From positions 1-30,743 of IMG/VR virus record IMGVR_UViG_3300020020_000125: DNA of 30,743 bases; one strand, given 5' to 3'. This document shows positions 1 to 30,743 of this stretch, piece after piece (the first letter of the stretch is position 1; every line of letters begins with the position of its first letter). The DNA is from a virus. Made by a program: the position numbers and the translations under genes. The notes beneath the pieces are model-generated. The model did no database searches, had not been told where the DNA came from, and worked only from the letters and a program-made list of their open reading frames with translations.

Positions 1-116
1 ATTTCCCGGCTCCCCGTAACTGCACATTCGCCCTCCCCCCCCGATGTCGAGTTACGGGCATTCCGCACGTGCGCGATCGCGCTCCCGCGTTACGGTGATT
101 CACGTAATCGAACCGA
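1..116. promoter_or_regulatory. Non-coding junction region with GTTACGG-type repeats
   Basis: Together with 30459-30617 this forms a non-coding stretch of about 275 bp between the end of the early operon and the start of the late operon. CCCGTAACT at 13-21 and AGTTACGGG at 50-58 form a perfect 9-bp inverted repeat around a pyrimidine-rich loop containing a run of C. GTTACGG recurs at 89-95, and TTACG/CGTAA form a small dyad at 90-107. Further copies lie at 30511-30517 (TTACGGG) and 30557-30564 (CCGTAACT). This looks like a protein-binding array, possibly for late-gene control, an origin or packaging. The function is inferred. Confidence 0.5.
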
Positions 117-127
117 TCACAGACCGG
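2..127. repeat. Left copy of 126-bp terminal direct repeat
   Basis: These 126 bases are identical to the last 126 bases of the window (30618-30743). The match stops at base 1, which is a, against g at 30617. A terminal overlap of about 127 bases is what short-read assemblers leave on circular contigs, so the simplest reading is a circular or circularly permuted genome of about 30,617 bp. A real short direct terminal repeat used in packaging cannot be excluded from sequence alone. Confidence 0.95.
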
Positions 128-473
128 CCACCGTTTTGGCCGAGTGGCACGAAAGGCAGAGCGATTGCCAGTTGCCGATCTCGTCCCAAAAGAGTGAGGC
201 ATCGCCACGGTGCGGCCGCACGTGATCCACGCACGCGGCGGGCGTATAGCGCCGAGGTGATGCGAGCCAACATGCGGACATCACGGGTACCGCCTGGCCC
301 GGGCGATCGCCACAGAGCGGGTACCGTTGCCGAAAGAGATCGGCGCGTTTCGTCCATTGCTTGGAGTACCCGCGTTGTGTTGCGGTGCCGCCTCCGTGGC
401 GATGACACCGGCCGATGCCCCGAGGGATGAGCGCGTGGCATCCTGGCGTCGTACACGGGTACAGGATCGGCAC
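117..473 (-). CDS. HNH endonuclease
   Basis: This 118-residue protein has the plan of phage HNH nucleases encoded next to terminase genes. A Cys-rich N-terminus (C7, C12, C23, H26) is followed by C54, the VDH motif at residues 82-84, an Asn at 101 and the closing LCLSCH at 105-110, which holds the CxxC-H Zn/metal residues. In relatives it nicks or cuts DNA during cohesive-end packaging together with the terminase. The GTG start at 473 is chosen because GAGGA lies 8 nt upstream and the preceding gene stops at 478; a longer ATG form to 554 would overlap that gene heavily. Across the circular junction its downstream neighbours are the TerS/TerL genes, which fits the usual synteny. Confidence 0.85.
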   Translation of the reverse strand: MPILYPCTTPGCHALIPRGIGRCHRHGGGTATQRGYSKQWTKRADLFRQRYPLCGDRPGQAVPVMSACWLASPRRYTPAACVDHVRPHRGDASLFWDEIGNWQSLCLSCHSAKTVAGL

Positions 474-477
474 GGTT

Positions 478-654
478 TCAATCCTCGGATCGCGGCCGCT
501 CGAATCGATGCCGCGTTTCTCCCACGTCCACGCAATCGGGATCGTCCTCGGCATCCTGCATGCGGATGACGATCGTGGCGAGTTGATCTAATAGCTCCAC
601 CGTGCGAATCAACGTGGTTTCCAGAAACGCGATCCGCTCTTCCAACGTCGTCAT
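478..654 (-). CDS. Small acidic coiled-coil protein
   Basis: A 58-residue protein that starts MTTLEERIAFLE and continues with a leucine/isoleucine heptad pattern over residues 4-30, so a short coiled coil is likely, followed by an acidic and then a basic tail. GAGGA is 7 nt upstream of the ATG at 654. The ATG overlaps the stop of the preceding gene as ATGA, so translation is probably coupled. The function is not recognised. Its place directly before HNH, with the SD of HNH inside its 3' end, makes it a bona fide member of the operon. Confidence 0.65.
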   Translation of the reverse strand: MTTLEERIAFLETTLIRTVELLDQLATIVIRMQDAEDDPDCVDVGETRHRFERPRSED

Positions 655-881
655 GGCCGTGTCCTCGGCTCCACGATCTCGGCACTTGGTACGTACACGC
701 TCACGAGCCATCGCAGAGCCGCGAGCCGCTCGGCCGCGTTGGCGGTCTTGAATGCTTCCGCGAGATCCCACACGGCCCGCAAGATTTGATCGCGGTTCAC
801 CGGGGCGGGCCGCTTGGCTCGCTTCCGCTTCGTGGTGATGGCTGTTGGTGTGGCTCCGTCCTCGATCAATAGGTCGCCCAT
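651..881 (-). CDS. Hypothetical protein, basic N-terminal segment
   Basis: A 76-residue soluble protein with a basic stretch TTKRKRAKRP at about residues 15-24 and then an amphipathic helical region (about 30-65) rich in Ala, Leu and Arg. The ATG at 881 is preceded by GAGG at an 8-nt spacing. Longer in-frame starts lack an SD and would cover the small membrane-protein gene upstream. No family is recognised. The basic patch would suit nucleic-acid or membrane-surface binding, but this is only inference. Confidence 0.6.
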   Translation of the reverse strand: MGDLLIEDGATPTAITTKRKRAKRPAPVNRDQILRAVWDLAEAFKTANAAERLAALRWLVSVYVPSAEIVEPRTRP

Positions 882-898
882 CGCTCTGCCCTCGCTCT

Positions 899-1003
899 CT
901 ACGTTGTAACCGCCCATTCGAACTGCAAGAGAAATCCCGCCGCCAAGATCAACACGAGCGCGATGAGGACCATCCGCCAGGCGATCGCGATCGCTCGCGC
1001 CAT
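899..1003 (-). CDS. Tiny single-pass membrane protein (34 aa)
   Basis: The predicted peptide MARAIAIAWRMVLIALVLIL continues with AAGFLLQFEWAVTT, so nearly the whole product is one hydrophobic helix (residues 11-29) with Arg at the N-terminal side. Its ATG overlaps the TGA of the preceding membrane-protein gene as TGATG, so translation is coupled. It is too short for routine gene finders. Two adjacent tiny membrane proteins recall phage lysis or superinfection-exclusion genes, but no family is recognised. Confidence 0.5.
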   Translation of the reverse strand: MARAIAIAWRMVLIALVLILAAGFLLQFEWAVTT

Positions 1004-1140
1004 CACGCGCTCCACCAGAGGCCATGAAACACCGCCGCCAAGATGCCCACGAGCGCGGCAATCGCCAGGAGTACCCACGCCACCACGATCAATTCATCGA
1101 GGCCAAACCAATGCGGCGGTGGCCGTGGCGGGCGATTCAC
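1003..1140 (-). CDS. Small single-pass membrane protein (45 aa)
   Basis: The product begins MNRPPRPPPHWFGLDELI and carries one strong membrane helix (about residues 18-39, rich in Val, Leu, Ala, Ile) with a short C-terminal tail WWSA. The proline/arginine-rich N-terminus suggests that this end stays in the cytoplasm. The GTG start overlaps the stop of the preceding gene as GTGA and has GAGGA just upstream. It is coupled to the 34-aa membrane protein downstream. Function unknown; a holin-like or exclusion role is possible. Confidence 0.55.
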   Translation of the reverse strand: MNRPPRPPPHWFGLDELIVVAWVLLAIAALVGILAAVFHGLWWSA

Positions 1141-1526
1141 TTGTCCTCGCTTACAGGGATGGCCTCTGATATCGCGGATCTCAATTGCCCGGCGGCGGTT
1201 TCGAGCGCGGTAGCAAGAGCGACCAGATCATCGCGATCGCTGTCGCGCATCCGCAATGCACCATCGCCACAGCGGTGGCCATCGATCACGTACGCGATCA
1301 AATCCTCATACGGGATTTCCCATTGCACGCTCCAATCGACACGGCCATCGGGATCGGCCTCATCCATCTCGCCTTGTGTATCAGCGAGAGCCGCGATGGC
1401 CTCGTACGGTAAATCCACCTCCACGCCAGTGGCTTGGAGAAATACCGTGATCGCCGTCGAGAATGGTGCCTCCACGGTTCGGATCTCATAGTTGTGGCTG
1501 ATGGGCATCGCATCGCGGATCTTCAC
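1137..1526 (-). CDS. Hypothetical acidic protein
   Basis: A 129-residue acidic soluble protein. The first half contains the segment TVEAPFSTAITVFLQATG and the middle an Asp/Glu-rich region (EMDEADPDGRVDWSVQWEIPYEDLIAYVIDG). The last 40 residues form a likely amphipathic helix. The GTG at 1526 is chosen because it overlaps the previous stop as GTGA with GAGGG just upstream; an internal ATG at 1508 is the alternative. No family is recognised. It sits among small accessory genes downstream of RusA. Confidence 0.6.
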   Translation of the reverse strand: MKIRDAMPISHNYEIRTVEAPFSTAITVFLQATGVEVDLPYEAIAALADTQGEMDEADPDGRVDWSVQWEIPYEDLIAYVIDGHRCGDGALRMRDSDRDDLVALATALETAAGQLRSAISEAIPVSEDK

Positions 1527-1699
1527 TTGCCCTCGCTTTCCAAGATCCGCATCACGTCCGCGAGAGCCGAGGGCGGGATCAGGCCTTGCGAATGCAGATG
1601 GCCGAGCAACACAATCACCGCTCGCTGTAGCGCGTAAAACTGCCATTGCGTGCGCTGTAACTCGGTCACGAGATCGATCGTGGTGCGCTCGTTTACCAT
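1523..1699 (-). CDS. Small helical protein (58 aa)
   Basis: The protein begins MVNERTTIDLVTELQRTQ and continues with a moderately hydrophobic helix (YALQRAVIVLLGHLHSQG, about residues 21-38). The ATG at 1699 has GGGAG 8 nt upstream. The gene overlaps the end of the 52-aa ORF before it and the start of the 129-aa gene after it. Function not recognised. The hydrophobic stretch is short and interrupted by His, so membrane insertion is doubtful. Confidence 0.55.
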   Translation of the reverse strand: MVNERTTIDLVTELQRTQWQFYALQRAVIVLLGHLHSQGLIPPSALADVMRILESEGK

Positions 1700-1851
1700 C
1701 GGCCCAACTCCCGAATCCGTTGACACAATCCACGAGTGAGCCGATACGCGGCATCGGCATCTCCGAGCGCGATCGCGTGGCGAATCGAAATAGCCCACGG
1801 ATTGATGATCGTGTTATCACTCCAATCGGCCACGAGTTGACGCACGCTCAT
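1693..1851 (-). CDS. Small hypothetical protein (52 aa)
   Basis: This ORF starts MSVRQLVADWSDNTIINPW and ends RIRELGRW. It fills the gap between RusA and the following small gene exactly: its ATG overlaps the RusA stop as ATGA, and its TAA overlaps the next gene's start by 7 nt. That tight fit is the main support for calling it real. The sequence is helical and slightly basic at the C-terminus. No family is recognised. Confidence 0.5.
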   Translation of the reverse strand: MSVRQLVADWSDNTIINPWAISIRHAIALGDADAAYRLTRGLCQRIRELGRW

Positions 1852-2345
1852 CGCGTCACCATGCCGCGTGCTGTGATCTCTGAGAGCGAGATCGTGGAGT
1901 CTGGATCGATCCCCTCGACGGATACATCGCAGTAGGGATTGGCCAGGTGTGGCGCGTAGTACTTGGTGGCGTGCAACTCCACCACCTGTGAATCATCCCG
2001 ATAGAGCACGCCCGAGAGCGCATCGAGGACCGAGCGCGAGAGCTTATCGATGTCGGGAGCGGTGAGATGCGGGATCGTGCGGGCCTTGATCGATTTGGGC
2101 CGAGGGAGCGCAAAGGCCACACGCACACGCACGGCCGCGATCATGAATCCCCGAGCGATGCCGGCACCCTGGCGCAAGGCGGCCTCGTTCAAGGTGCGCG
2201 ATGCGGTCTCGGCCACGAGTTGCGACCATGATTTGACCGAGCGATTCGAGTCGGTGACGATCGGAAACTTCATCCCGCGTGGCGTGTACGCTTTCAGATT
2301 GCCTTTTGGTTGCGCGATCCCGTAGACGCGAAACGTAATCGTCAT
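1848..2345 (-). CDS. rusA: RusA-type Holliday junction resolvase
   Basis: This 165-residue protein matches the RusA family (crossover junction endodeoxyribonuclease) in length and motifs. The signature PDIDKLSRSVLDAL occupies residues 97-110 and is followed by the DDSQVVEL segment at 117-124. Asp98, Asp100 and Asp118 correspond to the metal-binding acidic residues known in RusA. It resolves branched DNA made during recombination-dependent replication, and so partners the RecT and exonuclease genes of the same operon. The start overlaps the preceding stop as ATGA. Confidence 0.93.
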   Translation of the reverse strand: MTITFRVYGIAQPKGNLKAYTPRGMKFPIVTDSNRSVKSWSQLVAETASRTLNEAALRQGAGIARGFMIAAVRVRVAFALPRPKSIKARTIPHLTAPDIDKLSRSVLDALSGVLYRDDSQVVELHATKYYAPHLANPYCDVSVEGIDPDSTISLSEITARGMVTR

Positions 2346-2716
2346 CGCGGCCCCACGAGATCAGCCGGCGGCATCTCGATCGCTCGGCCGATCGGCCGCC
2401 AGATGTGCAACGTGTGCGGGTGACAGTTCACGTACTCGGATGCGGCCGGGTGGAATTGCACGGCCTCATCCTCGGGATCCCAAAAGAGCGATTTCACAAA
2501 ACACATTTCGCGCCATGAGGGCGTGCGCTCTCGTTTGCCGTTCCATGCGTGTACGCTCACGTGCTCCCATCCCTCACCATCGGATGCGATGAGCCACAAA
2601 TCCCATCCCGGCTCCGGCGATCCCATACTGAATGCGCCGTTGTTACCATCGGCCTCCGTGGTGCCGAGTTGCGGGTGCGAGCGGATGCGGGCGTACTCGG
2701 GTACGTGGAAACTCAC
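2342..2716 (-). CDS. DUF7694-like phage protein
   Basis: A 124-residue protein with a pattern familiar from a phage domain of unknown function: a WEHVSV segment near residue 50, then PSWREMCFVKSLFWDPEDEA, VQFHPA, and a C-terminal CHPHTLHIWRP. Aromatic and His residues dominate the conserved part. Such proteins recur in early regions of siphophages. The family name is assigned from memory of these motifs and is tentative. Both ends overlap neighbours (ATGA with RusA; 4 nt with the gene before). Confidence 0.65.
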   Translation of the reverse strand: MSFHVPEYARIRSHPQLGTTEADGNNGAFSMGSPEPGWDLWLIASDGEGWEHVSVHAWNGKRERTPSWREMCFVKSLFWDPEDEAVQFHPAASEYVNCHPHTLHIWRPIGRAIEMPPADLVGPR

Positions 2717-3273
2717 GATGCCACTCGCTCGGGATCGGAGATCGGAATATCCCGCGAGACGATCTGATTACATTGCGGGCATCGGTGTACCGTGGTCTCG
2801 CCCACGTATTGATCGGGCGGTACGATCTCCCACGTGATGCACGTGCGTCCGGTGATGCGGCATGGCCGCTCGCCCACTTCGCGCACCAATCCGCGATCCC
2901 GCAATTCGGTAAACCGAGTACGGAGATTGTTACTCGTGACTTGCGCGAGGCCTGGCAGATGTTGATCTTTCAGGTACTCCAATACTTCATGCGCGGTGGC
3001 GATCCCGATCGCACGGAGGCCCATCCACACCTGTTGCCGCCGCGTTTCGATGATCCCCGAATCCACCGCGTTATAGAACGCTTGGATCGATGTCTCACGC
3101 GTGCCCGCGATCGTGCTCTGTGGCGCGGCCGGCTCCGGTGCGGCGGCCTCGGCCTCGGCCTCGATCTGCCCTTGCCGGCCATCGCACACGAGCCAATGAT
3201 TCGGTGAGGACGCATCGCCACCGCAGTGCGGGCAGACCGGCGGATCAAAGAGGGACGATTGATCGTTCACCAT
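2713..3273 (-). CDS. Winged-helix DNA-binding protein with two Zn ribbons
   Basis: In this 186-residue protein the N-terminus has CPHCGG (14-19), with another Cys near 30. A Pro/Ala-rich linker (about 38-55) leads to a winged-helix-like region (about 65-135) containing IGIATAHEVLEYLKDQ and TSNNLRTRFTELRDRGLVREVG, the typical recognition helix plus wing of an MarR/ArsR-like fold. The C-terminus has another CPQC pair. It is probably a DNA-binding regulator or replication accessory factor. The start overlaps the methyltransferase stop by 7 nt. Confidence 0.65.
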   Translation of the reverse strand: MVNDQSSLFDPPVCPHCGGDASSPNHWLVCDGRQGQIEAEAEAAAPEPAAPQSTIAGTRETSIQAFYNAVDSGIIETRRQQVWMGLRAIGIATAHEVLEYLKDQHLPGLAQVTSNNLRTRFTELRDRGLVREVGERPCRITGRTCITWEIVPPDQYVGETTVHRCPQCNQIVSRDIPISDPERVAS

Positions 3274-3974
3274 CGCATCGTCTCCACATTGGGCGGGGCC
3301 TCGGTGTCTGCGCTCGGCGTGGCGATCTCCGCAAAGAGGGATCCTTGTGAGAGCCGCGAGGCCGCGATCTCGCAGTACTTTTCATCGCGCTCGATCCCGA
3401 CGCATCGCCGGCCTAATCGCTTGCACGCCACGAGCGTGGTACCGGATCCCATGAACGGATCGAGTACGGGGCCGCTCGCTTTGTGCGCCATCTGTAGGCT
3501 CCACAGCATCAACGCCTCCGGCTTTTGCGTCGGGTGGAGCCGGTGGCCTTTCGTATCGCCTCGGCCGACCGGCATGTTGAAAATGCGGAGCGTGCCGAAA
3601 TCAAAATTCGTCCACGCCATCTCGCCATCGGCAAAGTGCATCCCGCGAATGCCTTTATCCCAAATCAGCGGGGCACGCGTGCGGCCGAGGGTGGAGCCGA
3701 GATAGTTCCCGCCCCACACGATCGAGTACTTCGCCAGGTTGATGCACGCCACCAGCAACGCGGGATCGGGAGCGACATCCCACGCGTTGATGCCGGCGAT
3801 CTCATCGGCGCGTAGGGAGTTGCCGCCAGTAGCGGACCACGAGCCGATGCCGTACGGCGGATCGGTGAGCAACAGATCAAACGATTTCGTCCGGAGGCCG
3901 CACCACTGATCAATCACGTCATCGGTGGCTCCGTGGTAGATCGTGGCGTGCGCGTCCTCGTAATAGACGCGCAT
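3267..3974 (-). CDS. Beta-class DNA adenine methyltransferase
   Basis: A 235-residue SAM-dependent DNA methyltransferase. The catalytic motif IV DPPY is at residues 38-41, HPTQKP at 147-152, and the SAM-binding motif DPFMGSGTT at 172-180. The order IV-target region-I defines the beta class, and DPPY favours N6-adenine as product, though N4-cytosine cannot be excluded. No restriction enzyme is adjacent, so it is an orphan enzyme that could protect phage DNA or tune its own genes. The ATG at 3974 overlaps the previous stop as TGATG. The target is unknown; the abundance of GATC makes that site a candidate. Confidence 0.92.
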   Translation of the reverse strand: MRVYYEDAHATIYHGATDDVIDQWCGLRTKSFDLLLTDPPYGIGSWSATGGNSLRADEIAGINAWDVAPDPALLVACINLAKYSIVWGGNYLGSTLGRTRAPLIWDKGIRGMHFADGEMAWTNFDFGTLRIFNMPVGRGDTKGHRLHPTQKPEALMLWSLQMAHKASGPVLDPFMGSGTTLVACKRLGRRCVGIERDEKYCEIAASRLSQGSLFAEIATPSADTEAPPNVETMRW

Positions 3975-4654
3975 CACCCGTCCTCGCCTGGCTCGCGCTC
4001 GCGCTCGTGCGCGGCTCGGATCCGGTGCCAGGCCTCGCGGCGGGCATCGGCGATGCGGTCCTCGCGGCTCGCGGCCTCGGCCCCGGCGGCCACCTCGGGG
4101 ATCGCCGGCACCGGCTCGCCAGCGCACGATGGGCATCGCAGCTTGCGCCACCCGCCGCCGGCATTGCTCGCCAGCATGAGCACGGCCGAGCCGCCGGCCA
4201 TCATCTCGCCGCACCCGCCGCACCGGAGGGCTGAGCCAAGCCGCATCCAGATCCGCATCGCTCGCTCCCTCACCTCGGCTATAACCGGCGGCCGCGCTCC
4301 GAGGCCGTGGAGCCACGCGGCCGCCTCCGTGTGGGGTAGGCCTCCCCCGCCGCCGCTCGTGCGAGGGCGGGCCGCCTGGCCCGCCGGCCGGCGGCTCTCC
4401 ACGCGATCGAGGACGCGCCACACGAGGGCCGATGAATAGCTGAGCCGTAACCGAGCGCATGCCACCTTGACGGCCTCGGCGGCATCGCCCCCGCGATCGG
4501 ACGTGCCGCGCAACACCGCACGCGCCAGGCGCAAATAGAGCCGGAGATCGGCGGCCGGATTTTCGTGTTCGATCAAGGGCATGAGCGGCGGAGCCGGTTC
4601 TAATTGTTGGTAGTACGATCCCCGTGTTCTACGGAGATCGATCGGTACGTCCAT
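3974..4654 (-). CDS. Zn-finger hypothetical protein
   Basis: This 226-residue protein has a helical N-terminal half (about 30-90, Ala/Arg/Leu-rich) and a Gly-rich linker around 100-107. A zinc-ribbon-like segment then shows CGGCGEMM (about 143-150) and RCPSC (about 171-175), the two Cys pairs expected of a four-Cys Zn site, and an acidic/basic helical tail follows. No family is recognised. It follows the replication gene and precedes the methyltransferase. The start at 4654 has only a weak AGG upstream; ATG at 4582 is an alternative with no SD. Confidence 0.6.
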   Translation of the reverse strand: MDVPIDLRRTRGSYYQQLEPAPPLMPLIEHENPAADLRLYLRLARAVLRGTSDRGGDAAEAVKVACARLRLSYSSALVWRVLDRVESRRPAGQAARPRTSGGGGGLPHTEAAAWLHGLGARPPVIAEVRERAMRIWMRLGSALRCGGCGEMMAGGSAVLMLASNAGGGWRKLRCPSCAGEPVPAIPEVAAGAEAASREDRIADARREAWHRIRAAHEREREPGEDG

Positions 4655-4669
4655 CGCCTGTACGTACTA

Positions 4670-4687
4670 GATACTGATACTGATACT
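4670..4687. repeat. Three tandem GATACT hexamers
   Basis: GATACT is repeated perfectly three times in the short gap after the DUF1376 gene, directly beside the 12-bp iterons. It lies in a locally AT-richer stretch, as expected near a DNA-unwinding element. The role is inferred from position. Confidence 0.7.
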
Positions 4688-4693
4688 GCCTCG

Positions 4694-4793
4694 CGTTATG
4701 GTGGTCGTTATGGTGCGCGTTATGGTGCGTGCCGCAATCGTTACGCTATTCGTTATGGTCCGCGTTATGGTGTCCGTTATGGTGCGCGTTATG
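4694..4793. repeat. 12-bp iterons (CGTTATGGTGCG-type), candidate origin
   Basis: Copies of CGTTATGGTNNN start at 4694, 4706, 4718, 4739 (degenerate), 4751, 4763, 4775 and 4787 (partial). They run in two phased blocks of period 12, with a 9-bp interruption at 4730-4738. The array overlaps the 3' end of the DUF1376 gene and continues past its stop codon. Iterons inside or beside the initiator gene are the classic lambda-O arrangement, so this is a good candidate replication origin. The exact 12-bp period also means it encodes a repetitive His/Asn tail. Confidence 0.7.
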
Positions 4794-5141
4794 TTTTTCG
4801 CGGTAATTGCGTTGTCTTTCCGCTCGCATTTGTGATTCACGTCGTACGGTTGTGAGGGTGCGATTTCGGAGGGTGCCGCGATCGTTTTCAAAGTAACGAA
4901 GTACGTTTTTTCTGATGAATTTCCACCGAATCGGATCGCCCGAGGCCTTGGCGAGTAGGGCCGGATCGTTGGGAATCCCGCCGCCTCTGAGCCACGCCTC
5001 ATCCAGCAAATTCCGATACGCGCCTTGCTCTTCGATCGTGAGATCCATGAACGCTTGAGATTGCCGCCACCGATCGATAAACCAGAACATCCCGCGTAAC
5101 GCCACCGGCCGCCGGGATCCCGTGAATGTGGGCCGCGCCAT
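4746..5141 (-). CDS. DUF1376/YdaU-type replication protein
   Basis: A protein of about 131 residues whose N-terminal domain resembles the DUF1376 family (YdaU-like, often near phage replication genes): FWFIDRWRQSQAFMDL, EEQGAYRNLLDEAW, then GGIPNDPALLAKASGD and a segment ending VLRYFE. The C-terminus becomes a repetitive HHNGHHNADHNE tail encoded by the iterons. The protein is short; related proteins often continue into a helicase-loader-like part, which is absent here. GTG at 5144 (GTGA overlap) and ATG at 5141 (TGATG overlap) are both possible starts; the ATG is given. An origin-binding role is inferred. Confidence 0.8.
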   Translation of the reverse strand: MARPTFTGSRRPVALRGMFWFIDRWRQSQAFMDLTIEEQGAYRNLLDEAWLRGGGIPNDPALLAKASGDPIRWKFIRKNVLRYFENDRGTLRNRTLTTVRRESQMRAERQRNYREKHNAHHNGHHNADHNE

Positions 5142-5821
5142 CACCGCACCGGGTCATCCGTGAAGTAGAAATCGATGCCGGGGATCCTCGCGCTCTCTTT
5201 CATCGCTCGGGCATATGCCCCGATCCGCTTCTCGTCCACGATGAGGTACTCCCGGGGCACGAGGGCGGGCGAGACGATGCGGGCGTGCCATCGCCGGGTG
5301 AATTTCAAGCCGTCCACCTGGCGCGTGAGATCGGGCAACACCACCACCGGAGCCGGGGCCGCCACGGCCTCGGCCACTACCGCCGCCGCCAGCGCGTGAT
5401 CGCCTTGGCGTTCGAGGATCGCGGCCTCGGCCACCGCATCGGCCTCGCGCTCGATTCGGCGGCGGTCCTCTTCCACGCGCTCGGCCTCGCGTCGGCGCAC
5501 GTCCTCGGCCGCCTTGTACGCGGAGATCGCCAGGGCCTTACTGTGATCGGCTCGCCGGAGCGGATCGAGGATTTGATTCTCGCGTTCGCATAACGCCCGC
5601 CAGAGTTGATGCGCCATCTTTTTGAGCGGGCCAAAGTACGCCTCGCCGGCTTTGATAGCGCGGCCAAGATCCTGGCGATCGCGCACGGCTTGATCGAGCG
5701 TGTAGAGATTGCAGACCGGGCCATCCCCGAGCCGGCGGATCAACGCGTCGCCCTCGGTGGCCAACTCCGTGCCCACGGATTGCGCGGCCGCCGGATCTTG
5801 GACGGTGAGCGCGGCGGCCAC
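5141..5821 (-). CDS. Coiled-coil recombination-associated protein
   Basis: The 226 residues contain a long charged coiled coil (about 88-145, with runs such as RRREAERVEEDRRRIEREAD). A compact C-terminal domain (about 165-226) includes VPREYLIVDEKRIGAYARAM and RIPGIDFYF. Proteins with this coiled coil plus a VPxEYL...K...IPG tail commonly sit beside RecT/exonuclease genes in phages, but their biochemical role is not established to my knowledge. The GTG start overlaps the preceding TAG by one base (TAGTG). Confidence 0.65.
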   Translation of the reverse strand: MAAALTVQDPAAAQSVGTELATEGDALIRRLGDGPVCNLYTLDQAVRDRQDLGRAIKAGEAYFGPLKKMAHQLWRALCERENQILDPLRRADHSKALAISAYKAAEDVRRREAERVEEDRRRIEREADAVAEAAILERQGDHALAAAVVAEAVAAPAPVVVLPDLTRQVDGLKFTRRWHARIVSPALVPREYLIVDEKRIGAYARAMKESARIPGIDFYFTDDPVR

Positions 5822-6543
5822 TACCGCCGCCCCTCCGGACGCACGCGCCAGGATGTGAGGCGGGCCGCGATCGATTGCAGTTCAAACGCGAGCGCGGCCA
5901 CCGCCGCCGGGTAGAGCCACAGATTCGGATCCGCCGGCCCCACGTGATTGAATGCCGGTTCGGCCTCGGGCGACACCGAATCCAGAATGATGTCGTACGT
6001 GCCGGCGGCCACGCCCTTGGCCGTGCCGAGCAACATCACCGCATCCACCGCGTGGCCGTTGTACTGATTCTGCCCGGGCGTTTTGGCGACGTGCCCCCAC
6101 TTCTGCGAATGCTCGCGGTGGAGCGCATCACAGACCGCCTCGGTGAACTGCCCGCACCCGTCATGCGTGTGGAGATTCGCATCGGTGGTGCGGTACACCT
6201 CATCGATGATCTCTTGCGGGGTGCGCGTCGAATCGGGATCCACCGGATCGATCGGATCGCCCGACGCCACGAGCATGTAATCGTCCACCTGTAAGCGGGC
6301 GATCTGAGTCTCGGGATTCAACGCCAGGAATCCGCGCACGTGCATCGGCACGTAGCCATCGCGCTCCACGGTGAGCCACGCCCCTTGCTGATCCGGAATG
6401 TCATCGGGCACGTAGATGATTTGCCCGGGGCGGCCATCGGGAGCGGTGTACGGGCCGCCCGGGATGCCGGTGCCGGTGGCATCGGGCGTAAACATGACGG
6501 CGGCATCCAGTGGTGTCGGGTACACGATCATCGAGTACGGCAT
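5821..6543 (-). CDS. Unknown protein with conserved-looking Cys/His motifs
   Basis: 240 residues. The N-terminal third is beta-rich with no signal peptide. The second half holds THDGCGQFTEAVCDALH (C130, C138), then GQNQYNGHAVDAVM (H164), GTYDIILDSV (D184) and a Trp/Pro-containing end. A Cys...His...Asp order of this kind occurs in papain-fold NlpC/P60 or CHAP enzymes, but no decisive family motif is visible, so peptidase function is only a hypothesis. The start at 6543 has AGGAGA 5 nt upstream. It lies between the exonuclease and the coiled-coil protein, an unusual place for a lysin. Confidence 0.65.
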   Translation of the reverse strand: MPYSMIVYPTPLDAAVMFTPDATGTGIPGGPYTAPDGRPGQIIYVPDDIPDQQGAWLTVERDGYVPMHVRGFLALNPETQIARLQVDDYMLVASGDPIDPVDPDSTRTPQEIIDEVYRTTDANLHTHDGCGQFTEAVCDALHREHSQKWGHVAKTPGQNQYNGHAVDAVMLLGTAKGVAAGTYDIILDSVSPEAEPAFNHVGPADPNLWLYPAAVAALAFELQSIAARLTSWRVRPEGRR

Positions 6544-6551
6544 CGGCTCTC

Positions 6552-7202
6552 CTATTCGGTGCGCGGTTTCCGGCGGGCCTCGGTGATGCGTTGGGCATCC
6601 ACGAGGGCAAAAAAAGCGCGGGTGTCTTTCGGATCGCGGTACCCCTCGATCGAGAACGTGCCATCCGATCGGAGGGCCACGGCATAACGGAGGGGCATCC
6701 CCCATCGGGTGAGAAACGCATCGATCGCGGGATCGTTGTCGCGCCAGGCGGCCGCGAGGGCCACATAGCCGGCGGTTTGCAAATCCTTGGCGGCATCGGC
6801 GGGATCGCCCGTGGCGAAATCGAGCAACACCGCACGGCCATCGAGGGTGCCGAGACAATCGATCGTGCCGGCCACATCGCGATCGGGATCGCATACCCGC
6901 CGCTCGCACAAGAGCGGCCGAAAATCCCGAGCCGCCACGAAGAATCGCCAGGCCTCGATGTACCCCATATAGAGCGGGTAATCCGCCGCAAAGGCCGCGA
7001 GATCGAGATCGCCCTCGTTCAAGTAGTGCAACGCCTGATGCACGATCTGGCCTCGGAGCCGTGCCCGCTCCAAGGTGGCCGCCGGCACGCGATCGAAATT
7101 CAAGAGGCCCGCTCGTTTGAGGACGCCGGTAACGGATCGACCGACGCGCACGCCATCGAGAAAATACGCATGGGCCTCGGGATCAAAATCGAGCACGCGC
7201 AT
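6552..7202 (-). CDS. PD-(D/E)XK (RecB/Cas4-like) exonuclease with altered motif
   Basis: 216 residues with the RecB-type nuclease plan: GQIVHQALH with His55, Glu100 in LLCERRV, GTIDCLG with Asp115, LLDFATG with Asp128, and the QxxxY motif as QTAGY at 142-146. The usual motif is D-x-K-T-G; here the Lys position is Ala130 (codon GCC), so the canonical catalytic lysine is missing. It would otherwise be the 5'-3' exonuclease partner of the RecT-like protein. The start at 7202 has GGAG 8 nt upstream. Activity may be lost or use a displaced lysine. Confidence 0.82.
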   Translation of the reverse strand: MRVLDFDPEAHAYFLDGVRVGRSVTGVLKRAGLLNFDRVPAATLERARLRGQIVHQALHYLNEGDLDLAAFAADYPLYMGYIEAWRFFVAARDFRPLLCERRVCDPDRDVAGTIDCLGTLDGRAVLLDFATGDPADAAKDLQTAGYVALAAAWRDNDPAIDAFLTRWGMPLRYAVALRSDGTFSIEGYRDPKDTRAFFALVDAQRITEARRKPRTE

Positions 7203-7207
7203 CGCCG

Positions 7208-7420
7208 TTACTCCGAGGCCGGCACGGTCATCCATTGGCGATCCGGCATCCGCGAGCAACACGCGGTACAGAGGGCGGGATCGATCGAGACCTTGACGAC
7301 ATCGCCATCGCCTTTCGGGCCAGGCCGCTCGCGGTAAAATCCCTCGCTGATCAAGATCGTGCCGTGGAAGAGCCGAGGCATCGTGTCGGGCTTGTCCTCG
7401 CCGCACTTATCGCACCGCAT
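7208..7420 (-). CDS. Small Zn-binding protein (70 aa)
   Basis: Begins MRCDKCGEDKPDTMPRLFHG and ends with a second Cys cluster (LCTACCSRMPD). Two CxxC pairs are spaced as in a treble-clef or ribbon Zn site. The ATG at 7420 has GAGGGA 6 nt upstream and overlaps the previous gene by 14 nt. No specific family is recognised. It lies between the annealing protein and the exonuclease, where small Cys-rich proteins are common in phages. Confidence 0.65.
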   Translation of the reverse strand: MRCDKCGEDKPDTMPRLFHGTILISEGFYRERPGPKGDGDVVKVSIDPALCTACCSRMPDRQWMTVPASE

Positions 7421-7610
7421 CGGATCCCTCGCTCTCGGTCTCGGCATCCTCGGTCTCGCGGCGGCGGATCACTTTTTGGCAGACCGGGCACGATGGCGCA
7501 TCGGCATGATCGCGGCGGCGGATCAGGATCCCGCACACGGCCCGCACCACGAGCCGCCCTGGCGCATCCCAATCGCAAAAGTGGGAATGATCACCTAACA
7601 CCATCAACAT
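7407..7610 (-). CDS. Small His/Cys-rich protein (67 aa)
   Basis: The N-terminal part has HSHFCDW and a later CG, and the C-terminal part has SCPVCQKVIRRR, so a Zn site of the His/Cys type is likely. An acidic tail follows. GGAG is 6 nt upstream of the ATG at 7610, and the gene begins inside the 3' end of the RecT-like gene by 20 nt; ATG at 7604 is a close alternative. Function unknown. Confidence 0.6.
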   Translation of the reverse strand: MLMVLGDHSHFCDWDAPGRLVVRAVCGILIRRRDHADAPSCPVCQKVIRRRETEDAETESEGSDAVR

Positions 7611-8310
7611 GCTCCACTCCCTCGGCGGCTTGCGGTGACTCACTAAGCCGCCGCACCCGAGCGGCGGCCGGCGGATCGTCCATGCGTGGCGGGGTGTCCT
7701 CGGCCTCTTCACGCGTGATCAGGCCACGGAGCAAATCCGGAAACGCATCCCGAGCGGCAAACGATCGCGCTCGCATGAGCAACATGCGATCGGGGTAGAG
7801 TTGCCACGGGCCTGGCTTGCCATAGAGGCCGGCCCGCTTGGCTTGCGCCACGGAAAATGATCGCGTGATCGGATCGGGGTGGCCGGCTCGCTTGAACGTA
7901 CACACGGCCTCGGTGGTATCGGCCTTGATCGCATCGGGGGTGAGCCGCTCCACGCGTTGCCCGCCCTCGGTCAGATATTCATCGTGCGCGAGGCAGAGGG
8001 GTGATTGCTTCACGATCGCCAAGAGACCATCGCCCCACACCGAGGGCCGGCCGTTGATCACCGCGATCGAATTCAACGCTTGCACGGGAGCTAATCCCAA
8101 CTCGGCCCCCATCATGATTGCGATGAGCGCGTCAGTTGGTTTACCGCGATAGCTCGCCGGCACGAGATTGGATTCGGATGCGAATTTCGCCGTGCGCCAT
8201 GCCTCTTCGATCGAGGCCGGCCGGATCCCGACGTTGACGGGTACGCGCTCGATCGGTTCGGCCGGCACCTTGGCCGGGAGTGTCTCGGGTACGATCACCG
8301 GATCACTCAT
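7591..8310 (-). CDS. recT: RecT-family single-strand annealing protein
   Basis: 239 residues matching phage RecT/Bet-type annealing proteins. The core contains SNLVPASYRGKPTDALIAIM, GAELGLAPVQALNSIAVING, RPSVWGDGLLAIV and, later, GLYGKPGPWQLYPDRMLLMRAR. These proteins coat and anneal ssDNA produced by a partner exonuclease, here presumably the PD-(D/E)XK gene two ORFs downstream, for recombination-dependent replication. The C-terminal 40 residues are charged and look disordered. The start overlaps the preceding HTH gene by 8 nt. Confidence 0.92.
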   Translation of the reverse strand: MSDPVIVPETLPAKVPAEPIERVPVNVGIRPASIEEAWRTAKFASESNLVPASYRGKPTDALIAIMMGAELGLAPVQALNSIAVINGRPSVWGDGLLAIVKQSPLCLAHDEYLTEGGQRVERLTPDAIKADTTEAVCTFKRAGHPDPITRSFSVAQAKRAGLYGKPGPWQLYPDRMLLMRARSFAARDAFPDLLRGLITREEAEDTPPRMDDPPAAARVRRLSESPQAAEGVEHVDGVR

Positions 8311-8602
8311 GGGCGGTCTCCACGATCACACGCGGCCGCCGAGGGATCGGCCGGCTCACGATGCGGCGATGCGATGCCAAGGTGCGCGGGGCCTCCCACT
8401 CGCCGGCCGCATAGCGATCGATGAGATCCGCCCGATACAATTTGTGATTCGGGATCGATGGCTGTAGCTCCACCACGTACGGCAACTCGCCGGCCTTGTG
8501 TTTCCGCTCAAATTTTTTCGCGCTCATCATCCCGAGGATCGCCATCACTTGCGTTCGGGTGTAGCACTTCGCCGAGGCCGGCGGCTTGCTGATCATTGCC
8601 AT
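8303..8602 (-). CDS. Small HTH DNA-binding protein (99 aa)
   Basis: The N-terminal half (CYTRTQVMAILGM, SAKKFERKHKAGELPY) has the look of a MerR/excisionase-type helix-turn-helix, followed by NHKLYRADLIDRYAAGEW, a typical wing-plus-helix ending. The C-terminus is Arg/Pro-rich. GAGGA lies 6 nt upstream of the ATG at 8602. The first 95 nt overlap out of frame with the previous HTH gene. It is probably an early regulator or excisionase. Confidence 0.7.
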   Translation of the reverse strand: MAMISKPPASAKCYTRTQVMAILGMMSAKKFERKHKAGELPYVVELQPSIPNHKLYRADLIDRYAAGEWEAPRTLASHRRIVSRPIPRRPRVIVETAHE

Positions 8603-8834
8603 CGTTGGTCCTCACTCCGGCGGGCGGCGGGGCCGGCACGCCGTACGATCGTTGCTCTAACCATTCGCGCACGGTCGGCCCCCACCATCGGGCCTGGCGG
8701 TTGATGTCAGGGAGTGGCGGAATCATGAACGTGCCCGCTTTCAGTTCCCGCCGGATGTAGCTCTGCGATAACTTCAACAGATACGCCATATCTGCCACGG
8801 TTAGCGCACGATCCATATCAATCAGGCTTTCCAT
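8508..8834 (-). CDS. Excisionase/AlpA-like HTH protein, first early gene
   Basis: 108 residues. Residues 8-36 (RALTVADMAYLLKLSQSYIRRELKAG) form a canonical helix-turn-helix of the excisionase/AlpA type, followed by a wing (PDINRQARWWGPTVREWLEQ). It is the first gene of the leftward operon, next to the control region, where Cro-, Xis- or AlpA-like proteins are expected. No SD is evident before the ATG at 8834 or the alternative ATG at 8816, so translation may be leaderless or weak. The tail overlaps the next gene by 95 nt. Confidence 0.72.
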   Translation of the reverse strand: MESLIDMDRALTVADMAYLLKLSQSYIRRELKAGTFMIPPLPDINRQARWWGPTVREWLEQRSYGVPAPPPAGVRTNDGNDQQAAGLGEVLHPNASDGDPRDDEREKI

Positions 8835-9116
8835 TGCGTCATCAAGTTACAACGGACGCCATCCGACGTTACCCGCATGGCAAGGTGACATTGATACCGT
8901 GTCACCGGATATCCCGGCATCGTGGAGGTGGCCACCGCCGATTGCTCGGCCGCGTGGCTCGCGGCGGATGCTCGCTGGTAGAACTGTCAGGTGGCCGACG
9001 ATCGGTGCATTGCGACAGTGAAATATCTATTGCGCCGGATGGCGTCTTTTGGTAGAAGTCAAGCGGGATTTCTGACAAATCGATGGGCTAAGATCGTGGT
9101 CCGCTTGGAGGTAACG
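8835..9116. promoter_or_regulatory. Divergent control region with TGACA/TGTCA half-sites
   Basis: A non-coding region between the leftward early operon and the rightward lysogeny cluster. It contains TGACA or TGTCA at 8886, 8900, 8985 and 9073, with a fifth copy at 9124 just inside the next ORF; about 0.5 would be expected by chance in this span. ACTGTC at 8983-8988 and GACAGT at 9014-9019 form a further dyad. This is the natural place for the genetic switch. Clear -35/-10 pairs could not be fixed by eye. Confidence 0.55.
8884..8906. promoter_or_regulatory. Perfect 7-bp operator-like dyad
   Basis: GGTGACA (8884-8890) and TGTCACC (8900-8906) are exact inverted repeats around a 9-bp spacer, giving a 23-bp site of the size bound by dimeric phage repressors. 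It lies 50 bp upstream of the first early gene. The binder is unknown; the HigA-like and HTH proteins of the rightward cluster are candidates. Confidence 0.6.
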
Positions 9117-9260
9117 ATGCGTGTGTCAAATGGGATTCTCGCTCTCCCGAAAAAATTAGGGGGGGGGGGGGGGGGGGGGGTGGGTGGCAAGTGCCATGCC
9201 AATAATCGGCGCGTAGTCGGCCGCCCCTCCTACGCCCTCGCTCGATCCGGAGCGCGGTGA
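9117..9260 (+). CDS. 47-aa ORF interrupted by a poly-G tract
   Basis: A strong SD (GGAGGT at 9107-9112) precedes the ATG. The product starts MRVSNGILALPKKL, then seven Gly encoded by the 22-G run, then a Lys/Arg-containing tail ending SGAR. The stop overlaps the next gene's start region (GTGATG), consistent with coupling. With one G more or fewer, the frame ends within 9-12 codons after the tract, so the tail is phase-variable in principle. The small size and low complexity leave its reality uncertain. Confidence 0.4.
   Translation: MRVSNGILALPKKLGGGGGGGVGGKCHANNRRVVGRPSYALARSGAR
9159..9180. repeat. Homopolymer of 22 G
   Basis: An uninterrupted run of 22 G on the plus strand, by far the longest homopolymer in the window. 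Tracts of this length slip readily during replication and sequencing, so its exact length in this assembly is not reliable. It lies within the 47-aa ORF at the start of the rightward cluster. Confidence 0.95.
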
Positions 9261-9691
9261 TGCTTTTCTCCACCGCGATCTACGGTTCATCGGCCGTCAA
9301 GTCTGCTACTGAACGTGTAAGTGCCCCCGTGCTCGTGATCGGCCGGGATCAATTCACCCGGGCCGAGTTGGCGGCGGTCTCGTGTTTCTCGTTTGTGGCC
9401 GCTCGCAATCTCACCGAGCTACTCTCCACCGCCAAAGCCGAATCGGTGCGCCAGGTGTACCAAGAGATCAGCCCGTTTGATCTGGCCATCCCGAATCTCG
9501 GGCCGATCTCGCTCATGGTCCTCGGGGCCGCCTTTGAAATTCGCGGAGTGGGCACGATCGAATCGTGGGCCGCGAAACACAAGGCCAAGGATGCCCCCGC
9601 CGGATTCGTGACGTTCAACACCTTGAAACACCAGCACGATGCGATCGAGAAGCATGCCGCCACGAGCCACCGCCGCAAACGGCGGAAATAG
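9260..9691 (+). CDS. Hypothetical protein, basic C-terminus
   Basis: 143 residues from the ATG at 9260 (GGAG 7 nt upstream; an in-frame GTG at 9257 is an alternative). An alpha/beta-like central part contains APVLVIGRDQFTRAELAAV and DLAIPNLGPISLMVLGAAFE. The end is strongly basic (SHRRKRRK), suggesting nucleic-acid contact. No family is recognised. It is the first clear gene of the rightward cluster, where repressors or superinfection genes usually lie. Confidence 0.65.
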   Translation: MLFSTAIYGSSAVKSATERVSAPVLVIGRDQFTRAELAAVSCFSFVAARNLTELLSTAKAESVRQVYQEISPFDLAIPNLGPISLMVLGAAFEIRGVGTIESWAAKHKAKDAPAGFVTFNTLKHQHDAIEKHAATSHRRKRRK

Positions 9692-9703
9692 GAGACGACA
9701 GAC

Positions 9704-10330
9704 ATGGCCAAGTACACACGCCCGATGAACGGGGCCGCCCGCCCCGAGGTGATCGATGCCCTCGCACACGGCAACGCGATCGATTCGCGCATCGCTCGGC
9801 GGCTCGCCGCGCTCCGTGCCGAGCGCGATGCCATCCAGGCGCAGATCGATCACTATGAATTTGTGGCGGCCGATCTCACGCACACGAGGACGGCCAAGAA
9901 ACAAGAGGCCACGGCCGCCCTCGTGAGCGCGGCGATCAATTTGGAGACCGGCCGCCGCCGCAAAGGGAGCGAACGCGTGGCCGAGATCATCGCGGCCGTG
10001 GCCGACGATGAACCGATCCACGCGAAAACGATCGCCGAGCGGGCGGGCGTGCATACGGGTACCGTCCTCAACTGGCTCCGATCGCATGGCGGCTACCGTA
10101 AAACCGGCAAGGCCGATCAAACGCGATGGCTCCGCAAGGGCACCAAGCGCACGCCCACGAGCAAGGCCGGCAAACGGCGGGCACGGATGGCCGAGTTTCT
10201 TGGGCGGTACGATCCGATCGAGCCACGCCCGGGCGGCCAACGGGTGGCCCCGTATGTACGGCGGGGGTACCTCGCCAAGAGCGGCGATGGCTACGTTCGC
10301 ACCGAGAAACCGACACCCGCCACCGCGTGA
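9704..10330 (+). CDS. DNA-binding protein with coiled coil and HTH
   Basis: 208 residues. Residues 28-50 (SRIARRLAALRAERDAIQAQID) form a short coiled coil. Residues about 87-135 (SERVAEIIAAVADDEP, AKTIAERAGVHTGTVLNWLRSHGG) form a winged-helix/HTH with the AERAGVHTGTVLNWL recognition segment. The C-terminal third is Lys/Arg-rich and may add DNA contacts. AGGAG lies 9 nt upstream. In this position it could be a transcriptional regulator of the lysogeny cluster; no specific family is assigned. Confidence 0.68.
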   Translation: MAKYTRPMNGAARPEVIDALAHGNAIDSRIARRLAALRAERDAIQAQIDHYEFVAADLTHTRTAKKQEATAALVSAAINLETGRRRKGSERVAEIIAAVADDEPIHAKTIAERAGVHTGTVLNWLRSHGGYRKTGKADQTRWLRKGTKRTPTSKAGKRRARMAEFLGRYDPIEPRPGGQRVAPYVRRGYLAKSGDGYVRTEKPTPATA

Positions 10331-10419
10331 GCCATTGCCATCCGCCCCACCGCCCGCCAGATCGATCGATCGTGTGTCTACTCTGCAATGGCGTACTTCG
10401 TTCGGAGGGTATCTTGCTC

Positions 10420-10719
10420 ATGGCCACCGCTCCCACCGTGATCCCCCTTGATGCGATCGCTCCCGGCACGCATCCCGGTGAGGTGATCCGCCGCTATCTC
10501 TCGATGCGAAAACTCACGCAACACGTGGCCGCCAGTCTCTTACCGATGTCGCGTACTAATTTTACGGAGATGCTCGCCGGCCATCGCGGGGTGACGGCGG
10601 ATTCGGCGATCACGCTCGGTGCCCTCTTTCAGACCGGGGCCGATTATTGGATGACGATTCAAAGCCGGTACGACATGCACCGAGCGCGGCAACGCAAGAG
10701 CCGACGCGAGGCCGAGTAG
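10420..10719 (+). CDS. HigA-like XRE antitoxin/repressor
   Basis: 99 residues with the HigA/VapI signature: THPGEVIRRYLSMRKLTQHV, then AASLLPMSRTNFTEMLAGHR as the helix-turn-helix, and a C-terminal LGALFQTGADYWMTIQSRYD typical of the addiction-module antitoxin subgroup. No HigB-like toxin gene is adjacent on either side, so it is an orphan and may serve as the phage repressor or Cro-like regulator. The ATG at 10420 is 10 nt from GGAGG; an in-frame TTG at 10414 has better spacing (4 nt). Confidence 0.85.
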   Translation: MATAPTVIPLDAIAPGTHPGEVIRRYLSMRKLTQHVAASLLPMSRTNFTEMLAGHRGVTADSAITLGALFQTGADYWMTIQSRYDMHRARQRKSRREAE

Positions 10720-10722
10720 GAG

Positions 10723-10872
10723 ATGCCGAGCGGTCGCCCGCATCTGACGCGTGACGATTGGATCTCGATCGCGTGGTTTCTCGCGTTTGTGTTTGGCGGC
10801 GGGGCCATCCTCGTGTTTGTCACCGAGCAATTGTGGCGGGCCGTGGCCCGCGTGATCACTGGCCATGTTTAA
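10723..10872 (+). CDS. Small single-pass membrane protein (49 aa)
   Basis: MPSGRPHLTRDDWISIAWFL is followed by AFVFGGGAILVFVTEQLW and a short amphipathic tail, so one membrane helix at about residues 13-35 is evident. The ATG directly abuts AGGAG; a GAGG farther upstream may serve as SD. It begins 3 nt after the HigA-like stop. Being in the lysogeny cluster, a superinfection-exclusion role is conceivable but unproven. Confidence 0.55.
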   Translation: MPSGRPHLTRDDWISIAWFLAFVFGGGAILVFVTEQLWRAVARVITGHV

Positions 10873-11107
10873 AATCTCCCGACAAACGCAACACCACCGC
10901 CGGACGGATCTCGCCGCGCTCAAATACGCGGCCGATGGTCTGCCATTGATCGTCAGTGTGGACGAATCGATCGGGCCGTACGTGGTGGCCTCGCTCGCGG
11001 GGGTGCGGTTGATCGCCGGCCGCTACGGGATCGCGCACGCCTACATCGCCGGCTACGCGTACGCGCACCGGCATCCCGTTGAGGCCTGGCGGGAGTTGCG
11101 GTCATGA
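10865..11107 (+). CDS. Hypothetical protein (80 aa)
   Basis: The ATG lies inside the end of the preceding membrane-protein gene (8-nt overlap), and its stop overlaps the next start as ATGA. The sequence has a basic N-terminus (KISRQTQHHRRTD), a central hydrophobic/Gly-rich part (GPYVVASLAGVRLIAG) and Tyr/Ala repeats (AHAYIAGYAYAHRH). No family is recognised. The hydrophobic part contains Arg, so it is probably not a true membrane helix. Confidence 0.5.
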   Translation: MFKISRQTQHHRRTDLAALKYAADGLPLIVSVDESIGPYVVASLAGVRLIAGRYGIAHAYIAGYAYAHRHPVEAWRELRS

Positions 11108-11454
11108 GTTGCGGCCGCCACCCGCAATGGTTGCACGCGGCCGAGGATTGCCCGATGTGTGCGCCACCGACACTCGCGGATCTCGGGGCGGTCCTCGGTG
11201 AGTTGATCGATCTCGTGCCGCTGCACACGTTCAACGTGGAGCAACTCGGATTGATGCATGCCGCCCTGCTACGGGATCACGTCACCGCGCCAGATCAAAG
11301 TACCACCGCGATCCATTTTCGCCGGCTCTTGATCGCCAGGATCGATCGCCGCTTGCGATGCCCCGGGTGCGGTACCGCACACCGGCCCGGGCACGGGTGT
11401 CTCGCTCTCTCCCCGAGGGGCGATGATCGGAGCGAAACCACGCCGGAATCCTAG
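11104..11454 (+). CDS. Zn-binding hypothetical protein (116 aa)
   Basis: The N-terminus MSCGRHPQWLHAAEDCPMCA and the C-terminal LRCPGCGTAHRPGHGC each supply Cys/His ligands, so one or two Zn sites are likely. Between them lies a helical region (about 25-80) rich in Leu and Ala. The start overlaps the previous stop as ATGA. Function is not recognised. Confidence 0.6.
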   Translation: MSCGRHPQWLHAAEDCPMCAPPTLADLGAVLGELIDLVPLHTFNVEQLGLMHAALLRDHVTAPDQSTTAIHFRRLLIARIDRRLRCPGCGTAHRPGHGCLALSPRGDDRSETTPES

Positions 11455-11472
11455 GATTTTGGCCTATTGCAG

Positions 11473-11484
11473 AATCATATGATT
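11473..11484. promoter_or_regulatory. 12-bp AT-rich palindrome with -10-like TATGAT
   Basis: AATCATATGATT is a perfect palindrome in an 88-bp gap of otherwise GC-rich sequence, and TATGAT at 11478-11483 is a good -10 hexamer. No convincing -35 is found at 16-18 bp. It may be an operator or promoter for the second half of the rightward cluster. Confidence 0.35.
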
Positions 11485-11542
11485 GTCGGTAGGATCCTTG
11501 GTGTCGGCCGGATCCCCCGGCCGCCCGCTTGGAGAGACAACG

Positions 11543-11764
11543 ATGACCAAAAACGCCACCGCCCGCATCGCCGCTCGGATCACCGCTACCCCCGCGATCG
11601 CGTCTACGTGTTGCGTCACCCGCCGGGGCGGCCGCCACCTCGTGATCGATTCGCACCACGAGGCCACCCGCGAGGCGATCCGCAAGATCGCCGCACACTT
11701 CGGCGGCACCGTCACCACCGATGCCACGATCCCCGATCGTCTGTTGATCGAGGCGGCACGCTAA
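11543..11764 (+). CDS. Hypothetical protein (73 aa)
   Basis: MTKNATARIAARITATPAIA leads to a small alpha/beta-like sequence with CCVTRRGGRHLVIDS and TREAIRKIAAHFGGTV. GGAG is 8 nt upstream within a CCGCTTGGAG leader that also precedes the ORF at 9117 and the integrase. The stop overlaps the next ATG as TAATG. No family is recognised. Confidence 0.55.
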   Translation: MTKNATARIAARITATPAIASTCCVTRRGGRHLVIDSHHEATREAIRKIAAHFGGTVTTDATIPDRLLIEAAR

Positions 11765-12045
11765 TGGCCACCCGCTACATCGTGGATTTCATGCCGTGCG
11801 ATGACGATGACAACGCACGGCCGCGCAAGTTGGCCGACGCGGCCATCGTAATCAAGCGCGAGGGAGAGCCGAGCACGATCGTTAACGGCTTTGCCTTGTG
11901 GGCAAATGTCGGCCTCCGTGTCACCGGCCCGAATTTCTCCCTGGCCCCGACCACGCCCGAGTACTACGCGATGATCGAGGCCGCGTGGCTGTACTTCCAA
12001 GCCGGCGGCCCGTGCGATGGCATTGAAGTGAGCGAGGCCCGCTGA
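11764..12045 (+). CDS. Hypothetical acidic protein (93 aa)
   Basis: Starts MATRYIVDFMPCDDDDNARP. It contains a KLADAAIVIKREG strand/helix and an aromatic C-terminal part (TPEYYAMIEAAWLYFQAGG). Translation is coupled on both sides: TAATG with the gene before and TGATG with the gene after. No family is recognised. Confidence 0.55.
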   Translation: MATRYIVDFMPCDDDDNARPRKLADAAIVIKREGEPSTIVNGFALWANVGLRVTGPNFSLAPTTPEYYAMIEAAWLYFQAGGPCDGIEVSEAR

Positions 12046-12272
12046 TGGCTCCCAAGGCCAAGGCCGCACCCCGCCGCCGCGCTACGCCCGATCGCGGCTA
12101 CTCGCGCAACTACCCGATCCCGCCCGGGCAGACCGGCCGCCGCTATCTTCTCGATGCGATCCCGCCGGCACTATGGGCCAAGGTCAAAGCCAAGGCCACC
12201 CGCGAGGGCCGATCGATCCGCTCGATCGCCCTCGACGCATTCACCGCGTACGCCACCGGAGGCCCGCGATGA
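12045..12272 (+). CDS. RHH-like DNA-binding protein (75 aa)
   Basis: The basic N-terminus is followed by a strand-helix-helix pattern (YLLDAIPPALWAKVKAKATR, EGRSIRSIALDAFTAYATG) typical of CopG/Arc-like ribbon-helix-helix proteins, with a short beta strand then helix A and helix B. It could be a regulator of the cluster or an integrase accessory factor. TGATG and ATGA overlaps link it to both neighbours. Confidence 0.65.
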   Translation: MAPKAKAAPRRRATPDRGYSRNYPIPPGQTGRRYLLDAIPPALWAKVKAKATREGRSIRSIALDAFTAYATGGPR

Positions 12273-12475
12273 TCGGATGGGCACCGATCGCCACCGCCCC
12301 TCGTGATCGGTGGATCTGGATCCGCACCGATAGCCGCCCGGGATTGCCCGTCCTCGTGCGGCCGTGCCGGTGGCACCCCGATGCCGGTTTCACCGTGTGC
12401 GAGATCCGCGAGCCGATCGAGTGGCACGAGATGCCGATGCCGGAACTGCGCGGCGATTGCGGCCTCGTGAAATAG
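12269..12475 (+). CDS. DUF551-like small protein (68 aa)
   Basis: Starts MIGWAPIATAPRDRWIWIRTD and continues with PVLVRPCRWHPDAGFTVCE and a final EWHEMPMPEL. The W-P-I-A-T-A-P opening, an internal VLV strand and a closing W-x-x-(M/L)-P pattern are typical of the short DUF551-type phage proteins, whose role is unknown. The start overlaps the RHH gene as ATGA. Confidence 0.55.
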   Translation: MIGWAPIATAPRDRWIWIRTDSRPGLPVLVRPCRWHPDAGFTVCEIREPIEWHEMPMPELRGDCGLVK

Positions 12476-12518
12476 ACCGCCGCCGCCCCCGAAACTTTTA
12501 CCCCGCTTGGAGACTGTG

Positions 12519-13631
12519 ATGACCAACGAATACAAGATCAAGAAAACCGATCCCCGGCTCGCGTTGCGGGGGGTCCGCATCAAAGGCCGCCAGTGGGAAG
12601 TGTCCCGCCAGGTGGCCGGCAAACTGTGCATCGCCATGATGCCGATCGAGAGCACGGCCGCCGCGCTCATCGCCGAGTGGGAGCAACTCAAAACCGCCGC
12701 CCCCAAGGCGGCCGAGGCCGGCACGCTCCCGGCCGCCATCGCCACGTTCAAATTGCAGATCACCGCGATGCCAAGCTACGGGGCCACCGCCCGCGAGTTG
12801 GATCGATGGGTGGCGGAACTGGATGCGGCCGATCGCGATCCGGCCTCGATCACCGCTGACGACATCGCCATCGTCTTGAACCGTTGGAAGATCCCCGTAG
12901 CGCGGCCGGCCGGCCTCAAAGGGCGATGGGCACCCGTGCCCGATCCCGGCTCCACGGTCATCAAGCGGCTCTCGGCTCTCTCTCGGTTCTACTCGGTGAT
13001 GTTCCCCGCGTTGCCGAATCCGATCGATGCCCTCGGGGATCGCCGGCCCAAGGCCAAGGGGGCCGAGGTACGCGGGGTGCCGATCGATGTGCTCGTCCGG
13101 ATCATCGCGGCGATGCCGGATACGTTCGGCCGGAGCCGCAAGCCGGGAGCGCGGCTTTCGCTGGCCAAGATTCGCGCCACGGCGATGGCGTACACCGGCC
13201 TTGATCCGATCCAACTCAAAGAGTTGAAACCCAACGATGTGATCCTCGGCCCTGACGCGGGCACCGTGCGGAGCTATCGCCGCAAGGGGGATGGCGTGGT
13301 CATCGATACGATCCCGCTCACCGGCCCCGGCCTCGCGGCGATGCGGGCCTTTGTCGCGGCCGACGCGTTCGGCACGTTCAACACAACGGTCGTGTACCGG
13401 GCCGTGGTCCTCGCGGCCGCCAAAGCCGGCATCCCCCGGGGCACGTTCCGCACCAAGGATCTCCGGCACTCGTTTGGCTCGCACCTGTACACGGTCTGCG
13501 GAGACCAGGCCACCGTGGGCCGGTTTCTCTTTCACGCTCCCGGCTCCAAGATGACCGCGAGGTACACCCGCTCGGCCAATCGCGTGGTAAACGAGGCCGC
13601 CGCCGCCGCGTTCGTGTTGCCCGCCGAGTAG
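12519..13631 (+). CDS. int: Tyrosine recombinase (integrase), atypical active site
   Basis: 370 residues: an N-terminal SAM-like/arm-binding region (about 1-175) and a C-terminal catalytic domain. Catalytic motifs are AYTGLDPIQLKEL at 224-236, YRRKGDG with Lys256, KDLRHSFGSHLY at 313-324 with Arg316, LFHAP with His339, and ARYTRS with the nucleophile Tyr349. The box-I Arg of the usual TGLR motif is Asp229, and the box-II His is Lys313. Similar TGLP/TGLD variants occur among environmental integrases, as far as I recall. The ATG has GGAG 6-7 nt upstream. It sits next to the attP candidate. Confidence 0.9.
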   Translation: MTNEYKIKKTDPRLALRGVRIKGRQWEVSRQVAGKLCIAMMPIESTAAALIAEWEQLKTAAPKAAEAGTLPAAIATFKLQITAMPSYGATARELDRWVAELDAADRDPASITADDIAIVLNRWKIPVARPAGLKGRWAPVPDPGSTVIKRLSALSRFYSVMFPALPNPIDALGDRRPKAKGAEVRGVPIDVLVRIIAAMPDTFGRSRKPGARLSLAKIRATAMAYTGLDPIQLKELKPNDVILGPDAGTVRSYRRKGDGVVIDTIPLTGPGLAAMRAFVAADAFGTFNTTVVYRAVVLAAAKAGIPRGTFRTKDLRHSFGSHLYTVCGDQATVGRFLFHAPGSKMTARYTRSANRVVNEAAAAAFVLPAE

Positions 13632-13637
13632 TACAAT

Positions 13638-13697
13638 CACGGGGCCGGCGGCCCGGGCGATCGTGCCCGCCGCCGGCCCGTGGTTTCCAGAGTTTTT
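13638..13697 (+). terminator. Rho-independent terminator after the integrase
   Basis: CACGGGG-CCGGCGG and CCGCCGGCCCGTG form a 13-bp stem with one bulge, closed by an inner CGGGC/GCCCG stem. TTTTT follows at 13693-13697, about 10 nt past the stem. This is a strong hairpin but the U-tract is displaced, so efficiency is uncertain. It lies 6 nt after the integrase stop. Confidence 0.6.
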
Positions 13698-13953
13698 GTG
13701 CAAAGTCTGGCAAACGGGTCTGGAAGAAAACGCTAACCGCTTTGTTTGCTACAGCTTAAACCATGTAGCATTGTCCAGCATAAAGACCCCGCCCCACCCC
13801 CGACACCCCCTCAAATCGCTAGCTTTTCCTAACATTTCCGCGCATCTTCGCTCTTCGGTTCGCCTCGCGCCTATCGTCCATTGCGACATTTGCACACTCT
13901 GAATCCCTAACGATTCCGCGAGGTCTGGAAAGAGTCTGGAAAAAGTCTGGAAA
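13684..13953. other. attP: Candidate phage attachment site attP
   Basis: TGCTACA (13747-13753) and TGTAGCA (13764-13770) are perfect 7-bp inverted repeats around a 10-bp AT-rich spacer, as expected of core sites around a crossover region. On the left are GTCTGGCAA (13705), GTCTGGAAG (13718) and an inverted TTTCCAGA (13684). On the right are three perfect GTCTGGAAA copies at 13923, 13934 and 13945, spaced exactly 11 bp (one helical turn). This matches the arm-core-arm plan of lambda-like attP and lies beside the integrase gene. The bacterial partner site cannot be read here. Confidence 0.75.
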
Positions 13954-14017
13954 GAATCACGAGGCCGGCCGGCCGAGTTTTGAGAGCGGGATCGGATCGC
14001 GTTACGGCCGCGATGGA

Positions 14018-14033
14018 TGTGCCACGTGGAACC
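14018..14033. promoter_or_regulatory. parS-like 16-mer
   Basis: TGTGCCACGTGGAACC differs at one position from the TGTTCCACGTGGAACC form of the bacterial ParB-binding site. It lies in the non-coding region beside attP. No ParA or ParB gene is visible in the window, so the host ParB would be the binder if the site is functional. Confidence 0.4.
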
Positions 14034-14185
14034 GATCGCGGGGGCCAGGAAAGACCATGCCCCAACGCGGCCCAAGGCGGGCGGCCTCGCGGCCCGTGGC
14101 GCGGTTCTGTGAGGACGGGTGGCCGGGTGGCCCCTCGGCGCGAGCGCGGCCCGTGGCGGGCCGCCTGGCGTGGCTCGGAGCGGTC

Positions 14186-14224
14186 ATAAAATAACCGGCC
14201 GCCGCCACCCCCCCCCGGGGGGGG
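14186..14224 (-). terminator. Possible terminator of the late operon
   Basis: On the minus strand a C8/G9 palindrome (14208-14224) is followed after a GC-rich stretch by TTATTTTAT (14194 down to 14186), in the only non-coding region downstream of the late operon. The hairpin has almost no loop and the U-rich tract is not immediately adjacent, so this is a weak call. Confidence 0.3.
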
Positions 14225-14235
14225 CCGCCTTGGCG

Positions 14236-14295
14236 GGCCGGCTCCGGCGGTCTCTCCCCCGGTGGCCCCATGCCGCCGAGGCACCGGAGCCGGCC
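14236..14295. repeat. 12-bp GC-rich inverted repeat
   Basis: GGCCGGCTCCGG (14236-14247) and CCGGAGCCGGCC (14284-14295) are exact inverted repeats with a 36-bp loop. The structure lies just downstream of the last late gene and could stabilise or end the late transcript. Nothing coding is convincing in 13954-14327. Confidence 0.6.
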
Positions 14296-14327
14296 GCCAA
14301 GTGTCAGGGCCGGCGGCCGGTGAACGT

Positions 14328-14732
14328 CTACCGGGGCCGGTAGCCGGCGGGCGGGCCGCCGAGGCCGAGGCCGCCAGGTGCGGCCGGGGTGAACGTAAAC
14401 GCGAGCGGCACGGACTCGGCCCCGCTCGGATTCCGCACGGCCACCGGGAGCGTAATCGCTACGGCGGCGGTGGCCATGTTGATCCCCGTGGTCAACTCCG
14501 AATCGCTGATGCGCGTGGTCGGCTCCGGCGATCCGTTCCACACGATGACCGCTCCCTCGGCAAAGCCGGCCCCGTAACAGTGGAGGACGCAATCGGGAGA
14601 GCCGAGCGGCACCACCGCCGGATCGATCTTCACGAGGATCGGATCCCGCTCGGCCTCGGCCGCATAGATCGAGGCCACCCCCGGCCCGGTCCACAGCACA
14701 TCGCCATTCGCGTTTTTGATCGTGACGTTCAT
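14328..14732 (-). CDS. Ig-like (IPT/TIG-type) domain protein
   Basis: 134 residues. The centre reads as a single immunoglobulin-like IPT/TIG fold: DPAVVPLGSPDCVLHCYGAG, F-x-E-G-x-V-I-V-W-N-G-S, ELTTGINMATAAVAI and V-R-N-P-S-G-x-E-S, ending FTFTP, followed by a Gly/Pro-rich tail. Phages use such domains as decorations of virion proteins to bind carbohydrates or host surfaces. It is the last gene of the late operon, coupled (ATGA) to the candidate holin. Confidence 0.7.
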   Translation of the reverse strand: MNVTIKNANGDVLWTGPGVASIYAAEAERDPILVKIDPAVVPLGSPDCVLHCYGAGFAEGAVIVWNGSPEPTTRISDSELTTGINMATAAVAITLPVAVRNPSGAESVPLAFTFTPAAPGGLGLGGPPAGYRPR

Positions 14733-14869
14733 CGGATCACCGTTGGCGCGTACGCGATCAACAGCGCGAGGATGATCACGAGCACGGCCGGCCACAAGAG
14801 TACGGCGCGGCCGCTCCCGTGCGCGAGCGTGATCGCCAGGGCCACGAGTAGCAGCAAGAAAATCAACAT
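14729..14869 (-). CDS. Candidate holin (two hydrophobic helices)
   Basis: MLIFLLLLVALAITLAHGSG is followed by RAVLLWPAVLVIILALLIAY and a short polar end: two membrane segments with a turn containing His, Ser and Arg, 46 residues in all. The size and topology suit a small class II/III holin. AGGAG lies 6 nt before this ATG; an in-frame ATG at 14875 lies directly against the SD, and such dual starts are known in holin/antiholin pairs. No endolysin is recognisable nearby. Confidence 0.5.
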   Translation of the reverse strand: MLIFLLLLVALAITLAHGSGRAVLLWPAVLVIILALLIAYAPTVIR

Positions 14870-14882
14870 CGCCATCTCCTAT

Positions 14883-15158
14883 TCACCCGCCCTCGGCCAG
14901 TGCCCCGCCGCCGAATCGCTCCGAGAATTCGGCGTCCGCAATCACCTGGTATTCATCGCGCCAGAGATCCTTGACGATCCAATCGCCCGCCCGTAGCAGC
15001 ACCATGCCGCGAGACGTATGTACGTGCGGCCCGGGCATCGGCTCTATGTTGGTGCCGCCGCATAGGTCCACGCCCGCCTGTAGCGGCTCGGTGTCGGTGC
15101 CGTTCCATTGTTCGGCCAGCACCTTGAACGGTTTTTCCACGTACTGTTTTTGCGCCAT
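14883..15158 (-). CDS. Small conserved phage protein (PGDWI type)
   Basis: 91 residues starting MAQKQYVEKPFKVLAEQWNG. It contains RAGDWIVKDLWRDEYQVIAD and a final EFSERF. The QWNG opening, central GDWI and ending with an acidic F/Y motif match a small protein family common in phages whose function is unknown to me. GGAG lies about 9 nt upstream of the ATG at 15158, which sits just after the fibre-like gene. Confidence 0.65.
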   Translation of the reverse strand: MAQKQYVEKPFKVLAEQWNGTDTEPLQAGVDLCGGTNIEPMPGPHVHTSRGMVLLRAGDWIVKDLWRDEYQVIADAEFSERFGGGALAEGG

Positions 15159-15159
15159 A

Positions 15160-16011
15160 TCAGAGCACTCCGAATTCGATCGTGGCGTAGCACCCGAGCG
15201 CGTTGGTTTGCACGGCCCACGGCAAGGTGGCCGCTCGAAAAATCGCGATCCGATCGGTACCGTACGCGGCGGGTGCAACCTGGCACATCCCATTTTCCGT
15301 GGTGCCGTTGTCTTGCGCGAAACACCACGCCACTTTTTGTGAGCTTGCCAGGAAATTGCCCCACCCGGTATTCAAAATCAGTAGGAGATTGTTGCTCACC
15401 GAGAGCGAACTAGCGGCAATCGAAAACGAGACGGTGAGCGTGCGGCCGCGCAAAACAAAATTCAACGCCTGCATATCGCCAGCGTCAACGGTCCACACGC
15501 CCGCACCGGAATGAAAGTACGCCTGAGAGTACGCAGCGGTGATCGGACTGCCCTGATCATAATCGACCAAAATCCACTTGGTGCCGTTGTAATAGACCGA
15601 CATCCATCCATATGGGGCAACAGGGGTCGCGGCCGATCCCACGAGTAGAAAAAATTGATTCGCCGCCGCCGATGATGTTTGGTGCCCAAAGTACATCACC
15701 TGTGTCGGTGACATATTTTTGAACGTGAGCACGTCACCCATGACACCGGCCGCGATGCCGGTGAAGTACACCTGGCCCGCCCCGGTCCATTCGAGGATCG
15801 TATTAGCGGTACGGCCAGGCATCGCCCAATCGTGCAACGTGCCGGTGACGCCCGCCGCGATCACCGTGGCTCGTGAGCTACTCGCGCCGAGCGCGGCATC
15901 CACCGGATCGAGAATCACCCCGGCGATCGCGGCCTTATTCCAGGGCGTGCCGAGCAAGTTAGAGCCATCATCGTCCACGAGCGCGTTAAACGGTGCGCGG
16001 TTGATCGCCAT
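15160..16011 (-). CDS. Tail fibre-like / receptor-binding candidate
   Basis: 283 residues. The N-terminus NRAPFNALVDDDGSNLLGTP with WNKAAI and LDPVDAAL is a recurrent opening of phage tail-end proteins. The body is beta-rich, with aromatic/Gly segments (YGWMSVYYNGTKWILVDYD) like lectin or fibre folds. It follows the tail hub gene immediately; GAGGA is 7 nt upstream of the ATG. Host recognition is inferred from order and composition. Confidence 0.65.
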   Translation of the reverse strand: MAINRAPFNALVDDDGSNLLGTPWNKAAIAGVILDPVDAALGASSSRATVIAAGVTGTLHDWAMPGRTANTILEWTGAGQVYFTGIAAGVMGDVLTFKNMSPTQVMYFGHQTSSAAANQFFLLVGSAATPVAPYGWMSVYYNGTKWILVDYDQGSPITAAYSQAYFHSGAGVWTVDAGDMQALNFVLRGRTLTVSFSIAASSLSVSNNLLLILNTGWGNFLASSQKVAWCFAQDNGTTENGMCQVAPAAYGTDRIAIFRAATLPWAVQTNALGCYATIEFGVL

Positions 16012-18372
16012 CTATCGGTCCTCACCTGTAGCCGGCGGCGGGGTGGTACTCGTCATCCGCCGTACGAGATCCTCGAATGTGAATTGTTGCGAACTGGATC
16101 GGGTGTCGTACGCGGGCATGATGCCGGCTCGCGGATTGAACGTCGATATCTGGACATCTTGAATCCGATACGAGCCGGTGATGTCCGTGGGCGGCGGCAA
16201 CGCGACATCGATCACCTGGCCCGATCGCGTGTGGGGATCCCGCGATCGATGCGTCACCGTTTCGATGACGGCCTTATGCCCCTCCAAGAGCGCACGCCCT
16301 CGGGCGGTGGCCTCGGTGATCGAGATGCGGCCATCCTGCAAAAGCGATTCGCGGATCCCGTCCCCCCCGATCGCGGCCGCGAGTGTCGCTTGCGCGGCGG
16401 CATCGTCCACGAGGATCACGATGTTGACGGGATCCCCCTTGGCGATCGGCCACACGATCGAGCCGGCCCCGGCGGCCGGCACGCCCACGAGGGCCGGCGG
16501 CACGGTGACGGGCGTACCCCACGAGATCGATTGGAGCAACGCGCCATCGCCCGAGGCCGGGATGCCGGTGATGTCGGTGGCGGTTTTGCCGGCGTAGCGG
16601 ATCGCCTGGCTCCCCGCGAGCGCGTACCCGCCGGCCGCCAAGAATGGCCCCGTGCTCGTGAGCCGCATCGTGGTACTGCCGGCCGGGATGATCTTGCTCG
16701 TCTGGATGATGCCGGCCGTGTCCGCGATCGGCGCGTTGGCCCCGAGCGCGGCATCGCTCGTGTTGTCGTACGTGGCCATCGCGGTGGTGGTGTTATCGGC
16801 GATCGTGCTGTGGAGTTTTAATTGCGATGCGTTGGCGGCCGTGCGGTACACCTTGCGCGATGACACCCCCGCCGGCCCTGGCGCAATGCCGCTGACGATC
16901 ACTTGTTTTTTTACAACGTTGCCCGCCGGCGATGGATTTCTCGGGTGATAGGTGGTATCTGCCACGATAGCCGCATCGGTCTGCGATGACACCGAGCCGT
17001 GGATGCCATCATTGATCTGCGCGATCGGAATCGAATTTTCAAAATACCAATCGCTTCCCACCTTGCGGTACCAACAGAGATGCTTCGCGGCGGGATCGAT
17101 CGTGCCGTAGTAGTGATTGTAGTACCCCCACAAGATCATCATGGCGTGCGGATTTGGCGGATTGAGCGGATCATCGAATTGGCCGCAGACAATCGATGCC
17201 GGTGCGCCGAGGGGCGAGAGCGCGGTCATCGTGCGCGGGTCAGTGTTGTAGTTCCATCCCAACGCGAATGTATACGTGGCCCCGATCGTCAAGTTGCTAT
17301 GCAACACCGCATAGTTCTGGATCGGTGGCGGGGTAGATGGCCCGCTCACACTCGATCCGCCGAGCGTGATCGATACGAGCGGCGATGGCAGACTCTCCCC
17401 GGTGCCCGTTACCCATGTATACGCCCAACTATGGGAACCATCCTCGATCGCGCTCGGGCCTTGATTGATCGCCAACGTTGGCGGAGTGGTTGGCGTGGTG
17501 CCCTCACCGGCAAAGGCCCCGGCTCCGCCGCCCGCAATGCCGGTGTAGCGAATCCTTTGTGGGCCGCTCCGCACGTAGCCGCCCGCCTCCGCGTACCACG
17601 AGAGCGGATCCACCGGGATCGATGTGCTGCCAGGCGGGATCGGAGCCAAGGCATTGCCGCCGCCGCCCTCGACTACCGCCCGCGTGATGATTTGCGTGAG
17701 GTCGCGCACGTACGACACGGCCCCGAGCGATTTGTGATTTGCGGTTAACGCCACCGGAGGGGAAATCGTATCGGCCGTGGTGAAGAGATACACGCGGCCA
17801 TCGTAGTCGCACAAGGTGTACCCGCCGATGCGCGTGGCGAGTTGCGCGAGGGCATCCATGATGGCGACGTTGGTAAAACTGATTTCATCGAGCACGGGCA
17901 ATCCCGGCTCGATCATCGGGGTGAATCCGGCCGGGGCCTTGGTGATGATGTCGGCCGCGATCGCGCTCGCGGATTGGTTGCGGTACCGCGCCGAGAACGT
18001 GAGCGCGTTGAGCCGCCACGTGGGATCGGTGGCCTCGATCTGATAGAGCACGAACGCGGGATTATCGGCGGCCCATACGCGGGTGACGCGCAAGATGTTG
18101 CCGGCGAAAAGCGGGGCCGCGTTCCGGCTCCCGATCGCAATGCGGATTACCTGGCCCTCAATCGGCTTGGTGCCGCGCACCGTGGCGATCAAGGTGTTGG
18201 GCACCTCATACAAGCGATCCGAGATCGTGAGCGATTCGATTAAGAGATCCTGGCCCGCTCCGGCCCCCGACCAAATCCCGCCGATGCTGATCAGGAATGT
18301 GGCTTTCAGGTAGTTGAGGCGAAACGCGTTGAGCCGGTGCCCGAGATGACACGTGGCCGGGTACGCGCTCAC
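16012..18372 (-). CDS. Large tail hub / baseplate protein
   Basis: 786 residues, the largest protein in the window, placed directly after the tape measure. The first about 300 residues (RLYEVPNTLIATVRGTKP, VLYQIEATDPTWRLNALTFS, ISFTNVAIMDALAQLATRIG) resemble the gp27-like hub fold of tail-associated proteins. Then come fibronectin/Ig-like repeats (SWAYTWVTGTGESLPSPLVS and SSRKVYRTAANASQL). The C-terminus (about 690-786) again has hub-like sequence. It probably combines the Dit/Tal functions at the tail tip. The GTG start overlaps the tape-measure stop as GTGA. Confidence 0.8.
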   Translation of the reverse strand: MSAYPATCHLGHRLNAFRLNYLKATFLISIGGIWSGAGAGQDLLIESLTISDRLYEVPNTLIATVRGTKPIEGQVIRIAIGSRNAAPLFAGNILRVTRVWAADNPAFVLYQIEATDPTWRLNALTFSARYRNQSASAIAADIITKAPAGFTPMIEPGLPVLDEISFTNVAIMDALAQLATRIGGYTLCDYDGRVYLFTTADTISPPVALTANHKSLGAVSYVRDLTQIITRAVVEGGGGNALAPIPPGSTSIPVDPLSWYAEAGGYVRSGPQRIRYTGIAGGGAGAFAGEGTTPTTPPTLAINQGPSAIEDGSHSWAYTWVTGTGESLPSPLVSITLGGSSVSGPSTPPPIQNYAVLHSNLTIGATYTFALGWNYNTDPRTMTALSPLGAPASIVCGQFDDPLNPPNPHAMMILWGYYNHYYGTIDPAAKHLCWYRKVGSDWYFENSIPIAQINDGIHGSVSSQTDAAIVADTTYHPRNPSPAGNVVKKQVIVSGIAPGPAGVSSRKVYRTAANASQLKLHSTIADNTTTAMATYDNTSDAALGANAPIADTAGIIQTSKIIPAGSTTMRLTSTGPFLAAGGYALAGSQAIRYAGKTATDITGIPASGDGALLQSISWGTPVTVPPALVGVPAAGAGSIVWPIAKGDPVNIVILVDDAAAQATLAAAIGGDGIRESLLQDGRISITEATARGRALLEGHKAVIETVTHRSRDPHTRSGQVIDVALPPPTDITGSYRIQDVQISTFNPRAGIMPAYDTRSSSQQFTFEDLVRRMTSTTPPPATGEDR

Positions 18373-20336
18373 ACTACCGCCCCGGTGCGCGTGATGCGCG
18401 ACATAATCGCATCCCCCACCACGCGGGCGAGTTGATCCATCGCGCTCGGGTCATTCATGATCGGATAGTTCACGCTCACCGCGCCACTCTGGACCGTGAC
18501 GTTTTGGCCCGATGTCGGTGCGCCAATTTGCCGGAGCCAAAAATCGGATTCGCGGTTCGGGTCCGTGGACATCGCCGCACGGAATCGTTGATCGAATTCG
18601 TTGGCGAGTTGGGCCGCGCTCCGTGTCGGCCCGGCGAGCATCGAGCCGGGATTCATCGAGGCGGCCCATAGCGAATCGGACGATGGGAATGTGGCCCCGC
18701 CCGCTTGGATCAATCCGGGATTGCCCCCGGTGTTGGGCCGCTCCATGCGCTTGATCTCTTCGTTCACGGTGCGGATCGCGGCGGCCGCTTGGCCGGCCGC
18801 GTTATCGACATCGGCCATCACGGTGGTGGCCGTTTGCGACCAATCCGCCAGCGCACGATCGGCGGCCTCGGATTCGGTGCGGAGTTGTTCGAGCCGCTCG
18901 ATCGTGTACGAGTCCGCATGCTTGGTGGCGATGGCGTACGCCTCGGCCGCTTTTTCCGCGATGGCGCGGTAGTACTCGCGGGTGGTGGTGTCGGTCTCCA
19001 TGATCGATTGCGCGTGCGCGGCTTGCGCCTTGGCTTGCTCTTTCGAGGCCTCGGCATCCTTTTTCCGGACGGCGGCGGTATCCTCGATCGATTGCTCGAT
19101 CGCTTTCATGAATGCGGCCTCTTCGGTCATCGCCACATTCACCGCTTTGATCTCGCGGCCCGTGAGACCGTAGGCCGCCGCCAAATCCGATTGCGACACG
19201 CCCATCTGTAGGTAGTACTTGATCGCCTCGACGGCATCCCCGTTGATGCCATCGAGGGTCTCGGCCCACGAGCGGCCGGCCCCGTTCACCTCAATCATCG
19301 CCGCGTTGAATCGATCGGTTTCATCGGCCGTACGTTTGGCGGTCTCGGCTTGCTTTTTGTACGAGGCATCCAGTTCATCGCCGATCTTTTTGGCGTCCTC
19401 GGCCGAGAGCGTGATTTCTTTCAACGCGGGCGGCACTGCTAGTAACGCATTGCGATACTCCACGAGCGTGGACGTGGCCATATCCGGCAACACGCCAAGC
19501 CGGGGATTCTCCATGATGTTGGGCACGGGGATATCGCGCATCGATGCGTTCGCGCCACTCTCTAAGCCACGGGCAAATTCGCCGGTCATGTTGCCAACCG
19601 TGGCCTTGAACGTGGCCCACAATCCCCGCAGCGAATCCTCCCACCGATTGATCGCTTCTCGATTCGCGTCCGATGTTTTCGGGGCCTGATCCGCCAACTC
19701 GCGCATGTCTTTCAACATCGCCGGGGTGATTTCTTTCCAGGCACGGCCGAGCGTGAGCGACGATTCGGCGGCTCGCTTGGCGGGATCCTCGATCTTGCCG
19801 AGGGCATCCCCGAGCGTGAGGAATTGCTCGTACGAATTCATCGCCCGGAATTCGGTGAGCGAGATCCCGAGCCGAGACAACGCGCCGATGAATCCCGTAT
19901 CGTTGGTGCCGAGCGATTTCGTAACGTGATTCACCGCGCTCTCGAAAGCCGACATCGGCACGCTCGTTTGAGCGGCGATGTATTGCAGCGATTGCACCTC
20001 TTCGCCGGTCATGCCGAGCGCGGCCGAGAGCTTGGTGATTTCGCTTTGCGTATCGATCACCCATTTGGCGAAACCGACGATTGCCGTCACCGTGAACGCT
20101 TGCGCCACCCGCGAGGACAATCCCGCCAAGAGTGTATCGGTACCGCGTACCTCGGTGCCCATCCGCTTGGTCTCTTCGGTGAACGTCTTGACGTTGGCGG
20201 GATCGATCTTGGTGGCCGTGGCGATGGCGGCCTCGGTGGATTTCGATTGCGATTCCATGCCGGCCAATCCCTCGGTGGCCTCTTTCGTGGCCTCGAGAAA
20301 TTGAGAGAAATCGGCTACTAGCTTGCTCGCAATCAT
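18369..20336 (-). CDS. Tail tape measure protein
   Basis: 655 residues with a heavily helical and Ala/Glu/Lys-rich sequence. The N-terminal tape-measure region includes QFLEATKEATEGLAGMESQS, then FTVTAIVGFAKWVIDTQSEI and TKLSAALGMTGEEVQSLQY. Long coiled-coil stretches (about 430-520) and a C-terminal region complete it. At about 1.5 angstrom per residue it implies a tail of roughly 100 nm, assuming no processing. The ATG overlaps the stop of the frameshifted chaperone as ATGA. Confidence 0.92.
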   Translation of the reverse strand: MIASKLVADFSQFLEATKEATEGLAGMESQSKSTEAAIATATKIDPANVKTFTEETKRMGTEVRGTDTLLAGLSSRVAQAFTVTAIVGFAKWVIDTQSEITKLSAALGMTGEEVQSLQYIAAQTSVPMSAFESAVNHVTKSLGTNDTGFIGALSRLGISLTEFRAMNSYEQFLTLGDALGKIEDPAKRAAESSLTLGRAWKEITPAMLKDMRELADQAPKTSDANREAINRWEDSLRGLWATFKATVGNMTGEFARGLESGANASMRDIPVPNIMENPRLGVLPDMATSTLVEYRNALLAVPPALKEITLSAEDAKKIGDELDASYKKQAETAKRTADETDRFNAAMIEVNGAGRSWAETLDGINGDAVEAIKYYLQMGVSQSDLAAAYGLTGREIKAVNVAMTEEAAFMKAIEQSIEDTAAVRKKDAEASKEQAKAQAAHAQSIMETDTTTREYYRAIAEKAAEAYAIATKHADSYTIERLEQLRTESEAADRALADWSQTATTVMADVDNAAGQAAAAIRTVNEEIKRMERPNTGGNPGLIQAGGATFPSSDSLWAASMNPGSMLAGPTRSAAQLANEFDQRFRAAMSTDPNRESDFWLRQIGAPTSGQNVTVQSGAVSVNYPIMNDPSAMDQLARVVGDAIMSRITRTGAVV

Positions 20337-20841
20337 TGGGGCGTGGTCTCCCGCTCGATCTCGGCGATCAACGATTCCCGGAGGATCTCGTACACGTCCT
20401 CATCCAGTTCCGTCACCCATTCATAGCGCCAGTGGCAACGCCTGGCGATGTTGAGATCGGTGAGGATTTGCTCTCGCCAGTACGGCTTTTTTTTTCCGCA
20501 TCGCGGGCCTCGCGTTGCCGCTTCTCGTGCGCGTCGATCGCATCGCGGATCTCGATGAAATCGTCGGGGTGCAAGTTATCGAGGACGGCGGCCATCTCGT
20601 CGGGCGACACGCCACGAATCGGGATGTCGTCATCGGCCAGGCACCAATCCACGAGGTACGCGATGACGGTGGCCCGCCCCACTTCCAAGAGGTCTACGAT
20701 GCGCGTGCCATCGCTGGCGGTGGTGTACATGCGGGCGTAGCGGCGATTGGCCTGGCCCGCGTTCAAGCGGCTCCACACGGTGAGCGTGTCACCGTTGGCC
20801 AACGTGATGATCTCGGTCTCGGGCAGTACGAATCGGCTCAT
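20333..20841 (-). CDS. Tail assembly chaperone, -1 frameshift product (gpGT-like)
   Basis: Nine consecutive A on the minus strand (20495 down to 20487) form an A-AAA-AAA slippery site. A -1 shift after K118 continues with KPYWREQILTDLNIARRCHW and a further 31 codons to the TGA at 20333-20335, which overlaps the tape-measure ATG. The fusion is 169 residues. This is the classical G/GT arrangement of siphoviral chaperones before the tape measure. The downstream part has no start codon or SD of its own. Confidence 0.8.
20413..20841 (-). CDS. Tail assembly chaperone, unshifted form (gpG-like)
   Basis: 142 residues. It opens with MSRFVLPETEIITLANGDTL and VWSRLNAGQANRRYARM, then DIPIRGVSPDEMAAVLDNLH and PDDFIEIRDAIDAHEKRQRE, and ends in an acidic/Ser-rich tail. 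Size, position between tail tube and tape measure, and the nearby slippery A9 run identify it as the gpG-type chaperone that coats the tape measure during tail assembly. Confidence 0.82.
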   Translation of the reverse strand: MSRFVLPETEIITLANGDTLTVWSRLNAGQANRRYARMYTTASDGTRIVDLLEVGRATVIAYLVDWCLADDDIPIRGVSPDEMAAVLDNLHPDDFIEIRDAIDAHEKRQREARDAEKKSRTGESKSSPISTSPGVATGAMNG

Positions 20842-20854
20842 AAGAATCGCTCGC

Positions 20855-21151
20855 TCATTGCTCGGGCGGTTTCAACGTGGCGCGTACGCTCTTGCTCGCG
20901 TCATCGATCGTCAGACTCACCACCGGCCACCACCAAAATCCCTTGGCCTTGGGAGCGGTGAATCCCAATCCCCGTTGCCGCACGAGAAACCGATCCACCG
21001 TGCGGTACGTGGCCGTGAGATGCCATGCGCCTTTGCCGTTACGAATCGACCACGGCCCGAGAGTGGCGGCCGTGCTCAATCCCCCGAGTAGCAAGCGGCC
21101 CTCGGTGCCATGCACACGGAGTGCAAAGCCGCCGCCGCTACTCGGGATCAT
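20855..21151 (-). CDS. Small tail-region hypothetical protein (98 aa)
   Basis: MIPSSGGGFALRVHGTEGRL is followed by beta-rich sequence with many aromatic residues (GFWWWPVVSLTIDDASKSV). It is placed between tail tube and chaperone, beginning 2 nt after the tail-tube stop. No family is recognised; a minor tail role is inferred from position. Confidence 0.6.
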   Translation of the reverse strand: MIPSSGGGFALRVHGTEGRLLLGGLSTAATLGPWSIRNGKGAWHLTATYRTVDRFLVRQRGLGFTAPKAKGFWWWPVVSLTIDDASKSVRATLKPPEQ

Positions 21152-21153
21152 CG

Positions 21154-21687
21154 TTACCGGGCCGCCGCCGGATCGCCGGCATCGTGCCGCTCACCGAAAC
21201 GCTCGGGCATGACCGGCTCGCCTTTGAGCCGCTCGCCACGCGCACGCGCCAGATGGTTGCGATCGGTCTCGCTCAACTCCACGCCTTGATCGGGGCCGGT
21301 CCACGGGCCGGCCGCTCGGAAATTCCCCGTGACCTTGGGAGCTTTCAGCGAGGCATCGATCGAGGCATCGAGGTACGCGAGGCCTTGCCAGTAAAATGTC
21401 GGCTCATCGTTATTCGGGATGAGTTTCAACATCCCCGGCTTGGTGGCGGTGGCCGCTTTGAAGAGGGCCAACTCTTCGGAATTCCAGAAGCCGCCCACGG
21501 TCCCGCTGATGTCGGGTAGCCCCGGCACGTATACGCGGTTTACGTCACCGAAGCATGTAACGTCCTCGTACTCGGTGGCGAATGATGCTTTCCACTGATT
21601 GAGGGAGATGATTTCGACGGGGGTGATCGGAGGCGTGCCGGTGTCCTCGCCGTACAACACCGCACCATAGCGGCCACTGAGAATCAT
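21154..21687 (-). CDS. Major tail (tube) protein
   Basis: 177 residues. The N-terminal two thirds resemble siphoviral tail-tube proteins: SGRYGAVLYGEDTG, ISLNQWKASFATEYEDVTCF, PGLPDISGTVGGFWNSEELA and FYWQGLAYLDASIDASLKAP, ending in a strand GNFRAAGPW. The last 30 residues are charged and probably disordered. The ATG at 21687 overlaps the tail-terminator stop as ATGA. Gene order (tail terminator, tube, chaperone, tape measure) supports the call. Confidence 0.82.
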   Translation of the reverse strand: MILSGRYGAVLYGEDTGTPPITPVEIISLNQWKASFATEYEDVTCFGDVNRVYVPGLPDISGTVGGFWNSEELALFKAATATKPGMLKLIPNNDEPTFYWQGLAYLDASIDASLKAPKVTGNFRAAGPWTGPDQGVELSETDRNHLARARGERLKGEPVMPERFGERHDAGDPAAAR

Positions 21688-22130
21688 GATCGTGTCCTTT
21701 CCAATGCGGCCGAGAGACTTACCTCCACCCGATAGCGTGAGCCGCGATGCTGCCACCGGATCGATTTGTTTTGATCGTCAAATTCCGTATAGCGAATCCG
21801 CCCGTTGTCATCGTCTCGATGCATCGCCATGAACGTGGCCCCCGGGATCGTGAGCGTGCCCTCGTCCAAGAGCGCATCGATCCTGGCGGCGGCCGCCGCG
21901 ATATCGCCGGCCCCGTTCACGATCACCGCTTTGACCGCGTAGATCGTGGTCTCGATCGCACGGCCGCCAAACACCGCATCCGCCGATTGCGTCACGAGCG
22001 AGATGATCACAAACGCTTTCGATCCGTGCGGGGCGACATCCCAAAAGACGCCATCGGGGCAGAGGGCCGCGAGGGCGGGATCGGTCTGTAGCGTGGCGAC
22101 CATCGCATCATCGATGGCGGCGGTTTCCAT
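21684..22130 (-). CDS. Tail terminator/completion protein (DUF3168-like)
   Basis: 148 residues: VATLQTDPALAALCPDGVFW, VAPHGSKAFVIISLVTQSAD, then IYAVKAVIVNGAGDIAAAAA, RIDALLDEGTLTIPG and a final MHRDDDNGRIRYTEFDD. This matches the gp17/DUF3168-like proteins that cap the tail tube and join it to the head. The ATG overlaps the preceding TAA as TAATG. Confidence 0.82.
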   Translation of the reverse strand: METAAIDDAMVATLQTDPALAALCPDGVFWDVAPHGSKAFVIISLVTQSADAVFGGRAIETTIYAVKAVIVNGAGDIAAAAARIDALLDEGTLTIPGATFMAMHRDDDNGRIRYTEFDDQNKSIRWQHRGSRYRVEVSLSAALERTRS

Positions 22131-22549
22131 TAGGACACCTCCACCCCGAGGCCGTGCTCTCGCAAGAGTTGCGCGATCATCGTTTCGAAAATCTGATCCT
22201 TTTGGTGCATCACCGAATCGAACGCGTGATGCGGCCGCGAGGCCCCACGGCCCGCCCCTCGCTTGGTCTCGCGCACGGCCGATCCGTTGTCAAAGAGCCA
22301 TGAATGTTGCGCTCGGTTCCGCACCTCGGATCCCTTGGCGTACGTGCCATCGCTCACCTTGCGGACCTGTAGGCCTCGCGCCAGATTGCCGGTGACGTGG
22401 TGGTACGCGTACACCGCCTTTAATTCGTCCACCGCCGTGGCGGCCAATTCCTCGGCGGCGGTCTGCCCCTCGGCCACGAGATCACGCGGCAACGCCTCCA
22501 ATTCGCTCTCGGCCTCGGTGAGACCTTGCCAGGTAAATGCCGCGCTCAC
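22130..22549 (-). CDS. HK97 gp10-like neck/tail protein
   Basis: 139 residues from a GTG at 22549, which overlaps the previous stop as GTGA. Helix AESELEALPRDLVAEGQTAA, then AYHHVTGNLARGLQV, the RAQHSWLFDNGSAV segment and RPHHAFDSVMHQ follow the HK97-gp10 pattern of a helix, then 'TG-L', then 'a...e-fG', then 'p..f..'. These proteins sit at the head-tail junction. Confidence 0.8.
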   Translation of the reverse strand: MSAAFTWQGLTEAESELEALPRDLVAEGQTAAEELAATAVDELKAVYAYHHVTGNLARGLQVRKVSDGTYAKGSEVRNRAQHSWLFDNGSAVRETKRGAGRGASRPHHAFDSVMHQKDQIFETMIAQLLREHGLGVEVS

Positions 22550-22890
22550 GATACGGCCGGCTCCACGGCCTCGATGCACGTCATCACCATCTGGCGATCT
22601 TGCAGATCGATCCCGGCCACTTGGAGCACGCGGGCACCAAAGAGGATGCGCGTGTGCGTGGTGACGCCAGGATGGATCGGCCCCGTCACCGTCAATGATC
22701 GGCCGGCCACCACCGTGGCATGTGTTTGCCGCTCTTGCTCGCCGGGGGTACCGTCCACGCGCACGTACAACGTGGGCGGGATGAGATCGGTCCACGTGAG
22801 CGTATAGCCGCCCTCGCCATCGGGTACCGGCGGCCCGGGATTTTGGAGCCGCACGAGATCCCGCCGCTTGCCGGCCGAGGTGATGCTCAT
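22546..22890 (-). CDS. Head closure protein (SPP1 gp16-like)
   Basis: 114 residues: MSITSAGKRRDLVRLQNPGP, then GGYTLTWTDLIPPTLYVRVD, the ERQTHATVVAGRSLTVTGPI strand pair and TRILFGARVLQVAGI. The order R-R-x-x-x-L-Q-x-P...G-Y...W...V is that of the head-tail joining family that closes the connector after packaging. Both ends overlap their neighbours (ATGA, GTGA). Confidence 0.83.
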   Translation of the reverse strand: MSITSAGKRRDLVRLQNPGPPVPDGEGGYTLTWTDLIPPTLYVRVDGTPGEQERQTHATVVAGRSLTVTGPIHPGVTTHTRILFGARVLQVAGIDLQDRQMVMTCIEAVEPAVS

Positions 22891-23216
22891 GCCAGGGCCG
22901 GATCTCGGAGCCGATGCAGCATCGATGTCACGAGGGGCGAGAGATAACCATCGGGCGGCCGGTCCAACGCGGAATCGCTCACGGTCTCGGGATCGTCACC
23001 GCGCCATCGCCACTGATCCAAGAGTTGCCGCAACGCGGCCCCGGTCACGATCGGATTGCCCGCGTAGACCGAGGCATCCGCCGCTTTGAGATAGTCGGTG
23101 ATCACGGCCTCGGCGATCTCGATCTGCGCGAGCAAGAGCGCATCTTGCGGATCGCCGTTCGCCCATGTGAGACCGCAGTAATCCTTAGCTTGCTGTAGCG
23201 ATGCGATGTAGTTCAC
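22887..23216 (-). CDS. Head-tail connector (gp6-like adaptor)
   Basis: 109 residues. SLQQAKDYCGLTWANGDPQD, LLLAQIEIAEAVITDYL and a C-terminal PPDGYLSPLVTSMLHRLRDP follow the gp6/gp15 adaptor pattern (helix, D-x-x-L/I, A-x-x-x-I-x-x-Y-L, closing helix). The GTG at 23216 overlaps the preceding stop as GTGA. Adaptor proteins form the ring beneath the portal. Confidence 0.82.
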   Translation of the reverse strand: MNYIASLQQAKDYCGLTWANGDPQDALLLAQIEIAEAVITDYLKAADASVYAGNPIVTGAALRQLLDQWRWRGDDPETVSDSALDRPPDGYLSPLVTSMLHRLRDPALA

Positions 23217-23743
23217 GGCCGGCCATCCTTGCCATCGCGGCCCCGTTTGACCATCAACACCCAATCGGGCGAATCGCCTGGCTTGGCCGTGGTCTCGGGT
23301 GCGCCACAGTGCCAGGTGCCGCCGCTCCACGTCACCATGTCGCCCGCCTCGTACGTGCCGGCCGCCCACACGCCCCGGTACAGGGGCATCCCCGGCACCG
23401 TCACCGCGTGCGCGGCCTCGCTCTCGCCGTGGAGCCACTTGATCGCAAAGCGGCGATTCCCCTCGTACGTGAATGAGAAATCCGAGGGCGACCATCCATC
23501 GCGGCCATCCTTGCCAGGCGGCCCGGTGAGCGGCGGCCGCGTTTCGGTGATCGCCATGCGCTCTCGGAGGGAGCCGAGATCCTTGGTGGCGAGATCCTGT
23601 ACGCGGGCATCTACGGTCTCTACGCGTGCGGCCATCGCGGTCAACACGGCGATCGATGTTTCGGCCGTGGCGAGGCGGGCCGCGAGCGGTTGTACGACGC
23701 TGGCGATGATGTCGGCCAAGCCGGCCGCGAGATCATCCGGCAT
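23213..23743 (-). CDS. Collagen-like, carbohydrate-binding-type structural protein
   Basis: 176 residues: an N-terminal coiled coil (about 1-68, Ala/Leu-rich with TAETSIAVLTAMAARVETVD), a short collagen-like GPPGKDGRDG at 74-83, and a beta domain. Near 124-160 comes GVWAAGTYEAGDMVTWSGG with TWHCGAPET and PGDSPDW, the aromatic pattern of chitin-binding-type modules; RGRDGKDG follows at the end. It resembles phage decoration or neck-whisker proteins. It overlaps the portal gene by 11 nt. Confidence 0.72.
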   Translation of the reverse strand: MPDDLAAGLADIIASVVQPLAARLATAETSIAVLTAMAARVETVDARVQDLATKDLGSLRERMAITETRPPLTGPPGKDGRDGWSPSDFSFTYEGNRRFAIKWLHGESEAAHAVTVPGMPLYRGVWAAGTYEAGDMVTWSGGTWHCGAPETTAKPGDSPDWVLMVKRGRDGKDGRP

Positions 23744-25160
23744 GGCACTCGATTCCTTTCAGCCGTAAACGCGAGATGATCGCCGCTTTGGTGTCATCGG
23801 TGAATGGCGCGGCGGGTGTGGCCGGGGCCGCCGGGGCGGCGGGGGCCGCTTTGGAAAATGGTTGATCGGCATCGCGTTCCGCCAGGGCCGCGAGCGAAAA
23901 CATCTGCTGTTGCATATACGGCGATCCGCCGCCGGCCACTTTGCCGAGGCCAAAGTACCGCGCTCGCGCTTCGTCGGGCGACATGCCGCCGCCTTTGATG
24001 CCCTCGGCGGCGGCCGTGTTTTTCGCGGTCACATCTACCCAAATCAAATCGTCTACATCGAATTCGGTGCCGTACGGCGGGGGCAATTCCAATCCCTCAT
24101 CGAGACACAATTCCAGCGAGGTAAAGAGCGGCTGTAGGCATTCGTTGTAGTACAGCTGTAGCAGCGGAGTGGGGCCAAAGGGCGGGGCCGCCCCGATGCC
24201 CGCGAGGTACGGCGGCATCCCGTAGCACCCGCAAATCGTGGTGCCGCTCCAATTGAGTTGCTCGATCAATTGGGCATCGGCCGCGCTCATCGTCATTTGC
24301 TCGTACTTGAGACCATCGCCGAGAACGGCCACCTTGCCGAAATTCGCGCCGCTGAATTCGGTATTCCAATAATCTTTGAGCCGCTTGGCCGTGTCATCGC
24401 CGATCGCCCCTGGCGCGGTGAGCACGCCCCCGGGCTGCGAGCCGTTGGCGAAAAAGGTTTTGCTTCCGGATGCGATCGCTTGCTGTTGCAACGCGGCCAT
24501 GCCGCACGCAAAGAGGGGCGAGACTCCGATCAACGGGTGGAAGAGCGCGTACATCACATCGTGGATGATCTCGGTGCCAGGCACCGTCACCACATCCATG
24601 CCGCCGGTCACTTCGGGGCCGAGGCCCGAGAGATCATCCCGCCGCAACTCGTAATACACATCGCCGCTCGGGGTCACGAGGGGCGTTACTCGCGTCGGAT
24701 CGAGGATGTACAACGCGGTCACGATGCCCCGGGCATCGCGGCTCTTCAGTACGTAGGTGTTGCCGTGGAGTAGCTTGGATGCAATCCAGTACTCGATGAA
24801 CTTGATCCGGTTTTGGTAGCGGTTCGGCTTTTTGAGGACGGGAGAAAACGCGGGCGATGTCGTTTCGGCCCACACGCCATCGCCGGTCAACTCCACGAGC
24901 CGCAATCGGACCTTGCCGATGTCGGCCATGATCTTGGTGACACAGACAAACACCATCGGAGCCGCGAGCACGGAATCCACCGTGGTTTCCGCGTTGCGTT
25001 GCCAGGCCCCCGTAAACGGCTCATGGACCACGAACGGGTGCCACCCGCCCCCGCCAGGCGTAGCGGCTCCGAGGCCCGCCGAGGCCCGCGAGGCCGGCCG
25101 GATCGCGGCCTTGGGGCGGGCCTTGGCGATGTTCCGGATCGCTTTCGTGCGTGTGGCCAT
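23733..25160 (-). CDS. Portal protein (HK97 family)
   Basis: 475 residues from the ATG at 25160 (GAGA 7 nt upstream). Motifs of HK97-type portals are clear: TTVDSVLAAPMVFVCVTKIM, LLHGNTYVLKSRDARGIVTA, LYILDPTRVTPL, IIHDVMYALFHPLIGVSPLF, GLKYEQMTMSAADAQLIEQL and CGCYGMPPYLAGIG. The C-terminus has a flexible Ala/Pro repeat (AAPAAPAAPATPAAP). The portal is the dodecameric DNA gateway. The gene begins just beyond the terminator that follows the capsid gene. Confidence 0.93.
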   Translation of the reverse strand: MATRTKAIRNIAKARPKAAIRPASRASAGLGAATPGGGGWHPFVVHEPFTGAWQRNAETTVDSVLAAPMVFVCVTKIMADIGKVRLRLVELTGDGVWAETTSPAFSPVLKKPNRYQNRIKFIEYWIASKLLHGNTYVLKSRDARGIVTALYILDPTRVTPLVTPSGDVYYELRRDDLSGLGPEVTGGMDVVTVPGTEIIHDVMYALFHPLIGVSPLFACGMAALQQQAIASGSKTFFANGSQPGGVLTAPGAIGDDTAKRLKDYWNTEFSGANFGKVAVLGDGLKYEQMTMSAADAQLIEQLNWSGTTICGCYGMPPYLAGIGAAPPFGPTPLLQLYYNECLQPLFTSLELCLDEGLELPPPYGTEFDVDDLIWVDVTAKNTAAAEGIKGGGMSPDEARARYFGLGKVAGGGSPYMQQQMFSLAALAERDADQPFSKAAPAAPAAPATPAAPFTDDTKAAIISRLRLKGIECHAG

Positions 25161-25180
25161 TCGGGATCTCGCTCGCACTC

Positions 25181-25227
25181 AAAAACAAAAGGCGTGCCCC
25201 GGCCTCGTGTGAGGACCGAGGCACGCC
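25181..25227 (-). terminator. Rho-independent terminator after the capsid gene
   Basis: On the minus strand GGCGTGCC and GGCACGCC (25227-25220 and 25198-25191) make a perfect 8-bp stem, with an inner CCTC-loop-GAGG. The stem is followed immediately by TTTTGTTTTT (25190-25181). It lies 17 nt past the protease-capsid stop and just before the portal start. It would reduce transcription of the portal and tail genes relative to capsid protein. Confidence 0.82.
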
Positions 25228-25244
25228 CAACTCACGCGATCGAA

Positions 25245-27218
25245 CTACTCGCCGGCCTTGGCGCGGCCGGCCGGCGGCGGCACGTACGCCCCGCCCGCCT
25301 GGCCCATCGCAAACGGCGATGCCATCGTCGGGGTCCACGCGGCCCCGGTGAGGTACTCGACCGACACCGGCCGCGCTCGTACCCAATTGATGAACCGTTC
25401 CGCACGGAGGCCCACCAAATTGTTTTGCCAGAGCGACACGAGGACCGTAGTGGCATCGGCCGGATTCGCCGGAGCCGAATCCATCTGTACCGAGGCCTCG
25501 CGGCTGATATCGATGTTTACCTGGCCCTCGTCCGCGATGAGGATTTCATCGGCGGCCACGAGGATCACGAGACCGGCGGCGGTCTGCGATGTGACGACCT
25601 TGATCCCGCCTGGCAACGTGCCGCCCGTCGGCCCCATGCTCGGGAACTGTGGCGCACCGAGCGGATTGGTGGAGACACCGAGCGCGAATGCGTTGGCCTC
25701 GCTCATGATCAGTACCGCATTCGTGAGCGGCACTTTATTGGCGATGAACAACGCGATCATGTTGGCGATGTCGCCCCACGCGTTGACGGTGGCCACCGCG
25801 CTATGGGCACCGTTGGTGATCGAGGCGGGATGCACATCCGGCACGAGAGCCACCGCCGGATTGATGAACTGCTCATCGAGAAACGCGGCGATCCCCGCGA
25901 TCATGTCGCGGCGGCATGCCTCTTCGGCCGAGGGCGATGAGAGCCGTACCAATTCCTCGGTGAGCGTGATGATGCCGGCGGCCTTGCTCACGCCCAGCGA
26001 GACCGTGCCCCATCCGAGTTTCGTGAGCGGCTTGGCGGCACCCTGGCCCACCCATCCGTACACGCCCGCGAGAGTCTGTAGCGCCACCTTGGTATTGAAT
26101 GGCACGTACCGCATCCCGGGGATCTTGCCGATGATCGTGGCGGGCCGGAGCAACTCAATGAAATCGCCGAGGATGTTTTGCTGTACGAGCGGCCCCGCCC
26201 ACGATGGATCGGTGGTGTTGCCGGCGGCTACGGCCGCTTTCAGTGCGAGCGCCACCTCGGGGGTGGTGTCATTCCATTTCTTTTCCGCGATCGCCACTGC
26301 GCGGCCGTACTCGCCTCGGGCCTCGGCGATCGCCATGATCATGCGCGTGGCGGCCGTGCCCTTGGGGAGATTCGATTTGATCGCCACGTGCGGCACGGCC
26401 CCACGAAGATCCGATGCGCTCTTGACGGAGCGGATCGCGGTGATCGGAGTGGCGGCGGCCACGTTGGATGCTTCCAGCTTTTTGAGCCGCTGCAAATGCA
26501 GATCGGTTTTTTCGAGATCGACATCGAGGCGATCGTATTCGTCGGCCTCATCGCCCTCCAAGGTGGTGCCGGCCTCGTGGGCCTTAGTCATCAACTCGTC
26601 CATGCGAGCGACCGTGGCGGCTCGGTGATTTTCGGTTTCTTTCAACGCGTCAGGGATGAATGTTTTTTCGCTCATGATCGGCGCGTCCTTATCGCGCAAT
26701 CGCACGGCAAGGCCTGACGCGGCCGGAGTGGCGGCATGAGCGGACGCGCTCTTAACAGAGAGAATCGCGGCATCGAGATTCGCGGGCACCGAGACCAATG
26801 ACAACTCGCGGATCTCCGCTTTCAAGATCCGCAATCCTTGCTTGATCGGCTCCACCGCTTTCGTGATCATCCCAACCGAGACATTCCGGATGAGACCGTG
26901 CGCCACCATGTGCGCGGCCAGATCACAGAGATCCTTGAGCGATCCGATCTCGGTCACTTCGGGGATCGCGGCCGTGAACGGCAAGCCGGCGGCGGTGGCT
27001 CGCTGAAATGTCACCGTGCCCACGGGGATCCGTTGATCGTGATTGAGTAGGAGCGGGACCGGATTGGCAAACGTGAGGCCGAGCGGATCCACCATCTCGC
27101 CATGCGAATCGATCGTGGGCGTAGAGGCGATGCCGGAAAACGAGCGGCCAGATTTCGCGGCGGCCTTGATGGTGAGTTGCACCTCACCCGCGAGGACGGC
27201 ATCCACACTCGTGCTCAT
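25245..27218 (-). CDS. Prohead protease fused to major capsid protein
   Basis: 657 residues in one frame. Residues 1-160 are a U35/S78-type prohead protease: GIASTPTIDSHGEMVDPLGL, LLLNHDQRIPVGTV with His60, LIRNVSVGMITK with Ser114 and ELSLVSVPANLDA. Residues about 182-260 form the coiled-coil delta/scaffold region. From about 275 on is an HK97-fold capsid protein (LRPATIIGKIPGMRYVPFNT, AAGIITLTEELVRLSSP, GPTGGTLPGGIKVVTSQTA). An internal ATG at 26675 with AAGGA 10 nt upstream could also yield the capsid part alone. No SD is clear at 27218. Confidence 0.93.
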   Translation of the reverse strand: MSTSVDAVLAGEVQLTIKAAAKSGRSFSGIASTPTIDSHGEMVDPLGLTFANPVPLLLNHDQRIPVGTVTFQRATAAGLPFTAAIPEVTEIGSLKDLCDLAAHMVAHGLIRNVSVGMITKAVEPIKQGLRILKAEIRELSLVSVPANLDAAILSVKSASAHAATPAASGLAVRLRDKDAPIMSEKTFIPDALKETENHRAATVARMDELMTKAHEAGTTLEGDEADEYDRLDVDLEKTDLHLQRLKKLEASNVAAATPITAIRSVKSASDLRGAVPHVAIKSNLPKGTAATRMIMAIAEARGEYGRAVAIAEKKWNDTTPEVALALKAAVAAGNTTDPSWAGPLVQQNILGDFIELLRPATIIGKIPGMRYVPFNTKVALQTLAGVYGWVGQGAAKPLTKLGWGTVSLGVSKAAGIITLTEELVRLSSPSAEEACRRDMIAGIAAFLDEQFINPAVALVPDVHPASITNGAHSAVATVNAWGDIANMIALFIANKVPLTNAVLIMSEANAFALGVSTNPLGAPQFPSMGPTGGTLPGGIKVVTSQTAAGLVILVAADEILIADEGQVNIDISREASVQMDSAPANPADATTVLVSLWQNNLVGLRAERFINWVRARPVSVEYLTGAAWTPTMASPFAMGQAGGAYVPPPAGRAKAGE

Positions 27219-27273
27219 CGGAGTGGATGCACGGTAGCGCCAACGCGGCCGCCGGCTATTTGTTTGATTCGGT

Positions 27274-27486
27274 TTATTCCGCCCGCTTGATCACCAAGCG
27301 GGTGGCGAATCGCAACGTGGCCGAGATCGATTCCCCTCGCTTGCGGGCCAACGTGATCAAGGCGTCATACTCCGTCACCGGCATCCATGCCGAGGCCAGG
27401 GCACGCGGTTCATCCACGGGCGGCCGGCCGCGAGGCCGACGCGAGCCACCGAGGATCAGCAACGTCGGATCTTTGGGATCGCTCAT
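27274..27486 (-). CDS. RHH-like small protein (70 aa)
   Basis: The basic N-terminal part (SRRPRGRPPVDEP) is followed by WMPVTEYDALITLARKRGES and ATLRFATRLVIKR, a strand-helix-helix order like a ribbon-helix-helix protein. The start overlaps the TerL stop as ATGA. It could bind DNA or regulate late genes; no specific family is assigned. Confidence 0.6.
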   Translation of the reverse strand: MSDPKDPTLLILGGSRRPRGRPPVDEPRALASAWMPVTEYDALITLARKRGESISATLRFATRLVIKRAE

Positions 27487-29063
27487 GACGGGATCCTCCC
27501 CTCGGGCAATCGGGCCGCGTGGAGATCGCGGCCCATGATTAGGAGTTGGTATTGTTTCGGCGGGGCCGCGTTGCGCGTGAGGCGATCGATCGCCATCACG
27601 AGGGCGACCACGCCATCGATGCGATCGGTCGATTTCGATTTGCTCGGCTTGATGTTGCCGCTGTTATCGCTCTCCGTGCTCACGTTGGCGACGTTGAGCC
27701 GCAACAGTGCATTGCCATCGTGTTGCAAGGTGCGCGAGAGGATCGCGGATTCTAACGCCTTGCTCGGGGCACTGAGGGTGCCGTACCCCTGGCGCATCGG
27801 GACACACGTAAAGCCGTCAATGTCCGCGAGCCGCGTTACCAGATCGGTGGCGTTCCACGGATCGTACGCAATCTCGCGCACGTCAAATTCATCGGCCCAC
27901 GCGTTGAGGTGTGCGCGTACCGCTTCGTACTGCACCACATCGCCCGGGGTGATCGTGAGCCATCCTTTTTGCTGCCACTCATGCACCGAGATCCGATCGG
28001 TGCGGCCTCGGGTGCCGGCGGTGGATTCGGGGATAAAGAAATGCGCGAGGATCCACATCGATCCGTCCTCGTGCGGAAAGGCCGCCACGATCGCGGTGAG
28101 GTCTCGCGTACTCGAAAGATCCATCCCGACATAGCACGGCCGCCGCTTGCACTCGCTCCGCTGCCAGGTGCCCCGGCACGCGTCCCATGAGACCAACGTC
28201 AACCATCGGCTTGCTTGCTCGGTCCACTGATTGAGATAGAGCCGGCGGAATGTATTTTCTTGGGCCGGGATCTCTTCGGCTCGCTTGCACGCGATCTGCA
28301 TCTCTTCCAGCGATCGAAAATCCCCGAGGGCGGGATTGGCCCCGTGCCACACCGCCGGATCGCGCCAGTCGGCATCGATCGCGGCCTCATAGATGATCGG
28401 GAGAAACGAGGGATCGATCGTCGGATCTTGCAGTACCTTTTTCGCGTGCGCGTACAGTTCCCACAAGATCGAATGGCGATCGTACCCGGCGGTGGAGATC
28501 GCAATCACGAGCGGTTGATCGCGGCCGCCCGTGGAGGTGGTGAGCACATCCCATAGCTCACGATCGGGGGCCGCGTGTAGTTCATCGTAGATGACGCGGC
28601 TCGCATTGAATCCGTGCTTGCTGTAGGCCTCGGCCGAGATCGCCCGGTAGAACGATCCGGTTTTTCGATGCACGATCCGTTTTTGTGAATCGAGGACATC
28701 GCACGCGGCCACGAGATCGGGATCGTTGCGGATCATTTGCGCGGCCACATGAAACACGAGGCCGGCTTGCTCTTTATCGGCGGCGGCGGAGTACACCTCG
28801 GCCCCCAACTCGCCATCGAACATCAAGCCATCGATCGCCAGGGCGGCGGCTAATTCCGTCTTGCCGTTTTTGCGCGGCATCATCAAGAGGCACGTCCGGT
28901 ACCGCCGCCGGCCCTCGGGCGTGGTGGCAAAGAGCGGCCGTACGATGTCGCGCTCTTGCCAGGGCCGGAGCATGAACGGCTCCCCCGCGAATGGCCCTTT
29001 CGTGTGCGTGAGTTGATTGATTAGCCGTACCTTGCGGTCGGCCATTGATTCGCGTCGGGGCAC
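27483..29063 (-). CDS. terL: Terminase large subunit
   Basis: 526 residues from the GTG at 29063. The ATPase has Walker A MMPRKNGKTE (about 61-70) and Walker B VIYDELH (about 157-163). The nuclease has the first Asp in GMDLSSTRD (about 313-321) and a late DRIDG (about 480-484). It packages DNA into proheads and cuts concatemers; the sequence is of the Terminase_1 type paired with P27 small subunits. The start is uncertain: ATG 29045 lacks an SD, GTG 29063 has GGGAGAG upstream, and GTG 29132 gives a longer, poorly motivated N-terminus. Confidence 0.93.
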   Translation of the reverse strand: MPRRESMADRKVRLINQLTHTKGPFAGEPFMLRPWQERDIVRPLFATTPEGRRRYRTCLLMMPRKNGKTELAAALAIDGLMFDGELGAEVYSAAADKEQAGLVFHVAAQMIRNDPDLVAACDVLDSQKRIVHRKTGSFYRAISAEAYSKHGFNASRVIYDELHAAPDRELWDVLTTSTGGRDQPLVIAISTAGYDRHSILWELYAHAKKVLQDPTIDPSFLPIIYEAAIDADWRDPAVWHGANPALGDFRSLEEMQIACKRAEEIPAQENTFRRLYLNQWTEQASRWLTLVSWDACRGTWQRSECKRRPCYVGMDLSSTRDLTAIVAAFPHEDGSMWILAHFFIPESTAGTRGRTDRISVHEWQQKGWLTITPGDVVQYEAVRAHLNAWADEFDVREIAYDPWNATDLVTRLADIDGFTCVPMRQGYGTLSAPSKALESAILSRTLQHDGNALLRLNVANVSTESDNSGNIKPSKSKSTDRIDGVVALVMAIDRLTRNAAPPKQYQLLIMGRDLHAARLPEGRIPS

Positions 29064-29139
29064 GGGTGTAGGCTCTCCCTTGCACCGTTCCAAGCGGGCA
29101 CTAACGATCGGCCGGGGCGGCCCGATGGGCACCTAGGGT

Positions 29140-29337
29140 CTACTCGGCCGATCGTTTTTCCTTTCGGCGGCGGTTCCGCATCACCCGCCGCATTCCTTTG
29201 CCGAGACCGTCATCAAGCCACCGCAAAGCGCGGCGGGCCTCACGTGGCATCCACCGGGGCAACGTGCCGCCGGCCACCGCTCGCATGTCGCGCTCGGTGA
29301 GGTGGAGCGATAAGAGCCACGGATCCGAATCGGTCAT
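29140..29337 (-). CDS. Small basic protein (65 aa)
   Basis: Begins MTDSDPWLLSLHLTERDMRA and has a strongly basic second half (WMPREARRALRWLDDG and MRRVMRNRRRKEKR). Its ATG overlaps the previous stop as ATGA. Its place between TerS and TerL suggests a packaging or DNA-binding role, but no family is recognised. Confidence 0.6.
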   Translation of the reverse strand: MTDSDPWLLSLHLTERDMRAVAGGTLPRWMPREARRALRWLDDGLGKGMRRVMRNRRRKEKRSAE

Positions 29338-29495
29338 GCGGCCTCGATCTCTTCATCGATCCGATCGATCGTGCGAGCGCACGCCTGGCGGATCACATCG
29401 AGATCCCGAGGTGTCACCGGCCGATCGATTTCCGATGCGCGGTAGATCGAATCCACGAGATCGATCAATTCGTTGATCACATCGCGGCGGGTCAC
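29334..29495 (-). CDS. Small acidic protein (53 aa)
   Basis: The product reads MTRRDVINELIDLVDSIYRA, then SEIDRPVTPRDLDVIRQACA and an acidic end IDEEIEAA. It is predicted all-helical. The GTG start overlaps the TerS stop as GTGA, and its stop overlaps the next ATG as ATGA, which is the main support. Function unknown. Confidence 0.6.
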   Translation of the reverse strand: MTRRDVINELIDLVDSIYRASEIDRPVTPRDLDVIRQACARTIDRIDEEIEAA

Positions 29496-29980
29496 AGATC
29501 CTCGCTCCACTTGCTGACGGTTTTGGCCGGCACGATCGGCAACGATGAGAGCCGCGAGCGCGATGAGGGCGTGAGGCCCAACTCAATCCAGAATCGCTGT
29601 AGTTGTTTCAACGCGTCATTCCCGATCCGGATGTAGGGATTCCGCACGGGCATCCCCTCGGCTTTCGCTTTCACGAGCATGCCGAGCGTGCGGATTTGTT
29701 TCTGCGCGTCTACGTAGCGGCTCCACTCCACGCACGTGGCCACGAGGATCGATCGCTCGGCCGAGGTGATCACCCCGGCGGCCGTGAGGATCGCCACGAG
29801 CCGCCGCCACTCGTCACACGCCACGGCATCGCCGGCCAATTCCTCGGGCGGCTCCGCAAAGTCTGATGGCACGGGCGGCATCGCCGGCTCCGAGCGGTTG
29901 ATCCGCCCGTTGCGAACGATGCCGTTCAAGGCCTTGATCGCTGTTGGTGCCGGCCGCCGGCCGCTATTCCAATTCCCCAT
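29492..29980 (-). CDS. terS: Terminase small subunit (P27 family)
   Basis: 162 residues matching the P27-like small terminase: the N-terminal RRPAPTAIKALNGIVRNGRI, P-P-V-P-S-D-F, then DEWRRLVAILTAAGVITSAE, the central helix LVATCVEWSRYVDAQKQI, NPYIRIGNDALKQLQRFW and the GLTPSSRSRL ending typical of the family. It recognises the packaging site and loads TerL. The start overlaps the previous TAA as TAATG. Confidence 0.9.
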   Translation of the reverse strand: MGNWNSGRRPAPTAIKALNGIVRNGRINRSEPAMPPVPSDFAEPPEELAGDAVACDEWRRLVAILTAAGVITSAERSILVATCVEWSRYVDAQKQIRTLGMLVKAKAEGMPVRNPYIRIGNDALKQLQRFWIELGLTPSSRSRLSSLPIVPAKTVSKWSEDL

Positions 29981-30240
29981 TACCGTGCTCGTTTCTCGGC
30001 CGCCAGGCCATCACGGATGCCGGTGAGCCGGATGCGCGTGTGGGCCGGCAAGGTGATCCACTCGCCATCGCTCATCAATCGAGCGGCCCGCCGCCCGAGC
30101 ACGAGCCAACACCGGCACCCGAAACACAACAGGTAATCGCCGGCCTCGGGTGCGCCTTGGCCGGCGATCCACCGCAACGCGCCATCGCACACCGGGCACG
30201 TGAGCCGATCGGCGGTCTCGGTGGCATGCAACGCGGGCAT
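29980..30240 (-). CDS. Zn-ribbon protein (86 aa)
   Basis: Residues 15-45 contain TCPVCDGALRW and LLCFGCRCWL, two Cys pairs about 20 residues apart, typical of a zinc ribbon. A basic C-terminus (RIRLTGIRDGLAAEKRAR) follows. It begins 2 nt after the previous stop and is coupled to TerS. It probably acts in DNA or RNA binding near the packaging genes; no family is recognised. Confidence 0.62.
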   Translation of the reverse strand: MPALHATETADRLTCPVCDGALRWIAGQGAPEAGDYLLCFGCRCWLVLGRRAARLMSDGEWITLPAHTRIRLTGIRDGLAAEKRAR

Positions 30241-30242
30241 CG

Positions 30243-30458
30243 CTAATCCAGATCCGTAAAGAGCGGGAGATCGCCCTCGTCTCTCGCGGCCGTGCGGAGT
30301 TGTTTCAAGAGGGCATCAAAATCCTCTTGGACATCGCGTACGCCTTGCTTCGCATCGGCCAACTCTTTGGCTTTGAGATTGAGCGCACGCTCGATCCCGG
30401 CGATCTGGCGATACCGCCTGGCGGCTCGCTCTTCGGTCAAGATCCCTCGGTCATCCAT
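30243..30458 (-). CDS. First late gene: small coiled-coil protein (71 aa)
   Basis: Begins MDDRGILTEERAARRYRQIA and forms a charged helix throughout (LNLKAKELADAKQGVRDVQE), ending with EGDLPLFTDLD. It has the best SD in the window (AGGAGGG, about 7 nt before the ATG) and lies about 110 nt downstream of the promoter candidate at 30570-30595. Function is not recognised. Confidence 0.68.
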   Translation of the reverse strand: MDDRGILTEERAARRYRQIAGIERALNLKAKELADAKQGVRDVQEDFDALLKQLRTAARDEGDLPLFTDLD

Positions 30459-30569
30459 ACAATTTCCCTCCTGTCAAGGTGGCGCTAAGTGGGGCGAAAC
30501 CTCGAATCACTTACGGGATCGGCCGGCGGCCCCATTTCGGCCCATCTTGAGAACGTCCGTAACTCGTTG

Positions 30570-30595
30570 ATTCTAAAAGACTTGTTTACTGTCAA
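30570..30595 (-). promoter_or_regulatory. Candidate late promoter (TTGACA, TAGAAT)
   Basis: On the minus strand TTGACA (30595-30590) is followed by TAGAAT (30575-30570). Both hexamers are excellent sigma-70-type matches, but the spacer of 14 bp is short; reading TTTTGA as -35 gives 16 bp. It lies in the AT-richest part of the junction, upstream of the TerS operon. The -35 overlaps an ACTGTCA motif also found in the early control region. Confidence 0.5.
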
Positions 30596-30617
30596 AACGC
30601 GCGGCGCGGCCCCGTGG

Positions 30618-30743
30618 TTTCCCGGCTCCCCGTAACTGCACATTCGCCCTCCCCCCCCGATGTCGAGTTACGGGCATTCCGCACGTGCGCGATCGCGCTC
30701 CCGCGTTACGGTGATTCACGTAATCGAACCGATCACAGACCGG
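30618..30743. repeat. Right copy of 126-bp terminal direct repeat
   Basis: Identical to bases 2-127 at the other end of the contig. On the circular map it must be counted once, which brings the late-operon leader directly next to the end of the HNH gene. Confidence 0.95.

Follow-up and report, generated by a model that had tools for sequence, protein, structure and literature searches.

The window, i.e. the whole stretch of DNA analysed here, is a 30,743-base IMG/VR virus record of an uncultured temperate phage with redundant ends, which share a 126-base exact direct repeat (positions 1-127 versus 30617-30743; 127 bases if a mismatch in the first of them is allowed). A terminal repeat of this kind leads us to expect a circular or circularly permuted molecule, and because the contig is end-redundant the window is probably a complete genome of ~30.6 kb. 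The terminase, capsid and portal genes are located on the minus strand, far to the right of the divergent early region considered below (Table 1). On the left side of this region the minus strand encodes a PHROG 66 HTH protein, a 99-aa protein and a RecT-like protein, whereas the plus strand to the right carries, in order, a 144-aa gene, a 208-aa gene, and genes for an antitoxin-like HTH protein, an Arc-like protein and an integrase. An integrase and regulators (PHROG 66 HTH, antitoxin-like HTH and Arc-like) are thus found beside divergent early genes, as in the lysogeny region of a temperate phage. A preceding sequence-only reading had placed a 22-G tract in a switch region at the start of a lysogeny cluster, and both parts of this placement hold: the minus-strand HTH/RecT genes start at 8834 and run left, the plus-strand genes towards the integrase start here, and the tract stands at the beginning of the lysogeny-side operon. 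The inverted repeat in the switch region has a counterpart in the relative G039, with arms CGTCACAC/GTGTGACG, and both repeats are candidate operators of the PHROG 66 HTH protein. A search for sigma-70-like promoters at 8600-9800 found none, so that control by promoter spacing is not arguable from this sequence.

Table 1. Features in and around the switch region of the window
Feature	Position	Strand	Remarks
RecT-like annealing protein	7591..8310	-	marker for finding relatives
HTH protein, PHROG 66 (excisionase/regulator)	8508..8834	-	divergent, other side of switch; 60% identical to the G039 protein
Inverted repeat GGTGACA-N9-TGTCACC	8884..8906		candidate operator
Shine-Dalgarno-like GGAGGT 5' of leader ATG	9107..9112	+
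47-aa leader ORF spanning the tract	9117..9260	+	stop overlaps next ATG
22-G tract	9159..9180	+	equivalents G24 in G039 and G15 in G042
First cassette gene, 143 aa (144 from GTG 9257)	9260..9691	+	32 related loci; no fold match
Second cassette gene, 208 aa	9704..10330	+	conserved C-terminal GYL..GDGYVRT.K motif; weak PHROG HNH match
Tyrosine integrase	12507..13631	+	same rightward cluster, downstream

The leader ORF and the cassette

The tract is the sole G or C run longer than 9 in the window, and hence its single G12+ run; the next longest are a C9 (14208-14216) and a G8 (14217-14224), which follow one another just 5' of an ORF at 14262-14996 and represent a second homopolymer oddity. The 47-aa ORF that had been described around the tract, preceded by GGAGGT and with a stop overlapping the next gene, was confirmed from the letters, the TGA at 9258-9260 sharing one base with the ATG at 9260-9262. 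Its ribosome-binding site had been called strong. GGAGG at Shine-Dalgarno distance precedes 2 of 416 ATGs on the plus strand and 8 of 519 on the minus strand of the window, and is consequently uncommon rather than unique; most of these ten ATGs lack an evident gene start. With the GGG codons removed, the GC3 of the leader is 0.59, as compared to 0.75 and 0.80 in the next two genes, a difference that weighs against the coupling reading given below. The leader is probably translated. The idea of a conserved 47-aa protein had to be rejected, as the post-tract peptides of the window and of the relatives G039 and G042 are unrelated and no Pfam match was obtained.

The reading frame depends on tract length in the manner proposed earlier, i.e. 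changes not divisible by three truncate the product. Among lengths from 16 to 28 G, the full leader frame is preserved at 16, 19, 22, 25 and 28, while at 20, 21, 23 and 24 G the leader comprises 28-33 aa. The premature stop is then at 9203 or 9214, leaving 54 or 43 nt, respectively, to the cassette ATG.

The two genes following the leader form a cassette (9260-10330), which is a candidate early or lysogeny module without known family or fold. A search with an alignment of the three 144-aa proteins (window, G039 and G042) matched 32 viral loci and nothing in genome_contigs, and the window protein on its own had no match in phages or plasmids. The family was aligned from 30 sequences. Its predicted structure has a mean pLDDT of 87.6, and at E 0.001 nothing in PDB or BFVD matched it; likewise, no useful naming of the cassette came from Pfam, PHROG or PADLOC. 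The motif closing the second gene was recovered with a simple pattern in 22 of 33 loci, and in two more by eye.

Distribution of the tract among relatives

The survey covered 69 distinct related viral records (1.99 Mb). G039 (29,530 bp) was among the 80 loci of a terminase search, and G042 (39,343 bp) was located with an HTH alignment. G12+ runs were found in only these two records, and in both at the same site as in the window; an initial scan of 42 of the 84 loci L129-L212, from which short contigs were mostly omitted, had returned the same pair. Among the 39 loci of a RecT search with three query sequences, five have G or C runs of at least 9, and G039 and G042 are the only ones of these with a run at the switch. 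Both tracts lie 43-45 nt 5' of a homolog (40-43% identity) of the 144-aa gene of the window. In G042 the G15 occupies 26891-26905, 43 nt before the homolog. The G039 contig starts with a C24 on the side of its HTH homolog and ends with a C24 on the side of its 144-aa homolog, the two ends having 29 bases in common (TCT-C24-AC) and differing beyond, which indicates that each end of the contig is an assembly break within the tract. A comparison of tract lengths among related phages, suggested in the sequence-only reading as a check, yields G22, G24 and G15. Wherever the tract is present it is positioned just before the cassette pair, despite the fact that the flanking DNA of the three phages is hardly alignable.

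In total, 33 loci carry the 144-aa gene (the 32 matches together with the window). The tract is present in three of them, two others are contigs that end 5' of the gene, and the remaining 28 are tractless, a stretch of no less than 400 nt before the gene being devoid of G or C runs of 9 or more. G9+ runs are found in 5 of the 32 records, at the switch in G039 and G042 (the latter with an additional run at 15429), at a contig end 5' of the gene in G066, and at contig ends elsewhere in G048 and G052. The two loci that end early, G045 and G066, stop 72 and 122 nt 5' of the cassette gene with no readable G tract. The G066 contig (L255) ends in a C9, read on the gene strand, that lies 113 nt 5' of the 144-aa gene, and in G045 (L256, L261) both contig ends flank the switch, one bearing a PHROG 66 HTH gene and the other the 144-aa gene. 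These two records are suggestive of further, unassembled tracts, and were not counted as such. In G048 the order of RecT and cassette is unchanged and the switch is assembled, yet the tract is absent, which counts against a general requirement for it. A tree of the 144-aa family was poorly resolved; G042 and G039 were joined (88/83) and the window stood apart, which is compatible with one origin of the tract as well as with several. No near-identical phage was present in the collections searched, and no useful match was retrieved from phages and plasmids by protein, from phages by DNA, from genome_contigs, or in viral scans with single early proteins.

Frame geometry and the interpretation of the tract

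At their assembled tract lengths, all three phages possess an ATG-initiated ORF with a Shine-Dalgarno-like motif that runs through the tract and stops no more than 10 nt from the cassette start. In G039 the ATG lies 17 nt 5' of the tract with GAGG upstream, and the 26-aa frame passes through G24 to stop 5 nt before the cassette ATG. In G042 the ATG overlaps the stop of an upstream HTH-like gene, and the 79-aa frame passes through G15 to stop 6 nt before the cassette ATG. First-order Markov shuffles of the three regions produced an equivalent ORF, defined by an ATG with an AGG-type motif 4-16 nt 5' of it and by a stop no further than 10 nt from the cassette start, in 31, 23 and 27 of 2000 cases, i.e. 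1-2% each, figures that overstate the case because the definition was set after the ORFs had been seen. On phase alone, the probability of finding all three in the coupled frame is 1/3 × 2/3 × 1/3, or ~0.07. In 11 of the 28 other loci (two pairs being near copies), an upstream ORF of at least 40 aa likewise has its stop no more than 10 nt from the cassette start, which indicates that coupling is common for the first cassette gene.

In the window and in G042, only the observed length class modulo three gives a stop near the cassette start, and repeat length would thus set the frame cleanly. This is different in G039: one phase ends 5 nt and another 9 nt ahead of the cassette start, the third overruns it by 41 nt, and the tract there would consequently not be a clean ON/OFF switch. 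The likeness to a contingency locus that had been drawn earlier survives in part. The long, pure short-unit repeat of such loci is present in all three phages (G22, G24 and G15), and the tract of the window resides in an ORF and is frame-sensitive, whereas the unconserved leader peptide, the near-equivalent phases of G039 and the many tractless loci speak against the comparison. The persistence of pure runs of 15-24 G beyond the divergence of their surroundings would imply renewal, by slippage or by selection.

Building on what was directly observed, namely the sequence of the tract, the equivalent tracts of two distant relatives at the corresponding site, and the dependence of the frame on tract length, we favour frame-gated translational coupling of the cassette in combination with slippage of the tract as a plausible reading, with a probability of about 0.4. 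A short leader ORF holds the homopolymer, and its stop abuts the two-gene cassette that heads the rightward lysogeny-side operon. The tract would gain or lose G residues via slipped-strand mispairing, placing some phage genomes in a frame where translation of the leader stops 43-54 nt before the cassette start. With such an early stop, less of the cassette would be expected to be translated by coupling. Sister phages could then differ in cassette expression and perhaps also in early takeover or in the decision for lysogeny. The broader proposition, that hypermutable poly-G leader ORFs serve a temperate phage lineage as slippage switches gating the cassette, so that each burst would contain phages pre-set to different early programmes, is rather doubtful. 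If true, it would amount to bet-hedging of lysogeny or host takeover through mutation and not through a regulatory decision.

Two other explanations are serious rivals of frame-gated coupling. In the first, the tract is real and has arisen by expansion, neutral or weakly tolerated, in a 5' leader that is unimportant and whose frame has no regulatory role. This is possible if on balance improbable: the leader peptides are unconserved, two of the three phases are near-equivalent in G039 and 28 of 33 loci manage without a tract, yet a pure run is found at the same spot in three diverged phages that have no other G12+ run, and the geometry of the leader ORF recurs across them. The second invokes action at the RNA level without any change in the DNA. 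Long G runs are prone to slippage and form quadruplexes. RNA polymerase slippage or ribosomal frameshifting at an A-rich/G-rich junction could provide a fixed mixture of frames, or a G-quadruplex could set a constant level of translation. All three phages indeed have an A-rich stretch that either adjoins the tract on its 5' side or is separated from it by a few bases (AAAAAATTA, AATAAAAATGT and ACAAAAAAATCC). Still, no conserved fold was apparent, with z-scores of -2.9 for the window versus -0.6 for the G039 half (the outer part of which is unreliable), and we consider an effect of this type distinctly unlikely. A conserved terminator or RNA fold 3' of the tract was rejected on the basis of the same z-scores and because the left end of G039 beyond the tract is unlike its right end.

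A role of the tract in replication or recombination, as an R-loop or primer site rather than a gene switch, would fit its location in a divergent early region beside recT, but is very unlikely considering that in G042 a gene separates the HTH gene from the tract, that the tract keeps with the cassette, and that no origin-like repeats stood out.

Finally, the tract could have been created by dark-cycle poly-G or by a chimeric join at the strand switch. A scan of viral_contigs for G or C runs of at least 22 returned at least 142 runs in at least 120 loci, and 101 of the 142 listed were within 150 nt of a locus end, as compared to ~4% expected; assemblies thus seem prone to break at long G runs. 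The run of the window is, however, internal to an end-redundant contig, and equivalent runs on the same strand with homologous flanking genes were assembled in two other metagenomes. Because these two distant relatives were found through other genes and have a tract at the same place, we regard the tract as real. An assembly artefact at a contig join, which had been named beforehand as one outcome that would undo the idea, does not agree with these data; a chimeric join was rejected, and an artefact origin in general is unlikely, our estimate for it being very low. The same scan also retrieved L071 and L085, which contain repeated units with C20+ and G20+ runs arranged head to head, several per contig, and are apparently unrelated to the phage of the window.

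Relation to known phase-variable systems

The closest phage parallel is Fletchervirus, for which Sorensen et al. in 2021 reportedly described hypermutable polyG tracts in receptor-binding protein genes together with phenotypic diversity. The window phage has in common with it a phage-borne poly-G run in an ORF, in which slippage is expected to switch the frame. An excerpt of a 2025 review (PMC11959909) presents these Campylobacter phages as an exceptional case, with the polyG tracts in receptor-binding proteins. In the window phage, on the other hand, the tract neighbours HTH/RecT genes, the cassette and the integrase and is not in a receptor-binding protein gene; tracts of this kind measure 15-24 nt as assembled and are part of a leader ORF that precedes an early cassette on the lysogeny side of a temperate phage.

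The bacterial simple-sequence-repeat contingency loci (poly-G/C in Campylobacter, Neisseria and Bordetella) likewise contain a coding G homopolymer in which an indel truncates the product unless its length is a multiple of three. The excerpted text of PMC9311878 gives 7-11 G for Campylobacter. The tract in the window differs in being viral and longer than this range, and the switched product would be that of the downstream gene, via coupling. The gene neuO, the repeat of which is reportedly a heptanucleotide, shares with the present proposal the carriage of a phase-variable gene on a temperate phage. Judging from an excerpt of PMC13001214, neuO is a host-capsule modifying gene, unlike the cassette.

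A literature search by titles and the beginnings of abstracts returned no homopolymer or poly-G switch in a phage lysogeny region, which is weak evidence of novelty. Poly-G tracts are probably under-counted, because they break assemblies. In contrast to the known receptor-binding protein switch of Fletchervirus, a poly-G leader in the lysogeny region would be new, and homopolymer phase variation in phages would, with a tract at the early operon on the lysogeny side, extend to the choice or the running of the life cycle.

Follow-up and report, generated by a model that had tools for sequence, protein, structure and literature searches.

Results

The window, meaning the whole 30,743-nucleotide stretch analysed here, is the record of a complete virus with identical 126-bp ends (2-127 and 30618-30743); the record is therefore circular or circularly permuted and closes to a circle of ~30.6 kb. 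A gene for a tyrosine integrase of 370 aa, int, lies on the plus strand at 12519-13631 and converges with late genes on the minus strand. Immediately 3' of int, on the plus strand, is a GC-rich, terminator-like hairpin with a perfect 11-bp stem (13642-13679; inverted repeat I15), and beyond it lies a repeat region that is AT-richer than the rest of the genome (50% GC in 13684-13953 vs 64% genome-wide). Six putative arm sites are found in this region. P1 (13684-13692, minus strand; repeat search, shuffle test) reads TTTCCAGAG, an inverted CTCTGGAAA with one mismatch to GTCTGGAAA. The direct pair P2 (GTCTGGCAA, 13705-13713; word search, shuffle test) and P3 (GTCTGGAAG, 13718-13726) follows on the plus strand, as do P4, P5 and P6 (13923-13931, 13934-13942 and 13945-13953; word search), each of which is GTCTGGAAA, with P4 218 bp from P2. 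All of these words, together with the dyad TGCTACA-N10-TGTAGCA at 13747-13770, are present where the original prediction had placed them, and the 11-bp steps of the right-hand triple (13923, 13934, 13945) are confirmed, but the left pair is spaced by 13 bp, not 11. Nor are the arms symmetrical around the dyad, as had been proposed, since the left pair is 20 bp away from it and the right triple 152 bp. The word GTCTGGNA occurs five times in the 30.7-kb window, always within the att region. When a single 9-mer was counted on both strands of 13632-14000 with at most one mismatch, 500 dinucleotide shuffles averaged 2.7 copies and peaked at 5, so that none reached the six observed. The arm repeats are not due to chance.

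The integrase matches PF00589 with 20.9 bits, under the curated cut-off, and the phrog_1 integrase family with an E value of 3e-8. An AlphaFold2 model built with 22 family sequences (pLDDT 87.8) comprises an N-terminal unit of three strands and a helix (residues 19-58) followed by core-binding and catalytic domains. Lambda Int (1z19) is among its best structural matches (Z 17.3), in full-length alignments spanning residues 9 to 365, and as modelled the protein is a tyrosine recombinase of the lambda-like, arm-binding kind. In alignments with XerD and lambda Int, the canonical Arg I (TGLR/TGQR), corresponding to R212 of lambda Int and the TGLR arginine of XerD, is replaced by D229 in the window and by D, P, S, A or G in relatives L083-L154. 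Position 229 varies across the 22 sequences, in which R254, K256, G257, R316, H317, R348 and Y349 never change and R219 almost never does. We found no relatives of the integrase in cultured-phage and plasmid collections, and a single-protein search of viral_contigs returned no close relative. An integrase profile gave one weak match in genome_contigs, adjoining a tRNA-Gly on a short contig from a Bacillota MAG, which is uninformative as to the host.

Relatives were gathered through the terminase: a TerL search returned 80 related phages (~61-73% identity), whole-record searches of 43 TerL-related contigs yielded integrases 26-44% identical to that of the window, and a profile search of the integrase added 38 further loci. 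The closest integrase, 44% identical, belongs to L083, where a GTCCGCCA pair with 13-bp spacing (d13) is followed by three GTCCGCCAA copies with 11- or 12-bp spacing (d11/d12) at +209, +220 and +232, all direct. The d13 pair is common to the window, L083 and many other relatives. Conservation in relatives had been named as a check on the predicted site; the layout is kept, and the arm words are unrelated among relatives. Several relatives hold the 3' half of a tRNA gene between their repeat clusters: tRNA-Arg(CCT) in L106, L108 and L100, tRNA-Val(CAC) in L087 and L088, tRNA-Gly(CCC) in L117 and L120, and tRNA-Glu(TTC) in L118 and L119, the anticodons being read by eye. Such a half between repeat clusters next to an integrase gene is a classical sign of attP. 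Because many of the relatives' sites have one, we take these sites to be attPs, and the original assignment of the window's repeats as arm-type integrase sites within an attP is strongly supported by the same layout at related integrases.

The shared layout can be expressed as distances. A first finder, which required two tandem pairs of one 8-mer (at most one mismatch, 11-13 bp apart) separated by 150-260 bp, matched ~25 of 39 loci in real sequence and gave 0-1 match per 60 shuffled trials per locus. A wider finder (separation 60-420 bp, 10-14 bp within pairs) detected the arrangement in 26 of 41 integrase relatives, some of them near-duplicates, with ~16 unrelated arm words. The separations ranged from 184 to 240 bp and were mostly 216-218 bp (10 of the 19 de-duplicated values), the window's being 218 bp. 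Within the whole window the att region is the sole match to this two-pair grammar, and over ~780 kb of DNA from related phages it reported 17 clusters, at least three of which are true attPs. Strict helical phasing of the separations was also considered; a Rayleigh test over 19 loci gave p ~1e-4, but the distinct values alone give p ~0.08, and for that reason we do not claim it.

Other features keep their place relative to the pairs. Six loci (L100, L108, L117, L119, L148 and L150) have a T-arm that begins at +92 relative to the d13 pair, which puts the anticodon loop, where tRNA identity starts, at +71 to +78; L122 departs from this, with its T-arm at +80. Consensus sites for IHF are found at +41 and +120 in relatives and are mirrored in reversed loci, which as a whole are mirror images in which the d13 pair stays on the core side. 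On the P' arm, the block CCCTCAAATC (13808-13817, plus strand) lies 115 bp ahead of the right cluster in the window, L117 and L119, and 117 bp ahead in L127. Local alignments of P' with L119 and L127 exceed 999 to 1000 of 1000 shuffles.

Searches with core words of genome_contigs and viral_contigs revealed no attB, lysogen or prophage junction. The check on host genomes that accompanied the original prediction was negative, as a 22-mer across the dyad matched none of the 84,980 species genomes in genome_contigs, and in viral_contigs neither a 20-mer from the dyad core nor an 18-mer from the core predicted below had a match. The double arm word had eight matches in viral_contigs, none beside a relative of the integrase and most apparently within coding sequence; those in L114 and L116 look non-coding. 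No tRNA fragment or T-arm was detected in 13600-14000, unlike in the relatives, and an Rfam scan of the att region gave no credible match. The phage therefore probably targets an intergenic site or a gene other than a tRNA gene.

Discussion

We place at about 90% the probability that the region 3' of int is the attP, with integrase arm sites, of a temperate, uncultured, soil-type phage. From what can be read directly, namely the repeats, their location, the conserved geometry and the integrase fold, we infer binding, bending and a crossover point as follows. The N-terminal domain of the integrase would bind arm sites of the GTCTGGAAA type, P1 and P2-P3 on the int side and P4-P6 on the far side, while the core-binding and catalytic domains would bind the core between the two clusters. 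A host protein resembling IHF or HU would bend the ~218 bp between clusters, bringing arm-bound integrases into contact with the core for its recombination with attB. An attP, along with a testable prediction of its crossover, can be obtained from sequence alone, for a phage clade that was not found in the cultured-phage and plasmid collections searched nor, one weak match excepted, in the species genomes.

Since the d13 pair of the window is on the left, the core should sit in the left, int-proximal half of the region, and in this broad sense the position proposed by the original prediction agrees with ours. The dyad that it took for the core is not itself established as such. Its left half overlaps TTGCTACAGCTTA (13746-13758, plus strand), which aligns with the IHF-like H sites of relatives, AATCAAGCACTTA in L108, AATCAGTCACTTA in L100, TATCATCAAGTTA in L117 and AATCAACAGGATA in L084, all at +41. 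This H position is assigned by alignment with the relatives, because TTGCTACAGCTTA has three mismatches to WATCAANNNNTTR; no IHF consensus within one mismatch occurs in the window's attP, the degenerate site standing at the expected offset where relatives have clear ones. From the alignment with L084, the left arm of the dyad would be the H position and the crossover would be expected at 13776-13783, within a predicted core of 13771-13787 that is placed by the anticodon-loop crossover of relatives at +71 to +78. We therefore consider strand exchange at ~13776-13783, just right of the dyad, to be the probable event. Exchange within the dyad at 13747-13770 is a less likely option that nevertheless deserves attention, given that no other perfect 7-bp dyad occurs between the two arm clusters, that the dyad falls in the core-proximal half, where the d13 pair is, and that L083 has a dyad as well (ACTTAC-N3-GTAAGT) at about the same offset. 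Against it, the relatives' crossover is ~20 bp further right, the 22-mer across the dyad is without a match in genome_contigs, and such dyads are frequent by chance. When the 196 bp between the arms were shuffled, 89 of 2000 trials (4.5%) produced a perfect 7-bp dyad with a spacer of 4-14 bp, and 80 of 312 segments of equal length from elsewhere in the genome, which is GC-rich, contain one too. The dyad is only weakly above chance. A crossover elsewhere than at these two positions is improbable.

Arm-site geometry is conserved in this clade and arm sequence is not. We think it reasonably likely that the clade's attPs obey a rigid, mirrorable ruler with the d13 pair at 0, H at +41, the crossover at +71 to +78, H' at +120 and a distal d11/12 pair at ~+218, along which arm words turn over completely, and that L5, Giles and Pixie have nearly the same distance between pairs with no detectable integrase homology. 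If the ruler is true, geometry alone could be enough to locate the attP of an unannotated phage and perhaps its crossover as well. That it spans integrases unrelated in sequence may be the new part of this work; a limited open-access literature search found no earlier account, which is weak evidence that it is new.

The site arrangement itself is of a kind already known. In the Pixie attP, a pair (P2, P3) on the left and P4-P6 on the right are all direct, and a sixth site, P1, is inverted on the left (PMC3203893). The window has the identical inverted P1, direct pair and direct triple, and its pair-to-triple distance of 218 bp compares with 223 bp in Pixie as recomputed from the record. The contention that sites of this sort can rarely be made out by eye was accordingly too strong, the same six-site arrangement having already been read from sequence in Pixie (PMC3203893). 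Pixie differs in that its core is a 47-bp segment of tRNA-Lys, its attP is 5' of int, and its arm words and integrase sequence are unrelated to those of the window. Giles and L5/D29 similarly have two tandem pairs of arm sites ~221-225 bp apart (recomputed as 221 bp for Giles and 225 bp for D29, the latter with two mismatches allowed), but these are pairs rather than the window's triple and use other arm words. Their attPs have tRNA targets. With lambda the window shares the heterobivalent integrase fold and arm sites that flank the core left and right, whereas in lambda the H and X sites are clear, Arg I is present and the finder did not detect the two-pair grammar.

Another reading accepts the site as attP but takes it for a relic, on the grounds that D229 stands in the place of Arg I and the enzyme would be inactive. 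We regard this as very unlikely. The whole clade lacks Arg I, yet R254, K256, R316, H317, R348 and Y349 are invariant, and arm words have diverged between phages with geometry kept, as selection predicts. Because the canonical Arg I is missing, activity of the window's integrase is assumed from this conservation. Moreover, integrases of the CTnDOT type lack Arg I, another arginine substitutes for it, and the CTnDOT integrase is active with its arginine relocated (Smyshlyaev et al. 2021, PMC8138268). IntDOT resembles the window's clade in missing Arg I at the usual place, and the clade has an invariant arginine two residues before the catalytic Lys (R254-x-K256). The substitute arginine of IntDOT lies likewise two residues before its catalytic Lys, which is the place of R254. 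By analogy R254 is a candidate for the stand-in, the window's enzyme being a phage integrase of another lineage, and the clade may be one of phage integrases whose catalytic arginine has moved.

We give almost no credence to the 11-bp repeats being replication-origin iterons or repressor operators instead of integrase sites: these too are direct repeats at about one helical turn, and int is preceded by an Arc-like ORF, but the cluster sits between converging genes (int on the plus strand, late genes on the minus strand), a poor location for an operator, a better iteron-like array is present elsewhere in the window (4692-4793), and the same layout in relatives brackets tRNA 3' halves, for which neither iterons nor operators account.

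Several further features of the window and its relatives were recorded. At 4665-4793, ~eight CGTTATGGTG units in 12-bp steps follow four copies of TACTGA in an iteron- or operator-like array. The TTTCCTAA-like word TTTTCCTAAC at 13823-13832 is also present in the att regions of L083, L106 and L096, at varying offsets. In L011, a TerL relative whose contig has no PF00589 match, tandem GTGTGCAC pairs lie 231 bp apart at 501-740 and may mark an attP whose integrase is missing or very diverged. A run of ~22 consecutive G is found at 9159-9184 (26 bases, 92% G). Lastly, a perfect IHF consensus occurs just once in the window, as AATCAACGAGTTA (30560-30572, minus strand); it is intergenic, lies near the contig end repeat, and is possibly part of a packaging (cos/pac) region.
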